Of a stretch of 64,000 nt of DNA, positions 1 to 64,000 are shown one piece after another. The translations under genes and the position numbers were made by a program. Every line of letters begins with the position of its first letter. Positions within the stretch are counted from its first letter, which is position 1. The stretch is from NCBI RefSeq assembly GCF_003173355.1, contig NZ_QGMY01000006.1:62001-126000 (forward strand), in the 5' to 3' direction. This DNA is from Methanospirillum lacunae (GTDB lineage: Archaea > Halobacteriota > Methanomicrobia > Methanomicrobiales > Methanospirillaceae). The notes beneath the pieces are model-generated. The model saw only the letters and a program-made list of their open reading frames with translations. It did no database searches and had not been told where the DNA came from.

Positions 1-217
1 CATAGAAAAATGTCAGATATGTAAACTGATGTGATTTTTCTGGATTATGGTCAAGTTTAGTACTCATCACTTCATGAAGAACTCCAAAGGCGTCAGACAG
101 ATACTTAGGAAAAATGAACCCCGGAATAACATGCATATATTTAGCTGTTTTCCAAAGTATCGCTTTAATTCCCAGGTTGGTATTGGTTAATGGGCAAGTT
201 TTTTTCTGACAGGCCAT
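1..217 (-). CDS. Partial hypothetical protein, cut by the left window edge
   Basis: An open frame of 72 codons reads leftwards and runs off the start of the window. The first usable ATG is at 217 (MACQKKTCP), and an in-frame stop lies further upstream near 280. The frame has an ordinary amino-acid mix with stretches such as HVIPGFIFPKYLSDAF. I do not recognise the family. Because its C-terminus is outside the window it could be a real small gene, or the surviving part of a decayed one (the open frame continues upstream of the ATG to the stop). Confidence 0.35.
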   Translation of the reverse strand, partial: MACQKKTCPLTNTNLGIKAILWKTAKYMHVIPGFIFPKYLSDAFGVLHEVMSTKLDHNPEKSHQFTYLTFFY

Positions 218-404
218 ATTGGTGGAATAGAGGATTTCTTTTAAAGTTCGATATATGTTTTCAAATAGTGATGTGTTCAGTTATTCAAATCGTTTGCAAT
301 ATTTTTTGATAAGAATTGATAACGCCAGTTGAAAATCATTACAGTTCGTAATATTTCGAAGAAACCCGATAAATAAAAATTAAATTCCATCTTTTATCTC
401 CGTA

Positions 405-694
405 AGCGGGACAAATCATTCAATCCTTCCCCGGAGCGGGAGGCCCCGCTCTCTTTTCCCGGCCATATAACCGATAATACTAAGATCTAATAAATTATTT
501 TTATTATTACTAAGAGAGAGCGGGAAGATCAGAGTATAAAGCACGTATCCACCCACATGATCTCATATCTCTGTATACCCGGATCTCCCGCTCTCCCGCC
601 CGGAGATCAAACAACTCACATTTCAGGAAAAGATCTCTGAACGAACTAATAATAAAAAGCGGATTCTTCCCGCTCAAACCATTCTTCTCCCGCT
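405..694. repeat. Cluster of seven CCCGCT-core motifs in both orientations
   Basis: This noncoding stretch holds seven copies of the core (T)CCCGCT or its complement AGCGGGA, at 405-411, 435-441, 445-450, 519-525, 586-592, 668-674 and 688-694. Several are extended to CCCGCTCTC. Copies two and three form a tight hairpin (GAGCGGG at 434-440, CCCGCTC at 445-451). A very AT-rich tract (481-513) lies in the middle. The layout resembles iterons of a replication origin or a multi-site operator. It does not match the archaeal ORB core that I know. No gene is visible in the surrounding 218-751 gap. Confidence 0.5.
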
Positions 695-751
695 CTCAAC
701 GAGCTGAAAGATTCACTAACCAGAGATCCCATACAATTACCATAACCAACC

Positions 752-1147
752 ATGATCCAGCCTGACCTGATCGCTCCATGTGGCATGAACTGTGCATTAT
801 GCCTGGCCTATCAACGACCTAAAAACAAGTGTAAAGGATGCAGGGATGAAACCCCGAAGAGTGCGAAGTCCTGCGAACAATGTATCATCAAAAACTGTGA
901 AACCATCCAGAATAGCCCATCTCATTTCTGCTATGACTGCCCGGATATGCCATGCAAGCGACTCAAACAACTGGACACCCGGTACCGGACAAAATACGCA
1001 ATGTCCATGATAGACAACCTGAATGAGATCAAAGAAAAGGGCATCAACTCATTTGTGGCAAGTCAGACAGCGAAGTACACCTGCCCGACATGTGGCGGCC
1101 TTATCTGTGTACACCGTGGGCATTGCCTGACCTGTAAAAAGGAATAA
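752..1147 (+). CDS. DUF3795 family cysteine-rich protein
   Basis: A 131-residue protein starting MIQPDLIAPCGMNCALC, the typical opening of the DUF3795 family. It carries about 17 cysteines in CxxC-like pairs: CGMNCALC, CKGC, CEQC, CYDCPDMPC near residues 55-68 and a closing CPTCGG...CLTC zinc-ribbon-like end near 110-128. The family is common in methanogens and clostridia and is presumed to bind metal or an iron-sulfur cluster, but no biochemical role is established. It stands alone and is preceded by the CCCGCT motif cluster. Confidence 0.8.
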   Translation: MIQPDLIAPCGMNCALCLAYQRPKNKCKGCRDETPKSAKSCEQCIIKNCETIQNSPSHFCYDCPDMPCKRLKQLDTRYRTKYAMSMIDNLNEIKEKGINSFVASQTAKYTCPTCGGLICVHRGHCLTCKKE

Positions 1148-1296
1148 GATCGAATCCCGCTACTGCCTCTCATCACGTAATTTCCGATTTCATTCTCTAC
1201 GAATGTTATCCACGATGTAATTAGCGAGAGACAGGAGAGGTTTTAGATCGGGCTTCATTATTCTACCCGGCTATTCGATCATCTGACTGGTGAATG

Positions 1297-1320
1297 ATCT
1301 GTCCGTCAGGCTGGACAGAT
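1297..1320. terminator. Hairpin between convergent genes
   Basis: A perfect 8-bp inverted repeat (ATCTGTCC, 8-nt loop, GGACAGAT) lies between the ends of the DUF3795 gene and the PAS gene, which converge. There is no clear T-run on either side, so a bidirectional terminator or RNA-stabilising hairpin is an inference. Confidence 0.35.
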
Positions 1321-1355
1321 AAAAGAGACGAACTAGTGATTCCTGGATCTCTGAC

Positions 1356-2078
1356 TTATTCCTCGTCCAAAGCAGTACCAAAATCATGAATCGTACGTTT
1401 TAAGAATTTCCTCACCTTTTCAGATTCGGTGAATCCCTGGTCCAGGCGGTCTACCAGAGAATTAATCATGTGTACTCCTTCAAGAATTTTAGTCTGTTCA
1501 GGTCCTGGATTCACTCCGGCACTCATGGCGATTAATGTCAGGGGATTTCTTATCTCGTCATTTAATGCTGCAAGTTGAGCCATGTTTTTGTCTATCTGCC
1601 GAAGTGAGATCTCCTGTTCTTCAATAAGTTCGGTTTCACGGGTAATATCACGGCCAATGCAGAACCTGAATGTATTGCCTTCGATGGTCACGAATACTAT
1701 CTGCATATCAAGAACAATTTTCTTATTGTGTGTGCTCGTAAATGACCATGAAAACCGTTTTCCTGAATACGTAGAATCTTTCCAGTATGTTATGAATAGG
1801 CTACAATCTTCCGGATGAGAATGGCACATAGGAAGATGAGATATCTGGTATCCAAGGATCTGCTCAGACGTGAGCCCGGTCAATTTTTCAAAACAGGGAT
1901 TACATACCAGGATTCCTTCTTCATCTCCAATTATGATGGGGTCTGCTACTTCACGAAACAGAGTCCCCCAGCGAATATCAGATGCCAGTGTCTGTTTCTT
2001 TACCCGGTCAAGTAAATGGCATCTGTCCGGGTTCGTTTTATTGATTGAACCGTTATTTTCAGGATTAGGTAATGTCAT
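1356..2078 (-). CDS. PAS domain protein with kinase-like dimerisation helix, no ATPase domain
   Basis: A 240-residue soluble protein. Residues about 36-150 form one PAS domain (FREVADPIIIGDEEG, ending GRDITRETELIEE). A coiled helix with AALNDEIRNPLT at 170-182 follows. This aligns with the H-box of histidine kinases (consensus S-H-D/E-L-R-x-P-L), but the phosphoacceptor His is Asp174. The protein ends about 60 residues later without an HATPase_c domain, so it cannot be a standard kinase. It probably senses a small ligand or redox state and signals by dimer contacts. The same tail occurs in the membrane PAS protein at 22729-24762. Confidence 0.8.
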   Translation of the reverse strand: MTLPNPENNGSINKTNPDRCHLLDRVKKQTLASDIRWGTLFREVADPIIIGDEEGILVCNPCFEKLTGLTSEQILGYQISHLPMCHSHPEDCSLFITYWKDSTYSGKRFSWSFTSTHNKKIVLDMQIVFVTIEGNTFRFCIGRDITRETELIEEQEISLRQIDKNMAQLAALNDEIRNPLTLIAMSAGVNPGPEQTKILEGVHMINSLVDRLDQGFTESEKVRKFLKRTIHDFGTALDEE

Positions 2079-2244
2079 TTTTTATTTAGGACATTTTGAT
2101 ATTGTTATCTGATACTATTTGTCACTGATGAATAATAATTGAATTTATTGTGCACACATTCGGTTCTTCAGGTGGTTAAAAATAGGGTATATGTTGTTCT
2201 TCTTTTAATTTCAACATCATTTCACGGAAAAATCGTTCAGAAAT

Positions 2245-2577
2245 TCAACTGGCATTGACCACCCTGCTCACCGGACCCTTGCGATTCTTTCCTTCCATCA
2301 CCGCCCTGACCCGTGACACTGGACCTACATAACTACCCGTCCCGATATCCAGATAGAGCCCCCGACCACTCTCTGAAAGCCTCACCTTTCCCCAGGACAA
2401 CTCCTCGTCTCCAAGCCCGGCAAGAACTCCCATCAGAACCCGTCCCGGAATCTCAAACTTCCCGACATCGTCGATAAACACAACCAGGGAATCATTTTCC
2501 CTGATCATCCTTCCACAGAGTTCAAACCCTGAACTCTTCTTCCGACTCTCAACAAATTGACTCATACAACTCATCAC
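2245..2577 (-). CDS. Hypothetical small protein of the candidate element
   Basis: A 110-residue protein, last gene of a minus-strand series with the primase-polymerase gene 83 bp upstream. It has no signal peptide or membrane helix. The middle (FIDDVGKFEIPGRVLMGVLAGLGDEELSWGKVRLSE) is compact and probably folded; the tail is basic (GKNRKGPVSRV). I do not recognise the family. Its base composition matches the primase gene, which supports co-inheritance. Confidence 0.55.
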   Translation of the reverse strand: MMSCMSQFVESRKKSSGFELCGRMIRENDSLVVFIDDVGKFEIPGRVLMGVLAGLGDEELSWGKVRLSESGRGLYLDIGTGSYVGPVSRVRAVMEGKNRKGPVSRVVNAS

Positions 2578-2660
2578 ACGACATATTTGTTCAAAATATT
2601 ACATTGACACTGTTCAGTACAACTTCCCCACACTCGCCCCTAATATTAAATTTACCTTAA

Positions 2661-5540
2661 CTATGGAGGACCTGGACTGGAAACATTAGGGTCATCCTCA
2701 CCTGAATCAAGCCTCTCATAGCACTGATCACACAGATGCACCTGCGAAACCGGATCAGACCAGACAGCAGCCTTGAGATCACAGACCTGGCAGCGACCAC
2801 TCGGAAAAGACCGCCGCACTAGAGCCTTCTTGTCAATCACACCCGGAAGAGGAATGATAGATGCAACCTCACGCGACACTGCCCGGCGATAACACGAAGA
2901 GCAGAGCATCCGCTGAATATTCTGTGAACAATGAGAAACCCGCTCCTGGTACTGAGTCGGCCGCTTGCCACACACACTGCACCGGTGATGATCAGGAAGA
3001 CCAGGAACCTGGACAAAACTTCGTGAATTCACATCAGAGAGTGACATCTCATAAGGCAAGGTAGCCTCTTCAGGCTCAGGAGAAGACCCGGGATTAGAAT
3101 CATCATGATCATCTGGATCATGATCCTCATCATCACAGAGCCAGACACTCCCCCCCTTCTCCCAGGCATCATACAGCAGAGCATCCCAGAGATACACCCG
3201 GGTTCGTCGCATCGTCGAGCAGCCTTCATCACCTCTCGTCACCGTCCGGTCAAGGTACGACACAGCCGGACACTTATCGAGAAGACCGGAATACGTCTTG
3301 CCGTACGAATGATACCCGTGAAGCAGTTTACCAACCGTGGAGTTCGAAAGCCCGGTCAGCTGCTGCAGCTCAGCAATCGATACCTCTGACTGATTCAGTG
3401 AAGTAAAGGCAGCAATCAGATCACTCTCACGCTTGGTCAGTTTGTTCGCCTGTGCACCAGACTCCCCGTTCAGCGTCTCATAAAGCCGTGCAGCCTCGTC
3501 AAAATCAGCCCGGCTCGCAATCACACACCTGACATTCCCAATCTCTTTGGACTCACGCTGACGCTGATTGAGTGCTGCATTGGTCCTGATCAGATCAAGC
3601 AGCATATCTGGATTTCTCCGATTCTCTGCAGACTGGAACCTGATCCTGGTCGCAAACGGAATCACAACCCAGACCTCTGAGAGTGAATCCCAGATCTGCC
3701 TGCACACCCGGACCTCCTCTGATTCAGGACCGCTGGTAACAGGAAGACTCTCTGCTCCTGACAGGGTCCGCTCAAGCACCCGTTTATCCTGAACCTCGCT
3801 GTCATCGATCCAGCAGGTCAGCATCCGGTTAAAGACCTGATCATCACCCGGACCCTCAACCTTGGCAATCCACCAGACACACCGCTGTGGAATCGTGCAG
3901 ACCTGGACCTTTCTCTCCTTGTTCACGGTCCGGTACAGGAAAGGCTTTTGAAACGACGAGGTAACGCCCTTTAAGACCTCCTGCATCTGGTCAGAAAGAC
4001 TCACATCATCAAGTGAGATCACACTGCCTGCACAGAGATCCTCCATGTAAAAGAGTGCCTTGTCACTCATCCGGCCTTCAAGCCTGAACTTCTTTGGAAC
4101 AAGACTCTTCATCGTCTCAATGGCATGGGACTTCCCTTTCCCAGACTCACCGGTGATAGAGACATGCAGCCCTTTACTGTTGATCACACACCGGGACGCA
4201 AGTGAGTGAACAAGACACTCGGCAACCGTCTGATCACCTTCGTGAACAGATGCAAACGTCTCAAGCATAAACGAGAGCGGATCAGCAGACTCAAGGATCT
4301 CTGTACACCGGGAACTGATCTTCTCATCTATCTCCCCCATCTCTGACTCAATTGCACCGGCCAGTTGAACCTCCGGGTCTGCTGCCTCATACAATGCCCG
4401 TGCCTGTGCAATCTCGTACTCAGTCGGACGACACCGGCCTTCAGCCTCGTTCTTTGCCCTGATTCGCTCTGACCGGAGCCGGGCCAGCCGAGTCTCAATA
4501 TCAGGTTTCACAGGTTCAAACAGGGCCCGAAGTTCAGACCATCGCTGTCTTCCGCCACCACACGAGTCATGGTGACACCCTGCAAAGATCGCACCGTTTG
4601 CAAACTGAATCGCATATGCCCCGTCTGAATGGGCTGATGAGAACGGGCAGTCAGCAAGCACAAAGAGACGGCCACCATTGTATGGTTTCTCTGTATACGA
4701 GAGGTTATGAGTAGAGAGCCAGGATGCTAGATCGATCCCGGTCTCCTGGCTGCGGCTCGTGGATCTCTCCACAGATGTGCGAGTCGAATCAGGCTGCCAG
4801 GATGCAAGCAGCCTTTGAATCTGCTCTGCACTCACTACCGAGGATGAATCTTGCAGACCAGAAGGAATCTTCAGAAGCTTTGATCTCCTATGTGGCCGGT
4901 CAGGAAGATTGTCTCCTTTGCGTGAGATCGTCCCGTATATCTTCCAGATACGTGCAGCGTTGAAGTTCGCTGTATCAACCTTACACTGTGCATCAGAAAA
5001 CCGCCAGTCCAGCAGTTCGAGCACTGATTTCACACACTTCCGGCTCTCTTCATCATTTGAGAGATCAATCCGGTAGAGGAGATGAGCACCATTACCCGAG
5101 TCTCCAACCAGAGGATCAGGCCAGCCCTGCTCAGAAAGAAAGGCTGCTACTGATGAAGCAAGAGAAAGTGCCCGGGCATGTTCTTCATCAGATGACGACA
5201 CTCCCGAGGGCCTGACCGGATCGATATCAATCGGCAGCCAACGCCTCCTGATAATATCAACATCAGATGTCGTGGTATCCTTCCGCTCCAGTCTGTGCTT
5301 GATCCGGTTGGCCCGCCTTGCAAGAAGTGCAGGATTGACTTCGTTGAGTGTGACATAGATCCCGGTTACATGGGCATCCTTCTCACGGTCACAAATATCT
5401 TTGGCAGCAGCGTTCAGGTCGTTATAGTATCCTGAAGATATTCCTTCTCCTGTGATTGCCCTGACTTCGATGACCTGGCCTTGACGGAAAAGAAGTGAAA
5501 GAGTCCTGAAGACCTCGTCCTTTTGGTTGTAGCCGGTCAT
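2661..5540 (-). CDS. Primase-polymerase / ATPase replication protein with C-terminal zinc fingers
   Basis: A 959-residue multidomain protein. The N-terminal 230 residues look like an archaeo-eukaryotic primase (PrimPol): DIDP near residue 103 for metal binding, SGNGAHLLYRID near 148 with the motif II histidine, and NAARIWKIYGT near 195. A primase-type zinc site follows (CPFSSAHSDG...CHHDSCGGG, about 298-328). A P-loop ATPase has Walker A GESGKGKSH near 463 and Walker B VISLDDVS near 508. A winged-helix motif (VSIAELQQLTGLSNSTVGKLL) lies near 715. Two CxxC...CxxC fingers occupy about 850-945. This is the architecture of replication initiators of plasmids, viruses and integrated elements. The gene is followed by a small gene and preceded, 50 bp away, by a nuclease-like gene. 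Confidence 0.8.
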   Translation of the reverse strand: MTGYNQKDEVFRTLSLLFRQGQVIEVRAITGEGISSGYYNDLNAAAKDICDREKDAHVTGIYVTLNEVNPALLARRANRIKHRLERKDTTTSDVDIIRRRWLPIDIDPVRPSGVSSSDEEHARALSLASSVAAFLSEQGWPDPLVGDSGNGAHLLYRIDLSNDEESRKCVKSVLELLDWRFSDAQCKVDTANFNAARIWKIYGTISRKGDNLPDRPHRRSKLLKIPSGLQDSSSVVSAEQIQRLLASWQPDSTRTSVERSTSRSQETGIDLASWLSTHNLSYTEKPYNGGRLFVLADCPFSSAHSDGAYAIQFANGAIFAGCHHDSCGGGRQRWSELRALFEPVKPDIETRLARLRSERIRAKNEAEGRCRPTEYEIAQARALYEAADPEVQLAGAIESEMGEIDEKISSRCTEILESADPLSFMLETFASVHEGDQTVAECLVHSLASRCVINSKGLHVSITGESGKGKSHAIETMKSLVPKKFRLEGRMSDKALFYMEDLCAGSVISLDDVSLSDQMQEVLKGVTSSFQKPFLYRTVNKERKVQVCTIPQRCVWWIAKVEGPGDDQVFNRMLTCWIDDSEVQDKRVLERTLSGAESLPVTSGPESEEVRVCRQIWDSLSEVWVVIPFATRIRFQSAENRRNPDMLLDLIRTNAALNQRQRESKEIGNVRCVIASRADFDEAARLYETLNGESGAQANKLTKRESDLIAAFTSLNQSEVSIAELQQLTGLSNSTVGKLLHGYHSYGKTYSGLLDKCPAVSYLDRTVTRGDEGCSTMRRTRVYLWDALLYDAWEKGGSVWLCDDEDHDPDDHDDSNPGSSPEPEEATLPYEMSLSDVNSRSFVQVPGLPDHHRCSVCGKRPTQYQERVSHCSQNIQRMLCSSCYRRAVSREVASIIPLPGVIDKKALVRRSFPSGRCQVCDLKAAVWSDPVSQVHLCDQCYERLDSGEDDPNVSSPGPP

Positions 5541-5590
5541 TGCTCATTCACACCCCCAGGATGGGATATGATCAGAATACCTGCACAGGA

Positions 5591-5983
5591 TCATTCAGAC
5601 TCTTCCTCCAGAATTGGAATCGCTCCGCCAGGGAGGATCTGGTACTTGTCCCATTCTCCTCCTTTTGCTATCCAGAACTGCACATCTCCGGGAAACCAGC
5701 TGGTTCTGACATAGAGTGAGAGCCGTTCAACCTGTTTGTTAAACGAATGAGCACTCATCCGTGATGATCCGGTTCTGACAAAAAGAATCCCCGAGTCTTC
5801 TCTCCATGCAATCAGGTGAAAGAGATTAGGAATACCCCCCTGACGTTCTGTGACCCTGAACACAGAATACCCTTCACTCAACAGAGTGCCTCGTGCATTA
5901 TACTCAGCTGTCCGGCGTGTCTGACATTTATGATACTGGCACATCATCTCTCCCGGGCCTGTGTAACCAATTGTCAAAGTCAA
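5591..5983 (-). CDS. Restriction-endonuclease-fold-like small protein, catalytic site apparently degraded
   Basis: A 130-residue protein upstream of the primase gene on the same strand. The layout TRRTAEYNARGTLLSEGY, VFRVTERQGGIPNLFHLIAW, then SGILFVRTGSS resembles small PD-(D/E)XK nucleases (conserved E in the first helix, then G-x-x-D-L and E/Q-x-K). Here the Asp position is Asn and the ExK position is VRT, so cleavage activity is doubtful. The true start may be one of the Met codons at 5947 or 5944 (MMCQYHKC). It may be a DNA-binding accessory of the replication protein. The fold assignment is by eye and could be wrong. Confidence 0.5.
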   Translation of the reverse strand: MTLTIGYTGPGEMMCQYHKCQTRRTAEYNARGTLLSEGYSVFRVTERQGGIPNLFHLIAWREDSGILFVRTGSSRMSAHSFNKQVERLSLYVRTSWFPGDVQFWIAKGGEWDKYQILPGGAIPILEEESE

Positions 5984-6477
5984 TGAAAATCATGGAACAT
6001 ACAACGGCCAAGTTGGATATACTTAAGAATCTGCCCGTCAAACAATGATTAATCCCCGATTTAACCAGCCGGCAAGCATGAGTTAGAGCCGGGGATTGTG
6101 GTTTTTTGTTCATCGTTTTTATTATTATAAGACCCCCTGTCTATTCTTGAAATCAGGTCTGATTCAATCAGGACAGTGAAACTCCGTTTTTCAGTGATCC
6201 ATCTAAATCTTTTGAATTGATTTCATCTTTTTTGGAAAATTATATGTACTTTCGAGCTTGCGACAGGTGAATTTACCAGGTATTAACATAATAGCGCAAA
6301 CTTGCAAATTTTATCAATTAAAATTAATAAATATCAATTGCAGCAGTAGTGCTCTTATCAGGGCTTGGATCTGCTAAATGACAACGAAATAAGGGCTATT
6401 TCGACCCCACCTGAAAAAATTCATATATATACGACATACCACATAGTGTCGCTTGTCAGGCGACATGGGGGAAAACA
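5984..6477. promoter_or_regulatory. Divergent control region of the candidate element
   Basis: This 494-bp intergenic region separates the leftward replication genes from the rightward secreted-protein genes. It holds an 8-bp inverted repeat AATCCCCG (6051-6058) and CGGGGATT (6090-6097) followed by a T-run, a long AT-rich tract around 6290-6345, and a TATA-like box (TCATATATATAC, about 6421-6432). A hairpin TGTCGC (6447-6452) and GCGACA (6460-6465) follows, immediately before a GGGGG ribosome site for the gene at 6478. The hairpin would lie in the 5' leader. The AT-rich tract beside a replication gene could also be an origin; this is inference. Confidence 0.45.
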
Positions 6478-6987
6478 ATGGGGGATTTCACACAGAAAAG
6501 CGTTGTAAAATCAGCTGCTCGAAAACTTGCGTCACCAATCGCCGATTATGCTACGTTCAGTGCACTGATCCAGGATATTATTGAAAACAATCCCTGGGGA
6601 TGCACGGCATACGAATCTGCAGGGGCTGCAAAACCGGCAGTTGAGAAGACCAAGGAAGCATATTCTGCAACCATCGTGTACGAGAATGCAGAAGCAAAGA
6701 CAGTTGGATCCATTCCGGTACGGGGACCGTCTATGGCAGCTGTCAATACTGCAGTGACTCAGATCACCGGGAATGCTTCGATCACCACTGGGATGGGCAC
6801 CGGTGTGTCAGCATCCCGTGATTCATCAGAAGACTCCTTCAGTTGCACAATCAAGGCACATCACAGCAACGGGGAACTCTACTCTGTGACATTCAAGAGG
6901 GACAGTGTCACCATCTCAAGTTACGAGAATGATGCTATCAGGACCGGTCTTGAGACCTGGGCTGATACGGTTGCCATCCTGGCATGA
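6478..6987 (+). CDS. Hypothetical protein of the candidate element
   Basis: A 169-residue protein with a strong GGGGG ribosome site and an AATGGGGGA start context. No signal peptide is visible. It is rich in Ala, Ser and Thr (AGAAKPAVEKTKEAY, TGNASITTGMGTGVSASRDSSEDS). A C-terminal part with short alternating hydrophobic residues (GELYSVTFKRDSVTISSYEND) suggests beta structure. It is the first gene of a three-gene run with 4-bp overlaps to the next frames, so it was probably translated together with the secreted protein behind it. I do not recognise the family. A structural or surface role is only suggested by its neighbours. Confidence 0.65.
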   Translation: MGDFTQKSVVKSAARKLASPIADYATFSALIQDIIENNPWGCTAYESAGAAKPAVEKTKEAYSATIVYENAEAKTVGSIPVRGPSMAAVNTAVTQITGNASITTGMGTGVSASRDSSEDSFSCTIKAHHSNGELYSVTFKRDSVTISSYENDAIRTGLETWADTVAILA

Positions 6988-7016
6988 TCTCTTCTTTTTT
7001 CATATCCGGGGGGAAT

Positions 7017-7568
7017 ATGAAAGGAGAATATTGTGCTTTAGCTCTGATCTGCCTTGTCATTTCAGGACTTGCAGGTGCTGATTATCTTGCAACGACTATC
7101 AGCACTGACGGATCTGTTATGCTTGCATCTGCTGGATCAGATGCGAATGGATCGTTTGCATCCAGGGTGATGGCATCAGACAGGGCAGAGGTTTACCGGT
7201 CAGTTTCTGAAAGTGATGAGACTGAGTCAGATCTCACCGTGATATCATCCGGTCCAATGCTGTTCAGTGATTTTGCTTCTGCGATCTGGAAGGGATCTAA
7301 TCTGAACAAGGTCTGTACTCTGCTTACAGGTCAGGATGATCAGGATGAGGGAGAGGTTTCTGTTTATTCATCCGGCATCATCAGGAGAGGTGAGGTTGAC
7401 ACTGTTCGGCAGGTTGGTAGCGGGCTTTCCGGGCAGACATCAGTGAACGGGACCGGACTCATGGTTCTGGGATCGCAGAGTGAGAGTAATCGTTCTCTTG
7501 AGAACCGGGGGTTTGTCTCAGGGAATATGTCAGTTCAGGATCTTTTCAGGTACGGGGGGAGACTGTGA
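7017..7568 (+). CDS. Secreted Ser/Gly-rich protein of the candidate element
   Basis: The ATG at 7017 is chosen because it directly follows a GGGGGG ribosome site and begins a clear signal peptide (MKGEYCALALICLVISGLAGADY). The mature part of about 165 residues is acidic and rich in Ser and Gly, with repeated short segments (TVISSGPMLFSD, VSVYSSGIIRRGE, TGLMVLGSQSESN) typical of beta-rich extracellular proteins. An upstream in-frame start at 6984 would overlap the previous gene by 4 bp. It overlaps the next gene by 4 bp. No family is recognised; a pilus-like, spike-like or S-layer-associated role is possible. Confidence 0.65.
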   Translation: MKGEYCALALICLVISGLAGADYLATTISTDGSVMLASAGSDANGSFASRVMASDRAEVYRSVSESDETESDLTVISSGPMLFSDFASAIWKGSNLNKVCTLLTGQDDQDEGEVSVYSSGIIRRGEVDTVRQVGSGLSGQTSVNGTGLMVLGSQSESNRSLENRGFVSGNMSVQDLFRYGGRL

Positions 7569-7807
7569 TTGCTGAACTGGTGGCTGGTATCGGATCTGGT
7601 TTTGCTGTCCTGAACGGGGTAGCTGCATATCTTGTATACCGGCAGTATGTTTCACTTGCAGAGGTTTCACTTGAGTTTGCCGGGATCGTTGCAGAGTCTA
7701 TTATTGAAGAGGATGGGGAGATCCGGGTTGATCCAATGGTCCTTGCCGGGGTTTCCATGGATCATCTGAGTCATGTGTCCGGGCTTGTGAAATGGATCCG
7801 GTGGTGA
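7565..7807 (+). CDS. Small membrane-anchored protein of the candidate element
   Basis: An 80-residue protein starting with GTG that overlaps the stop of the secreted protein (GTGA). Residues 4-27 (ELVAGIGSGFAVLNGVAAYLVYRQY) are a hydrophobic segment that could be a membrane anchor; the remaining 50 residues are a short acidic domain. The overlap argues for translational coupling. No family is recognised. It is the last gene of the rightward block. Confidence 0.6.
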   Translation: MIAELVAGIGSGFAVLNGVAAYLVYRQYVSLAEVSLEFAGIVAESIIEEDGEIRVDPMVLAGVSMDHLSHVSGLVKWIRW

Positions 7808-8045
7808 TGGTGGGATAAAATTCCCATCGTTTTTTCGTAAATTCCGGGTGTTCTTTTCCAGAGATTGGATTGGGTGTGGGTGGGAAAGGGGTGGAGTAAT
7901 TTGGTTTTTATAAATTCCTAAGTACCAGGGGGTCAAAGATGGTAAATCAGAGTGAAAAAACAAATATCTCCATCAGAAGGTATCACCCAGAGAATTCGGA
8001 AATCACCTGTATTACATGAAACCAGAGACGGGGGAATGGACCTGC

Positions 8046-8153
8046 TTAAGTCTTCATCCTGGCGAATAGCATCACAGGAACGTGAGGTTGTTTTTCCTTG
8101 ATATAATTGATTTCATCGAGAATATGATAGAGAAATGGAAGATCATCTTTCAT
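8046..8153 (-). pseudogene. Truncated HEPN (DUF86) toxin partner of the MNT gene
   Basis: The stop of the MNT gene overlaps an ATG (ATGA) that opens a 35-residue frame beginning MKDDLPFLYHILDEINYIKE. This closely fits the start of DUF86/HEPN proteins (M-x-D-D-x-x-F-L-x-H-I-L-D-x-I). The frame ends at TAA at 8046-8048, whereas the family has about 110-140 residues. In another frame the same DNA reads DAIRQ at the place where HEPN proteins have a DAxIRQ-like segment, so a frameshift followed by decay is likely. The active-site RxxxxH region is missing. Confidence 0.6.
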
Positions 8154-8446
8154 ATCCAGATAACCTCACGGGAAATTGCAGGGAGAATATAAGATGAGAC
8201 TCCATCGGTGGTAACTATCTCCACCGGACGAGTAAACAATGACTGAAGAAACTTTTCAAGATCGAGATATTTTTGGTATGAAACCGTAGCAGGGTCAAAT
8301 TCAATAAGAATATCCAGGTCGCTGGTATGGTTGGCTTCATTTCGTACCACTGAGCCAAAGAGGCCAATTCTCTTGACACCGAACCGGTCTTTCACTCCGA
8401 TGACCTCACGTTTGAGAACCAATAAGACCTCATCCCGTTCTGTCAT
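8150..8446 (-). CDS. Minimal nucleotidyltransferase (MNT), antitoxin-type
   Basis: A 98-residue protein with the nucleotidyltransferase signature GLFGSVVRNE (residues 29-38) and SDLDILIEF (42-50), giving the GSxxR and D-x-D metal-binding residues. This size and motif match the MNT subunit of HEPN/MNT toxin-antitoxin pairs, in which it modifies the HEPN RNase with nucleotides. The partner gene follows with a 4-bp ATGA overlap but is broken, so this is probably an orphan antitoxin. Confidence 0.85.
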   Translation of the reverse strand: MTERDEVLLVLKREVIGVKDRFGVKRIGLFGSVVRNEANHTSDLDILIEFDPATVSYQKYLDLEKFLQSLFTRPVEIVTTDGVSSYILPAISREVIWI

Positions 8447-8453
8447 ACATACC

Positions 8454-9114
8454 TTGTTGTATATTTGAGATACCGTGCAATAATTGTTCTCCCGGTTTTT
8501 CGGAGAAATTGACCGGGAACCAACGGCAGGAATCTGATATGTAATAGATGGTAACTTCCGGATTTGAATACCTTCACTTGTTCCAATGGGATGGATACAT
8601 CCCAGAAACTAATAATCCATCAGAACAATGGAGATGTTACACACCGAATTCTCCTGGATGGGTATATCCTATGATGAGATGATTATCCTGGTCTTCTCCA
8701 TTACCGTAATTCCCTGACTGTTACACCCGAGTAAAAAGTTTGAGTCATAAGAAAAATGAACCTACGAAAAAACCAGGCTCTGAATAAGGGAACCCCCATC
8801 AATCATTGCCATCACCGGGGTTGAGTAAGAGGCAAGATAACTGGGCTAAATAATTACATTATTGACCCAAAAAACGTGAACCTTTAAGAAATTAAACCAT
8901 GAATTCGAATTTATATCCGGCCTACTGAGAATAATTGAAGAGATATACCCGGGAGCAGTAAGATAAAAAGCAATATGAAAAAGATCCTTTGCAATAATCA
9001 TAACCCATATTGAATAGTATCCAGCATTTTACCCACTGAAACTGACGAAGAACGTATTTTCACTATTTACATGAACACGATTCTCAGTTCCCTGGAATAA
9101 AAACAAAGGCCAAG
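8454..9114. other. Intergenic stretch with no convincing gene
   Basis: About 660 bp without a supported gene. A 44-codon frame on the plus strand (8548-8682, starting MVTSGFEYLHLFQW) has a coding-like mix rich in Trp, Tyr and Pro but no ribosome site and no recognised relatives, so I do not call it. The rest is AT-rich and includes the likely terminator region of the transporter gene that ends at 9115. Confidence 0.4.
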
Positions 9115-11334
9115 TTAAATGTTTTTAACTTGTTTTTCCTGTGCCTGTAACACCTGATTTAAAAGAGCCAGAATAGCAGGCATAATTACAACTGCTCCAA
9201 TAAGGGAGAATAACACTGCAATAATGGTTGTCAGTCCAAAGTTACTGATCAGTACAAACGATGAGAGCAATAATGCTGAGAACCCAAAGAAGGTAGCAAG
9301 TCCTGAAACAAGTATTGAAGATCCTATCTTTCTGACACTTTCAGTAATAGCATAAATAGCATCACCGGTCTTTTCTCTTTCTTCTAAAAATCGCTCCATT
9401 ACCAGTATAGTGTACTCAGCACCAACCCCAATAGTCATCGATCCAAGGCAGGCTGTCATTGGCGTATATGATATTCCAAGAATATCCAGTGCAACAGCAT
9501 TCCATCCAACAATACACACGATCGGAACGATAGGTGTAATTGCGTTGACATTTCGATACACTAATATCAGGAACACAAGCACCAGAAGGAATCCCCAGAG
9601 GGTCATCTTGTCCTTGCTTTCAGTAAGATCCTGAATGAGACTGGTATACATATCATAATTACCAGTAATTGTTGCAGTTATTCCCGGGGGAGGATAATTC
9701 AATGCAATATCCCGGGAGATCTGCTCTTTAAGGACCCCTTTCTGACTAGTTTCAAGTTTTTTAGGATATAACTGGATTTGAGCCTCCTGATTTCCACAAA
9801 CCAGTTCATCCTTGATGTCATCTGGAATTTTCTCCATGATGGCTGATATCTCCTCTTCAGAATCAGGAAGTACACCATTATTATATTCTGCCAGATAATC
9901 TGCAATACTGACTCCTGATGTGATCCAGGGTCGTTTTTTCAATTGATTATCAGTAAACTCCTTCATCCATCTGATGGTATCAGGGGAGGTGACTTGAGAT
10001 CCTCGTACAAGGATCGGTATCGGTTCGGTTGATCCCACATTTCTCGTAACCTTATCGAGCATGAGTTTGGCAGGCATATCAGGAGGAACAAATGCTTTTT
10101 CATCGGTATCAACCGGAAGGGTCTTGTCAATCTGAATACCTGCAACAGCAAGAAAAGCCGCAATGAGCAATACCGGTACCGGGTTTCTTGCGATTTTTCC
10201 AGCTACTGAAGACAGAATCAGATCAGTTCTCCTTGGTTTAGTTGATACAGATTCTTTGGGTGAATACTGGAGGTAAAGGGCGAGCAGTGGTATTCCGATT
10301 AATGATGTGAGATAACACGTCGCAACTCCAATAATACTAACCAGTCCAAAGGATCGGATCATCGGGACCGGGGAGATAAACATAGCCACAAATCCCATCG
10401 ATGTAGCAAGCATTGCATACATGACAGCTGGCCCGGATCTGACGATGGTGGTTCTGATAGCGCTTGAAAGAGAAGATAATCTGGATTCTTCATCCAGCCG
10501 TGCCTGGAATTGAATTGCATAATCAATACCTAGACCAATCAGAACAGGGAATGCAGCGATAACTGCCATGTTTATCTTGATATGCAATAATCCCATTATT
10601 CCGAAGGTTATCAATAATCCGATTGCAACCATGATAACCGGGAGAAACCGGTACCGCACGTAGGAAAATAATCCGGCCATGAGCAATACCATCAGGATAA
10701 GGGCTGCAAGAATGAGTGTTGTCATGGACTGGCTCAGTTCATTCTCCATCTCCTCATCAAATACTGATTCTCCGGTTAATGTTACGGTAATCCCCGGGGG
10801 TATAGCGGTATGTTGTAAGAATGAACGGATATCTGCTGCAGTCTCCTTTCCTTTACTCACAGATATACCATTATCCAGTTTGATCATCACCATGGTGATC
10901 AAATTTGAAGGAGTATACATAGTGTAGACATTACCCGGAATACCTGCTTTCACCTCCTGTAATTCACCCTCGCTTTGAGGAATCACCCCACCATTGCGTT
11001 CCTTAATGAGATCAGTAATCGCTGACACACTCGAAACGTGATGCAGGTTTATAATTGACTCTTTTAGGGAATCGATATAATTCAGGGTCTCTACACCAGA
11101 GGAATCCCCTGATTCTATCAAAAGGACCAGAGTACGTTTATCAAACTGTTCAGTATAATGATCATAAATGATTCCTTTCGGTGTACTTTTATCAAGATAC
11201 GTGTTAGAACCGGTCTCCATGGTAAGGAGAGTCATTCCCACTAAAGAGAGAAGAATAACAGAAAGAAAGAATGCAGATACCACACGCTGATGATTCAGAA
11301 TGCAGTTCGCTAGTCTGTAAAAAAGAAAACTCAT
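9115..11334 (-). CDS. MMPL/RND family transporter (copy 1)
   Basis: A 739-residue membrane protein with two similar halves, each with a first membrane helix, a large external loop and then about five helices, the RND/MMPL layout. Motifs include GIGIDYAIQFQARLDEE in the first half and GVGAEYTILVMERFLEE in the second, the region that carries the proton-relay acidic residues. It belongs to the archaeal hydrophobe efflux (HAE3-like) group, which exports lipids or other hydrophobic compounds by proton antiport; the substrate here is unknown. It follows the secreted CARDB-like gene by 15 bp and is paralogous to the gene at 27233-29479. Confidence 0.88.
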   Translation of the reverse strand: MSFLFYRLANCILNHQRVVSAFFLSVILLSLVGMTLLTMETGSNTYLDKSTPKGIIYDHYTEQFDKRTLVLLIESGDSSGVETLNYIDSLKESIINLHHVSSVSAITDLIKERNGGVIPQSEGELQEVKAGIPGNVYTMYTPSNLITMVMIKLDNGISVSKGKETAADIRSFLQHTAIPPGITVTLTGESVFDEEMENELSQSMTTLILAALILMVLLMAGLFSYVRYRFLPVIMVAIGLLITFGIMGLLHIKINMAVIAAFPVLIGLGIDYAIQFQARLDEESRLSSLSSAIRTTIVRSGPAVMYAMLATSMGFVAMFISPVPMIRSFGLVSIIGVATCYLTSLIGIPLLALYLQYSPKESVSTKPRRTDLILSSVAGKIARNPVPVLLIAAFLAVAGIQIDKTLPVDTDEKAFVPPDMPAKLMLDKVTRNVGSTEPIPILVRGSQVTSPDTIRWMKEFTDNQLKKRPWITSGVSIADYLAEYNNGVLPDSEEEISAIMEKIPDDIKDELVCGNQEAQIQLYPKKLETSQKGVLKEQISRDIALNYPPPGITATITGNYDMYTSLIQDLTESKDKMTLWGFLLVLVFLILVYRNVNAITPIVPIVCIVGWNAVALDILGISYTPMTACLGSMTIGVGAEYTILVMERFLEEREKTGDAIYAITESVRKIGSSILVSGLATFFGFSALLLSSFVLISNFGLTTIIAVLFSLIGAVVIMPAILALLNQVLQAQEKQVKNI

Positions 11335-11349
11335 AGAAATCCCCTACAA

Positions 11350-12672
11350 TCAGGAACGATTTCCCAGAACTTTCCTAAAAAACAGGAAATATCCACAGCC
11401 AAGAATACCTACGACTATCAGTGAGAGAATATATGCATTTGAAGCAAGAACTGCAAAGATATCAGTTTGAGCAACAGTAATCGGCACTTTTATAGTATCA
11501 GAGATGTGGGTTTTATTCAGAGCATCCCGATACCGGATTTCAGAATCAAGAGCATATTTCTTCTCTACAGCATTATCAGAGGAGGTTATCTCAAACCTGG
11601 CATGGCCTACATCACCGGGATGTAGATCTCCAAGGTACGCACGGTCATCATTACTGGTAAAAGGATCGACAGCACTTAACCGTACCTCGGCACTATACAA
11701 TGATGTAGCACCAGTATTGCGGTAATGTATGTCAATTGTTTTTGTACTCCCGGGACCAATCACAGGTACCGGACTTGTTATTGAGAAGCCTGTTTTTTCT
11801 CCGATGGGAACACCAATCCGTTTACCTTCTGTTTCAAGATTATCCCCATCGCTATTCTTGTAATTTACACGAATTTCGAGTGGATACTCCTGGACCCCGG
11901 CATCCCGTGAAACTGAAATTTTGAATTTGACATCAGCAACTGACCCAGGTGAAAATGTCCCAATATAGACGGTACTGTCAATAGGTATTATTGGGGAATC
12001 CCCACTTCGATTAATCAGGGCAATAGCTTCCTGCCCAGTATCACGTCCGGTATTCTTAAGACTCACATTAATATACCCAGATCCGCCTGCACTGATCGTA
12101 TCTGGTGTCACCTTAATTACAGCAAGATTAATTGCTGATTTTACCTCGAATGGTATGTTTACCGTGAGATCCTTCTTGTTATACCGATAACTGATGCTGT
12201 CAGTTCCTTGTTGTTCTGCTTCTGCGAGATAGGTATACGACAGATGTAAGGGCAGCATGTATTTTCCGGCTGGAGCGTCATCCTTCACCCTGATCTGGAA
12301 CACTACCTTTTTGGATTCAGAGCCGGTGATATCTCCAATCATCTGCTCATCAGATTTAATGAGAACCGGAGCATTTCCCTCCTGAAGCGAAGCAGATATC
12401 ATTTTTGCAGTACTTGGTTGATCTTCCCTGTCCACGATATCAGACTGAACAATTTTTAGGGTGTTTAATCCGCTGTTCTGAATGGACAATTCTAATGGAA
12501 CAGATGTACCTGGAGTAAATTCATTACTCCCGGTGATACTGACAGAAATATTTGGAGCTCCTGAGAGGAACTTGGTACCTGCACTAACCGGCAGTATTAC
12601 AGTTCCAAGAATTAGTAATAATACCAGGATTATGCTAATTCTTTTTTTTGAGGGCCTTTTTGTATGCATCAT
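11350..12672 (-). CDS. Secreted CARDB/S-layer-like protein with C-terminal anchor (copy 1)
   Basis: A 440-residue protein with a signal peptide (residues about 9-31, ISIILVLLLILGTVILPVSA). Four immunoglobulin-like beta domains of the COG1361/CARDB type follow (INLAVIKVTPDTISAGGSGYINVSLKNTG, then the same pattern further on). A C-terminal helix (about 410-430) ends in basic residues, so the protein faces outside and is anchored. It lies directly upstream of an MMPL transporter. The pairing occurs twice in this window, so the protein is probably a periplasm-side partner of the transporter. A TATA-like box near 12708-12720 and a palindrome just upstream suggest controlled transcription. Confidence 0.8.
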   Translation of the reverse strand: MMHTKRPSKKRISIILVLLLILGTVILPVSAGTKFLSGAPNISVSITGSNEFTPGTSVPLELSIQNSGLNTLKIVQSDIVDREDQPSTAKMISASLQEGNAPVLIKSDEQMIGDITGSESKKVVFQIRVKDDAPAGKYMLPLHLSYTYLAEAEQQGTDSISYRYNKKDLTVNIPFEVKSAINLAVIKVTPDTISAGGSGYINVSLKNTGRDTGQEAIALINRSGDSPIIPIDSTVYIGTFSPGSVADVKFKISVSRDAGVQEYPLEIRVNYKNSDGDNLETEGKRIGVPIGEKTGFSITSPVPVIGPGSTKTIDIHYRNTGATSLYSAEVRLSAVDPFTSNDDRAYLGDLHPGDVGHARFEITSSDNAVEKKYALDSEIRYRDALNKTHISDTIKVPITVAQTDIFAVLASNAYILSLIVVGILGCGYFLFFRKVLGNRS

Positions 12673-12730
12673 TATTCATGATCCTCTGTGTAATCAATAG
12701 TTACCATAACTAATATAAAAAGTATCTGAG

Positions 12731-12790
12731 TATTTGTACAAATACGTGTAGAAATAACTGAAACATTATATGAACATTTGTTTGCAAATA
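12731..12790. promoter_or_regulatory. Two related palindromes in a divergent promoter region
   Basis: TATTTGTACAAATA at 12731-12744 is a perfect 14-bp palindrome. A second site at 12776-12790 (ATTTG, four bases, CAAATA) has the same half-sites 45 bp away. The first sits immediately upstream of the TATA-like box of the leftward CARDB/MMPL operon and the second lies just upstream of the HTH-PAS gene. The likely reader is the HTH-PAS protein itself, controlling both directions. Confidence 0.55.
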
Positions 12791-12831
12791 TCAAGCAAAT
12801 TTATTTCAGTTGGGTAAACCATCCTTTATCT

Positions 12832-14142
12832 ATGCAAAAGATAGCCGGGAATCTCACTCTAATAAAAGATATCCTCCGCCAAAACCCCAAAGGGATGAGT
12901 ATCACGGATATTGCAGAAAAAGTCGGGATGAACAAGCATAAAGTAGGACGTTACCTGGATATACTCCACGCATCCGGACATATTGATCTTCGGACCTTTG
13001 GTATGGCAAAAGTATATACCCCATCATCCCGGATTCCTCTCTCTGCCTTACTCAGTTACACAACCGATCTGGTGATGGTTGTAAATGAAGAATTTCAGAT
13101 ACTTCAGGCAAATGATCCGATGATACAACTCATCAATCTTGACCGGGACCAGATTATTCATCACGATTTACGCTATATTGCTCTACCTGATCCATCTGTC
13201 CTTGCATTCCTCAATGAACTTGCCAATCAGATCCATACTCCTGATAAAATAAACGAAATTCGTCTCTTTTCAAATCCACAACGAATTTTCCATATCAGAA
13301 TTGTCCCAACTACTTTTGAAGATGGTTCGGGTGGGAATACTGTAATCCTTGAGGATATTACTACCGAACGGGAAGCAATTGAAGAAATTCATAGAAGCAG
13401 GGAATTTTTTAGGGAGATGATCTCAAATTTGTCTGACGGTCTCATGGTAGCCAGTGAGACAGAAATTTTTTACGTCAATAACCGTCTCGTTGAGATTCTG
13501 GGATATAGTAAAGAGGAGATTGCAACACTTGAACCTGAAGATATTGCCCATCCTGATGAGAAAAAGAAGGTAAGAGAGATGGTGGAGAGGATGTTAAGAA
13601 CGCCATCATCACTCCATGAGATACAATATTGGGCATATAAAAAAAATGGAGATCCGGTCTTTCTTAATGCACGGATGTCTGCAGTTCCCTATGGTGATTC
13701 ACTCAGGTTTTATGTGCTCGTTTCTGACATGTCCGAACGTCGTAAAAAGGAGGAGCAGGAATATCTTCAGACTGAAATCATAAAACGTGCAGTAGAGCAG
13801 ATGCCGCGTCCCATCTATTGTTATCGTATGGATGGGGAAATTTTTCTTATTAATCAGGCGTTTTGCCAGTTATTCGGCATACTGGATGAGCAGGCTGCGA
13901 TCGGTAAGAACATACATGAGGTCATTGCTCCTCATAACCTTTCATCATTTACGAATAGAGATAAGGATCTGATATCACAGGAGCGGTACATCACCAATAT
14001 ACTTGAAATTGAACAGCCGGATGGGACTCTCATCAGATATTCGGTAGAAAAGTCTCCTATCACCATAAAAAATGCAAAATGCACCTATATATTTGGTGTT
14101 ATTATGACTGATTCCCCAATTACTGATAATCCTCAAACATGA
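12832..14142 (+). CDS. HTH-PAS transcriptional regulator
   Basis: A protein of 436 residues from the ATG at 12832 (MQKIAGNLTLIKDIL); an in-frame TTG at 12778 would add 18 residues but falls on an operator-like repeat. The N-terminus is a winged helix (GMSITDIAEKVGMNKHKVGRY, a recognition helix, then a wing SGHIDLRTFGMAKVY). Three PAS domains follow: about residues 45-175, 180-310 (MISNLSDGLMVASETEIFYV) and 320-430 (AVEQMPRPIYCYRMDGEIF). There is no kinase domain, so it is a one-component sensor that binds DNA itself. It is divergent from the CARDB/MMPL operon. Confidence 0.82.
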   Translation: MQKIAGNLTLIKDILRQNPKGMSITDIAEKVGMNKHKVGRYLDILHASGHIDLRTFGMAKVYTPSSRIPLSALLSYTTDLVMVVNEEFQILQANDPMIQLINLDRDQIIHHDLRYIALPDPSVLAFLNELANQIHTPDKINEIRLFSNPQRIFHIRIVPTTFEDGSGGNTVILEDITTEREAIEEIHRSREFFREMISNLSDGLMVASETEIFYVNNRLVEILGYSKEEIATLEPEDIAHPDEKKKVREMVERMLRTPSSLHEIQYWAYKKNGDPVFLNARMSAVPYGDSLRFYVLVSDMSERRKKEEQEYLQTEIIKRAVEQMPRPIYCYRMDGEIFLINQAFCQLFGILDEQAAIGKNIHEVIAPHNLSSFTNRDKDLISQERYITNILEIEQPDGTLIRYSVEKSPITIKNAKCTYIFGVIMTDSPITDNPQT

Positions 14143-14665
14143 GAGTAATCCATTCCATATCAATTCCCGATTCCTACGGTGCATCGCGTTGTTAACAATT
14201 TGAACTAGTATATGCAATCAAGAGTTTAAACCGGATTAAACCATATCTGTAAAAGTTTCTTCAATTTCCCCTCAGATAACGTAAAGAAATGATCTGGTAA
14301 TGACTCTTCAGATCCAGTTGTTCCAGGACCAATATCTTCGCCCCTCCAGGTAAGATAATCATACCCTTTTCCTACGAAAAAGCAAATGTATCGTTCGTTT
14401 CATAGATCCTGATATTTGTAAAGATTAAACCAGGACATAGTGGAATCTCTACTGAATTTATCAGAGAAGAGAACTGGGTTATCCGGGGGGACCAGGTGGT
14501 ATATACGAAATATCAGCAGAGACCCTAACCCCAAATACCAATACATTTCCAAAAAGGCACAACTTCCATTGAACCGTATCGATTAAGAACAACCCTGGAA
14601 AAAAACAAAATCTGTGATCTGCTCTTCAAATAACTGACCACTAATGAATATGGATTAATTGCCTT
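14143..14665. other. Intergenic stretch with coding-like debris
   Basis: No intact gene. A 57-codon open frame without a start codon lies on the minus strand at 14226-14399 (reads NERYICFFVGKGYDYLTW and ends FNPV). A second short coding-like run lies on the plus strand near 14420-14520. Both look like fragments of lost genes. I cannot name the families. Confidence 0.35.
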
Positions 14666-14685
14666 ATAGTTAGACATCTAACTAT
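14666..14685. promoter_or_regulatory. 20-bp palindromic operator upstream of the hydrolase
   Basis: ATAGTTAGA and TCTAACTAT are perfect 9-bp inverted arms around a CA centre, ending 25 bp before the start of the hydrolase. TTAG-N-CTAA palindromes are typical of MarR or other winged-helix repressors. A site this close to the start codon would overlap the promoter or transcription start in an archaeon with short leaders. Confidence 0.55.
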
Positions 14686-14710
14686 TTATTTTCCAACTTC
14701 CCACTTTCAT

Positions 14711-15424
14711 ATGGAGAACAACACCTTGCCAACCAAAGATCACTCGATAACCATAGAACCAGTTTCGATAAAAAATTTTAACAATTCTATCCCGGCCCTT
14801 GTATTACAGCCAGAACACCCTCGTGGAGTTGCTGCAGTTTTTCATTCGTACGGAGGAAGCAAAGAAGAAATGCTCGGGTTAGGATACAGAGTTGCAGAAA
14901 ATAATCTGATTGCCTGTATTGTTGATTTCCGGGGCCATGGACAAAACAAAACCCCGTTAAACACCGGCATTTCTGAAGATGTTGATAGCGTAATATCATA
15001 TTGCCGGGGTTTTGGAAAGGTAACTACGATAGGACATTCACTTGGAGGCAGACTGGCTCTTTTGAGTGATGCAGATTACAAAATCGGAATTTCACCTTCA
15101 CTTGATAAAAAATACAGTGAGAACACCCGGAATCTACTCAATGCCATGAGGAGCTATAGGGTTTGCCCCCGGGATATTGATATCTTATTCGAAATTCAGG
15201 ATACACTTCCGACATGGAATCCAGAATCTAATTCCAAGGATTCGCTCCTCATCTATGGAGAACGTGATGTGGAAGAGATCATAAAAGGATGCTTTACATT
15301 GCAGGAACAAGGAGTCAAAACATTCAAAATCCCTTCAGCATTGCATCCAGATATTTTCCTCCTGGAAGAGACATTCTCGATCATCAGTCGTCAGATCAAC
15401 GAATGGTATAACGATAATGAATAA
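14711..15424 (+). CDS. Alpha/beta hydrolase
   Basis: A 237-residue soluble hydrolase. [12 protein letters not shown] (about 37-48) supplies the oxyanion region and [11 protein letters not shown] follows. The nucleophile Ser is in GHSLGG (about 112-117), the acidic residue probably in YGERDVEEI and the His in ALHPDIF near 215. The pattern fits serine esterases of the BAAT/dienelactone-like type. The substrate cannot be told. It is preceded by a 20-bp palindrome and followed, 14 bp later, by a decayed cysteine-hydrolase fragment, which may once have shared its transcript. Confidence 0.85.
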
Positions 15425-15438
15425 AAATATGCACGAAA

Positions 15439-15693
15439 GTGGATATTAACCATTCTTTAACTCACATTGTAGTTGCTTACGGCTCCAAGATGGTCTGCTC
15501 TTTTTTTACAGGCATTGGAGTTGACACTACCGCAAGAGAAGCATTTCAACACGGATATCACCAGATCTTTGTGGAAGATGCGATGACAGCCGTAACTGAA
15601 GCAGAACACCAGTATGTATGCACGTCCATATTTCCTAAAATCGGACAGATTCGAACAACAGAAGAAGTTATGAAACAACTGACTCAACCTTAA
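15439..15693 (+). pseudogene. C-terminal remnant of an isochorismatase-like cysteine hydrolase
   Basis: An 84-residue frame from a GTG. It aligns by eye with the last half of isochorismatase-type cysteine hydrolases: a beta strand, [17 protein letters not shown], then IFVEDAM and an [15 protein letters not shown] end. Family members are about 180-200 residues with a catalytic Asp, Lys and Cys; the Asp and Lys region is absent. The segment TGI...VDTTAREA lacks the residues that usually contain the Cys (compare T-G-x-x-T-x-x-C-V-x-x-T-A-R). Probably inactive. A separate function of the fragment cannot be excluded. Confidence 0.6.
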
Positions 15694-15811
15694 ACGGTAC
15701 ATCTCTTTTTTTTAAGATACTCAGGAAAGATCCAATGAACCGGAGACGGGTAGTGCATATTGAAAGATGATCTTCTCTTTGCATGAATATGAAAAAAAGG
15801 GATTCTTCGGA

Positions 15812-16426
15812 TTACCGGTAATATAGAGGGGAATTCTGGTCATAGGTATTGTAACCTCCATATTGCATCAGGGTTATGCCATTCTGGTTGGTATTGAAGT
15901 TGTTATGATATCCCGGACCGTAATAGTTGTTATATCCATCTGAGTAATGTCCGTTATTATAATTCCGATTGTCGAAATTATTGAAGATAATACCCTGACG
16001 GACAAATCCCGGATTAACATGCCTCATGGCATAATTATAGTCATCATATCGCCCCTGATACTGATACACATAGGCCAGATTTGACCATCCCTCATCATAG
16101 CCACTATTAATGGAGATTGCACGTCGAAATGCGTCCTGCGCTTGAGAATACTGATTATTAGCCTGATACGCAATACCCAGATTGTTCCATGCTATAACCA
16201 GACTTGGATCGATAGCAACCGCATTCAAAAATGCGTTAATCGCAGCTGTGTAATCACCCTGATTATAATATGTTGTTCCCAGGTTATTCCAATTATATGC
16301 AGACATATCTGCATTACAAGGCCCAATGAAGAGGCACAGCATCAAAATTAAAACAGTTCCGGATAAAAGTCCAATATGAAAATTTTTACCACATAAGAAA
16401 AGATTCCCCGATCTCATATGTTTCAT
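15812..16426 (-). CDS. Secreted TPR protein with Asn/Tyr/Gly-rich tail
   Basis: A 204-residue protein. Residues about 18-39 are a signal peptide or anchor (GLLSGTVLILMLCLFIGPCNA). Three TPR units follow (YNWNNLGTTYYNQGDYTAAI, AWNNLGIAYQANNQYSQAQ, GWSNLAYVYQYQGRYDDY), so it probably binds a protein partner outside the membrane. The last 55 residues are low-complexity, rich in Asn, Tyr and Gly (NNFDNRNYNNGHYSDGYNNYY), resembling prion-like or adhesive tails. It is convergent with the cysteine-hydrolase remnant and 186 bp downstream of the NosD-like gene on the same strand. Confidence 0.75.
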   Translation of the reverse strand: MKHMRSGNLFLCGKNFHIGLLSGTVLILMLCLFIGPCNADMSAYNWNNLGTTYYNQGDYTAAINAFLNAVAIDPSLVIAWNNLGIAYQANNQYSQAQDAFRRAISINSGYDEGWSNLAYVYQYQGRYDDYNYAMRHVNPGFVRQGIIFNNFDNRNYNNGHYSDGYNNYYGPGYHNNFNTNQNGITLMQYGGYNTYDQNSPLYYR

Positions 16427-16612
16427 ATTTCCTGTAAGAAGAAATACATTTTGATCTTCTTTTGATCATGAGGGCAAGGATAATTTCAGCTGAGCATCCT
16501 TGATTCTGGGGATATTACAATAAATGGATACTTTGCCGGCGATTACCTGTCAAAAGATAACTAGCTGGATACAATCCCTGCACTATTTGGAAAAAATGAA
16601 ATTAATGAGATA

Positions 16613-18856
16613 TTAATTTGGCCATAATACCACTTTGGGAACGTAACTGAATACTCCCTGACGTACCTGAACATATCCGGTCCAGTCATGGTATCCGTCT
16701 TTAGTAACATGAACCTGCCTTATCCCTGCCGGTACCCCAACGGATTGAAGAGGGGTTACTCCCAGGTATGCTCCATCAACATACACCAGTGCATCTGATG
16801 GAGTAGAGGATATCCAGATCATACCATTCGGTCCTGAAACTCTTCCTCCATTTGTTACAATGAAACCAGGTTTTCGAATGATGTCTGATCTTCCAGTTGA
16901 ATCAGTTACCTCTAATGTCACGGTATATCTGCCAATCCCGCTGTATGTATGAACCGGATTTTGCTCGTGAGAGACTGACCCGTCACCAAAATTCCAGTTC
17001 CAATGGGTTGGTTGTCCAGAACTGGTATCAGTGAATAAAACAGAGAGCGGAGGAACTCCCTGGGTGACATTTCCATCAAAACCGGCGGTTAGTGGATGAC
17101 TCCACACTGCCAGCGGGAGATAATCGGTCTGGCCGGGAGCAAGAGTGAATGAACCAGTACAAATACCATCTCCCCGATCTGCATGTGTCTGGGAGAAACC
17201 GGTGCTATTCGGAGTTGCCCAGAAGTTTCCACCAAGGTTGGGTCCCCCTACAATGTTGGTTCCTGATGTGAGCGAGATGTTCCAGATGTTATTCTGGCTA
17301 TACTGATCAATGAGAACGTTGGCCGAGTTATTGAAAATATTATTATACAGTATTGTATTTGTGATTGTATTTGCAATCAAACCAGACTGCTGGTTTTCTG
17401 AAATCGTATTCCCCGAAATGTTACCTATCGTTACATTCCGCAAAAAGAGACCATCGTAATTATGGGTGATTCTTGAATTTTTAACTGAAAAATCGAACGT
17501 ATTCTGGATAGCAATTCCTGCTTTATCAAAATAACTCCATTCTGATGAAAGCAGTCCGTTTTTGGTTACCAAAACGTCATCAAGGATAACATGGGAAGAG
17601 TTGCTAATTCCAATCCCAAAATCACTCGTATTTGAGACAGAACTCTTTTTTATATCAACCTTATCACAACCCGATGCCATAATCCCGGGAATCGGATATG
17701 GATAGAGATCTGATCGTGCATCTTTTACCGATGAACCGGTAATTGTGATTGGAGTTGAGTTATAGATCCATAACCCACTGAGTGTTGGGTTTTTTATTGA
17801 AATATTGGAGAAAGAAAGGTTCACTCCATCCTGAATATCTGTCCCATCCCAATTTCCTATAAATGATGAGTTTGAAAAAGACCCATTCTGAACAGAGAGA
17901 GCAACCATACCATACATGGAACGTGCATCTGAAATGTTCTCTATATGAATCTGATTATCCCAAACAAACTGGTATCCGATATAGGAATTGTTTACGCTGA
18001 TATTCTGTACTGTAACATTTCTGCAATTTGCGATGATGATCATCGCTGGTTCTGTATCGGTCTGGACAGTAAAATCAGACTGGTTTGAATAGTATACGAT
18101 TGGCTTACCATCTACCAGGTTTGATCTGTCAATATGATGGAGGAAGTGTGGCAATGTATATCCCTGGATATCAAAGCAGATCGTGGTATTATACACCTGA
18201 TTATTCTGAACAGTGTAATTCGTCCCTAAAATTTTAATACCACTTCTCTGATTCTGAACGACATTTCCAATGATCTGGTTATTATCACCTGATGCCTGAA
18301 TTCCAACCCTGCCACCGGTATGAGTGGTATTATAGATTGCTCCTGAGAGTGCCGCGTAAACAATTCCTCTCCAGCTCTGGTTTGTTCTGAAATTTTGTAT
18401 TACAACCCCCTGGTATGTAGAATTACTATCGGATTGAACAACAACTCCTTTTGTTTCTGAAAGATCATTTCCAAAAAAAGTATGCCCGTTTCCATCAAGG
18501 ATGACATTTGAAGAGACAATTGTAACTCCCGTTTCAGAAGTATTCAAAGCAGTGTAATCATTTGAGATGCGATAATATCCAGGACAGGTAATTGTCGCAG
18601 GCATACTGATATCCATCCATGATCCTGGTGAGGATGAACAGACATCCGGGACATTTTCCATACTTGAAAGAGCAGACGGATTTGTTTCAACATCAGGTTC
18701 AGAAGAACCCTGATTCACGTACTTGTTATTATTGGCTAAAACCTTGGTATACAGATCGTGTCCAGAGGTACTATCCATTCGGTCAGCAGATACAGCTAAC
18801 CCCCCACATCCGAAAAGGATGAAAATCAGGAGTATTATCCAGATATTCCTTTGCAT
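16613..18856 (-). CDS. NosD-like beta-helix surface protein with PKD and PEGA domains
   Basis: A protein of 747 residues from the ATG at 18856, which follows a GGTGGGG ribosome site and starts a signal peptide (MQRNIWIILLIFILFGCGG). Residues about 90-560 are a right-handed parallel beta-helix of NosD/CASH type, with many N-x-I/V-x-x-N-x-I rungs (GNVVQNQRSGIKILGTNYTV). A PKD domain follows near 585-665 (FTDTSSGQPTHWNWNFGDGS). A PEGA domain ends the protein near 680-747 (STPSDALVYVDGAYLGVTPL). All parts are extracellular; carbohydrate or S-layer binding is likely, copper chaperone activity is not implied. Confidence 0.85.
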   Translation of the reverse strand: MQRNIWIILLIFILFGCGGLAVSADRMDSTSGHDLYTKVLANNNKYVNQGSSEPDVETNPSALSSMENVPDVCSSSPGSWMDISMPATITCPGYYRISNDYTALNTSETGVTIVSSNVILDGNGHTFFGNDLSETKGVVVQSDSNSTYQGVVIQNFRTNQSWRGIVYAALSGAIYNTTHTGGRVGIQASGDNNQIIGNVVQNQRSGIKILGTNYTVQNNQVYNTTICFDIQGYTLPHFLHHIDRSNLVDGKPIVYYSNQSDFTVQTDTEPAMIIIANCRNVTVQNISVNNSYIGYQFVWDNQIHIENISDARSMYGMVALSVQNGSFSNSSFIGNWDGTDIQDGVNLSFSNISIKNPTLSGLWIYNSTPITITGSSVKDARSDLYPYPIPGIMASGCDKVDIKKSSVSNTSDFGIGISNSSHVILDDVLVTKNGLLSSEWSYFDKAGIAIQNTFDFSVKNSRITHNYDGLFLRNVTIGNISGNTISENQQSGLIANTITNTILYNNIFNNSANVLIDQYSQNNIWNISLTSGTNIVGGPNLGGNFWATPNSTGFSQTHADRGDGICTGSFTLAPGQTDYLPLAVWSHPLTAGFDGNVTQGVPPLSVLFTDTSSGQPTHWNWNFGDGSVSHEQNPVHTYSGIGRYTVTLEVTDSTGRSDIIRKPGFIVTNGGRVSGPNGMIWISSTPSDALVYVDGAYLGVTPLQSVGVPAGIRQVHVTKDGYHDWTGYVQVRQGVFSYVPKVVLWPN

Positions 18857-18877
18857 ATGAACCCCACCACTGAGCAA

Positions 18878-19572
18878 AGTATTGCACAGGTATTGCCCAA
18901 TATATATCAGATAGAATATAAATCTACGTGAATGTAAACAACCAGGGTGAACATCCGGGGTTCAATCATATAGGCTGAACAGTGAAAAAATTCCTCACTA
19001 CAAAAAAAAGAAGATATTTTCCGATCTTTGGGTGATTACACCATCATTGGTTCGTCCGCGGGAATGGAGGAAATATCATGAGTCTAAGAACCGATGATAT
19101 CCTTGAGATATACCGAATGCCAATAATTAGTGTGATAAGTATGGAATTATAGTTAAAACAGAAAATTTATCGAGCACACATACTTATTACCAGTATATAT
19201 AAGTTTGAACGTGTATCCATTGAGCACCGTTGGTTTTCCTACCGGCCCTATTATTCACACATTTTCAAAATTCACTTAAACAAGGATATAAATGATCCTT
19301 TGTTTATTAGAGTTCTCTTATTGATCTTTTTTGAATGGTATGTTTCAATCTACTCTCAATGAACGGAACTATATGGTACTGAGTCAACCGAGTCTATTAT
19401 TTAAATAAGAAGGTTTCAAAAATATCACAGAGATACAAGAATAACTATTTCCAAGGATATATTATTCACCGAAATGAATTAACAAATAATTAAAAATTAT
19501 ATAGTATACTGATAAACGTATTAAATGGAATTAAGAAATTATTTCCACTAGGATGTATATGAAGGCGCTTAT
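18878..19572. other. AT-rich intergenic region with one small candidate ORF
   Basis: About 695 bp without a supported larger gene. It contains a TATA-like tract (TATATATAAG near 19195) and a 24-codon frame at 19078-19152 with a good GGAGG ribosome site (described separately). The 120 bp before the binding-protein gene at 19573 are very AT-rich and presumably contain its promoter. Confidence 0.4.
19078..19152 (+). CDS. Possible 24-residue small protein
   Basis: ATG at 19078 is preceded by GGAGG at a good distance, and the frame reads MSLRTDDILEIYRMPIISVI before a stop at 19150. The ribosome site is better than that of many genes in the window. The length is too short to judge by composition, and it may be the start of a lost gene. 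Confidence 0.25.
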   Translation: MSLRTDDILEIYRMPIISVISMEL

Positions 19573-20634
19573 ATGGATTTAAGTAGAACTGAAAATGGCA
19601 AACGTATTTTGACATCAATCTTAACAATTTGTATTCTTTCTGTCTTTTGTGTGTGTTCTTACGCATCTCCAACAGAAAATACAAACCAGAGTGGCGGATT
19701 TTCAATAACAGATCTCTCAAATCGGGAAATATCTCTTCCGGGTCCTGTATCCCGCATTACATCACTAAACCCGACTCCCACATACATGGCATGGCGATTG
19801 GCTCCAGATAAGATGACGAGCATTGATATGGTCTCAAAAGCCCTGACATACATGTTGTCTCCTGAAGACCAGAAGAAAGTCTTAGCATTGCCAGTCACCG
19901 GGGTGTATTTCAAGGGTCTTAATAATGAGCAGATAATCTCTCTCAAACCAGATGTTGTTGTTACATTGACAAAGGACCCAAATATCGATAAGGAACAGGA
20001 CACTTTCAACATTCCGGTTGCAGCAGTTGATAAAGATACACTGGATTCATTTGCTGACTCATACAGGTTTATGGGGAAACTGTTAGGAAATGAAAAGGAA
20101 GGAGATGAGTTAGGAGATTACTGGGATGATCTCATAAAAAAAGTCACCAGCCAGGTTTCTACAATTCCTGAAAGTAAAAAACTCAAAGTCTACTATGCCG
20201 GAGGTTCACCAGATAGTACTACCGGATCAAAAACTATCATATCCTCTGTAATCAGGGATGCTGGTGGAATAGTATACCCGGATGCTGTCACATTAACTGC
20301 AGATCCATCAGATGAGACAATAAAAGTCCCTGTTGAAGATGTGCTAAAGTGGAATCCAGATGTCATTATAACCCACAGTTCAAATCTCAGTTCACAAATA
20401 AAAACTGATTCAGCATGGAAAGACACCTCTGCAGTTAAGAATAACCGGGTTTATTCAATACCAAAGTACGCCATTCCAGATGGAATTACTGCTGCAATAG
20501 GGCTGGTCTGGGCTGCTGATACACTCTATCCTGAACAGACCCAGTTGGATTACAAGAAGGAAATTCGTGACTTCTATCAAAACTTCTTACAGGTATCAGA
20601 CTTAACAGACGAACAGATATCACAGGAAAATTAG
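19573..20634 (+). CDS. ABC transporter substrate-binding protein, iron/cobalamin type
   Basis: A 353-residue protein with a signal peptide (about residues 10-31, ending CVCSYASP). The mature part has the periplasmic-binding fold of the FepB/BtuF group: SITDLSNREISLPGPVSRITSLNPTPTY at the start, then SLKPDVVVTL near 117-127, and later VLKWNPDVIITHS near 256-268. It would bind an iron chelate, heme or corrinoid outside the cell. No permease or ATPase gene is adjacent, so it is an orphan that must share a transporter encoded elsewhere. A terminator-like hairpin follows the stop. Confidence 0.82.
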   Translation: MDLSRTENGKRILTSILTICILSVFCVCSYASPTENTNQSGGFSITDLSNREISLPGPVSRITSLNPTPTYMAWRLAPDKMTSIDMVSKALTYMLSPEDQKKVLALPVTGVYFKGLNNEQIISLKPDVVVTLTKDPNIDKEQDTFNIPVAAVDKDTLDSFADSYRFMGKLLGNEKEGDELGDYWDDLIKKVTSQVSTIPESKKLKVYYAGGSPDSTTGSKTIISSVIRDAGGIVYPDAVTLTADPSDETIKVPVEDVLKWNPDVIITHSSNLSSQIKTDSAWKDTSAVKNNRVYSIPKYAIPDGITAAIGLVWAADTLYPEQTQLDYKKEIRDFYQNFLQVSDLTDEQISQEN

Positions 20635-20651
20635 AACGTTCTATCAGAAAT

Positions 20652-20684
20652 ATGGGAGTTTTACTTCCCATTTTTCGTTTTTAT
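20652..20684 (+). terminator. Hairpin plus T-run after the binding-protein gene
   Basis: ATGGGA (20652-20657) pairs with TCCCAT (20666-20671) and is followed by TTTTCGTTTTT. It lies 18 bp after the stop codon and before the convergent methyltransferase gene. Confidence 0.5.
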
Positions 20685-20694
20685 TGTAGACAAA

Positions 20695-21543
20695 TTAAGA
20701 CCCTGTGCCTGGTTTTCTTCCCCATATGGTGAATACCATATCGCTGACATACATGGAATTATTCCGGTTGCGTTCTTCTATTAACCGTTGTTCAAGTGTC
20801 TCAATGTCAATCTCCTCTTCGGTAGCGACACCGTTTTGAATAATCCGGGGAAGCATGGCACGTATAATAGTTGCTGTGGGATATGAAGTTTGAGGAGTCT
20901 GGATGATGGCTTCAGCCCGTATATGTTCAACTATAAGTCCTGCCTGCTTTATTATTTTATCCAGGTTAAATCCGATGTGCAAATCAGCACCCTCACGCTT
21001 TATGGTCTCCGAAATCCACCTGTTCACTTCTTCCTGAAGTGGTAGTGGAGTAATCCTGCCCGGAACCATTGTTGCATCATGTTCAAGAAGAGCGACAATA
21101 CCTCCTGGACGAAGCATGCCTGATATCTTTTTGATAGCCTCAACAGGATCCTGGAGATACATGATAACCCGTCTGGAGACAGCAGCATCAAAGAGATCCT
21201 GCATCGGAGTAAGCGACATGATATCACACACTGAAAATGAGATGTTTGAGATGCTGAGTTCGTTCACCCGATTTTGAGCAAATTCAATAGAAGGTGCATC
21301 ATGGTCAATGCCGAGAACCATACCCGTTTCTCCAGTTAGTTTAGAAACCAACAGTGATACATCGCCCCTGCCACAACCGACATCAAGGACCTTCATTCCC
21401 GGACCTATACCGGCATCGACAAACATCCGGTTCAACATATCTTCAACAGAATCTGTCAGAGACGTAATCTGATTTGGTTTTGACATCATCTTCTGTATGA
21501 TTTTGCCGGATTTATAGGTGATATAATCCGAGTAGTTTTTCAA
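20695..21543 (-). CDS. Class I SAM-dependent methyltransferase
   Basis: A 282-residue protein with the Rossmann-type SAM site VLDVGCGRGDVSLL near residues 53-66, an acidic loop end GIDHD near 79-83, and motif IV-like FDAAVSRRVIMYLQDP near 118-133, followed by GGIVALLEHD. It resembles UbiE/COQ5 or Methyltransf_11 enzymes acting on small molecules. The substrate cannot be read from the sequence. It shares direction with the amidohydrolase gene 42 bp upstream and may be co-transcribed. Confidence 0.85.
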   Translation of the reverse strand: MKNYSDYITYKSGKIIQKMMSKPNQITSLTDSVEDMLNRMFVDAGIGPGMKVLDVGCGRGDVSLLVSKLTGETGMVLGIDHDAPSIEFAQNRVNELSISNISFSVCDIMSLTPMQDLFDAAVSRRVIMYLQDPVEAIKKISGMLRPGGIVALLEHDATMVPGRITPLPLQEEVNRWISETIKREGADLHIGFNLDKIIKQAGLIVEHIRAEAIIQTPQTSYPTATIIRAMLPRIIQNGVATEEEIDIETLEQRLIEERNRNNSMYVSDMVFTIWGRKPGTGS

Positions 21544-21585
21544 AGGACCTTTGAGAAAAAAGATGTAATCATCAGAATAGGAGGA

Positions 21586-22386
21586 TCATACCCTGATACA
21601 CTCATAGAAATTTTTCAATACATTCCAGATTCTCTCCCGTAACCTGATTGCCCGCTGTTCTATAGTTTCTAATCCCGGAGTTGCTGTATCTGGTTCATAT
21701 AGCGTCCGGTTGATCTCGATCTGAATCCAGGGAATGCTCTTCCGCCAGAAATGGGCATTTGAAATGAACCCACCTGAAAATGGTTTATTTAATGATACAG
21801 CGTTTTCAGAGGGGAATTCTTTTCTAAAACATTCGGCCAGCATGCGGATCCATTCTTGACTACATGTCACAAGTGTTCCTTCTCTCTCACGCCCATGACT
21901 GTCACCGTTATTTCCAAGACAGATCAGAGGACGACATTTCCCAGCATCTTTCTGGTTTTCAGATCCTACCGGGACCATTGAATGACAGTCAAATGCTATC
22001 TTGACAGGGAGCTCATCAAGGTATTCGTCAATTTTCTGATGATAGGGAAAATAATGGGAGAGGACCATGGTATGGATGAGATGCATGTCCGGTACTTCTC
22101 CGGATTTATAGATATCTCGGTTATCAAATGTTTTTGTCTTTATTACTCCATCAGGATCATGAAGAGGAACCGGAAGAGGAGGACGATTCAGATCCACGAT
22201 CATCCGAGAGACTGGGGTGTCGATATATGCTGCAACACGGTTTTGAAACCCAAAAATAGTCCTGGTTAAGGGATCTGAATAAAATGCAAGGTCATCTTCA
22301 GTGAGGAGTAATCGTGACCTGACAGACTCAACAATTTCAGTACCACCATGGGGAACAGAGATCAGAAGCGGAAGATTGGTACTCAT
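21586..22386 (-). CDS. N-formylglutamate amidohydrolase family protein
   Basis: A 266-residue protein with the family marks LLISVPHGGTEI near 6-17, VDLNRPPLP near 84-92 and FDCHSMVPVGS near 153-163, followed by a late ...WIQIEINRTLYE segment near 210-221. In bacteria the family hydrolyses N-formylglutamate in histidine breakdown. No histidine-degradation gene is nearby, so another N-formyl or N-acyl amino acid may be the substrate. A perfect 12-bp palindrome ATAGATATCTAT (22385-22396) overlaps the start codon. Confidence 0.8.
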   Translation of the reverse strand: MSTNLPLLISVPHGGTEIVESVRSRLLLTEDDLAFYSDPLTRTIFGFQNRVAAYIDTPVSRMIVDLNRPPLPVPLHDPDGVIKTKTFDNRDIYKSGEVPDMHLIHTMVLSHYFPYHQKIDEYLDELPVKIAFDCHSMVPVGSENQKDAGKCRPLICLGNNGDSHGREREGTLVTCSQEWIRMLAECFRKEFPSENAVSLNKPFSGGFISNAHFWRKSIPWIQIEINRTLYEPDTATPGLETIEQRAIRLRERIWNVLKNFYECIRV

Positions 22387-22396
22387 AGATATCTAT

Positions 22397-22728
22397 AGAT
22401 GAATATTGACGGGATCAGGGTTATATTGCATCGTGCAACTCTTATGAATGAATATATACGGAGGTTGTTGTCTGGTTGTAGAGACAGTGGATTTCAAAGA
22501 ATACGACTACTATACAGCATTAAATGGACACAAACGTTCAGGTTTCCATCCAGCACTATCCATTAATGGTATAAGACTCTAAACATGATTCATTGTACCA
22601 AATAGAGTTAGATTACAACAATTAAAATAATAAGGACTATTCCAAACATTTCATTTATAGAATTTACTATTATTGCCAGTCAAATTACTAAAACCGGCAT
22701 TATTGCTCATTGATCACAATGCAGGAAC
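22397..22728. other. Intergenic stretch with no visible feature
   Basis: A 332-bp AT-rich region between two leftward genes. It holds no open frame of note. It should contain the promoter of the amidohydrolase and the end of the sensor transcript. Confidence 0.4.
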
Positions 22729-24762
22729 TCATGACTTGTACTGTAATACTAAAGACTCATCTTCCTTATTAGAATTATACACGTTGTTTGCATGTTTAGT
22801 CAGGAAGATTCTGACCTTTTCAGAATATAGGTATCCTTTATCCAATTGATCAATGAGTTTATCGATGTGAATTATCTGGTCCTGAAGGATCTTCCCATTC
22901 TTATCTCCAACCTCTTCAGCGATAAATTGCATGACAGTGAGGGGATTTCTGATCTGGTCATTTAAGGCTGCTAGTGTCTCAAGATTCTTATCAATCTGAT
23001 TGAGTGCACTATTTAATTTCGCCTCTGCCTCTTTTCGTTCGGTAATATCACGACTCACTCCTATGATTTCAACAGCATTTCCATAGTCATCAGCAACAAG
23101 GGTCGTAACAGCTTCAGTAGGAACCGTTGATCCATCTTTACATCTCTGAAAAATCTCAGTAACCCAAACCCGGGCTGATTCGTCACCAGATTTAAATTGT
23201 GATAATCGAAGTGGTAATGTTGTATTTACAAAATCATATGATTCCTCAGTCAGCATTTCTTCAAAAGATTGATTTATAACCTCCTTATCAGTAAATCCTC
23301 TCATTTTAAAGACTGAAGGGCTCACGAACCTGAGTCTCTGCTCTGCGAGGCTATAGATCCAGATAACATCTGCAGAATTTTCAGATATCAACTTATACTG
23401 TGCATCTCTTTCATTGAGTGCAATCTCTGCTATTTTTTCATGGGTAACATCACGGTTGCTCGACCGCCATCCTAAATTCTCACCAGTGGAGAGAATTATT
23501 GGTTGACAGATATGGTGTATCCATTTCGTTGAACCGTTTCGATGAATAATCCGGACATATATCGAAAGCCGGGATGAGGATTTATACTTATTATCCAAAT
23601 GCTCTTTCCACAGTTCCCGATCTTCAGGATGAACTATTTCTGAAAAAAAATCTTTTTTCTGATAAAACTCTTCAGCAGAATAACCGGTAAGCCAGATACT
23701 TGAAGGCCCGATATAGACATAGTTCCCTTGAGGATCCTCCCATATCTCCAAATCATATGTATAATCGGCAAGAATTCGAAGCTTTTCTTCGTTTTTCTTT
23801 AGATCAGAATAAGCCTTTGTTAGTTCACAATTGACATTTGAAAGATCTAGTACAGACTTATCACGCTCCTTTTCAGCGTGCTCTATGATTCGTCCAATCT
23901 GTCGCGAGAGCAGGGTAATAATTACTGTAACTACTCCGGTAGAACCAAGTGCGACAATTCCTGACAAAAAAACCGGATTGATTGAGGAGTGGGTGAGAAG
24001 AATTGAAAACACCAATCCTTCAATTAATACAAAGAGGAGTATTACTGGAAGAAACGTTCGTAAAAGAAGTGACTGAATTGAAGCTCCAAAAAATATCTCT
24101 GCAAAGATAGTATCTTCCTTTCTTGAGTAAAAAAGAGCAAACCCTCCAAAAAGAAAAGCAAGGCCGGTTGCAAAGGCTACCGGAACTTCTGTACCTCCAT
24201 AGAAAAAGGGAGTATTATACAAGTAGCCGAAAGAAATAATCAGGCCTGTTATTGCAATAGGGATTGCCAACACTGCAGATATATCAAGAATGAATCTATG
24301 GCTGGATAAGCCAGTCAATAGTGAGATTGAGGTGAGAATAAAAATTATGGCAGTTACAGGAGAAGTCTTTGCCACAGGAAACCCTGCAACCATATCAGTA
24401 TTATGAAAAAGTATTTCATTGATATCAGGAATAAAAAAGAATACTCCATGCGATAAACTGATGACACTCACTCCGAAAATAATAGACAAACCAGTGATGG
24501 ATGCCCAGAATTTTGTTTGCTTAGATAAGGATGAAAATTGGAGAATGAGCACTATCGAAAATAGAAAAAAGAGTAGAGCAGTAAGAGGTGCCATCGGAAC
24601 ATAATCCGGACCAAAACTGATCACCTTCCATCGTCCGAAGATGTATGCAATAAGAGTAACAACTGAAATTATTATGATGACTATTGAAGAAAGGATGACC
24701 GGATTCAGGAGCGAAGTCCTCATATCAGATAAATTTATTTCACTCACTACATTATCTGACAT
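22729..24762 (-). CDS. Membrane PAS sensor with kinase-like dimerisation helix, no ATPase domain
   Basis: A 677-residue protein. Residues about 20-300 contain seven to eight membrane helices in a MASE-like sensor region, then a coiled coil (DLSNVNCELTKAYSDLKKNEEK). PAS domain 1 is about 330-455 (PAS_3-like, FFSEIVHPEDRELWKEHL) and PAS domain 2 about 460-585 (ENSADVIWIYSLAEQ...GVSRDITERKEAE). The end (about 598-677) has AALNDQIRNPLT, an H-box with Asp602 where the His should be, and no HATPase_c. It is a close relative of the tail of the PAS protein at 1356-2078. Confidence 0.85.
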   Translation of the reverse strand: MSDNVVSEINLSDMRTSLLNPVILSSIVIIIISVVTLIAYIFGRWKVISFGPDYVPMAPLTALLFFLFSIVLILQFSSLSKQTKFWASITGLSIIFGVSVISLSHGVFFFIPDINEILFHNTDMVAGFPVAKTSPVTAIIFILTSISLLTGLSSHRFILDISAVLAIPIAITGLIISFGYLYNTPFFYGGTEVPVAFATGLAFLFGGFALFYSRKEDTIFAEIFFGASIQSLLLRTFLPVILLFVLIEGLVFSILLTHSSINPVFLSGIVALGSTGVVTVIITLLSRQIGRIIEHAEKERDKSVLDLSNVNCELTKAYSDLKKNEEKLRILADYTYDLEIWEDPQGNYVYIGPSSIWLTGYSAEEFYQKKDFFSEIVHPEDRELWKEHLDNKYKSSSRLSIYVRIIHRNGSTKWIHHICQPIILSTGENLGWRSSNRDVTHEKIAEIALNERDAQYKLISENSADVIWIYSLAEQRLRFVSPSVFKMRGFTDKEVINQSFEEMLTEESYDFVNTTLPLRLSQFKSGDESARVWVTEIFQRCKDGSTVPTEAVTTLVADDYGNAVEIIGVSRDITERKEAEAKLNSALNQIDKNLETLAALNDQIRNPLTVMQFIAEEVGDKNGKILQDQIIHIDKLIDQLDKGYLYSEKVRIFLTKHANNVYNSNKEDESLVLQYKS

Positions 24763-25011
24763 AGAGACTAGTGCGACGTTGTAGGTATAAATACCTGATT
24801 AAGGTTCTTTTCTCAATAAATTCGCTACATTCACCTACACACCAACAAAGAAACCAGATTGGCCACCACTTTCATATTGAAATATTGATGTCCATCGGCA
24901 CACGGGAGCATTTAAAAGTTAGTATAAGAACATATGTAAAGAACGAGTAAAGTTACAGAGATCTCTTTTTCCGGTCAATATGGTCCATTATGCTATGATA
25001 AGGGATATAAA

Positions 25012-25524
25012 ATGATGCATCTGAAACATAAAAATAAAGATTACCGGCATAATGTCGGAATCTGTCTCTTCAACCAGAAGGGATTGGTGCTTGTCGCAGA
25101 GCGGCGGGACTTTAGAGGTTCATGGCAGATGCCCCAGGGGGGAGTTAAAGCCGGAGAAGAACCTGAAGATGCGGTTTTCAGGGAGATGAAAGAAGAGATC
25201 GGAACTGATAATGGTCGTATAATCTCAAAAATCCCGGGATATTTATGTTATGATTTCCTTGAACCCACACAATATAAGGGTCAGCAACAGGAGTGGTTTG
25301 CCCTGCTCTTTCTGGGGAAGGATGCAGAGATTAATGTTCTGAAAGAGCATAAAGGGAAAGAATCTGAATTTGTGAATTGGAGATGGGTACCACTGCAGGA
25401 AACTGTGGATTTGATAATTCCATTTAAAAAAGATGTGTATATGGTAGTCAGGGATGCATTTACTCCCATCAGCGAGGCATTATCACGTGGAGAGGATGTG
25501 CATGGAGTTACTCTAATATTATGA
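25012..25524 (+). CDS. Nudix hydrolase, RppH-like
   Basis: A 170-residue enzyme. The Nudix box is complete at residues 43-65 (G-x5-E-x7-R-E-M-K-E-E-I-G-T). It is preceded by GSWQMPQGG, typical of the RppH / diadenosine polyphosphate group, and followed by WFALLF and FVNWRWVPLQE, also seen there. It likely removes pyrophosphate from 5'-triphosphate RNA or dinucleoside polyphosphates. It is convergent with the DUF6155-like gene, only 6 bp apart at the stops. Confidence 0.9.
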   Translation: MMHLKHKNKDYRHNVGICLFNQKGLVLVAERRDFRGSWQMPQGGVKAGEEPEDAVFREMKEEIGTDNGRIISKIPGYLCYDFLEPTQYKGQQQEWFALLFLGKDAEINVLKEHKGKESEFVNWRWVPLQETVDLIIPFKKDVYMVVRDAFTPISEALSRGEDVHGVTLIL

Positions 25525-25530
25525 ATACAT

Positions 25531-26070
25531 CTATCCAATATCCTCGATATCATCAATAAGTTCTGATATCTCATCTTCGACTCCATATCCACAATTCTTG
25601 ACATCAACCTGAGCCGTTATAAGCCGATCTTCGATCTCCAGTACATCAATTATTGCAGGGCATGACTTCAGAATAGTAAGCAAATCACTCATTGCAACAC
25701 TGATTGATGAATATTTCGATTCTTCCATCCCTCCATATGTGCTGCAATATTTTACTATCTGCTCAATAAATACAAGTGTCAGATCAGCAGTGCCAATAGG
25801 ATCCCCGGTCGCTTTTTTATAACCTGAAATGATCTTTTTAACCGGTGCAATCCTGGCTTTTCCAAAGCCTCGTTCAGGAAAGAACTCCTGCTTAATCTTC
25901 TTTACCCCATCCTCCAGAAGACCGGCATATGCTTCTTTACCGCCAACTTTTCCCTGCAGGAATACCTTGTTCTCCTTATTCAGAGCATACAGATCATGAA
26001 TGAGAGAGATGAGAGCATCTGCATCAAATCCGGTTAATTGAGTTTTTATGTCTCGCCAGGATACTGTCAT
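25531..26070 (-). CDS. DUF6155-like protein
   Basis: A 179-residue soluble, mostly helical protein. DALISLIHDLYALNKENKVFLQGK at 19-42 and the basic FFPERGFGKARIAPVKKII near 83-101 followed by DLTLVFIEQIVKYCSTYG fit the layout of DUF6155 proteins, which have no known function. No catalytic motif is seen. The assignment is by recollection of the family pattern. Confidence 0.55.
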   Translation of the reverse strand: MTVSWRDIKTQLTGFDADALISLIHDLYALNKENKVFLQGKVGGKEAYAGLLEDGVKKIKQEFFPERGFGKARIAPVKKIISGYKKATGDPIGTADLTLVFIEQIVKYCSTYGGMEESKYSSISVAMSDLLTILKSCPAIIDVLEIEDRLITAQVDVKNCGYGVEDEISELIDDIEDIG

Positions 26071-26227
26071 GGACCTACATATACAGTATGATCTCTCAAA
26101 GATTCAGGATATTGGATGTATAAATAAGGGAGAATGACACTGTAAAACGTTACCGATTCCCATTCAATAAATACTGATTAAAGGCCCTTGTGATAAAATA
26201 TTTACCTCACTCCCGGGGATGTATAGT

Positions 26228-26953
26228 ATGAACCACCTTTTCTTGTTCTGCTGTGTTGTGGTATTAGGTTTTGTTGCCAGCGGGTGTGCCCTGGCTGATA
26301 ATGAGACTCCTCTGGTTGCTGGAAAGACTCTTGCTACCTTGTCAAATGACCAGCCAGAAATCAGTTTGCCATTGGACTCTGGAATCTTCATTGTGTCATT
26401 TCAGGCCCTTGAACCACAGACCATGAAGTTCAACCAGAATACGAAAGACAGTTGGTCAGAATCCACTGAGCTCAAGATCGTGAGTCCTTATAACGGTAGT
26501 ATCGCTTTTGCGATCCCAAAACCAGGAGACTGTACAATTAACATCTCAAGTACAGGTTCTTGGACAGCTCAGGTAAACGAATATGACCTGGCAAGTCCGG
26601 TAAAGGCACCTGTGAACCTGTCTGGATCAGGCACTACAGTTACACAACCAATTACTTTGGAAAAAGGTGAATACTTCTTCCAGAGAGGAGAAACCGGAGA
26701 ATCATCACCGTCATATTACCTCACCTCCTCAAACGGAAGTTATGTCATGGATGAGACCAACTCATATGTCTTACCAGGATTCAGCAGAATCTCTACCGAA
26801 CCATTCAAGATCGTTACCATCACTGAATCTGGAACATATTTCTTAAGTGTCATGGATCTGGAAGAGAATCCCAAGGCATGGAATATGTCCATCTCTTCAG
26901 TACCACCAGCCCCGGTTATGGGACCCGGCCCGGTAATTCGCGAAACAGTATAA
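26228..26953 (+). CDS. Secreted lipoprotein-like beta-rich protein
   Basis: The ATG at 26228 is preferred because GGGG lies 9 bp upstream; the ATG at 26219 abuts that site. Residues 1-20 form a signal peptide ending VASGC, a lipobox-like sequence, so the protein may be lipid-anchored. The mature part of about 220 residues has two beta-sandwich-like modules (TLATLSNDQPEISLPLDSGIFIVSFQ and the later TQPITLEKGEYFFQRG) ending in a Pro-rich tail. The pattern resembles bacterial pre-peptidase C-terminal-type domains, but I cannot place it firmly. Confidence 0.7.
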   Translation: MNHLFLFCCVVVLGFVASGCALADNETPLVAGKTLATLSNDQPEISLPLDSGIFIVSFQALEPQTMKFNQNTKDSWSESTELKIVSPYNGSIAFAIPKPGDCTINISSTGSWTAQVNEYDLASPVKAPVNLSGSGTTVTQPITLEKGEYFFQRGETGESSPSYYLTSSNGSYVMDETNSYVLPGFSRISTEPFKIVTITESGTYFLSVMDLEENPKAWNMSISSVPPAPVMGPGPVIRETV

Positions 26954-26983
26954 ATCCGGAACCAGTTCTCCGGATCCTTTTTT
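26954..26983 (+). terminator. Hairpin plus T-run
   Basis: ATCCGGA (26954-26960) and TCCGGAT (26969-26975) form a perfect 7-bp stem followed by CCTTTTTT, directly after the stop of the lipoprotein-like gene. Confidence 0.65.
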
Positions 26984-27232
26984 ATTCACATCGATAATAG
27001 GAGTGTCTGTAATTTTATATCGAATCTGACCAATTCATGATATTATTATCCCTAAAGAAGACATATCAGAGGCCTGTGTCGAGTATTCTTCTATTCTAAT
27101 AACCGGGGTACATTTTGGGAGACAAATCTACCATACAACAATATGATCGATTCTCACGAATAACAGATAGTATACTTCTGATAAGCGTTCGTGCTTTACC
27201 GGTGAAAAATCATAATTTTTTCTAAAAAGGGT

Positions 27233-29479
27233 TTATGGGTGATGAGGGTTATGTATCACCTCATCTTCCAGATGCCTGACATCCCGAACAATCTCATCAA
27301 TCAGGGCTAATATTGCAGGCATCACTGCAATAGCTCCAATCAATGAGAAGAACACCGCGATAATGGTAGTCAGACCAAAGTTACTGATGATAGGGAACGA
27401 AGAAAGAATCAGAGCTGAAAATCCAAAGAATGTTGCAAATCCTGAAACCAGGATAGCAGATCCGATTTTACGAACACTGTTCTTAATCGCTTCTATCACA
27501 TTATCCGTTTTTTCACGCTCTTCCAGGTATCGTTCCATCACCAGGATAGTGTATTCAGCAGCCACTCCAATGGTCATCGAACCAAGACAAGCTGTCATTG
27601 GGTTGTAATCAAGACCAAGCAGATACATAGCTACTGCATTCCAGCCAACAATTGCAATAATCGGCACAATCGGGCTCAATGCATTAACGTTCCGGTATAC
27701 AAGACCCAGGAATATTGCGACCAGAATAAATCCCAAATAGGTCATTGCTTCTTTACTGTCTACCAGATCATGAATGAGTGATGTAAATACATCAAAACTA
27801 CCGGTAATTTCGCCTTCAATTCCCGGAGGTGGCGGGTACATAGCAAGGTCCCCGTACATCTGATCCTTTAAATCACTCTTCGTTGGAGTCTCCATCTTGT
27901 TTATGTAGAATTGGAGCACTGCTTCATTTCTTCCGTTCAGGTACTGTTTCTTAACCTCTTTTGGAATAGTATCCAGAACTGTATTCAACTCATTTTGCGT
28001 TTGTGGCATCGTACCGTTGTGATATGTAATTACATAATCAGCGATACTTACCGCATTATTCAGACGAGTAGAATGCAGCGTTAATTCTAGGTCTGTGAAC
28101 TCCTTCATCCATTTAACGCTCTCAAGAGAGAGAACATCATCTCCAGAAATGACTAAGGGTGCTGGATCGGTGGATCCAACAGTTCTGGTAACTTTGTCAA
28201 GTGTAATCTTAGCTCCCATATCAGGAGGAACAAATGCATTCTGGTTTGTGTCAACTGGAATTTGTGAGTCCAGTTGAATACCGATAAAGGCTATGAGAAA
28301 GACCAGAAGCAATACCGGAACAGGATTTTTTGCTATTGCAACCGCAATTTTAGAGAGAGCATGATCGATACCATCAGTAAGTTTTGATTTTCCCGCCCCT
28401 TTTGCTTCGTATTGTATCAATAATGCTACCAGTGGAATTACAATGAGTGACGTGAGATAGCACACCATCACACCGATGATACTTACCAGACCAAACCCCT
28501 GGATCATTGGAACCGGAGAGATGAACATTGCAAGAAAACCCATGCATGTCGCCAACATGGCATACATGACTGCGGGTCCTGTCCTGGTAATTGTATTCTT
28601 GATAGCCGTGGGAAGTGGGTTTGTTCGTGCCTCTTCTTCAAGCCGCGAATGAAACTGGATAGCATAATCAATTCCAAGCCCTATCATCACTGGAAAAGCA
28701 GAGATGACAGCCATACTCAAATTTATACCAGTTAGGCCCACAACTCCGAAGGTAAGAATTAGGCCAATCGCGACGATGAGAACCGGAAGAAACCGGTGAC
28801 TGACATAGGAAAAGAGTAATCCCATCACGATAACCATCAGAACAAGAGCGGCCAGGATTAGTGTGATCATGGATTTTCCCATCTCACTCTTCATCTGCAT
28901 ACTAAATGCCGCATCTCCGGTAAGCTTAATAGAAAGACCCGGAGGAATATTCGTGCTGTCGATAAAGGAAAGGATATTGTTCATCGCAGATTCTTTCTTT
29001 TTATCGGTAAGTCCGGGCTCAAGAGTCACCATCGCCAGACTGAGAAGATTTGAGGGCACATACCGCTTTAGAATCGATGGAGAGATCTTTGTTTTTACTT
29101 CTGCCACCTCTGCAGAAGACTGGGGAATTGTCCCATTGTTTACCTGTTTGATAACATCAGTAATACTGGCAGTTCCTGAAACATGCTGTAGTTTCTGAAT
29201 TGGCCCCATTACTGAATCGATATACGTTAATACCTCTGGACTTGTAGGATCATTACATTCGAAGAGAAGAACCAGTGTATTTTGTTGAAAAATATCGGTA
29301 TAATGACCTAAAATTATCCCTCTATCTGATTTTTTATCCAGATATGTATCATTTCCCGTCTCCATGGTAATCATGGTCATGCCTACGAGCGAGATAAGCA
29401 TAAGAACCACAATAATTCTGGAAAGTAATTTTGGCCGTTTAATGATAAGATCAGCTAAACGGGAAAAAAGTGAGACCAT
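27233..29479 (-). CDS. MMPL/RND family transporter (copy 2)
   Basis: A protein of 748 residues from the ATG at 29479 (MVSLFSRLADLI, matching the start of copy 1); a GTG at 29488 is possible. It has the same two-fold RND layout as copy 1, with GLGIDYAIQFHSRLEEE in half one and GVAAEYTILVMERYLEE in half two. It starts 15 bp after the stop of the CARDB-like gene, as in copy 1. By eye more than half of residues are shared with copy 1, so the two operons arose by duplication. Substrate unknown; hydrophobic compounds or lipids are usual for the family. Confidence 0.88.
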   Translation of the reverse strand: MVSLFSRLADLIIKRPKLLSRIIVVLMLISLVGMTMITMETGNDTYLDKKSDRGIILGHYTDIFQQNTLVLLFECNDPTSPEVLTYIDSVMGPIQKLQHVSGTASITDVIKQVNNGTIPQSSAEVAEVKTKISPSILKRYVPSNLLSLAMVTLEPGLTDKKKESAMNNILSFIDSTNIPPGLSIKLTGDAAFSMQMKSEMGKSMITLILAALVLMVIVMGLLFSYVSHRFLPVLIVAIGLILTFGVVGLTGINLSMAVISAFPVMIGLGIDYAIQFHSRLEEEARTNPLPTAIKNTITRTGPAVMYAMLATCMGFLAMFISPVPMIQGFGLVSIIGVMVCYLTSLIVIPLVALLIQYEAKGAGKSKLTDGIDHALSKIAVAIAKNPVPVLLLVFLIAFIGIQLDSQIPVDTNQNAFVPPDMGAKITLDKVTRTVGSTDPAPLVISGDDVLSLESVKWMKEFTDLELTLHSTRLNNAVSIADYVITYHNGTMPQTQNELNTVLDTIPKEVKKQYLNGRNEAVLQFYINKMETPTKSDLKDQMYGDLAMYPPPPGIEGEITGSFDVFTSLIHDLVDSKEAMTYLGFILVAIFLGLVYRNVNALSPIVPIIAIVGWNAVAMYLLGLDYNPMTACLGSMTIGVAAEYTILVMERYLEEREKTDNVIEAIKNSVRKIGSAILVSGFATFFGFSALILSSFPIISNFGLTTIIAVFFSLIGAIAVMPAILALIDEIVRDVRHLEDEVIHNPHHP

Positions 29480-29494
29480 ATGGAACACATCCGA

Positions 29495-30889
29495 CTAAGA
29501 ATCTGAAGATTGGGTTCTCTTCCGCTGGCTATAGAGATAGTATCCGGCTCCGATGATAATCACAAGAAGAACGGCAACAATTATCGGATTTGAAACAAGT
29601 GCTGCAACTCCTCCAGATGGTACAACAGCTACCGGTACCTTCACGGTATCTGAGATCTGACTATTATCAAGGGCATCCCGGTATCTAACTTCAGAATCAA
29701 GCCCATAGGTCTTTTTAGTTGCATCAGCAGCAGTACTGATGACAAATTTAACGGTTCCTGTTTCCCCAGGTTTCAGATCACCAAGATAGGCCAGATCATC
29801 GTTACTGGTAAATGGATCAACAGCACTGATTCGTGCCTCGGCACTATATGCGGTTGCTTCCCCATCGTTACGATAGGTTACTTCAATAGTTCCTTTCTTT
29901 CCGGGTGTTGTTTCTCCCGGAGGACTGGTTATAGTAAACGTAATCTTTGCCCCTACAGGAATCCCGAAGTCTTCTACCGGAGTCTCAAGTGTTTCACCGT
30001 CTGCGTTCTCATATGAGACAAGAACCGAGAGCGGATAATCCTGTGGTTCTCCATCTCTGGATACCGAGACTTTGAACTTGGTATCAACCACCTGACCAGG
30101 ATTGAAGTCACCAATGTACACTGTGCTGTCTACGGGGACTACCGGAGAGTTCCCATTACGGATCAGTTTGGCAATTGCTTTCTTTCCTGTATCAACACCA
30201 CTGTTTTTGAGTTTCAGCGTGACATACCCTGAACTTCCAGCATTGATGTCATCCGGAGTAACTGAGAGTACATCCAGATTAATGGCTGATTTCACCACGA
30301 ATGGCAGTTCAATCTGAAGATCTTTCTTCACGTACCGGTACACAAGATTATCTGTACCATCCTGATCTGCATCTGCCAGGTATGTGTAATCAATTATGAG
30401 CGGAAGTTGGTACGTTCCGGCTTTTGCATCGTCCTTTACCCGAATATCAAAGGTTACCAGACTGTTGTTGGATGCTTTTACATCACCAATCATTTGAGGA
30501 TCAGACTTGATGAGCACCGGAGCGTCATCTTCACCAAGAGTAACTTTAACCATTTTGGCAGTACTCGGTACATCATCCCGATCTATAATTCCTGATTGAA
30601 CCATTTTAATCGTGTTGAGCCCGGTATTTTGAATAATAACCTTCATCTGCACGGTGGTTCCGGGTGTAAACTCATTGCTTCCGGATATACTTGCAGTCAG
30701 ATTCGGCGATCCTGACATATACTTAGTTCCTGCAAGAGCCGGAGTAGTAATACAGGTTGTTAAAACCAGTACGGCCATTCCTAACAGCCACATATACTCA
30801 GATATAGGGAGATGTTTTCTGACACTTTCGCCCATTTTAGGTTTTAATTGCATGGGCTTCGCTAAACATACTGTGAAATTTTCCTTCAT
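29495..30889 (-). CDS. Secreted CARDB/S-layer-like protein with C-terminal anchor (copy 2)
   Basis: A 464-residue paralogue of the protein at 11350-12672, with a longer N-terminus; an internal start (for example MQLKPKM) is possible. The signal peptide is about residues 33-54 (WLLGMAVLVLTTCITTPALAG). Ig-like domains follow the same order (SAINLDVLSVTPDDINAGSSG, TFTITSPPGE). The C-terminal helix near 430-452 ends in RKRTQS. It is probably the external partner of the adjoining transporter. A 7-bp inverted repeat and a strong hairpin lie just upstream, and a MarR gene lies about 700 bp upstream. Confidence 0.8.
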   Translation of the reverse strand: MKENFTVCLAKPMQLKPKMGESVRKHLPISEYMWLLGMAVLVLTTCITTPALAGTKYMSGSPNLTASISGSNEFTPGTTVQMKVIIQNTGLNTIKMVQSGIIDRDDVPSTAKMVKVTLGEDDAPVLIKSDPQMIGDVKASNNSLVTFDIRVKDDAKAGTYQLPLIIDYTYLADADQDGTDNLVYRYVKKDLQIELPFVVKSAINLDVLSVTPDDINAGSSGYVTLKLKNSGVDTGKKAIAKLIRNGNSPVVPVDSTVYIGDFNPGQVVDTKFKVSVSRDGEPQDYPLSVLVSYENADGETLETPVEDFGIPVGAKITFTITSPPGETTPGKKGTIEVTYRNDGEATAYSAEARISAVDPFTSNDDLAYLGDLKPGETGTVKFVISTAADATKKTYGLDSEVRYRDALDNSQISDTVKVPVAVVPSGGVAALVSNPIIVAVLLVIIIGAGYYLYSQRKRTQSSDS

Positions 30890-30917
30890 AATATCTCTCG
30901 ATTAAAAATCTGGAAAA

Positions 30918-30944
30918 ATAATACATATCTAGGGCAGGTATTAT
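30918..30944. promoter_or_regulatory. Inverted repeat upstream of copy 2 operon
   Basis: ATAATAC (30918-30924) and GTATTAT (30938-30944) are perfect 7-bp arms about 30 bp before the CARDB-like start codon. They overlap the place where the TATA box should be. A MarR-type repressor site is plausible given the MarR gene upstream. Confidence 0.4.
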
Positions 30945-30953
30945 CTCCTGATT

Positions 30954-31010
30954 CTCTCTCCCGGTCATGATCTGTTGGATGATGAGAGGGTGTCAGACCG
31001 GGGAAGAGAG
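30954..31010. terminator. Strong long-loop hairpin
   Basis: CTCTCT-CCCGGTC (30954-30966) pairs with GACCGGG-(GA)-AGAGAG (30996-31010), 13 base pairs with one 2-nt bulge and a 29-nt loop. It may end transcripts arriving from the MarR side, or form an RNA structure in the leader of copy 2. Confidence 0.4.
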
Positions 31011-31309
31011 CGTAGACGATTATGAGAAGATTTTCGAGACGGTATTGTTATTCCATCAGAGTTCGTGAGGTGCATTGAATGACTGCGTGGAGTTTTGGAT
31101 ACACGATTTATTCATTCAAAGAGACAGAAATCTATCTAACAAGATAAATCTGTTTCAGTATCGGTTTTTCTGGTGCTCTATATCCTCGCGAACATTCCTT
31201 TTCTACAATCTTTCCCTGTTTGTAAATGCCACTTTCAGAGAAGACTTGAGAGGTTGAGATGGAAAGGAGAATAACCAGGAGAATTCATGAGTGAATCAAA
31301 GTAAGGTAT

Positions 31310-31516
31310 TTAATGAAGGTTCACTAGTTTGATTTGGATATCAGGTTTAAATCCCACTTTGATCTCGTAAGAGAGGTATAAAACCATTCTCTTGTCTACA
31401 TGATATTCCAGATAACCTGGTTTTTCATCGTCTCGTTCATCATTTCGTACTACAATGAATTGTTTGTTCTCATACCAAATAATCATATCTATGTTACTAT
31501 CATAAAAATTGCACAT
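31310..31516 (-). CDS. Small hypothetical protein
   Basis: A 68-residue frame (starts MCNFYDSNIDMIIWYEN) between the MarR gene and the copy 2 operon, on the same strand as both. It contains alternating hydrophobic segments (YLEYHVDKRMVLYLSYEIKVGF) that could be beta strands. No ribosome site or relatives are recognised; it may be spurious. Confidence 0.35.
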   Translation of the reverse strand: MCNFYDSNIDMIIWYENKQFIVVRNDERDDEKPGYLEYHVDKRMVLYLSYEIKVGFKPDIQIKLVNLH

Positions 31517-31581
31517 TTTTTATAGAGATCAAATTTTATAATCGATATTGACAGGAAATCTGATTTAAGCAAAATAGAAAT

Positions 31582-32019
31582 TTAGTACTTTTTGCTGAAA
31601 TCTTTAATAGTCTGTAGAGAAGATGCAAGGAGTTTAAGATCTTCAGGTTCGTATTTTTCTATATATTTTGCTAATTGTCCATGTATTTGAACCCTGAATT
31701 CACGCAATTTTGTTCGTCCTGTTTCTGTAATTTTTATATATATCACCCTGCGATCTGCAGGATCAAAATGGCGCTCAACATATCCTTCCGTGATCAAGGA
31801 ATCAACGAGTGTAGTCATATGTTGTTTAGGTATGTACATTGCCTTTCCGAGGTTTGTCATACTCTCCATTGGTACCCGGGTAAGATAATGAAGCAAACGA
31901 TACTGTGCACCTTGCTTCCCGGTTACATATGGGTAAATTATGTGACGTAATCGTTCAATTCCAATCTCAAATATATCTGTTAAAATTATAGAAACTTCAT
32001 CTGCGAGTACATCAGCCAT
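31582..32019 (-). CDS. MarR family transcriptional regulator
   Basis: A 145-residue protein with a MarR winged helix: MTNLGKAMYIPKQHMTTLVDSL near 54-75 as helix-turn-helix and the wing HFDPADRRVIYIKITETG near 83-100 with the family's D-x-R-R. It should bind a palindrome as a dimer and release it with a small hydrophobic ligand. A TATA-like TTTATACA lies about 20 bp upstream of the ATG, indicating a short leader. The nearest downstream operon is the CARDB/MMPL copy 2, a sensible target because MarR proteins often control RND-type exporters. Confidence 0.88.
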   Translation of the reverse strand: MADVLADEVSIILTDIFEIGIERLRHIIYPYVTGKQGAQYRLLHYLTRVPMESMTNLGKAMYIPKQHMTTLVDSLITEGYVERHFDPADRRVIYIKITETGRTKLREFRVQIHGQLAKYIEKYEPEDLKLLASSLQTIKDFSKKY

Positions 32020-32280
32020 CTGATCTATTGTATAAATAAGTCAGGAAGATTGATAATCTATAGAGGTAGTTATACCATTTTTAGTTAGTAAGTGAATGTA
32101 AGTAACTTTGAGTTATAAAAAAAAAGAACCCCAATTATTGATTTTACTCGTGAATCACTTTCAAGGATAAATACCAATTCATCATCCAGATATCCTGGAT
32201 TGATACTCTTGGCCTGATAACCACGCTCAAATTTTTAATGTTCCCATGGATAGCAGAGATTAGAATCTTGCAGATCTGCA

Positions 32281-32930
32281 ATACCAGGCAGAATTCCACC
32301 TAAAAAAGTTATATCACTAAAGCCCAGTTCAGATCCTTATACAGGCATCAAATGCCCGGATTAGCAAAGTATCTTTCTCCACATCACCAAATGCCAAGAG
32401 ATCGATAACAGTATCACCAAACATATACCCCACTCACCCTAACAGAAACCGGATCAAACGGAAATCAAGGTCTCTTCAGAATTCAGGGGTGTTATTTTTA
32501 CCGATGTAAATGTTACCGAATAAACGTTCATGCGTTTCACGTTGAGGGATCAAATCTCGAGATCATGGGACTAATAACCCGGATCCATATTTAATTGCCT
32601 ATTCAGGAAACGATATCAATGACTACAGGTGAACGACGTTGACTAAGAAATTAAATTTTGGATTTGTCCTCGGTCTTCCACATCAGATTTTACACCAAGC
32701 CATTAGTCATGATCATGGAAGATGGCGAATTAAGGTAAATATTACCAGACCTTTCAGATGGGTTGGATAGAATGGAAAAACTGACCGTCCCCCCATAAGT
32801 GGAAACACTATTCACATTAATGGGACCGGATTTGATCATAGGAGCGGAATCAGTGCATGGAATGGAAACCAGGTAAACATACAAGCCACTGATTCGTTGA
32901 TCATCGGACAGGAATATGGAATAGAATGAT
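32281..32930 (+). pseudogene. Decayed copy of the beta-helix segment of the giant surface protein (copy A)
   Basis: This noncoding DNA aligns over about 650 bp, with many gaps and frame breaks, to 40990-41665 of the large gene. Shared runs include CAGAATTCCACCT, GGATCAAATCTCGA and AATAACCCGGATCC. Near the end it repeats GGAATCAGTGCATGG. The order and orientation are the same as in the intact gene, so this is a relic of a paralogous gene or of a local duplication. It is more diverged than the second relic at 37724-38148. Confidence 0.75.
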
Positions 32931-33136
32931 CAGAAATTTGTCTCGATTTTTTTATTCGAAACACTCTAGAGGTACGGTTCTGACACTGACTAATGAACGT
33001 TATATGATTCATTCATGGTTAATTCAGGTTGATAAATCCTGATAACAGGATGTGCCAATATTACCAGGCAGGTGGATAATATCAACATATTTAAAAATAC
33101 AAACGATAATCTATCGATATAAGTGAGTGAGAGATC

Positions 33137-33832
33137 ATGAATTATGGAACATTGTTGAGTTTTCTGGTAATTTGTAGTTTATGCGTTGTATCACTGGCGA
33201 TTGCCGAGAATAATACAGGAGGAGATAAGAATTCTACCTCCATATGGAATGGAACATGGTCCAACCCGGATTATTTGATGTATATCACACAAAACCAGTC
33301 AGGGATTGCTGGAGAATATGTGCCAACCGATTTAAATGAATTAGATCCGGGACGACTTGAGGGAAATGTTTCTGATGATGGGAAAACATTTTCAGGCATA
33401 TGGATTGAAACAGGGTCAAATACCTACACTCTGTCAGATGATAAGTTGTCATTTACCATTTCAGGATTTGCTGACCCATATGGGTCCATGAGTAAACCTG
33501 CAGGGTATTCATACAATGCGACGAGAATCGGGGAAATAATCGATCCCAAGAATCCCTGGACTGGTAACTGGGTAACTGAGAAAAAATCCTATCATCTCAC
33601 ACAAAATGGAACTCAGTTATCTGGTGTGAATGAGCCTCTTACAAATGTAAATGATGAAGTCGGAAACCTGTCCGGAACTATTTCTGAAAATGGTACCGTA
33701 TACACCGGGAACTGGACAGAGAAAGGGAGGTTTACTTTTGTCCTGGCAGATGACGGTTTATCGTATAATGCAACCATTACAAAGAACCTTGATCCAAATG
33801 CATTTGTTGAGCATATGGTATTTTCAAAGTAA
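33137..33832 (+). CDS. Secreted protein with two related beta domains
   Basis: A 231-residue protein with a signal peptide (residues about 4-23, ending VVSLAIAE). Two internal repeats can be read: IWNGTWSNPDYLMYITQNQSGIAG...FSGIWIETG and PWTGNWVTEKKSYHLTQNGTQLSG...YTGNWTEKG, each about 80 residues, with several N-x-S/T sites. The layout suggests an avidin- or lipocalin-like small barrel outside the cell. No family is named with confidence. It opens the surface-protein locus. Confidence 0.7.
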   Translation: MNYGTLLSFLVICSLCVVSLAIAENNTGGDKNSTSIWNGTWSNPDYLMYITQNQSGIAGEYVPTDLNELDPGRLEGNVSDDGKTFSGIWIETGSNTYTLSDDKLSFTISGFADPYGSMSKPAGYSYNATRIGEIIDPKNPWTGNWVTEKKSYHLTQNGTQLSGVNEPLTNVNDEVGNLSGTISENGTVYTGNWTEKGRFTFVLADDGLSYNATITKNLDPNAFVEHMVFSK

Positions 33833-33917
33833 CCTTTTTTTGAGGAAAATGCTCCGCATTTTCATAAGATGGACCTGATGAGAAACATCATGTCATTTTG
33901 ATAATATGTTATAACAT

Positions 33918-34475
33918 ATGATGAAATCAATGAATACAAGATTCTTTTTACTACTATTTTGTTTCCTCATTTCTATTCCATTGTGTATTGCTTCAGGATC
34001 TCAAATTGTTGGATCTGAACCGAAGGATAAATTGTCATGGTTTGCCAATGTTTCAGATCTGATTGTATATGGAAAAACATCAGACAATGAGATGAAATGG
34101 AGTGATATTGGGATAATAACTGTGAACTATTTATTTGTTCAAAAAATAATTACGCAGAATAATAGTTCAAACATCACCGAAGGTTCATCTATTCCTATAT
34201 ACATTGAAGGGGGCAAAGTTGACGATCCCGTTCAAGCTGCTGCACATTTTGGTATTTATGGACAAACGGCAGATTGGGAATGGGGTATTAATCCAAATAC
34301 TACTCTCGTCTATTTCCTAAAGAAAAGCAATAATGGCATGTATCATCTATATTATTCTGAAACTGTAGATCCTGATTCCGAATATTTCAGAAGCAACCTG
34401 ACTGAATTGAAAGTTCTCATCGGTGAGATCATACAGGGTCATCCGGTTCCTGAAAGAACATATAAACATGAATAA
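33918..34475 (+). CDS. Secreted protein, tandem paralogue family member 1
   Basis: A 185-residue protein with a signal peptide (MNTRFFLLLFCFLISIPLCIA). Marks shared with the proteins at 35633 and 36254 are DLIVYGKT, GSSIPIYIEGG, DPVQAAAH, the WEWGI segment, TTLVYFL and a closing TVDPDSEYFRSNLTELK...PVPERTYKHE. The regular alternation suggests a beta-rich extracellular domain. The family is unknown to me. The gene and its downstream DNA were duplicated with the block at 36254. Confidence 0.65.
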   Translation: MMKSMNTRFFLLLFCFLISIPLCIASGSQIVGSEPKDKLSWFANVSDLIVYGKTSDNEMKWSDIGIITVNYLFVQKIITQNNSSNITEGSSIPIYIEGGKVDDPVQAAAHFGIYGQTADWEWGINPNTTLVYFLKKSNNGMYHLYYSETVDPDSEYFRSNLTELKVLIGEIIQGHPVPERTYKHE

Positions 34476-34521
34476 TATTCAATCCCGGTGAAAAAATATT
34501 TCAAATCGCTCCATTATTCCT

Positions 34522-35183
34522 ATGATTCTGGGGTTTATTATCATAGGGGGTGCGGTTCATCCGGTTGCCGCATACAACACAGATGTTTATCAGGATGGAG
34601 GTATTTTAACCGGAGAACCGGTTAAAACTCATCCAGGTTACAACCCTGAAACTCTTAAGCAAATGAACGAAACCAGGGATTTTTTTCTTGCGATAAGACA
34701 AAACAGGTCGAATCTCACCCATGAAGAACAAAAATATCTCCCAATATTCTTTATTTGACGTTGCTTCAAAAAACCTCTGAAAATTTGTCTGATTAATTTT
34801 TTGTTCAATTTCAGAGGTCTGATTATTTTAAACCTGCTACTTATCAGGAAGGGACGACAATAAAAAAAACTCCAGATATAGTTCTTTTAGAAATAATGGT
34901 GTATTCTGGGAATTCCACCCATATCCTCGATCCCTATATATATTAGGAATTTAGTAGGGATGAAGAGGAGAGGGGATTGGATGCCTGGGTGGAAGTTTCA
35001 AAGATTAAAGAAATCGCAAATCTATCTGAAGTGGCGATAATTCGCAGAGTAAGTCTTGGTTTATTTAATATAGATACAGTAGAAATCCAGAGGAATGCTA
35101 CTCTCCACTTAAAAATAGTGTCCGACGTTAGTGTGATAAGGGCACAACAACGGCATAGAAAATTGCATATTTATCAGATGTAA
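34522..35183 (+). pseudogene. Decayed secreted-protein gene related to that at 36952-37629
   Basis: A 78-residue frame (34522-34758) begins with a signal-like helix (MILGFIIIGGAVHPVAAYN) and ends early. After a frame break, DNA from about 34890 encodes STHILDPY and then, from 34977, MDAWVEVSKIKEIANLSEV. These match THILDPYLYP and VDAWVEFSKMKEIANISEV in the protein at 36952-37629. The DNA just before (ATCGCTCCATTAT) is also shared with the block before that gene. The first part does not match it clearly, so two relics may be joined here. Confidence 0.6.
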
Positions 35184-35314
35184 TTTCAATTTATCCCACT
35201 TCAGGCCCTCTCACGAATTCGGATCTAATAAATACTGAAGGAAACATTTTACTTCATTCCTAGGATGTGAGAGTCAAATAAGTTTTAATTGTAGCCTGAT
35301 GAGATGTCAAAAAA

Positions 35315-35486
35315 AGCAATAGTTGTACAATATACCCTTGCAATCTGAATCAAATTCGAAAGATTAGTTTACCTTACCGACAATATCCAATTACATAAAT
35401 TAAATTTAGAGTTAACCGTGAAAGATTACTGTTTGGTGATAGGAGAGAGGGCACCATAAATAAGAAAGCGTTCATGTGTTTTAATA
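35315..35486 (+). pseudogene. Relic of the promoter and first codons of the giant surface gene
   Basis: About 170 bp align with 38405-38576, including TTGTACAATATA, CAATCTGAATCAAATTCGAA and ATGTGTTTTAATA. In the relic the start codon region reads ATAAATAAGAAAGCG where the intact gene has TTATGAAAAAAACG, so it cannot be translated from the same start. Homology stops soon after the first codons. Confidence 0.75.
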
Positions 35487-35632
35487 GGGATTTTACTTCT
35501 TGTATTGAAACATCAACGAATTAATTCTTAATGGAACATATGAACCACATTCATGAGACCTATTGATTGTCGATTTGTTAGTAGTGGTACTATTTCGGAT
35601 ATTATGATCGGTTGACAGAAGGGAGGATGGAG

Positions 35633-36205
35633 ATGAATTCAAAGATTATATGGGTAGTTTTTGGTGTTCTCATTAGTATGGCATGTTGTATTGTTATGGG
35701 TACTCAAACATTCGGGCCTGAACCACAAGATAATCTACCACGGATAGTTAATTATTCAGATTTAATTGTATATGGAACAACATCAGCAAATGAAGCAAAA
35801 TGGAGTGATATAGGGATAATAACAACCAATTCGATATATGTTCAGGATATAATAAAGCAAAATTCCTCTTCAAACTTCACTGTGGGATCAGATATTCCAA
35901 TTTATATCATCGGAGGTACGATTCATGATCCGGTCCAGGCAGCCGCACATGGAGGAGTAGGAAGAGTAAGAACAGATTGGGAGTGGGGGATCGATCAAAA
36001 TAGTACTCTTGTATACTTTATTCAAATAGATGAGAAAGGGAAATATCACCTGATTTATTCTGAAAGTGTAGATCCTAATTCCGAATATTCTCGAAGCAAT
36101 CTCACCGAATTGAAATCCCAAATCTCTGAAATACTACATGGTATTCCTGTTCCTGAGAGAACTCCAAACCCAACTCAAAAAATACCTAACAATAACTCCC
36201 TCTAA
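35633..36205 (+). CDS. Secreted protein, tandem paralogue family member 2
   Basis: Start chosen at the ATG at 35633 (MNSKIIWVVFGVLISMACCIVMG), the Met conserved in member 3, with GGAGG upstream. 190 residues with a signal peptide. Family marks are DLIVYGTT, GSDIPIYIIGG, DPVQAAAH, WEWGIDQNSTLVYF and SVDPNSEYSRSNLTELKSQI. The first 40 codons and the 5' leader are nearly identical in DNA to member 3, so the duplication is recent. The C-terminal tail (TPNPTQKIPNNNSL) differs. Confidence 0.65.
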   Translation: MNSKIIWVVFGVLISMACCIVMGTQTFGPEPQDNLPRIVNYSDLIVYGTTSANEAKWSDIGIITTNSIYVQDIIKQNSSSNFTVGSDIPIYIIGGTIHDPVQAAAHGGVGRVRTDWEWGIDQNSTLVYFIQIDEKGKYHLIYSESVDPNSEYSRSNLTELKSQISEILHGIPVPERTPNPTQKIPNNNSL

Positions 36206-36253
36206 TTCTCTTATCACCGATATTATGATCGATTGACAGTAGGTAGGATTGAG

Positions 36254-36799
36254 ATGAATTCAAAGATTATATGGGAAGTTTTTGGTGTTCTCATTAGTAT
36301 AGCATGTTGTATTGTTACGGGTACTCAAACATTCGGGCCTGAACCCATTGATAAATTACCATTGTATACAAACATTTCCGATCTAATAGTATATGGAAAA
36401 ACATTTGAAACTGATACGAAATGGGTTGATGATAATATTCTTACCTTAAATGAAGTCAAGATCTATGATATCCTAAAACTAAATAGTACTTTAAACTTTA
36501 CAATTGGTTCATCGGTTCCAATTTATGTTGAGCGCGGAAGAGTTAATGATCCCATTCAGGCAGCTGCACATAACGGCGTATATAGATCAGAAGCTGATTG
36601 GGAATTAGGTATCAAATCGAATACTACTCTCGTCTATTTTCTAATGAAAAATAATAATGGCATGTATCATCTTGTATATGTTGAAACTGTAGACCCTAAT
36701 TCCGAATATTCCCGAAGCAACCTGACTGAATTAAAAACTCTCATCGGTGAGATCATGAAGGGTCTTCCCGTTCCTGAAAGAACATATAAACATGAATAA
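36254..36799 (+). CDS. Secreted protein, tandem paralogue family member 3
   Basis: 181 residues from the ATG at 36254 (MNSKIIWEVFGVLISIACC). The signal peptide resembles that of member 2, but the C-terminal third (NNNGMYHL, GEIMKGLPVPERTYKHE) is closer to member 1. It may therefore be a hybrid formed by recombination or gene conversion between the two neighbours. Family marks DPIQAAAH and TTLVYFL are kept. Function unknown. Confidence 0.65.
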   Translation: MNSKIIWEVFGVLISIACCIVTGTQTFGPEPIDKLPLYTNISDLIVYGKTFETDTKWVDDNILTLNEVKIYDILKLNSTLNFTIGSSVPIYVERGRVNDPIQAAAHNGVYRSEADWELGIKSNTTLVYFLMKNNNGMYHLVYVETVDPNSEYSRSNLTELKTLIGEIMKGLPVPERTYKHE

Positions 36800-36951
36800 T
36801 AGTCAAACCCGGTTGAAAATATTTTTAATCGCTCCATTATAGTTTTAATTTTGGTGTTTATTACAATATGAATAAAGATTTATCCAGTTGTCACATAGGA
36901 TCCAGACATGGATCATGATGAAGTCTCTATTGCAGATATGTTATCTTTGTT

Positions 36952-37629
36952 ATGGATACAATCAGAGAGAAACTAATTATGACTACTATTATTAGTGCAA
37001 TTCTGGAAAAATTTGCTAATTTCATGAATTGTATCTATAATAAAATAATGTTTTATTCTGATGTATTAGTAATTTTGATTATAATTTTTGGAACGATTTC
37101 TATACCCGTCGCAGGAAACGAGAATCCATATAGTCTATGGATTTTTAAAGATGACGGAATAACATCTAATGCCACCATAACATCAGATTATTCATATCTT
37201 GGGTTTAATAAATCAATTTACAGTCCTTCAGAGATGAAATTTTCAACAGATTTGTTATACCTTCTTTCTCTAGGAAAAGATCCAAGGATAAATTCTGAAA
37301 TGATCAATTCCACAATTCAAATATTAAGGAATGCTAGCGTATACAAATTGGCGGGTGAGACATTTGTCGAATCTGAAAAACTTGGAAATGGAACCACTGC
37401 GAAAACAGATATGGTTTATGTTACTATAGGAGTTGTTCCAGGAACATCTACTCATATTCTTGACCCTTATCTTTATCCTCCAATAAGAAGAGAGGAGGAC
37501 TATATTGGTTTATTTAATAAATGGAATGGAAATGGCGTAGATGCCTGGGTTGAATTTTCAAAAATGAAAGAGATCGCCAATATTTCTGAAGTTATAGATA
37601 TTCAGACTTTAACTACTGGATCTCCATAA
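36952..37629 (+). CDS. Secreted hypothetical protein
   Basis: A 225-residue frame. The likely signal peptide starts at MFYSDVLVILIIIFGTISI (Met at about 37048), so the earlier 32 codons may be untranslated. The mature part has Asn-rich segments with N-x-S/T sites and ends THILDPYLYPPIRREEDYIGLFN...VDAWVEFSKMKEIANISEV. A decayed relative lies at 34890-35183. No family recognised. Composition is strongly AT-rich like the other genes of the locus. Confidence 0.55.
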   Translation: MDTIREKLIMTTIISAILEKFANFMNCIYNKIMFYSDVLVILIIIFGTISIPVAGNENPYSLWIFKDDGITSNATITSDYSYLGFNKSIYSPSEMKFSTDLLYLLSLGKDPRINSEMINSTIQILRNASVYKLAGETFVESEKLGNGTTAKTDMVYVTIGVVPGTSTHILDPYLYPPIRREEDYIGLFNKWNGNGVDAWVEFSKMKEIANISEVIDIQTLTTGSP

Positions 37630-37723
37630 AGAGGCCCATAAAAGTTGAAAAGTGATCTACTTCAACATATCTGATAATTAGAACTTTTTTATGTTTGTCA
37701 CGACTGGGTGTGAAAGAATTAAA

Positions 37724-38148
37724 GACCGTTCAGCGGAATCGAACTCAATGGAAAGATAGCAACCCTTGCCATCAGTGGAAACACCATTCATATCAACGGG
37801 ACCGGGACCGATTCAGGAATAGGATCTGACCGAAACAACGGAATCAGTGCATGGGGTGGAAGCCGGGTAAATGTTACTGCCACTTATTTACCGATCACCG
37901 GCCAGGGAGGAGCAATCATTATAGTATGTTGCAAAAAGAATTAGAATAATGGTTCTGAAAAAATCTTGGTTTGAGGGCACATTCACCTATAATCGGTAAT
38001 GCACGATTATTGAAAAATGATTATTATAAAAGCAAATGCTGCATACTATAATGTATCCTGTCCCGGATGTACTCTCGGTCAAATAGTCAGCAACACTGCA
38101 GGTAAATCCGGTATCGTTGGTGGAGTAAACGGAATATTCCTGACCGGA
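37724..38148 (+). pseudogene. Decayed copy of the beta-helix segment of the giant surface protein (copy B)
   Basis: Matches 41468-41822 of the large gene with high DNA identity by eye (for example CCGTTCAGCGGAATCGAACT and GGAATCAGTGCATGGGGTGG). It has deletions of about 20 and 36 bp and a 127-bp insertion with terminal inverted repeats. It begins and ends abruptly with no flanking coding sequence. Younger than copy A at 32281-32930 because it is less diverged. Confidence 0.8.
37922..38048. mobile_element. MITE-like 127-bp insertion with terminal inverted repeats
   Basis: Compared with the intact gene (GCAATCATCAATGTATCC), the relic is interrupted after GCAATCAT. The inserted DNA starts TAGTATGTTGCA and ends TGCTGCATACTA, which are inverted repeats (7 perfect, then 3 more of 5). 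It is flanked by TA on both sides (37920-37921, 38049-38050), the target duplication expected of IS630/Tc1-mariner-type transposition. It encodes nothing. A transposase elsewhere would be needed to move it. Confidence 0.6.
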
Positions 38149-38404
38149 TAATTTATCCAGGGTTTGAGAGTAAATTCAAAGAAGAGTGATGATTAATAGG
38201 TTACTCATCCCGGAAAGACCTTGTCGAATAAAATAGCATCTAATGATACAGCTCATCAATTTACACAATAACCGAAGAAGATAGTGGATAGTTCAATTTA
38301 AGGGCTAATAAAAACCGGGTAATGAATCATAATATCCCAAATATGAGACTCAACATGTTCAATCAAATGAGTGATGGATTTAACCTGAACGCAATACCAA
38401 AAAT

Positions 38405-38545
38405 AACTATACTTGTACAATATACTAGACAATCTGAATCAAATTCGAAAGATTAATTTACTGTACAGACAATAGCCAATTACTTAAATTGAAATTTTAA
38501 GTAAACTGGGAATGATTGTCACTTGATGATGGGAGAAGGGGTATT
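38405..38545 (+). promoter_or_regulatory. Leader and promoter region of the giant surface gene
   Basis: This AT-rich stretch holds TTGTACAATATA (38413-38424), which may serve as TATA box or operator, and a purine-rich ribosome site GGGAGAAGGGG at 38531-38541, five bases before the ATG at 38546. A diverged copy lies at 35315-35460. TACTTGTACAATAT also occurs in the PadR operator at 56253-56270 (on the opposite strand). Confidence 0.4.
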
Positions 38546-41500
38546 ATGAAAAAAACGATTATGTGTTTTAATAAAGAGTTACCATTAAGGTTTAGATTTA
38601 AGAGGAATTTATGTCTTGAATTTTTTTTTATCTTAATTTTTATTTTATTTTGGATTTCATCAGTTTCAGCTATCCCTCTTGAAGAAAGAAATGGAAACGA
38701 TTCAATTACGAATCGTGGAGAGCAAGTCTTAATGCCTATTTCACTAGATCCTGCTTTTGTTAAGGCTCTTACAGACCATAAAGGAACCATACCAGATCCT
38801 CAAGTATATGGACCATACAATCGATCTACTTTAAATATTTATTCAAATCCTCCATTAAGTTCTGTTGTACTAGATCCTGCTTTTATTAAAGCTCTTACAG
38901 ATCATAAAGGCACTCTCCCCGATTCTCAAGTAAATCCGATTCATGATGTATCTGTATATGGATCAAATATACAATCATATGAATCCCAGTATGATTTACG
39001 GGATCAATTAAAAGTTTCACCAGTAAAAAACCAAAGTTATTGGCCAACATGTTGGGCCCATGCTGCATTAGCATCTCTTGAATCAACTTCTCTTCCATCA
39101 GAAGATTTTGACTTTTCTGAAAAGAATTTAGTAAATTGCGCTAATTTTAGTTTACCTGTTCCAGGAGGGGGTGGAAATGATAAAATGGCAGCAGCTTACC
39201 TGACGAGATGGGGTGGTCCAATAGATGAACAAACTGATCCATATCCCACTGGAAGTACTTGGGACAGAAATTCAATATCGAGTAACCCTGTTAAACATGT
39301 ACAAGATGTTATTTATTTTCCTGGACGCACAAACGGGGAAAATTTTGATATAATAAAAGATGTTCTAAAAAATTTTGGGGCTGTTAGTTCCTCAATCTTT
39401 TGGGATGATAGTAATTATAATAGTTCATCATTTTCTTATTATCAACCATTAAATCAAAATGAAACTGTATTAACTGATGGATACCGTCATAGCATGACAA
39501 TTATTGGGTGGGATGATAATTATCCTGCACAGAATTTTACGATTATACCCCCTGGTAATGGTGCCTGGATTGTAAAAAATTCTGAAGGAATATCATGGGG
39601 GGATCAGGGTTATTTAAGAGTTTCATATTATGACAAACACTTTGGATCATCAATCCCATTAGATGATAGTGGGAATTTAACCTCTGCCACTTATCTCGGC
39701 GAGAGTCCCTCAAATTACCAGAATATTTATCAATATGATCCACTTGGATTTACTGTGGCCAATTCAATTAGTGATGAAAATAATTCATCATATTATGCAA
39801 ATATATTCACTGCATCATCTAATTGCGTAATAACAGGCGTAGGTTTCTATTCTGTAGACGTAAATATCCCCTATGAGATAAATATCTATAAAAATCCATT
39901 AAATAGTCCAATAAATGGAACTCTTGCTAGTACCTATAATGGCACAGAAAAATACATGGGTTATCATACAGTTCCAATAACACCAAATTCAAATAATACA
40001 TTTAGATCAGGAGAGCTTTTTTCAGTTGTAATAAAAGTTTATCATAGATCAAATAACGCTGATATTCCCATTGAATGGCCTATTCCTAATTATAGCGAGA
40101 GGGCTACAGGAGGAGTCGGTCAGAGTTATTTTAGTAATGACGGAATAAATTGGGCAGATTTAAACCAACCAATTATTACTAATAGTAATGTATGTTTGAA
40201 AGCGTATACCTCTACACCCCTCACAATCACCAGCATTATCCCCAATACCGGAGAAAATACCGGTCCTGTTACCATTACCAACCTTTCAGGAACCAACTTT
40301 GTATCTAATACTAATGTTTTCCTCTCAAGAAATAGCCTGCCAATTATTAATGCAACAAATATATCAGTTCTATCTTCCACTACAATTACCTGCACCCTAA
40401 ATATTACCGATGCCGAACCCGGAGCATGGAACGCCACTGTTCAAAATCCAGACGGCCAGAGCGACACACTTGAAAATGTGTTTGCTATCTCGCCATACAG
40501 TTGTCGGATCTCGCCCCACAGTACTTATTACAAAAACGGGATCCTCTATACCTATCCCGATTGTCCACCCATCATTTCATCTGTCTCCCCTACCACCGGC
40601 GTGAACACCGGATCAGTATCTATAACCAATCTTTCCGGAGAAAACTTCAACACCAGTGCAACCGTCAACCTGACCCGGACCGGACAACCAAACATAACCG
40701 CAACAAACGTGCAGGTTGTCTCTTCATCCCAGATCACCTGCACTCTTCCTCTCACCGGAAAAGCTGCCGGACAATGGAATATCATAGTTACAAATCCTGA
40801 CGGTCAGTCAGGAATCCTTGCAAACGGATTCACCGTCACTGCTGCAAACCCCGGGAACACACCCTTTGTCATCGATCCTTCAGCGATGAACACCTTTGAT
40901 GGCCAGTATCTCAAATCGCGGGGATACGGATGGTGTGACTTTGGAGGAGTCAATAACTCGTATTATAAGATCACCCTCGCCGGGACCACGCAATACCCGA
41001 CAGAATTCCACCTCAAAAAGAGTTTCACCACCAAAGCCCAGTTCGGGATCTTAGTGCAGGCATCAAATGTCAGGATCAGTGGAGTGGATCTCTCCACAGC
41101 ACCCAACGCTGACCAGAGACCGGTAAACAGCATCACCAATACATATGCCCCACTCACCCTGGCAGAAACCGGAGCAGCCGGGATCAAGGTCACTTCAGGA
41201 TTCACCGGGGTCAAACTGGTCGATGTAAACGTAGTAGGGCAGAATGTTCCTGCAGTTCATGTCGATGGATCAAATCTCGATATCATCGGAACCAATAACC
41301 CGGATCCGTACCTGACAACGTATTCAGGAAGCGGCATAAATGACAACTGGGGAACGACCCTGACCGGAAAATTAAACTCAGGATACGGTCTTGGTCTCCT
41401 CCAACAGACAACATCACGAAGTTCGGCAGTTACGATTACCGGAGATGGCGGAGCAGGAGTGAATATATCCGGACCGTTCAGCGGAATCGAACTCAATGGA

Positions 41501-44398
41501 AAGACAGCAACCCTTGCCATCAGTGGAAACACCATTCGTATCAACGGAACTGGTACTGATTCAGGAACCGGTTCTGACCGGAACAGCGGAATCAGTGCAT
41601 GGGGTGGAAGCCGGGTAAATGTAACTGCCACTGATTCATCGATCACCGGCCAGGAGTATGGAATATATGGTCAGGGAGGAGCAATCATCAATGTATCCTG
41701 TCCCGGATGCACGCTTGGTCCAATCGTCAGCAGCACTGCCGGAAGACCATACAGGGAACAAGTCCGCAGTGCAGGTAAATCCGGTATCGTTGGTGGAGTA
41801 AACGGAATATTCCTGACCGGAACAAGTAGTGCAGGATATGGAACAGTCAGCATCGCAAATACCACTGTGCAGGGAAATACCGGGTATGGAATAAACCTCA
41901 GCCAGGCTTCAGGATATAGCATAACTGTTACAAATCCGGCATCAGTCATCGGAGCTCTTGGCAAATTCGGAACCACGGATAGTTCGTCAAACCAGATCAC
42001 CTCAGGAAATTCCGTAATTACAGCGACAGGCACAGGACCGTATCCGGTACATATCTCGCTTGATAGTATCCAGGGTCCGGATCCATTCAACCTGAAGATA
42101 TTCAATGAATCTGGATCAGTTGTATATGACATCACCAACTGGAACCTGCTCCCGACAGGAGTGACATTCAATTCAACAGACCGTAACGTATGGTTCAACT
42201 CCTCAACCCTGGAGATCTACTCGGCAGAAAAATACGCCCATGCAGAATCAACACTTACCGTTACCGGGATAGAACCATCTGCAGGGTATTGTGGAAAGAC
42301 CACCCGGATTGAAAACCTTTCAGGGACCTTCAATCTTCAGGCAACCAATACGAGCGTGATAATTACCCGTTCAGGGGTTACCATTCCGGTAACCGGTGTT
42401 TCTATTGAGACTGCTGGAAAGATCACTGGAAATCTTTCAGTACCGTCAGATGCACAGACTGGCCCCTGGCAGGTTGCAGTTTTCCAGGATGGGAAAGTTA
42501 GTGAGGGGAACGTCACCTTTACTCTATCCCGCGAGGTTTCCGCTCCGACAGTCACAACACTACAGGCAGAAAATGTATCCACCCGGTCTGCCCTTCTCGC
42601 AGGTAACCTGACCGGTACAGGCGGGGAAAACTGTTTGGTATTCTTCAGGTATGGAAAAACCCAGGAGAACCTTTCTGCATACACATCACCGGTTACACTC
42701 AATGAAACCGGAAACTTCAGTACTCTGGTCACCGGTCTTGATCCGGGAACAACCTGGTATTATCAAGCCTCGGCAAACAACTCAGCAGGAGCCGGACAGG
42801 GTGGAATTGTAACCTTCAGGACAGACTCTGTCTTCACTAATCCGGTGGTATACACAATACAGCCATCATCAGGAACCCAGGGAGAAGATATTGCAATTAC
42901 AAACCTTTCAGGAATCTTCAACACCTCTGCACAAACTACCGGAATATATCTCTCACGGTCGGGCACCAATATCAGTGCATCCGATGTTACCATCAGATCC
43001 GCAGACAGTATCACCGGTAATTTCTCACTTCCGCCCCTGGTACAGACCGGCTCCTGGCAGATTATTGTTCAGCAGGATGGATGGCTAAGCAGCGAAAATG
43101 TAACATTTACCATAAATCCTGCGACGTATACTATCAACGCCTCCGCTTCTGCAGGAGGGACAATCAGCCCAGCAGGCGTAATCCAGGTATTGGCAGGATC
43201 GAACCAGACCTGTTCCATAAACCCGGGCCAGGGATATCATACATCCGGGGTTTTCATTGATAACACCAGTGCAGGAGTGCTCAACACATACACGTTCGCT
43301 AATGTGACATCTAATCATACCATTCATGCAGAATTTGCTGTAAATGGTGCAGTCAACTACACCATCAATGCCACTTCTTCATCTGGTGGAACTATCAGTC
43401 CATCCGGTTTGATCCCGGTACTTGCAGGATCCAATCTGACATGTACTATGAACCCTGATCAGGGATACCGGATATCAGACGTCTTTGTTGATAATGCAAG
43501 CATGGGACAGATCGCAACATACACATTCACAAACATATCCTCACAACATCAGATCCGGGCAGAATACACACAAACCCTTTCAAGTCCCGTAGTTTTGGGA
43601 GTTACACCATCATCTGCTCCCAGAAATAGTGTGGCTACACTCATCATTACCGGTGAGAATTTCTATGGAAATGAGCAGGTTGATCTTGTACGGAATGGAA
43701 CCGGTAACCTTACCAGGATTGCAACACGTTCAGGGAACAACCTCCAGGTTACAGGGCTCGACCTGACAAATGCCCAGGTTGGATCATACGATATCTGGGT
43801 GACCAACCTCACAACCAGGATGTCCGGATGGAAAAAAGATGCTTTCTCTGTCACAACCAATGATCAGAGATTTTACACCATCACAACCCGGTCTGATCAA
43901 TACGGATTTATCACCCCTCCCGGACCTTTCAGGGTCAGACCGGGATCTCAGGCAACCTTTGCCATGCATACTATCATGGGTGCTGATATTGAGAATGTTA
44001 CTGTTGATGGAGTTCCGGTAGTTCTTGGAGCTCATAATGACTATACATTCAAAACCATATCTGCTGATCACACTCTCTATCTCCACACGAAATTTTCAGA
44101 AAAAAAAGTCCATGCTGACTTCACTGTAAACCAGACAACCGGTAAGACGCCAATGACTGCTCAATTTACTGATACATCGACCGGATCACCTTCACAATGG
44201 GTATGGCTCTTTGGTGATGCGAAAACATCAACACTTCAGAATCCTGCTCACACTTATAATTTGCCGGGGAAATATTCAGTACGGCTTACAGTAAGAAACT
44301 CAAGAAGCATTGATACCATTGAGAAAAACAGGATTATATCGGTGACCCGGGGAAGATATACAGGTTTTGAAACTGATAACAACGAAACTATTGAATAA
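38546..44398 (+). CDS. Giant mosaic surface protein with papain-like protease domain
   Basis: 1950 residues from the ATG at 38546. Order: signal peptide (about 10-43); two repeats LDPAFVKALTDHKGT near 67 and 109, perhaps a propeptide; papain-fold C1 protease about 149-360 with oxyanion Gln in KNQ, Cys in PTCWAHAA, His in GYRHSMTIIGW and Asn in WIVKNSEG; lectin-like domain to about 552. TIG-like Ig domains at about 557-648 and 672-768 and a beta-helix at 775-1180 follow. Three more TIG-like units, a fibronectin-like unit, InlB-like repeats at 1525-1675 and a final PKD domain at 1855-1933 complete it. The protease residues look complete. DNA up to about 40200 is AT-rich; the rest is richer in GC. 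Extracellular, no clear C-terminal anchor. Confidence 0.88.
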   Translation: MKKTIMCFNKELPLRFRFKRNLCLEFFFILIFILFWISSVSAIPLEERNGNDSITNRGEQVLMPISLDPAFVKALTDHKGTIPDPQVYGPYNRSTLNIYSNPPLSSVVLDPAFIKALTDHKGTLPDSQVNPIHDVSVYGSNIQSYESQYDLRDQLKVSPVKNQSYWPTCWAHAALASLESTSLPSEDFDFSEKNLVNCANFSLPVPGGGGNDKMAAAYLTRWGGPIDEQTDPYPTGSTWDRNSISSNPVKHVQDVIYFPGRTNGENFDIIKDVLKNFGAVSSSIFWDDSNYNSSSFSYYQPLNQNETVLTDGYRHSMTIIGWDDNYPAQNFTIIPPGNGAWIVKNSEGISWGDQGYLRVSYYDKHFGSSIPLDDSGNLTSATYLGESPSNYQNIYQYDPLGFTVANSISDENNSSYYANIFTASSNCVITGVGFYSVDVNIPYEINIYKNPLNSPINGTLASTYNGTEKYMGYHTVPITPNSNNTFRSGELFSVVIKVYHRSNNADIPIEWPIPNYSERATGGVGQSYFSNDGINWADLNQPIITNSNVCLKAYTSTPLTITSIIPNTGENTGPVTITNLSGTNFVSNTNVFLSRNSLPIINATNISVLSSTTITCTLNITDAEPGAWNATVQNPDGQSDTLENVFAISPYSCRISPHSTYYKNGILYTYPDCPPIISSVSPTTGVNTGSVSITNLSGENFNTSATVNLTRTGQPNITATNVQVVSSSQITCTLPLTGKAAGQWNIIVTNPDGQSGILANGFTVTAANPGNTPFVIDPSAMNTFDGQYLKSRGYGWCDFGGVNNSYYKITLAGTTQYPTEFHLKKSFTTKAQFGILVQASNVRISGVDLSTAPNADQRPVNSITNTYAPLTLAETGAAGIKVTSGFTGVKLVDVNVVGQNVPAVHVDGSNLDIIGTNNPDPYLTTYSGSGINDNWGTTLTGKLNSGYGLGLLQQTTSRSSAVTITGDGGAGVNISGPFSGIELNGKTATLAISGNTIRINGTGTDSGTGSDRNSGISAWGGSRVNVTATDSSITGQEYGIYGQGGAIINVSCPGCTLGPIVSSTAGRPYREQVRSAGKSGIVGGVNGIFLTGTSSAGYGTVSIANTTVQGNTGYGINLSQASGYSITVTNPASVIGALGKFGTTDSSSNQITSGNSVITATGTGPYPVHISLDSIQGPDPFNLKIFNESGSVVYDITNWNLLPTGVTFNSTDRNVWFNSSTLEIYSAEKYAHAESTLTVTGIEPSAGYCGKTTRIENLSGTFNLQATNTSVIITRSGVTIPVTGVSIETAGKITGNLSVPSDAQTGPWQVAVFQDGKVSEGNVTFTLSREVSAPTVTTLQAENVSTRSALLAGNLTGTGGENCLVFFRYGKTQENLSAYTSPVTLNETGNFSTLVTGLDPGTTWYYQASANNSAGAGQGGIVTFRTDSVFTNPVVYTIQPSSGTQGEDIAITNLSGIFNTSAQTTGIYLSRSGTNISASDVTIRSADSITGNFSLPPLVQTGSWQIIVQQDGWLSSENVTFTINPATYTINASASAGGTISPAGVIQVLAGSNQTCSINPGQGYHTSGVFIDNTSAGVLNTYTFANVTSNHTIHAEFAVNGAVNYTINATSSSGGTISPSGLIPVLAGSNLTCTMNPDQGYRISDVFVDNASMGQIATYTFTNISSQHQIRAEYTQTLSSPVVLGVTPSSAPRNSVATLIITGENFYGNEQVDLVRNGTGNLTRIATRSGNNLQVTGLDLTNAQVGSYDIWVTNLTTRMSGWKKDAFSVTTNDQRFYTITTRSDQYGFITPPGPFRVRPGSQATFAMHTIMGADIENVTVDGVPVVLGAHNDYTFKTISADHTLYLHTKFSEKKVHADFTVNQTTGKTPMTAQFTDTSTGSPSQWVWLFGDAKTSTLQNPAHTYNLPGKYSVRLTVRNSRSIDTIEKNRIISVTRGRYTGFETDNNETIE

Positions 44399-44592
44399 TT
44401 TTAATGAATTATTAAAAAAAATGATTATAATACATATTTTTTATCACCTCTCTTCCACAGGGTTTATCAAATTACTTAATACCTTGAGTTTATCACACTC
44501 ATTTGATTTAATAAACAATTCAAATATACTCGGTAAATAACAGATTATCTTGTTGAAACAATTGAGAAAGAGCCCTGCAAATAGTCGGTAAT

Positions 44593-44985
44593 ATCTTGAA
44601 AAAATCAAGATATTGTTATTTTCCCATCGATATCTTTGGAAAAATGACATTGGGTATGAATATCTCTCATATTTCCATCCTTTCGAATAATTTTAAACTT
44701 TAATTCTGAAATTTTTCCTGGACAAAAAATATCCACGATCTCATTGATATATTGATTAACACTTCTCAAATCATCAGGGTGAACGAATTCTTTGAAATAT
44801 TTCCATATAGCATATGATATCCCCCCTCCAATTCTGCCGTAGTTCCTAATAATGAATAGAAACGATCATTAAATAGAAAAGTGTGTTTCTGGGGATCTCC
44901 TTCCCAATAAGCCATTCTCCCTTGAATTAATATAACTTCGTAATGGATTCGATATTTTTTAAAGGACTTTCTCTCCGTGTTTACG
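44593..44985 (-). pseudogene. PAS-domain remnant, lost 3' part of the six-PAS regulator
   Basis: Just beyond the stop of the regulator, another frame reads [35 protein letters not shown] and then, after a second frameshift near 44800, [20 protein letters not shown] and ELKFKIIRKDGNMRD. This is a complete PAS_3 pattern (AYWE...FTFND, FVHPDD, RIIRKDG). It ends at a stop at about 44593. The ancestral regulator was therefore longer by at least one PAS domain. Confidence 0.7.
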
Positions 44986-47900
44986 TTCGATCTCTGCTGC
45001 TGCCTTTTCAGCAATAATCGTAAAAATTCTTTCATATAACGGAGATACAGATATTTTATGGCGAAATAATGCACACAAAATTCCAATAACCTCACCTTTG
45101 GAATTTTTCAAAGGAGTCCCCAGATAGCCCCTGATATTAAATAAATGCAATGTTCTGTCTTCTGGAAATAAATCTGCAACATTATCTGGATATATACAAA
45201 AACCTTTTGCAGTTACAATCTCACAGGGAGAACCTTTAAGAGTATACATATAATGCTCAACCATCTTTCCATCCAGAATCATTGACAATGCCTTGATATT
45301 TTTGTGGTTTTGTTGAATCTCTCCAATAATAATGCAGTCAGCCTTAAGGCATAATGAAATTGTTTCAGTGATCACATGAAGTACATTATCCTCCACTGTC
45401 CCAACCATACTTCGTATGAGAGTCTGGAGAATATTCTCAATCTCCTTCCGTTCAGTAATATCCAGAAATGCTCCTACTATCCCAGCAACTTCTCCATTCT
45501 CATCATGAAATACATCTTTATAATAAATAACAGGGTGGTCAATCTGTAATAAATCAGTAATCCGGGATTCATAGATCTGTTTTTCCCCTGTTCGAAGCAA
45601 TTCCATATCTTTTTCTCTGTACAGACCTGCATATTCTTCAGACCAGATCTCTGATGATGATTTTCCAATATAGAAATCAGGAGTATGTCCTAGTAAATCT
45701 GCAAATGCATCATTGACCTTAAGATATCGTCCCTCTAGATCCTTGTAATAAAAGGGGATTGGTATTGCAGATATGATTGTCTGGAGAAACATCAGGGTAT
45801 GATCAAGAGAGTGACGAGCATCTTCAGTCTCAAATAATGCCCTCTTTAATGAACTTATATCAGTAACGATACAATTATATCCGGAAATAATATGTTCCTG
45901 GTGAATAGCACGTATAGATATTCTCACATAAGCAACCCTGTCTTTACACATTAATCGAAATTCATGAGAACGACTTTCCATTTGAAGATTATTACAAAAT
46001 AAATCCTTATAACGGTTATAATCGTCTGGATGAAGCAATTCATGAAATTTTTGCCCTCGTAACATATCAGGAGTATACCCATATAATCGGGTAACAGCAG
46101 GGCTAATATACGTAATATTTCCCTTCAGATCAAGAGACAGAATTAACTCATCAATATTTTCGACAAGATCCTTAAACATCTTACGACTATCACAGAGTTC
46201 TTCAGTTCGTTCTTTAACTTTTTGTTCTAATTCCTCATTAAACATCTTTAAAAGGTTTTCATTCTTTTTTCGTTCTGTAATTTGTCGTGAGGTAACAACA
46301 ATACCGTCGACACCAGGAACTCCAATAAGGTTGACTCCTATCGTTTCCATATCGATAAAAGAACCATCTTTATGTTTAAACCTGAATTCTATTGGAGATA
46401 CGAGTTTGAGTTTTTCAATCACTCTTTTAAAAATCTCTCGTACCCTTTTCCGATCATCCGGATGGACATATTCAAAAGAAGAATGACCACAAATCTCTTC
46501 AGGTAAATAACCTAGAATTAAATACGTAGATGGACTTGTATATACAATTTCTCCCTTATCATCAAGAATTCCAATAATATCAAAAGAATTCTGAATAATT
46601 GCCTTAAAACGTTCTTCACTTTCCTGAAGAGCTATTTCAGCCATTTTTCTTTTATTAATATTTCTGATAAAAAAACCGCAACAACCTATACCATTATTGA
46701 AAAGATAATTCGCCAGCACTTCTGCCGAAAAAAAGTTATTATTTTTATCCAATATGAGACATTCAAACAGATAACATCCATACAATTTCACCTCCTTCCA
46801 AATGCTATCCCATGATAATACCTCACACTTCTCCAGATTTTCTGAAAAGAAAATATTTAGAGAATTTCCTGGAATTATCCCCAAAGAATCCAGGGCTCCT
46901 TTATTTGATGAGATAATAATACCTTTTTCATCAGTCCAAATAATCAATTCACTTGAATAGTTTAATGAAATCTGTAATTTTTGAAGATCCTCTTCAACAT
47001 GTTTTCGTCTTTCTATCTCTTCAAGGAGATCCTGGTTGATTTTCTGGTATTCATCTGTTGTTTTCTGAATAGTATTCCTGTAATGATCACACTTAATTTG
47101 AAGACGTTCCTCTAAATTTTTTAGTTCTGTAATATCTATACCATATGAATGAAGCTCATAAAGAACCCCATCTCTAAAAATACCTTGATTAACCCAACGA
47201 ACTACTCTTATGTCACCGGAAAAAGTTAAAATTCGGTTTTCGATTTTTTTAATAGGATTTTCAGAAGTAATAGACAAAAAATGTTCTCTCACCAATGGAA
47301 TGTCATCATCAAGTATTTTCAAATGATACCGTTTTCCGATATACATTTTTTGAGATAATCCAATCAGTGAAGCAAATGCAGGGTTTACATAGGTTATTGT
47401 CCCATCAGGTAAGGAATGAACAATAAATTCGGTCTGTGTTTCTGTAACTGCCTTGTATAATTCCTTAAGATGAGCAATCTCATCCTGGGCCGAGGTAATT
47501 GAAGTAATTTCTTTGATTATTATTGCACTGCCAGTAACACAGTTGTTAAAAACAACAGGTATGCCACGAATTTCAAATATTTGCAGATTTTCTTTTATTT
47601 TACATGAAATCCTGACGGGTTGACCTATTGAAGAAAAACCATTATTGACAATATCGACAATTGAAGGATGCTGAAAAAGAGGGAACATTATTCCATTGAT
47701 CGGTTTATTGATTATTTCTTCAAGAGAACAATCAATCATTTTCAAACATGCAGTATTTGCATGAATACAGTGTAAATTCTTATCAAAACCAATTACACTA
47801 TCTAAATTTATTTCAGACAATACTGAGAATGGAAACCGTCTGGATACAGTAAATATTTTTGCTTTTCCAATTTGACGAAGATCTACCTGACCTTTTTGGT

Positions 47901-48036
47901 GAAGTATACCCAGATATTTTGCGATTGCATTTCTGTTCAAGTGAACAGCTTCAGCAAGGTCCTTCATTTGCATCCCTTCTTGATGTTGAGATAGAATTTC
48001 TATGATAGAAGAAAGGATGTCGGTAGAACTGGTCAT
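44959..48036 (-). CDS. HTH-PAS regulator with six PAS domains and a GAF domain, C-terminally truncated
   Basis: A 1025-residue protein. Residues 1-65 are a winged helix ([23 protein letters not shown], wing [13 protein letters not shown]). A series of PAS domains follows: about 70-175, 190-310, 355-470 (weaker), 475-595 ([18 protein letters not shown]), 620-735 ([17 protein letters not shown]) and 745-870 ([20 protein letters not shown]). A GAF domain is near 880-1015 ([30 protein letters not shown]). No kinase domain. The stop follows a frameshift, because another PAS domain continues in a different frame downstream. It is of the same type as the regulator at 12832. Confidence 0.85.
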
Positions 48037-48284
48037 GCGTATATGATCACATGGGAGTATACCTATAAAAAAGATTGATTTGATTCCTAATGCAAGGCAT
48101 TATTGCATTGCTCATAGATCTCGGGTGTTAGTGTGATCAGAAACACAACCAAAATTAAACTTTTATTATAGAGGATAATAAATAACCACCTTTCGTGAGA
48201 TTTTAGCATAAATACTCAGCATAAACTCGGCGATTAAAATAGGGGATTGTTAGTTATTCACATCAATACCTTTTCCAATATTAT

Positions 48285-48713
48285 TTACTTACGCAATCCG
48301 CTATCATTACCTAATGCAGTCATGATGATTCGAATAATACTGGCGACTTGAGTTTGAGTATCTGTTTTTTTTTCAAGAAAATATATTGAAGGATAATTTA
48401 GCCCTTCAATTTTATTTTTCACATGATGATGTAATGTAAACAGTATTACAGGAATGGTCTCATTCTTCTCACGAATGAACTGTAATAACTGGACTCCATC
48501 CATTTTTGGCATTTGATAATCAGAGATAATGCAATCATATCTATCTTCATCCATCTTTCGTAGTCCCTCATCAGCAGATAATGCGACATCAACCCAAAAA
48601 TAATTGGTTTTTTCAAGAATTTTTTTCCAGATTATTAATAAATCAGGGTCATCATCGATATATAGAATATAAATTCTTCGGGTCGTGTCAAACGAATCAC
48701 AAATATCAGCCAT
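48285..48713 (-). CDS. Single-domain response regulator
   Basis: A 142-residue receiver domain: acidic pair IDDDP near 19-23, phosphoacceptor Asp in IISDYQMPKMDG near 63, Thr in ILFTLH near 92, and Lys in FLEKK near 113. No output domain follows. It sits 250 bp upstream of the HTH-PAS regulator in the same direction. It must be phosphorylated by a kinase encoded elsewhere, because none with an ATPase domain is in this window. Confidence 0.88.
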   Translation of the reverse strand: MADICDSFDTTRRIYILYIDDDPDLLIIWKKILEKTNYFWVDVALSADEGLRKMDEDRYDCIISDYQMPKMDGVQLLQFIREKNETIPVILFTLHHHVKNKIEGLNYPSIYFLEKKTDTQTQVASIIRIIMTALGNDSGLRK

Positions 48714-49278
48714 AAGAAAAATCCGAGTTTATGTTGGTAACATTTTCTGAAAATTCAATAGATTACATTATTTTTACAGATGCGCATCTGTATAATAATT
48801 GTATAAAGATCAATTGATAAAAATAACTATGAGCAATTCACTAATGCATTGCATTGACATAGAGTATTTGTCTTATTAAATTTGAAAAAAACTCAAAATC
48901 ATCTTTTAAATGATTAAAATATATTCACATCAATAAGCAATAAAATTATCCAAAATTACCAGGTAAATTGGAGTAATGAGACCTTATAACCTTTCGATTC
49001 TTGAGCGACATATAATGATGAAAATATTTCTTCCCCTTTTCAATAATTGTTCCAAAAGCAGCAAAAGTTCATTTGATAATAGAAGTTTGGTAATATTTTA
49101 CCAATCTATCCATAAAAGTTCTTTAAGAACAGTTAAATGGCTCCTTGAATTGTAATTCATCCTATTTTTCACTTAAAGAGATCATTGCTTTTAATTTTTT
49201 ATGCCTAATTAAAATCCTGATCACTTTCGCCCTGTTTACCTAACGTTTAGATATCAGTCACAACGACTAACATGCACT
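48714..49278. other. AT-rich intergenic region with two inverted repeats
   Basis: 565 bp without a gene. It contains the near-palindrome CCAAAATTACC-A-GGTAAATTGG (48950-48971) and TTGGTAA-TATT-TTACCAA (49087-49104), which share the half-site GGTAA/TTACC. They may be operators of the divergent genes on either side, or hairpins of small RNAs. Confidence 0.35.
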
Positions 49279-49809
49279 ATGACCTCCCTGATTAATCCGG
49301 GTATCACCTTTTACAGGAGAATGTTCTCACTTCTCATTGCTCCTTCAAGCCTTTTAGCAGAGGCCCTGAATAAATACCTTAAAAGAGAGGTCAAAGATGT
49401 ACTCATCATATCAGGAGAGGTCCCACTCATCAGGTATCAAATACAACCTGGAAAATTCAGGTTAAAGACAGAAAAGGTTTCATCAGGTCAGGAAGTATAC
49501 GAGGTACTACAAAAAGCAAAAGAGTCACTCATCTTAATCGAACATGACCCTACATTCTATGATTATAATGCTGATGTGATCAGAACAATCGGTTTACTCT
49601 CCAGAAAAATGACCGCAGGGAATCAGACTATACTTCTCCTTGGAACACGACCTGATACCTGGCTGAATAAGTTTGAGTCATATGTACACAAAATTGAAAA
49701 TATTGAATGGACTATCCAGGACAAACAAAAAAGTTCTCTCCGCTCTGCCATGAGATGTAACCAGATCAGTTTACATGAATTTATAAAAACAGGATCAGTT
49801 TTATCATAA
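49279..49809 (+). CDS. Hypothetical protein with Walker B-like strand
   Basis: A 176-residue soluble protein. ESLILIEHDPTFYDYNADVI near 94-113 resembles a Walker B strand, and QTILLLGTRPDTWL near 127-140 a sensor strand, but no Walker A is present. It may be a RecA/AAA-like fold without ATP binding, known in some archaeal regulatory proteins. No family is recognised. It has its own promoter region in a long AT-rich gap. Confidence 0.5.
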   Translation: MTSLINPGITFYRRMFSLLIAPSSLLAEALNKYLKREVKDVLIISGEVPLIRYQIQPGKFRLKTEKVSSGQEVYEVLQKAKESLILIEHDPTFYDYNADVIRTIGLLSRKMTAGNQTILLLGTRPDTWLNKFESYVHKIENIEWTIQDKQKSSLRSAMRCNQISLHEFIKTGSVLS

Positions 49810-49905
49810 TGAGGGCAGAATGAACCCTTTCAATCCTTGTATCCGGAAAAAATTCTTCAAAAAAGAATTGTATAAGATCAAACATCCGAATCATCAGATC
49901 CAAAT

Positions 49906-51369
49906 TTATTCACTCTGTCTGCCAGACCATTTTTTGATGATCTCTTTTGGGAAGTATTTCGTGCATGAAATATCCCGGGAAGCATCGTTCCATTTCATGA
50001 GAGCCACCCCGTTATTGTCGATGTAAGCAAAACTATCATCAATTCCATTCTCATTTCTCACCCAGGCACCGGTGTTAATAAGAAGGGTTGGTTTCCCATC
50101 AGCGGATCTCCCTTGAATCCTGATGTCATCGTAGGTATTTGGATATGTTCCGGGAATGTGAGTATGACCAAAAATTAAAACTTCTGCATTGTACGTATAT
50201 TTCTCACTCTTCAATGCATCTTCGTACACACTTTTCACATCGTAATTTTTTGCACTGAAAAAATAACTGTACATCCAGTTGCTGATGAACCCATACACAA
50301 TCGGGATGATAAATATAAAGAACAGCCAGAGAAACACGACCATCCCAATGGTATATAGTGGATCAAGAACGCTTAACGCAAGGAAATACGCCCCAATTCC
50401 GATGAGGACGATTTCACCGATACAGATACCAAGACATGCCTTGAAGAGAAGAGGAGAAGATGGAAGTGTTTTCTGAACAAATCCAAATGTCTGAACTCCT
50501 TTAGCAGAAATGCCAAACAATGAGATGGCAAATACCACCCCAACAAGCCAGCGTATCCAGGTTGATACACTATCACCGGAAAAGATGGGAATAATAATTG
50601 CAAGAAGGTTAATAATTGCATAAAACCCGATAAATGACATTATCGGGATAGATTTTCGAACCTCTTGGACAATTGAACAATTGAGGATCTCCTGGATCGA
50701 ATCGATCACATCAAATCTGAACCCGATCGCCTGACTGATGGAATACGTGATCTGCTGCTTGTCAAACTGCTGACCATGAACAAAGACATAATGAATTCCA
50801 CCGGCATTGAGGCCATGAACATGACCATGTGTAGAAGTAGCCGGGTAATGCCTGGGACTCAATTCAAGGATATGATCTGGATTCCAGGCAATTTTCAGAC
50901 TTTCTATCTTCCCATGCAAACCCTTGAAAAGAGTGTAAATACTATAGGCAGGGTCTGATTTGGCAGGAGTATCCACTCCATAGGAGTACACCGGTTCACC
51001 TGAATCCTCATCATGGTTGCCGGTTACATAGATGATATCACTCTCAATATTCTGGAGTTTCAGAAAAAAGATAAGACCATCAAGAAAGGCATAATTTCGA
51101 TCCTGGTGGCGTGGATTCCATAAATCCAGAATATCTCCGAGTAATATTATTTTTGTTGGAGGAAGGAGGTGTTTCGTTACGGGTGCTGCGCTACTATCCT
51201 GCTGCTCAGGATGGCAGACAACCTCTGCATTTCCAGATTGGATTTTTTCCAGAAAGTGCAACATCCGGTTGATCGTTTCAGGTCCTTCAACGCCACCGAG
51301 ATGGACATCAGATACGACCAGTATACTTTTGTCATCCGGGATCTTTTCAGTATAATCTCTCTCAGCCAT
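49906..51369 (-). CDS. Membrane-embedded metallophosphoesterase
   Basis: A 487-residue calcineurin-like phosphoesterase. The metal ligands are visible: DVH at 21-23, GD at 78-79, GNHDE at 117-121, HGHVHG near 178-185, HGQ near 195, and GHTH near 402. About four to five membrane helices (roughly 240-375, for example FIGFYAIINLLAIIIPIF) are inserted between the first motifs and the last GHTH. The catalytic face should lie next to the membrane, so a lipid phosphate or lipid diphosphate is a plausible substrate. The nearest known relatives are LpxH-type enzymes and UDP-sugar diphosphatases. Confidence 0.8.
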   Translation of the reverse strand: MAERDYTEKIPDDKSILVVSDVHLGGVEGPETINRMLHFLEKIQSGNAEVVCHPEQQDSSAAPVTKHLLPPTKIILLGDILDLWNPRHQDRNYAFLDGLIFFLKLQNIESDIIYVTGNHDEDSGEPVYSYGVDTPAKSDPAYSIYTLFKGLHGKIESLKIAWNPDHILELSPRHYPATSTHGHVHGLNAGGIHYVFVHGQQFDKQQITYSISQAIGFRFDVIDSIQEILNCSIVQEVRKSIPIMSFIGFYAIINLLAIIIPIFSGDSVSTWIRWLVGVVFAISLFGISAKGVQTFGFVQKTLPSSPLLFKACLGICIGEIVLIGIGAYFLALSVLDPLYTIGMVVFLWLFFIFIIPIVYGFISNWMYSYFFSAKNYDVKSVYEDALKSEKYTYNAEVLIFGHTHIPGTYPNTYDDIRIQGRSADGKPTLLINTGAWVRNENGIDDSFAYIDNNGVALMKWNDASRDISCTKYFPKEIIKKWSGRQSE

Positions 51370-51605
51370 ACCCTCACAAGGTGATAGTAGTTATTTCTCA
51401 TACTTTGATGTATCGGTCAATATCAGACACTCCCATTCGTGACCTGGATCCAATATATGGATTTAAACCGTGAGATAGAGGTCATTTTATGCATTTATCT
51501 GAATTGTACCTCATAAACAAAACCTGCCTTAAAAAAAGGAGGGACATTTCTGAATTTTAAACAATCCAGATGTTTCCGTGTTACGAAAAAACAGGATTTT
51601 TAATT

Positions 51606-52445
51606 TCAGGTTATCACTGACTTGTTTATCTTTCTGACAGTAATCCAAAAGAAAATGACAGCCAGAACTGTAAGATACACAAAAGACAGGGCAATCTGAA
51701 CAGGATTGTAGGAAAAGACAAGTCCAAGAGACGAAAATTGATCACCGATAATAAAATACCGCAGACCATCAGTCAGATGCGAGATCGGATTCAGGTACGA
51801 AAACTCCTGGATCACCGGGGGGAGTCCGTTTATCGGATACAGGGCATTTGATGCAAAGAAAAACGGCATCGAAAGGAGTGTAGTAATTCCCTGGTATCCT
51901 TCCGGAGAAGTGGTGGTAAATGCCACGTACAGCGAGACACATATGATGGCAGTAGAAAATATCCCGATAAAAAGAACTATGCCAATAATGGATACAAGAA
52001 TCTGAACAGGACTCTGACCTGAAAATGCAGTGACACCAAGCACCAATCCAAGTATAACGATGATCGTGGTTTGTATCAGTGATTTCACAATGACAGAAAG
52101 GGAAATTCCGATGACAAGGTTCCTTCTGGGCATCGGACTTGCAAGAATTTCTCTCAGTATTCCCCAGTCTTTGTCAAAGAAGACGGAAAATCCTCCATAC
52201 AGGTTTGAAAACATGATCGTTACAGCGATCATACCCGGGGTCATATAGGTCAGGTAATTGACAACCATTACACCTGCCGGAGGAATCGCAGACTGGAGAA
52301 TTCTCTCAAACGTTCCGGCCATTGCAAATCCGAATAAAGCGAGCCAGAGAACCGGATGAAGCATCGAGGTGAACAACTGGTCCTTGAACCTGAAATACCG
52401 GTTCATATCCCGCATAAATATTGGGAAAAACCCGGGAGTCTCCAT
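51606..52445 (-). CDS. ABC-2 type exporter permease
   Basis: A 279-residue membrane protein with six helices of the ABC-2/DrrB type. The family marks are TYMTPGMIAVTIMFSNLYGGF near 67-87, ILREILASPMPRR near 95-107 (the loop that meets the ATPase), and SNALYPINGLPPVIQEFSYLNPIS near 198-221. Its start overlaps the stop of the ATPase gene by 1 bp. It forms the channel of a drug or lipid exporter with the ATPase. Confidence 0.87.
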   Translation of the reverse strand: METPGFFPIFMRDMNRYFRFKDQLFTSMLHPVLWLALFGFAMAGTFERILQSAIPPAGVMVVNYLTYMTPGMIAVTIMFSNLYGGFSVFFDKDWGILREILASPMPRRNLVIGISLSVIVKSLIQTTIIVILGLVLGVTAFSGQSPVQILVSIIGIVLFIGIFSTAIICVSLYVAFTTTSPEGYQGITTLLSMPFFFASNALYPINGLPPVIQEFSYLNPISHLTDGLRYFIIGDQFSSLGLVFSYNPVQIALSFVYLTVLAVIFFWITVRKINKSVIT

Positions 52446-53383
52446 TAGTCCCTCATCTCCGTGCCGGTGTAGTGCAAAAATACATCATCCATACTTGGTT
52501 TCTTGAGATTTACTGCACACACATCAATCTGTCCTTCGTTCACTTCCCTTATGATCTCAGGGAGCAGACGTGTCCCGTCATACTCTGATGTGATAAGCAG
52601 TTTTCCTTCATAGCAGGAGATATTCCGAACTCCGGCAATATTTTTTAGAATATCTGTTGCACGGGTATTGTCTGACGTTTCAAGATACACAATATCGTTT
52701 CCAAGACTCTGTTTAAGTTCTGCCGGAGTTCCCTGAATGACAATTTTCCCATGATCGATGAGAGCAATCTGATCAGATAGAAGATCAGCCTCATCCATAT
52801 AATGGGTTGTCAGAAAGACCGTCGTTCCTTCCTCATTTACTGATCTCAGATACTCCCAGGTCTTTCTTCTGGTCTGGGGATCAAGCCCGATTGTCGGCTC
52901 ATCAAGAAAGAGAACTTTCGGCCTGGTCATAAGACCTCGTGCTATCTCAAGACGCCGTTTCATACCCCCCGAAAGAGTACTGACGAGAACATCGGCCTTT
53001 TCAGTGAGTTCTACAAGTTTGAGCAATTCAATTATCCGATTTTTCTTTTCTGCACCTCCCATCAGGTAAATACTTCCATGAAACTCCAACGTTTCCCTGA
53101 CAGTCATATCCTTGTCAAGAGTGATCTTCTGAAATACAATCCCGATAGACTGCCTGACATTCTCCTGTTCAGTCCTGAGATCATATCCTGCTATCTGTAC
53201 CGTTCCCTTCTGAAGCGGAAGCAGGGTAATCAGCGAATTTATCACCGTGCTTTTTCCTGCTCCGTTTGGACCAAGAAATGAAAAGACCTCTCCCTTCTTC
53301 ACCTGAAAGGAGATATCCTTAACAGCTTCCAGTTCACCGTATGAGTACGAAAAATTCGAAACTTCAACAATATTCTCATTCAT
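52445..53383 (-). CDS. ABC exporter ATPase, DrrA type
   Basis: A 312-residue ATPase: Walker A GPNGAGKS near 38-45, signature LSGGMKRRLEIARG near 141-154, Walker B VLFLDEPT near 161-168, H-loop LTTHYMDEAD near 197-206. The C-terminal extension ending MDDVFLHYTGTEMRD is the DrrA-type tail that regulates pairing with the permease. It overlaps the UvrA-like gene by 8 bp and the permease by 1 bp, so the three are one transcript. Confidence 0.9.
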   Translation of the reverse strand: MNENIVEVSNFSYSYGELEAVKDISFQVKKGEVFSFLGPNGAGKSTVINSLITLLPLQKGTVQIAGYDLRTEQENVRQSIGIVFQKITLDKDMTVRETLEFHGSIYLMGGAEKKNRIIELLKLVELTEKADVLVSTLSGGMKRRLEIARGLMTRPKVLFLDEPTIGLDPQTRRKTWEYLRSVNEEGTTVFLTTHYMDEADLLSDQIALIDHGKIVIQGTPAELKQSLGNDIVYLETSDNTRATDILKNIAGVRNISCYEGKLLITSEYDGTRLLPEIIREVNEGQIDVCAVNLKKPSMDDVFLHYTGTEMRD

Positions 53384-55661
53384 GAACTAATTCCTCTTCA
53401 GCACCAAGAATCAGACTATTGTTTCTGACAGATGCCATTTTCAAATATACACCGGTGACTGAACCGGGATTTTCCATCAGGGTTTCCGGATTTCCGGTTG
53501 CAATAATCTCTCCCCCCTTATTGCCACCCTGTGGACCCATGTCAATGATCCAGTCAGCCTGCCTGATCACATCACTATTGTGTTCGATAACAATAACCGA
53601 ATTTCCCTGATCAACAAGATGATGAATAATTTTCAGCAACCGGCTCGTGTCCGCCATGTGCAGTCCGGTTGTTGGTTCATCCATCACGTAGATATTCCCT
53701 TTTTTATGAAGTTCTGTTGCCAGTTTCAGCCGCTGGGCTTCTCCTCCAGATAATGTACTCAGTGACTGTCCAACCTGCAGGTAATCAAGTCCAACATCGG
53801 CAAGAACACGAAGTTTTCGCTTAACATCCCGTGTTTCGAAGAAATCAACAGCATCAGCTACGGTAAGTTTCAGGATCTCTGATATTGTTTTTCCTTTATA
53901 TGAGAGAGAAAGAACCTCAGGGTTATACCGTTCCCCGTTGCACGCATCGCATACCGTTGTGACATCATCAAGGAAGTGCATCTCCATCTTGAGAACTCCT
54001 GTCCCTTTGCATTTTGGGCAGGCACCTTTTGAATTAAAACTGAAACAGGAGGGATCAATATCGGTTGCCTGTCCGAGTTCTTTTCTGACAGCATCAAAGA
54101 TTCCAAGATATGTTAGGGGATTTGACCGCGATGATCTGCCTATCGATGTCTGATCGATAACAACCGCATCAGGGTATTGTTCGCAAAAGACTCCATGAAT
54201 AAGTGAACTTTTACCTGAGCCTGCAACTCCTGTGATACATACCAGGACTCCTTTCGGGATATCAACTGAAATATTCTTCAGGTTATGAAGCGATGCATTT
54301 TCGACTCTGAAATACCCCTTTGGTTCTCGTCGGTTCCGGGTTTCTTCCCCCACCCGGTTCAGATATCGTGATGTGAGTGTATCTGACGTAAAGAGTCCGC
54401 TTACTGATCCGGCATACTGAACCTCTCCACCATGGGATCCGGCACCAGGCCCAATATCTATGACATAATCACTTGCCTGGATGATCTCGGGATCGTGCTC
54501 TACAACAAGAACCGTATTCTCCTTATCCCGGAGATCTTTCATGATTTGAATAAGATTTCCAATATCCCTGGGATGCAGGCCGATACTTGGTTCATCAAGA
54601 ACATACACAAGGTTGGTTAGAGTACAATCCAGTTGCTTTGCGATCTTTACTCTCTGGGATTCACCACCAGAAAGGGTTGCCACCGGTCGGTGAAGAGAGA
54701 GATATCCTACCCCGATATCAATGAGATACTGGATAATAACTCTCATCCTGGCAATAATTGGTTGTGCATACGAGTGATCGACCTGATCAAGGAAGGCCAG
54801 GAGATCAGGAAGTTCGAGAAATACAAGATCAGGTATCGTTCTTCCCTGAACAATAACAGTACGTGCACGTTCATTCAGTCGTGAACCATTGCAGTGAGGA
54901 CAGGTCTCATACCTGAAAAACCGGGTGTATGCATCAGAATTTTCCTCTTTGTTCAGATAACTCTTCTTGAGTCGTGATATGACTCCTTCATGTCGGGAGG
55001 TGTACTCTTCGCCAAAGCGTTCGGCTTTTACTGCGGTCTGTGGTTTATACAGGAGGTTATACCGCTCTTCTTCGCTCAGTTCGCATACCGGTTTGCATGG
55101 ATCAAATAACCGGGAATTCATCAATGAATTCCAGTAATATCCACCTTTTTTGTATTGAGAGTGCAGAATGGCACCATCTGCAACTGATTTTGTCTCATCT
55201 ATGAGTTTCTTCTCATCAACAACCATCAGTTGCCCAAGACCAGAACATTCAGGACACATCCCGTCTGCATTATTGAATGAGAAGAGATTTGACCCGCCAA
55301 TAAACGGAGCACCACACCGGGAGAAGAGAAGTCGAAGGTATGTATAGACCTCGGTCATGGTTCCAACCGTAGATCTGAGAGTCTGTCCCGGTCGTTTCTG
55401 GTCGATGACAATGACAGGAGAGAGATTTGAGATCTCATCCACATCCGGTCTTGATATCTTTGGAAGACGGGATCGTTCAAATGTCCCGAATGTCTCGATC
55501 AGTTGCCTTCTCGCTTCTGCACTGATTGTATCAAAGACCAGAGAACTCTTCCCGCTTCCAGAGACCCCGGTTACTACAACGATCTTATTTTTTGGAACCG
55601 AGACTGAGATATTTTTTAGATTGTGTTCCCTTGCTCCCACAATCCTGACAGGCTCGCTCAT
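53376..55661 (-). CDS. UvrA-like ATPase, short class (DrrC/UvrA2 type)
   Basis: A 761-residue protein with two ABC-type ATPase halves. Half one has GVSGSGKSSL near 33-42, half two GVAGSGKSSL near 478-487. Signatures LSGGESQR and LSGGEAQR, plus the zinc sites CPECSG near 138-143 and CPKC...CDACNG, are UvrA-specific. Length is about 760 against about 940 for repair UvrA, and the UvrB-binding region after the first ATPase motif is missing. This is the class known from antibiotic-producing bacteria (DrrC), which removes or tolerates DNA-bound drugs. It overlaps padR-type and ABC genes. Confidence 0.87.
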   Translation of the reverse strand: MSEPVRIVGAREHNLKNISVSVPKNKIVVVTGVSGSGKSSLVFDTISAEARRQLIETFGTFERSRLPKISRPDVDEISNLSPVIVIDQKRPGQTLRSTVGTMTEVYTYLRLLFSRCGAPFIGGSNLFSFNNADGMCPECSGLGQLMVVDEKKLIDETKSVADGAILHSQYKKGGYYWNSLMNSRLFDPCKPVCELSEEERYNLLYKPQTAVKAERFGEEYTSRHEGVISRLKKSYLNKEENSDAYTRFFRYETCPHCNGSRLNERARTVIVQGRTIPDLVFLELPDLLAFLDQVDHSYAQPIIARMRVIIQYLIDIGVGYLSLHRPVATLSGGESQRVKIAKQLDCTLTNLVYVLDEPSIGLHPRDIGNLIQIMKDLRDKENTVLVVEHDPEIIQASDYVIDIGPGAGSHGGEVQYAGSVSGLFTSDTLTSRYLNRVGEETRNRREPKGYFRVENASLHNLKNISVDIPKGVLVCITGVAGSGKSSLIHGVFCEQYPDAVVIDQTSIGRSSRSNPLTYLGIFDAVRKELGQATDIDPSCFSFNSKGACPKCKGTGVLKMEMHFLDDVTTVCDACNGERYNPEVLSLSYKGKTISEILKLTVADAVDFFETRDVKRKLRVLADVGLDYLQVGQSLSTLSGGEAQRLKLATELHKKGNIYVMDEPTTGLHMADTSRLLKIIHHLVDQGNSVIVIEHNSDVIRQADWIIDMGPQGGNKGGEIIATGNPETLMENPGSVTGVYLKMASVRNNSLILGAEEELVHE

Positions 55662-56248
55662 TTCCTCTGACCTGAACCCTGCCCGGTCTCATTTTCAGGA
55701 ATATAATCGTGTGCAGCATTATACTCATCAATAAACCGGAGAGCCCATTCCCGCTCAGCCTTGATGAGATGTTGTCTTCTGCGGGCAAGGTGAATATTAC
55801 CGATTTTACATCCGTGATCGAGGAGATAGGTTTCAAGTTCACCATAACAGGCCAGTCTGGTGTCAATAGAGGCGAGATACGCGTTCAATGCTGAATTTAC
55901 TTCAGCCGGAGTAAGGATGTGAAGATTTGCCAGAGCAAGATCAATCTGGTATATCGAGATCTCCAGTTCAGACATAATCCCGGTGATATGATTTTTGAGT
56001 TCTTGTGCACCTTTTTCTGTCAGAGTATAGGTTTTCTTTACTTTGTTTGACTCGGTAACCGAGAGATTGACATCGACAAGAAATTTTTTTTCCAGTTTTT
56101 CAAGGACCTTGTAAATAGAGGAGATGGATATCTCAGTCCAGTATCGCATATCCTGTTCCACAACGCATTTCTCAATCTCGTATGGATACATTGGTTTTAT
56201 GGAAAGTAACCCCAATAGGGCAGCTTCCATGTTTGAGATTCCACTCAT
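55658..56248 (-). CDS. PadR family regulator
   Basis: A 196-residue PadR-type repressor. The winged helix is MEAALLGLLSIKPMYPYEIEK near 7-27, then SSIYKVLEKLEKKFLVD near 43-59 and a wing KVKKTYTLTEKG near 68-79. The remaining half is a helical ligand and dimer part (PadR_C, Vir_act_alpha_C-like). Its stop overlaps the UvrA-like start by 4 bp, so it controls the operon it is part of. A perfect palindrome 5 bp upstream of its start supports autoregulation. Confidence 0.88.
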   Translation of the reverse strand: MSGISNMEAALLGLLSIKPMYPYEIEKCVVEQDMRYWTEISISSIYKVLEKLEKKFLVDVNLSVTESNKVKKTYTLTEKGAQELKNHITGIMSELEISIYQIDLALANLHILTPAEVNSALNAYLASIDTRLACYGELETYLLDHGCKIGNIHLARRRQHLIKAEREWALRFIDEYNAAHDYIPENETGQGSGQRK

Positions 56249-56252
56249 AGAA

Positions 56253-56270
56253 TATTGTACAAGTACAATA
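56253..56270. promoter_or_regulatory. PadR operator candidate
   Basis: TATTGTAC-AA-GTACAATA is a perfect 8-bp inverted repeat with a 2-bp centre. It lies 5 bp upstream of the PadR start and in the promoter region shared with the divergent ABC exporter at 56433. The length and TGTAC core fit PadR operators. One site could control both directions. Confidence 0.65.
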
Positions 56271-56432
56271 CTATATTAATACTATACTTTGCCAGTATGG
56301 TATCTCATACAATCAATATTACCTCCTGTAATCAAATTCATACTTCTTATAAATGGGAGCATATCTAAAATGTACTGAAGATCCCCTCACTATGATCATC
56401 TCCATCTTTCATATCAATATTATATACAAAAC

Positions 56433-57422
56433 ATGACACCAATTATCAAAACATTCAACCTAACAAAAATATTTGGATCTAATACGGCTGTCAATTCCAT
56501 ATCGCTTGAGGTTCACAAAGGCGAGGTCTTCGGTCTCCTTGGCCCGAATGGAGCAGGAAAAACGACCTTCCTTTCCATGCTCTGTACGATTCTCAAGCCA
56601 ACATCGGGCACGGCTGTCATTAACGGGTATGATATCGTCCAGGACAGTGCCATGGTCAGACGATCGATTGGAATTGTCTTCCAGGATCCCAGTGTTGATA
56701 CAGACATGACATCACGGGAAAACCTGCAGATGCATGCCGATCTCTACGATGTCCCGGTATCAGAGCAGGCTTCAAGGATACAGGAGGTACTGACACTTGT
56801 CCAGCTCGAAGACCGGGCCGATGACTTTCTCAATACATATTCCGGAGGAATGAGACGCCGTCTTGAGATTGCCAGGGGATTATTACATTATCCACGGGTC
56901 CTTTTCCTTGACGAACCAACCATCGGGCTTGATCCCCAGAGCAGGGAACACATCTGGTCATACATCAGACAACTTCGGGAACGTGAGGATATGACCCTTA
57001 TTCTCACAACCCATTACATGGAAGAGGCAGACGAACTCTGTGACCGGATAGCCATTATCGATCATGGATCCATTGTAGCCCTGGATACGCCATCTGCCCT
57101 GAAACAGACTGTTGGATGTGAGATGATTCTTCTCAAAACAGAAGAACCTGAAAAGCTTCAGAGTCTCCTTGCGTACATCCCGGAGATCGATACAATCAGG
57201 GTAATTGATGATGAAGTGAGGATATCAATTCCCAATGCTGATGATGAACTTCCCAGGATCATGGAGATTGCCTTCAGGGAAGGAGTTCACATGAGTTCTG
57301 TCCATCTTTCACGTCCTGACATGAACGACGTTTTCATGCATTACACAGGAAGGGAGATCAGGGAGGAAGGTCCTGAATCAGTCAGCAGAATGAGAATGAT
57401 GAGACGGAGGAGCAGACGATGA
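56433..57422 (+). CDS. ABC exporter ATPase, DrrA type (second exporter)
   Basis: A 329-residue ATPase: Walker A GPNGAGKTT near 39-47, signature YSGGMRRRLEIARG near 143-156, Walker B VLFLDEPT near 163-170, H-loop LTTHYMEEAD near 199-208. The DrrA-type tail MNDVFMHYTGREIREE is followed by a basic end (RMRMMRRRSRR). It overlaps the permease by 4 bp. It is a close relative of the ATPase at 52445, so the two exporters arose by duplication and diverged. Confidence 0.9.
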   Translation: MTPIIKTFNLTKIFGSNTAVNSISLEVHKGEVFGLLGPNGAGKTTFLSMLCTILKPTSGTAVINGYDIVQDSAMVRRSIGIVFQDPSVDTDMTSRENLQMHADLYDVPVSEQASRIQEVLTLVQLEDRADDFLNTYSGGMRRRLEIARGLLHYPRVLFLDEPTIGLDPQSREHIWSYIRQLREREDMTLILTTHYMEEADELCDRIAIIDHGSIVALDTPSALKQTVGCEMILLKTEEPEKLQSLLAYIPEIDTIRVIDDEVRISIPNADDELPRIMEIAFREGVHMSSVHLSRPDMNDVFMHYTGREIREEGPESVSRMRMMRRRSRR

Positions 57423-58174
57423 GCGAATTTCGTGGAATCTACACCCTCTGGCTTCGTGAGGTCAAGAAATTTGTCAGGGAAAAATCACGCCTCGTGAATG
57501 CATTTGTCCAGCCACTGCTCTGGCTCTTCATCTTCGGGACTGGGATGAGGTTTTCGGCAACTGTGCCCGGAGTGAACTACCAGGAGTTTATTTTTCCCGG
57601 CCTTGTCTGTCAGGCAATGCTGTTCACTGCAATGTTTCTTGGAATCCACATAATCTGGGACCGGGAATTCGGGTTTTTAAAAGAGATCCTGGTCTCCCCG
57701 TTATCACGTCCATCAATATTTCTTGGAAAGATGCTTGGTGTCAGCACCGATGTTATGATACAAGGAATTATAATCTTTCCATTTGCTTTTCTCATCGGGG
57801 CACATATTAGTATTGTAGTTTTTTTCCTGACCCTTCCGGTGATGCTCCTTATCACCTTCGGACTGGTCTGTATCGGCCTTACATTTGCAAGCCTGATGAA
57901 AAGTTTCGAAGGATTCGGTCTTGTACAGACGTTTATCAACATGCCGATGTTTTTTTTGAGTGGTGCATTATTTCCACTTAACAATGTTCCACAATGGCTT
58001 CAGGTCGTGAGTCTGGTAAACCCGCTTACTTATGGTGTTGATGCCCTGAGAACAGTTATGATCGGCCCTTCATGGGTCGGGATAGCCCCAATATCTGTTG
58101 ATCTTGCAGTCCTGTTCGTCTTTGACGCAATCATGTTTACATGCGGGACCTGGGCATTTAGCAGGACTGATTAA
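57419..58174 (+). CDS. ABC-2 type exporter permease (second exporter)
   Basis: A 251-residue permease with six helices: FIFPGLVCQAMLFTAMFLG near 52-70, the coupling loop FLKEILVSPLSRPS near 84-97, LVCIGLTFASLM, and the family end FLSGALFPLNNVPQWLQVVSLVNPLTYGVD near 177-206. It pairs with the preceding ATPase, which it overlaps by 4 bp. Confidence 0.87.
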   Translation: MSEFRGIYTLWLREVKKFVREKSRLVNAFVQPLLWLFIFGTGMRFSATVPGVNYQEFIFPGLVCQAMLFTAMFLGIHIIWDREFGFLKEILVSPLSRPSIFLGKMLGVSTDVMIQGIIIFPFAFLIGAHISIVVFFLTLPVMLLITFGLVCIGLTFASLMKSFEGFGLVQTFINMPMFFLSGALFPLNNVPQWLQVVSLVNPLTYGVDALRTVMIGPSWVGIAPISVDLAVLFVFDAIMFTCGTWAFSRTD

Positions 58175-58184
58175 CGATTGATTT

Positions 58185-58631
58185 GTGATAAAAATGACAG
58201 ATATTGTATATAATGAGGAAAAAAAGGATCTTCCAATAGATCAACTGCATTCACTATTCATGTCAGCAGGCTGGATCAGGGAACCTGAAACAGAGGAGAT
58301 GATATCCCATTTTAATCTGCCATTTATCAATTCAACACTCGTCATATCAGCATGGCATGAGGATAAACTCGTCGGAGTAGTGAGGGTTCTCTCTGATAAA
58401 ATTATCAGATCAGCAATTCATGACCTGGTCGTTGATCCAGAATTCCAATGCAGAGGAATTGCAAAAGAACTGCTTACCCGATGTGTTCAAACATATCCAA
58501 AATCAGAGTGGATAGTTCAAACTAATGCTGAAAATGTTGAGTATTTTCTGAAAAATGGTTTTATCCGGTATCCAAGAAATGTGCTTTTCAGACCTTCAGC
58601 ATGGGATCAGGAATATGAGATGAGTATGTAA
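58185..58631 (+). CDS. GNAT acetyltransferase
   Basis: A 145-148 residue protein starting at GTG 58185 or ATG 58194. The acetyl-CoA binding motif is VDPEFQCRGIAKELL near 84-98 (Q/R-x-x-G-x-A/G), with EDKLVGVVRVLSD before and TNAENVEYFLKNGF after, typical of GNAT. The acceptor could be an amine-containing drug, fitting the two exporters upstream, but this is inference. It follows the permease by 10 bp, so it is part of that transcript. Confidence 0.85.
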   Translation: MIKMTDIVYNEEKKDLPIDQLHSLFMSAGWIREPETEEMISHFNLPFINSTLVISAWHEDKLVGVVRVLSDKIIRSAIHDLVVDPEFQCRGIAKELLTRCVQTYPKSEWIVQTNAENVEYFLKNGFIRYPRNVLFRPSAWDQEYEMSM

Positions 58632-58677
58632 AATTTTGAATAACTCAAATATATTCATTATCCTTTTCCAGGTCTGA

Positions 58678-60738
58678 TTATACCGATACACCGGGATTGG
58701 GATTATTCCTGATTTTTGCACGAACATCTGGATTATCCAACTTGATCCCCGGATTGTACGCAAGCCGTGTCGAGTTCAGTAAAACCACGATGGTTGCAAC
58801 CTGATGACCAATGGCACCGACAGCCGGAGATATCAGACCATACCCTGCTGCGATAATCAGCAGAAGATTCAGACCAAGTGCAATACAAATGTTCATTATA
58901 ATTATTGAACTCGTCCGCCTTCCAAGTTGAATAAATTCTGGCAATGCAGAAAGTCCCCGCTGCATCAGAATGACACTGGATGTCTCAAGAGCGATGGTAT
59001 CTTCCCGGGATCCGATACTTATCCCGAGATCAGAGCGTGCAAGTGCAGGCCCGTCATTTGTTCCGTCACCAACAAAACAGACAACTTCCCCTCTCTTCTG
59101 TAGTTTTGAGACATAGGCTTCTTTATCTCCGGGATACATGCCTGAATGAACTGATCCCGGTTCGATTCCACACTGCTGTCCGATCTGTTCAGCAACAACC
59201 TGATTATCACCGGTGAGCATCTCGATTTTGTTGATTCCAAGCTGCCTGATTTTTGCAAATACTGCAGAAGACTCGGGGCGTATGGTATCTGAAACATACA
59301 GAATTCCAATCAGGAACGTGTCACATACAACAAGGATCTCACTGGTTCCACTCATATCATCCCGGGCTTTTGACAGGATGAGAGATGTATCAATCCCTTT
59401 GCTCTCCATGAATCTGCGATTTCCAACAAGAATTTTATGATCCTGCTGGATGTCCTCAATCCCGAGACCCGCAACCTGCTGGGCATAACCGGTGCAGGCA
59501 ATGGATAGCCCGTTATCTATCGCTGTAGAAACGACTGCCTTTGCAATCGGATGTGATGAAGAACATTCTGCAGTTGCAGCAAACAACAGGACATCATCAC
59601 GGGAGTACGAACCACATGCAATAACCTCTGATACAGCCATGTTTCCGCTTGTAATCGTCCCGGTTTTATCAAGAACCAGGACTGTTACATTCCTGCAGAC
59701 TTCCAGGAATTCACCACCCTTGATAAGAATTCCTGATTTCGCAGCAGAACCGAGAGTTGCCAGAACTGCAGACGGTGTCGCAAGCAACAGGGCACACGGG
59801 CATGCAACGATGAGCACAGTGATTGCCCTGATGATACTCCCGGTCAGGACAAAGACAATTATTGCCAGAATAATCATGAGAGGTGAATATACCCGTGCAA
59901 ACCGATCGATAAACGGATGAGACGGCGGTCTCCTCTGACCTGCCTGCCGTATGAGTTCTGCAATCCGGGAGTAGGTTGAATCACCGGCAACCTTTGTAGT
60001 TTTGATAATCAACGTTCCATCAAGGTTAGTACTTCCTGAATATACGAGACTCTCCTTTTCCTTTGCAACCGGAAGACTCTCACCGGTAAGGCAGGACTCA
60101 TCAAGAAACGAGGTTCCTTCGGTCACAACACCATCAACAGGAACAATATCACCGGATCTGACCATCACCACATCACCGATGGCGATCTCATGAACCGGAA
60201 CTTCAACTACTTCGCCACTTTTAATAATGTGGCCAAACCTGGGGTTCCGGGTTACGATTCCCTCAATATCACGTTTTGACCGGGAGTATGCATAATCTTC
60301 AGCCAGTTCACCAATTGTCAGGATAATCGCAACCTCTGCTGCAGCAGTAAATTCTCCTATTGCAACAGCAGCAACTATGGCAATACTCGCGAGTTCGCAG
60401 ACATTCCGCTCACCACCAAGGAGTCCGGTCACTGCCTCCTTAAGGATTGGATAGGCTGTCAGGAGGAGAGCGATGATCGCAGCGGCAGTTCCAATTTCCC
60501 AAATTGCAATGAACCCAACCTCTGAAAGGATTGCAAAACAGACACAGATTCCGGCGATGAATGTACGGATGAGTAATGGGCGGATTGTCTGTGAATCAAA
60601 CTCATGAGTACATCCACATGCTGAATCGCAGGTATTGTGATTGGATGGTTCACTTTCATGATGATTGCAGCAGCTTCCTGATAAACAGTCATCAGAACTG
60701 CACCCAGGCCGTCCCAGGATTTTTTCAAATATTTTCAT
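58678..60738 (-). CDS. Heavy-metal P-type ATPase (P1B)
   Basis: A 686-residue metal pump. N-terminus rich in Cys and His (about 13-46, CSSDDCLSGSCCNHH and CDSACGCTH) as a soft-metal site. Actuator motif TGES near 218, CPC in the membrane near 314, DKTGTIT near 358, SHPIAKA near 400, and GDGTNDGPAL near 570. CPC fits Zn/Cd/Pb or Cu pumps. The last membrane helix reads GAIGHQVATIVVLLNS, whereas Zn/Cd pumps carry an Asp there and Cu pumps a Met-Ser pair, so the metal is uncertain. It overlaps the MarR gene by 14 bp. Confidence 0.88.
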   Translation of the reverse strand: MKIFEKILGRPGCSSDDCLSGSCCNHHESEPSNHNTCDSACGCTHEFDSQTIRPLLIRTFIAGICVCFAILSEVGFIAIWEIGTAAAIIALLLTAYPILKEAVTGLLGGERNVCELASIAIVAAVAIGEFTAAAEVAIILTIGELAEDYAYSRSKRDIEGIVTRNPRFGHIIKSGEVVEVPVHEIAIGDVVMVRSGDIVPVDGVVTEGTSFLDESCLTGESLPVAKEKESLVYSGSTNLDGTLIIKTTKVAGDSTYSRIAELIRQAGQRRPPSHPFIDRFARVYSPLMIILAIIVFVLTGSIIRAITVLIVACPCALLLATPSAVLATLGSAAKSGILIKGGEFLEVCRNVTVLVLDKTGTITSGNMAVSEVIACGSYSRDDVLLFAATAECSSSHPIAKAVVSTAIDNGLSIACTGYAQQVAGLGIEDIQQDHKILVGNRRFMESKGIDTSLILSKARDDMSGTSEILVVCDTFLIGILYVSDTIRPESSAVFAKIRQLGINKIEMLTGDNQVVAEQIGQQCGIEPGSVHSGMYPGDKEAYVSKLQKRGEVVCFVGDGTNDGPALARSDLGISIGSREDTIALETSSVILMQRGLSALPEFIQLGRRTSSIIIMNICIALGLNLLLIIAAGYGLISPAVGAIGHQVATIVVLLNSTRLAYNPGIKLDNPDVRAKIRNNPNPGVSV

Positions 60739-61171
60739 TTATTTTTTGAAGAATCGAAGTAAACGAGATAGTCTCTTCTTTTCCAAGTATTGACGCGATC
60801 TCTGTAGCCAAGTTCAGATGATGCCGGTGATGTTCCTGGAATGTATCTTCACCTTTCTCAGTCAGTTCAATGATATACGACCGACGATCATTCTCTGCCC
60901 TGACCCTCCTGGCAAACCCGCCACGCTCAAGTTTGTCAACAGTAACCGTCGTTGTTCCGGTCGTGATCCCGAGTTTTCCGGCAAGATCTTTCATATTCAT
61001 CCTGCCATGATGTCCCAGAACCTCTATTGCATGAGCCTCAGAGATCTTCAGATGCCCGGCTTCAATCACTGACGATTCCCAGGAAGAAAACCGATCAAAA
61101 AACTCCATAAGGCCTTCATTCAGAAGTTCGATCTCTTCACCATGATCATCGATATCTTGTTTTTTTGACAT
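60725..61171 (-). CDS. MarR family metal-sensor-like regulator
   Basis: From the ATG at 61171 (MSKKQDIDDHG); a TTG at 61183 is weaker. 148 residues: winged helix MNMKDLAGKLGITTGTTTVTVDKL near 58-81 and wing RAENDRRSYIIELTEKG near 90-106. EHHRHHLNLATEI near 113-125, together with the earlier AGHLKISEAH, matches the positions of the zinc ligands of AdcR/ZitR-type MarR proteins. It is probably a metal-responsive repressor of the ATPase gene, which it overlaps by 14 bp. A small inverted repeat TTTGA-TTC-TCAAA lies just upstream. Confidence 0.85.
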   Translation of the reverse strand: MSKKQDIDDHGEEIELLNEGLMEFFDRFSSWESSVIEAGHLKISEAHAIEVLGHHGRMNMKDLAGKLGITTGTTTVTVDKLERGGFARRVRAENDRRSYIIELTEKGEDTFQEHHRHHLNLATEIASILGKEETISFTSILQKINENI

Positions 61172-61394
61172 CTTTATGATCAATTTATTTGATTCTCAAA
61201 CTATTTGAAGACAGAGGAATTGTATGCAAAAAATAATAATTGTTATAATTCGTTGTAATCATCACCGATATCGTAGAACAACAATCCCGGGAAAAAAGAT
61301 AAAAGCCCTGTAAAAACTGGTTACTATTTCATGCATTATTGGCTCACTTCTTAACCAGAAACTCCTTGTGTAAGACCGGGCATACACCAATCTC

Positions 61395-62708
61395 ATGAGA
61401 CTCCTGAACAGTCTGCTTTGCTCTCTTCTTCTGATACTGATTTGTATGGCAGTCACCGGTGAAAACACATTACCGGACAATATAAGCCATCAAACCGACT
61501 TTTCACTGGAGCAATACAATGATCTCAATACTGAACCGGCTCAAATCGTTGCTGACCTAAACAACAGGTTTGCATCAGATCTCTATCTGAATCTGTCTCA
61601 TAGCCCGGATTATACCGGGAAAAATATCTTCTTCTCGCCACTCAGCATCTCATCTGCCGGAGCTTTGACATACGAAGGTGCCAGGGGAAAGACAGCAGAT
61701 GAGATTCGTGCTGTCTTTCATTTCCCGGAAAATTCGTCAATCCTCCGGAAGGGATATGCAGGAGTAAATCCTGGAAGTCCTGGGCCCACAGTCTATTCTG
61801 CAAATGCTCTCTGGGCAGAAAAGACACACCAGTTTCTTCCTGAATATATCGCTCTATCCAGGGACTATTACAGTGCAAATGTTACAAACCTTGATTTTGT
61901 GAATAAATCAGGAGAATCACGGGATGTTATCAATGGTTGGGTGGCTGAAAAGACAAACAACAAGATCCGGGACCTTGTATCACCGGCATCGGTGAATTCT
62001 GCGACAGATTTGGTCATTACAAACGCCATGTACTTCAATGATTCGTGGCTTTCAGGGTTTGACAAGGGCCAGGAGCAGGAGTTCAGAGTTGAACCGGGAA
62101 AAACGGTTCCGATTCAGATGATGGAAAAGACCGGATCTGATCAGAAGTTCATGTACACAGATACCGGAGAACTCCAGGCTCTTGACATTCCATACCAGTC
62201 AGGAAACGGTACCCGGTTGTCAATGCTCGTTCTTCTGCCAAAAGAAGATAATATTACACCAGCTGAAAAAGTCCTGAGAACAGGAAACCTCTCTTCAGTG
62301 ACCGGGGCATTACGCCCGACTGATGTTATCATATACTTCCCAAAATTCAGGCTTGAGACAGAATACCAACTCCCGGATCTTCTGAAAAAAATGGGGATGA
62401 ATACAGCATTTACACCGGATGCAGACTTTTCCGGGATGGATGGAGCACAGGATCTGTTTATCAACGATTTTATTCACAAGGCCTTTGTAGATGTGAACGA
62501 ACAGGGAACTGAAGCATCAGCAGCAACGGTTGTCTCCATGAATGAGATGGCAATCCCTGATAGAAATAAAGAGAGTCCGGTAGTGTTTAAGGCAGACCAT
62601 CCGTTTATCTTCATGATCAGAGATGACAAATCCGGGGCCATTCTCTTTATGGGAAGGGTAATGAACCCTGCCGGAGCACCTTTGGAGAATCTGACATCAG
62701 ATGCGTAA
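61395..62708 (+). CDS. Secreted serpin
   Basis: 437 residues with a signal peptide (MRLLNSLLCSLLLILICMAVTG). The full serpin fold is visible: NIFFSPLSISSAGALTYEGARGKTADEI near 76-103, YFNDSWLSGFD near 215-225, and the reactive-loop hinge NEQGTEASAATVV near 368-380 followed by DHPFIFMIRD. The hinge follows the inhibitory pattern (Gly P15, Thr P14, small residues P12-P9), with Met385 as the probable P1. It should trap a serine or cysteine protease outside the cell. Archaeal serpins are known in a few methanogens and crenarchaea but are uncommon. Confidence 0.9.
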   Translation: MRLLNSLLCSLLLILICMAVTGENTLPDNISHQTDFSLEQYNDLNTEPAQIVADLNNRFASDLYLNLSHSPDYTGKNIFFSPLSISSAGALTYEGARGKTADEIRAVFHFPENSSILRKGYAGVNPGSPGPTVYSANALWAEKTHQFLPEYIALSRDYYSANVTNLDFVNKSGESRDVINGWVAEKTNNKIRDLVSPASVNSATDLVITNAMYFNDSWLSGFDKGQEQEFRVEPGKTVPIQMMEKTGSDQKFMYTDTGELQALDIPYQSGNGTRLSMLVLLPKEDNITPAEKVLRTGNLSSVTGALRPTDVIIYFPKFRLETEYQLPDLLKKMGMNTAFTPDADFSGMDGAQDLFINDFIHKAFVDVNEQGTEASAATVVSMNEMAIPDRNKESPVVFKADHPFIFMIRDDKSGAILFMGRVMNPAGAPLENLTSDA

Positions 62709-62735
62709 ACATCAAAAACTGCTTATATCGCAGTC

Positions 62736-62892
62736 TATACACAATGAGAGAGAGGACACCGAATATATTTTCTTCATTAGGGAAGATCATCAGCAGAATC
62801 ACTCCCATCGTATAGATCGGGCTGGTTCCGATGTCTCCAAACACGAGGCCCAAGGATTTCAATACACGAGATGAATCCAGGATATAGGCCAT
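62736..62892 (-). pseudogene. kup: Remnant of a Kup-type potassium transporter
   Basis: The first 50 residues from the ATG at 62892 read SLGLVFGDIGTSPIYTMGV and NIFGVLSLIVY, the highly conserved N-terminus of Kup (GLVFGDIGTSPLYT and N-x-x-G-x-L-S-L-I). After that the frame no longer fits the family, and the serpin gene ends at 62708, so about 90 percent of the gene is missing. Deletion on integration or a rearrangement at this point is likely. Confidence 0.7.
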
Positions 62893-63030
62893 AATAATCG
62901 TTTTTTAACAACAGTTAAATTACTTCTGGTTTAATGGTTATTTATGATGAGTAAAAGAGTGTCTCAACCTTCATTTCATATTGTTATTCAGATGCACCTC
63001 TACAAAACATGAGTTAATACCGGAGTGAAA

Positions 63031-64000
63031 ATGTTCTCAATCCCATCATTTGTCGCACCAACTAAACGGATTTTGATCATCGCTATCGTTGTGGGAATAA
63101 TTGCAGGAATTGGCTCACTCCTCTTTTTTGAAGGCTTAAAATGGGGCACTGCATTTTTCATGGGATATCTGCTGCAGTACACATACCCACAGGAAGGCCA
63201 GACGGTAACGGAGATCAGCCAGTGGTCAGGACCTCATTCCCTCACACTTTTAATCCCAATCCTCTGCTTTGGAAGTTTACTCACAGGAATCCTGGTTACT
63301 AGGTTCGCACCCGAGGCTGAAGGCCACGGAACCGATGCTGCTATCAAAGCATTTCATGGTGAGGGAAAAATCCGCAGACGTATTCCCCTGCTAAAAGCAC
63401 TGACAGCAATTCTTACAATTTCTACCGGAGGAAGTGCAGGAAGAGAAGGACCATCTGCTCAGATATCAGCAGGATTTGGATCACTCGTGGCAGAACTCCT
63501 GCACCTTACTCCGGCAGAACGACGAATAGCACTCACTACCGGAATAGGAGCGGGTATCGGAACAATATTCAAGGCCCCTCTCGGAGGAGCCATCCTCGCT
63601 GCAGAGGTTTTGTATACCCGGGATTTTGAGTCTGAAGCCATTGTTCCCGCATTTCTCGCTTCCATTATCGGTTATTCAATATTCGGGCTTTTTGAAGGAT
63701 ACTCACCAATATTCATTCTTACATCGCAATGGTGGACAATCTCACAAATACCCATGTTCATCCTGCTAGGCATCCTGTGTGCAGGATTCGGACATCTGTA
63801 TATCTTCACATTTTATGGAACTCGTGACATATTTTCAAAATATTTTAAACAAAACAACCTTCCGGCCTTTTTAAAACCGGTATCTGGTGCTATCCTACTT
63901 GGAATAATTGTAATAGTTCTTGCAAGACTTTTCCCTGATGGAGAAATGCTCGGCCTTGCAAGTATGGGATCAAGTTACGGATACACCCAGCTCATGTTCT
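63031..64000 (+). CDS. ClC-family chloride channel or transporter, partial at right edge
   Basis: Runs off the window; 323 codons are seen from the ATG at 63031. A basic N-terminus and helices (RILIIAIVVGIIAGIGSLLFF) are followed by GHGTDAAIKAF in place of the usual GSGIP, then GSAGREGPSAQ near 138-148, with the gating Glu, and AGIGTIFKAPLGGAILAAE near 176-194, all ClC signatures. Prokaryotic members with the first Ser motif altered may carry other anions. It is separated from the Kup remnant by about 140 bp and reads away from it. Confidence 0.87.
   Translation, partial: MFSIPSFVAPTKRILIIAIVVGIIAGIGSLLFFEGLKWGTAFFMGYLLQYTYPQEGQTVTEISQWSGPHSLTLLIPILCFGSLLTGILVTRFAPEAEGHGTDAAIKAFHGEGKIRRRIPLLKALTAILTISTGGSAGREGPSAQISAGFGSLVAELLHLTPAERRIALTTGIGAGIGTIFKAPLGGAILAAEVLYTRDFESEAIVPAFLASIIGYSIFGLFEGYSPIFILTSQWWTISQIPMFILLGILCAGFGHLYIFTFYGTRDIFSKYFKQNNLPAFLKPVSGAILLGIIVIVLARLFPDGEMLGLASMGSSYGYTQLMF

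Follow-up and report, generated by a model that had tools for sequence, protein, structure and literature searches.

The gingipain genes of Porphyromonas gingivalis (Kgp, RgpA and HagA) encode large surface proteases in which a propeptide and a catalytic head are carried on repetitive adhesin domains; in the available portion of PMC5266723, their head and adhesin variants are described as mosaic via recombination and strain-to-strain transfer. The orphan tips of the Rhs (PMC3967940) and MafB (PMC4287609) systems are truncated copies near a full-length gene that combine an alternative variable end with homology to the constant part, and for Rhs a stretch of 522 bp shared with the constant part at 95% has been proposed to permit tip swapping (PMC3967940). 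In silent-cassette variation, exemplified by vls of Borreliella, one complete gene is accompanied by homologous partial copies in the same locus. For archaea, the available portion of PMC11532034 describes methanogen adhesin-like proteins as very large surface proteins with complex domain architecture; these come from a different archaeal order from Methanospirillum, and their likeness to the protein studied here is one of size and complex architecture.

We analysed a window of 64,000 nucleotides from Methanospirillum lacunae (positions 62001-126000 of contig 6, in a genome of 3.74 Mb in 25 contigs) that contains a giant gene for a predicted surface protease and, upstream of it, a row of partial copies. 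By analogy, this locus appears to work most like the gingipain genes and the Rhs/MafB orphan-tip loci. It is a member of neither group, because its heads contain no C25 catalytic domain by Pfam (C1, S8 and M10 are found instead) and its variable end is N-terminal. The arrangement of the predicted protein resembles that of gingipains; whereas gingipains keep one peptidase family according to the same partial source, the body here is combined with papain, subtilase and matrixin-like heads. The setting is also archaeal, and a tandem row of truncated heads is not among the features that the available portion of PMC5266723 describes for gingipains. The likeness to orphan tips lies in the pairing of a full-length gene with nearby truncated copies. 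In Rhs and MafB, however, the variable end is a C-terminal toxin with an immunity gene and the copies lie downstream, whereas here it is an N-terminal protease and they lie upstream; the polymorphic-toxin order of a constant N-terminal part and a variable C-terminal tip is reversed, and the small ORFs at the locus resemble head domains rather than partner genes. The relics in the window lack catalytic domains, again unlike orphan tips. As in vls, there is one complete, candidate expressed gene with homologous partial copies, but those in the window include no intact variable cassette, stops and deletions mark the relics, no switching is seen in the window, and host immunity is not involved in a free-living methanogen. 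A literature search for this locus returned no report. If a conserved surface protein has changed its catalytic class while remnants of other versions persist beside it, the locus is a directly readable archaeal record of domain shuffling, and one in which to test whether array recombination is a source of surface-enzyme diversity in archaea, as it is for bacterial gingipains and polymorphic toxins.

The giant gene (Table 1) encodes, in order, a signal sequence, a papain-type peptidase, a lectin-like domain, TIG repeats, a central region, further repeats and a PKD domain, an architecture that suggests display at the cell surface. At the sequence level, the predicted peptidase falls in papain family C1A by its match to the C1 profile, and the translation contains the Cys, His and Asn motifs TCWAHA, YRHSMTIIGW and VKNSEGISWGDQGY. 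GC content is lower in heads than in bodies: 34% (38516-40200) versus 48% (40584-44398) in the window, 37% versus 49% in a second Methanospirillum genome, G007, and 36% versus 44% in Methanospirillum stamsii. The central region had been called a beta-helix in the original prediction; no beta-helix profile of Pfam matched it, a PDB profile search gave chance-level matches only, and its structure model (pLDDT 32) is too low in confidence for fold comparison. A plasmid collection searched with the body gave no match. Ahead of the papain domain, in the N-terminal part of the gene, an 81-base direct repeat (80%; 38729-38809 and 38855-38935) codes LDPAFVKALTDHKGT twice.

Table 1. Features of the giant-gene locus, in window positions
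Feature	Positions	Strand	Basis
Fragment 1, decayed copy of central body region	32278..32934	+	71% to 40990-41674, E 1e-84
ORF185, NTR/TIMP-like domain, homologue of the N-terminal domain of the matrixin-type head	33918..34475	+	M. stamsii match, family search, predicted fold
Decayed twin of ORF225 C-terminal part	34851..35060	+	tblastn 48% over 79 columns, E 5e-15
Copy of promoter and first codons, papain type	35308..35487	+	78% to 38398-38573, E 3e-33
ORF197, second tandem NTR-like paralogue	35612..36205	+	direct repeats D1, D2, D5; 61% protein identity to ORF185
ORF188, third tandem NTR-like paralogue	36233..36799	+	direct repeats, protein match
ORF225, homologue of G007 subtilase-type pro-region	36952..37629	+	46% over 208 residues, E 2e-47
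Fragment 2, central body region in broken pieces	37724..38148	+	92%, 88%, 98% to gene
Promoter region of giant gene, homologous to G007 promoter	38398..38545	+	70% over 149 columns
Giant gene, predicted surface protease, 1960 aa	38516..44398	+	later ATG at 38547
Head: predicted papain-type peptidase (aa 157-371), lectin-like domain (aa 404-565)	38984..40210	+	PF00112 E 2e-21, PF18560 E 1e-37, GC
Head/body breakpoint zone, inside last TIG repeat	40575..40665	+	identity jump vs G007
Shared body: conserved central region, repeats, C-terminal PKD domain	40660..44398	+	91% to G007; dS 0.28

The central body region is present in 3 of 108 genomes of the family, all from one genus: the window genome, G007 (one contig of 3.93 Mb) and G009 (M. 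stamsii Pt1, a draft in which the body contig spans 34205 bases); in a scan of genome contigs, M. stamsii alone matched. On this common body sit unrelated heads, papain-type in the window, subtilase-type in G007 and matrixin-like in M. stamsii, the last carrying the motif HEFGHW. The nearest relative of the papain-type head within the genus is about 40% identical. Searches of the window genome found neither a second papain-type head of this kind nor a matrixin (M10-type) head, and its subtilase catalytic domains lie only outside the locus (37-41% identity). Between the window and G007, the body is 91% identical in both protein and DNA; other stretches common to the two are 66-83% identical. 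Whereas six other orthologues, all drawn from one genomic region, give dS values of 0.79-1.32 and differ at 36-55% of fourfold sites, the body gives 0.28 and 19%, so it was most likely exchanged between the species after their separation. The promoter region, at 70%, looks older. No flanks are conserved around the gene between the window and G007, where the neighbours are scattered.

Truncated upstream copies are present in all three species. In G007, a frameshifted copy of TIG and body sequence (1.08 kb) lies ~3.5 kb upstream of its counterpart in the gene, to which it is 96% identical; from this truncated copy up to the start of the gene, G007 and the window can be aligned in part (61% over 477 columns). 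Clusters of sites at which this copy agrees with the window gene hint at mosaicism. At L032 8480-8760, the copy starts right after the stop codon of a sulfate-transporter-like gene, and its TIG-like opening stretch is absent from the complete G007 gene. In M. stamsii, a unit comprising the N-terminal domain, matrixin head and TIG repeats is duplicated on contig C13 (copy 1, frameshifted) just upstream of the complete gene; contig C18 bears another such copy, which a transposase-like ORF splits, and one more fragment. Both longer copies stop at a common point in the last TIG repeat, and the same spacer follows all three. The 3' spacer of the C18 copy is as after copy 1 on C13; C18 and C13 may form one array. 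The transposase-like ORF (L087 4465-6057) lies inside the head of the C18 copy.

Paired copies also show a sharp step in identity at the junction of head and body. Across the last TIG repeat, identity between the window and G007 is 62-67% at its start and then 93-100%; the break is best placed at alignment position 81, and none of 2000 permutations gave one as strong. Against its own gene, the truncated copy of G007 goes from 39% to 95-97%; the part before the break resembles a different TIG repeat, and the copy therefore probably once carried a different head. Copy 1 of M. stamsii differs from the complete gene by 28% before the break and 4% after it, again with no permutation in 2000 as strong, and the dS values between the two are 0.98, 0.75 and 1.00 for three segments of the head and 0.11 for the TIG repeats. 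Because constraint alone is unlikely to produce a drop of such size within a gene, recombination explains it. In the TIG part, identity among the three M. stamsii copies is about 93-98%, whereas between their heads it varies from 57% to 96%. A step in identity or dS between paired copies at a breakpoint, as expected of tandem mosaic genes shaped by recombination, is present here, and these sharp steps, together with the unrelated heads, point to recombination and head exchange in evolutionary time.

In a blastn comparison of window positions 31500-38520 with the giant gene, we recovered two broken copies of the central region and one copy of the promoter and start, all upstream and in the same orientation, as originally predicted and with coordinates that had been correct to a few bases. 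A search of the whole genome gave no DNA-level body or promoter copies beyond this locus. The differing degrees of decay described earlier are likewise borne out: 5 in-frame stops and about 47 gap columns interrupt fragment 1. Differences between fragment 1 and the gene fall on the three codon positions as 52/51/87, compared with 1/3/36 between the gene and its G007 counterpart over the same stretch, and fragment 1 is thus a decaying pseudogene beside a strongly constrained gene. Fragment 2 opens with a piece (37724-37906) equivalent to gene positions 41472-41654 (92%, E 2e-70); after an unrelated stretch follow 38050-38099, equivalent to 41690-41739 (88%), and 38094-38148, equivalent to 41767-41821 (98%). 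Although decay of the fragments as pseudogenes would also follow if segments of a large gene had undergone ordinary neutral tandem duplication without any exchange of heads here, and broken copies are common near large repetitive genes, such an origin is improbable as a full account, since unrelated heads on a 91% identical body and the sharp steps in dS and identity need recombination.

Overlooked in the original prediction, the ORFs that separate the fragments likewise look like parts of alternative heads from the same gene family. ORF185 matches the M. stamsii stretch L033 at 396-599 and 3009-3374. For ORF225, a genus-wide search recovers G007, and the remaining genus matches begin at residue numbers of at least 123. 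Pfam and NCBIfam searches with the small ORFs gave nothing convincing; the predicted fold of ORF185, ORF197 and ORF188 is NTR/N-TIMP-like (agrin NtA, Z 10.3; N-TIMP-1, Z 9.3; model pLDDT 69). A homologous NTR-like domain is fused ahead of the matrixin in copy 1 of M. stamsii (ORF 240-1352), and a more distant fusion of NTR-like and matrixin-like domains forms a 1005-residue protein of genome G003. By these G007 and M. stamsii homologies, 33918-38148 comprises subtilase- and matrixin-type pieces, a papain-type start and a body fragment. The order of ORF225 and fragment 2 suggests that they could have been one gene.

The frames of ORF185, ORF197 and ORF188 are open, with signal sequences and dN/dS of 0.21-0.35, and some of them may be working genes. 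We doubt the broader proposal that the inter-fragment ORFs work as genes in their own right, perhaps coding small secreted NTR/TIMP-like proteins that regulate the giant protease, with the debris confined to the promoter copy and the two body fragments. In animals, N-TIMP is an inhibitor of metalloproteases, and a role of this kind would suit the open frames, the signal sequences, the dN/dS values and a predicted fold with Z about 10; yet M. stamsii and G003 have the homologous domain built into the protease, the window genome yielded no M10-type protease, and a decayed twin of ORF225 is present. A 231-residue secreted-looking ORF (33137-33832), located between fragment 1 and the NTR-like ORFs, matched nothing in Pfam or NCBIfam and had no homologue in the searched G007 and M. 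stamsii stretches.

The history that we favour, with a probability of roughly 0.7, is that a tandem protease array arose, swapped heads and decayed, the row in the window being the wreckage of earlier versions of the gene. Members of such an array would have a common C-terminal body and different N-terminal protease heads. Initially, a unit of promoter, head and body start would be duplicated in tandem upstream of one complete gene, as is seen in M. stamsii and would have occurred in the window. Recombination at the TIG repeats or the body start would then replace the head of the complete gene, with partners either from within the array or from incoming DNA of other Methanospirillum species; the breakpoints are present in the sequences, and the recombination events would be their source. 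Finally, displaced units would lose their catalytic domains and decay, as seen in fragments 1 and 2 and as would also hold for ORF225 and the NTR-like ORFs, whose frames are still open. The head-swap comparison covers three genomes, one strain each, with draft contigs in repeats. By this history, the head at this locus would have been replaced in this lineage, the papain head would have succeeded an earlier head type and, judging from the architecture, a change of head would alter the substrate range. Arrays such as that of M. stamsii could still be live.

The original prediction went further and envisaged a possible reservoir for gene conversion or domain exchange, similar in outcome to antigenic variation. 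Repeated duplication and domain exchange hold up, given the different heads on the same body, the breakpoints and the dS steps, but the part likened to antigenic variation does not: the relics in this genome lack catalytic domains, fragment 1 decays as a pseudogene would, and fragment 2 is equidistant from its own gene and that of G007 (0.889 each), so there is no sign of ongoing conversion. In an active silent reservoir, upstream copies would donate tracts by gene conversion and so vary the surface protein within the population. Tandem copies have evidently recombined in M. stamsii and the end of fragment 2 is identical to the gene at 54 of 55 positions, but as a conversion tract this end was rejected as not significant (P 0.054), the array in the window holds no alternative catalytic head, and a crossover joining fragment 2 to the gene would remove promoter and head. 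We consider such a reservoir very improbable, and a working one in the window genome is unlikely given that no relic keeps a catalytic domain.

A wider proposal, which we hold only tentatively and think unlikely, is that head switching is live in Methanospirillum: body-less, promoter-bearing heads upstream of one complete gene, as in M. stamsii, would recombine through near-identical TIG repeats and so, both within a strain and across species, replace the expressed head on a constant surface body, even with one of another catalytic class; the window would then be a worn-out example. A live system is conceivable in M. stamsii because copies with the matrixin motif exist there, despite the frameshift and the transposase-like ORF. 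In that species, a frameshift in a run of ~ten A (L033 about 3416-3430) separates the complete gene from its N-terminal domain, and could reflect misassembly, a genuine mutation or a phase-variable tract.
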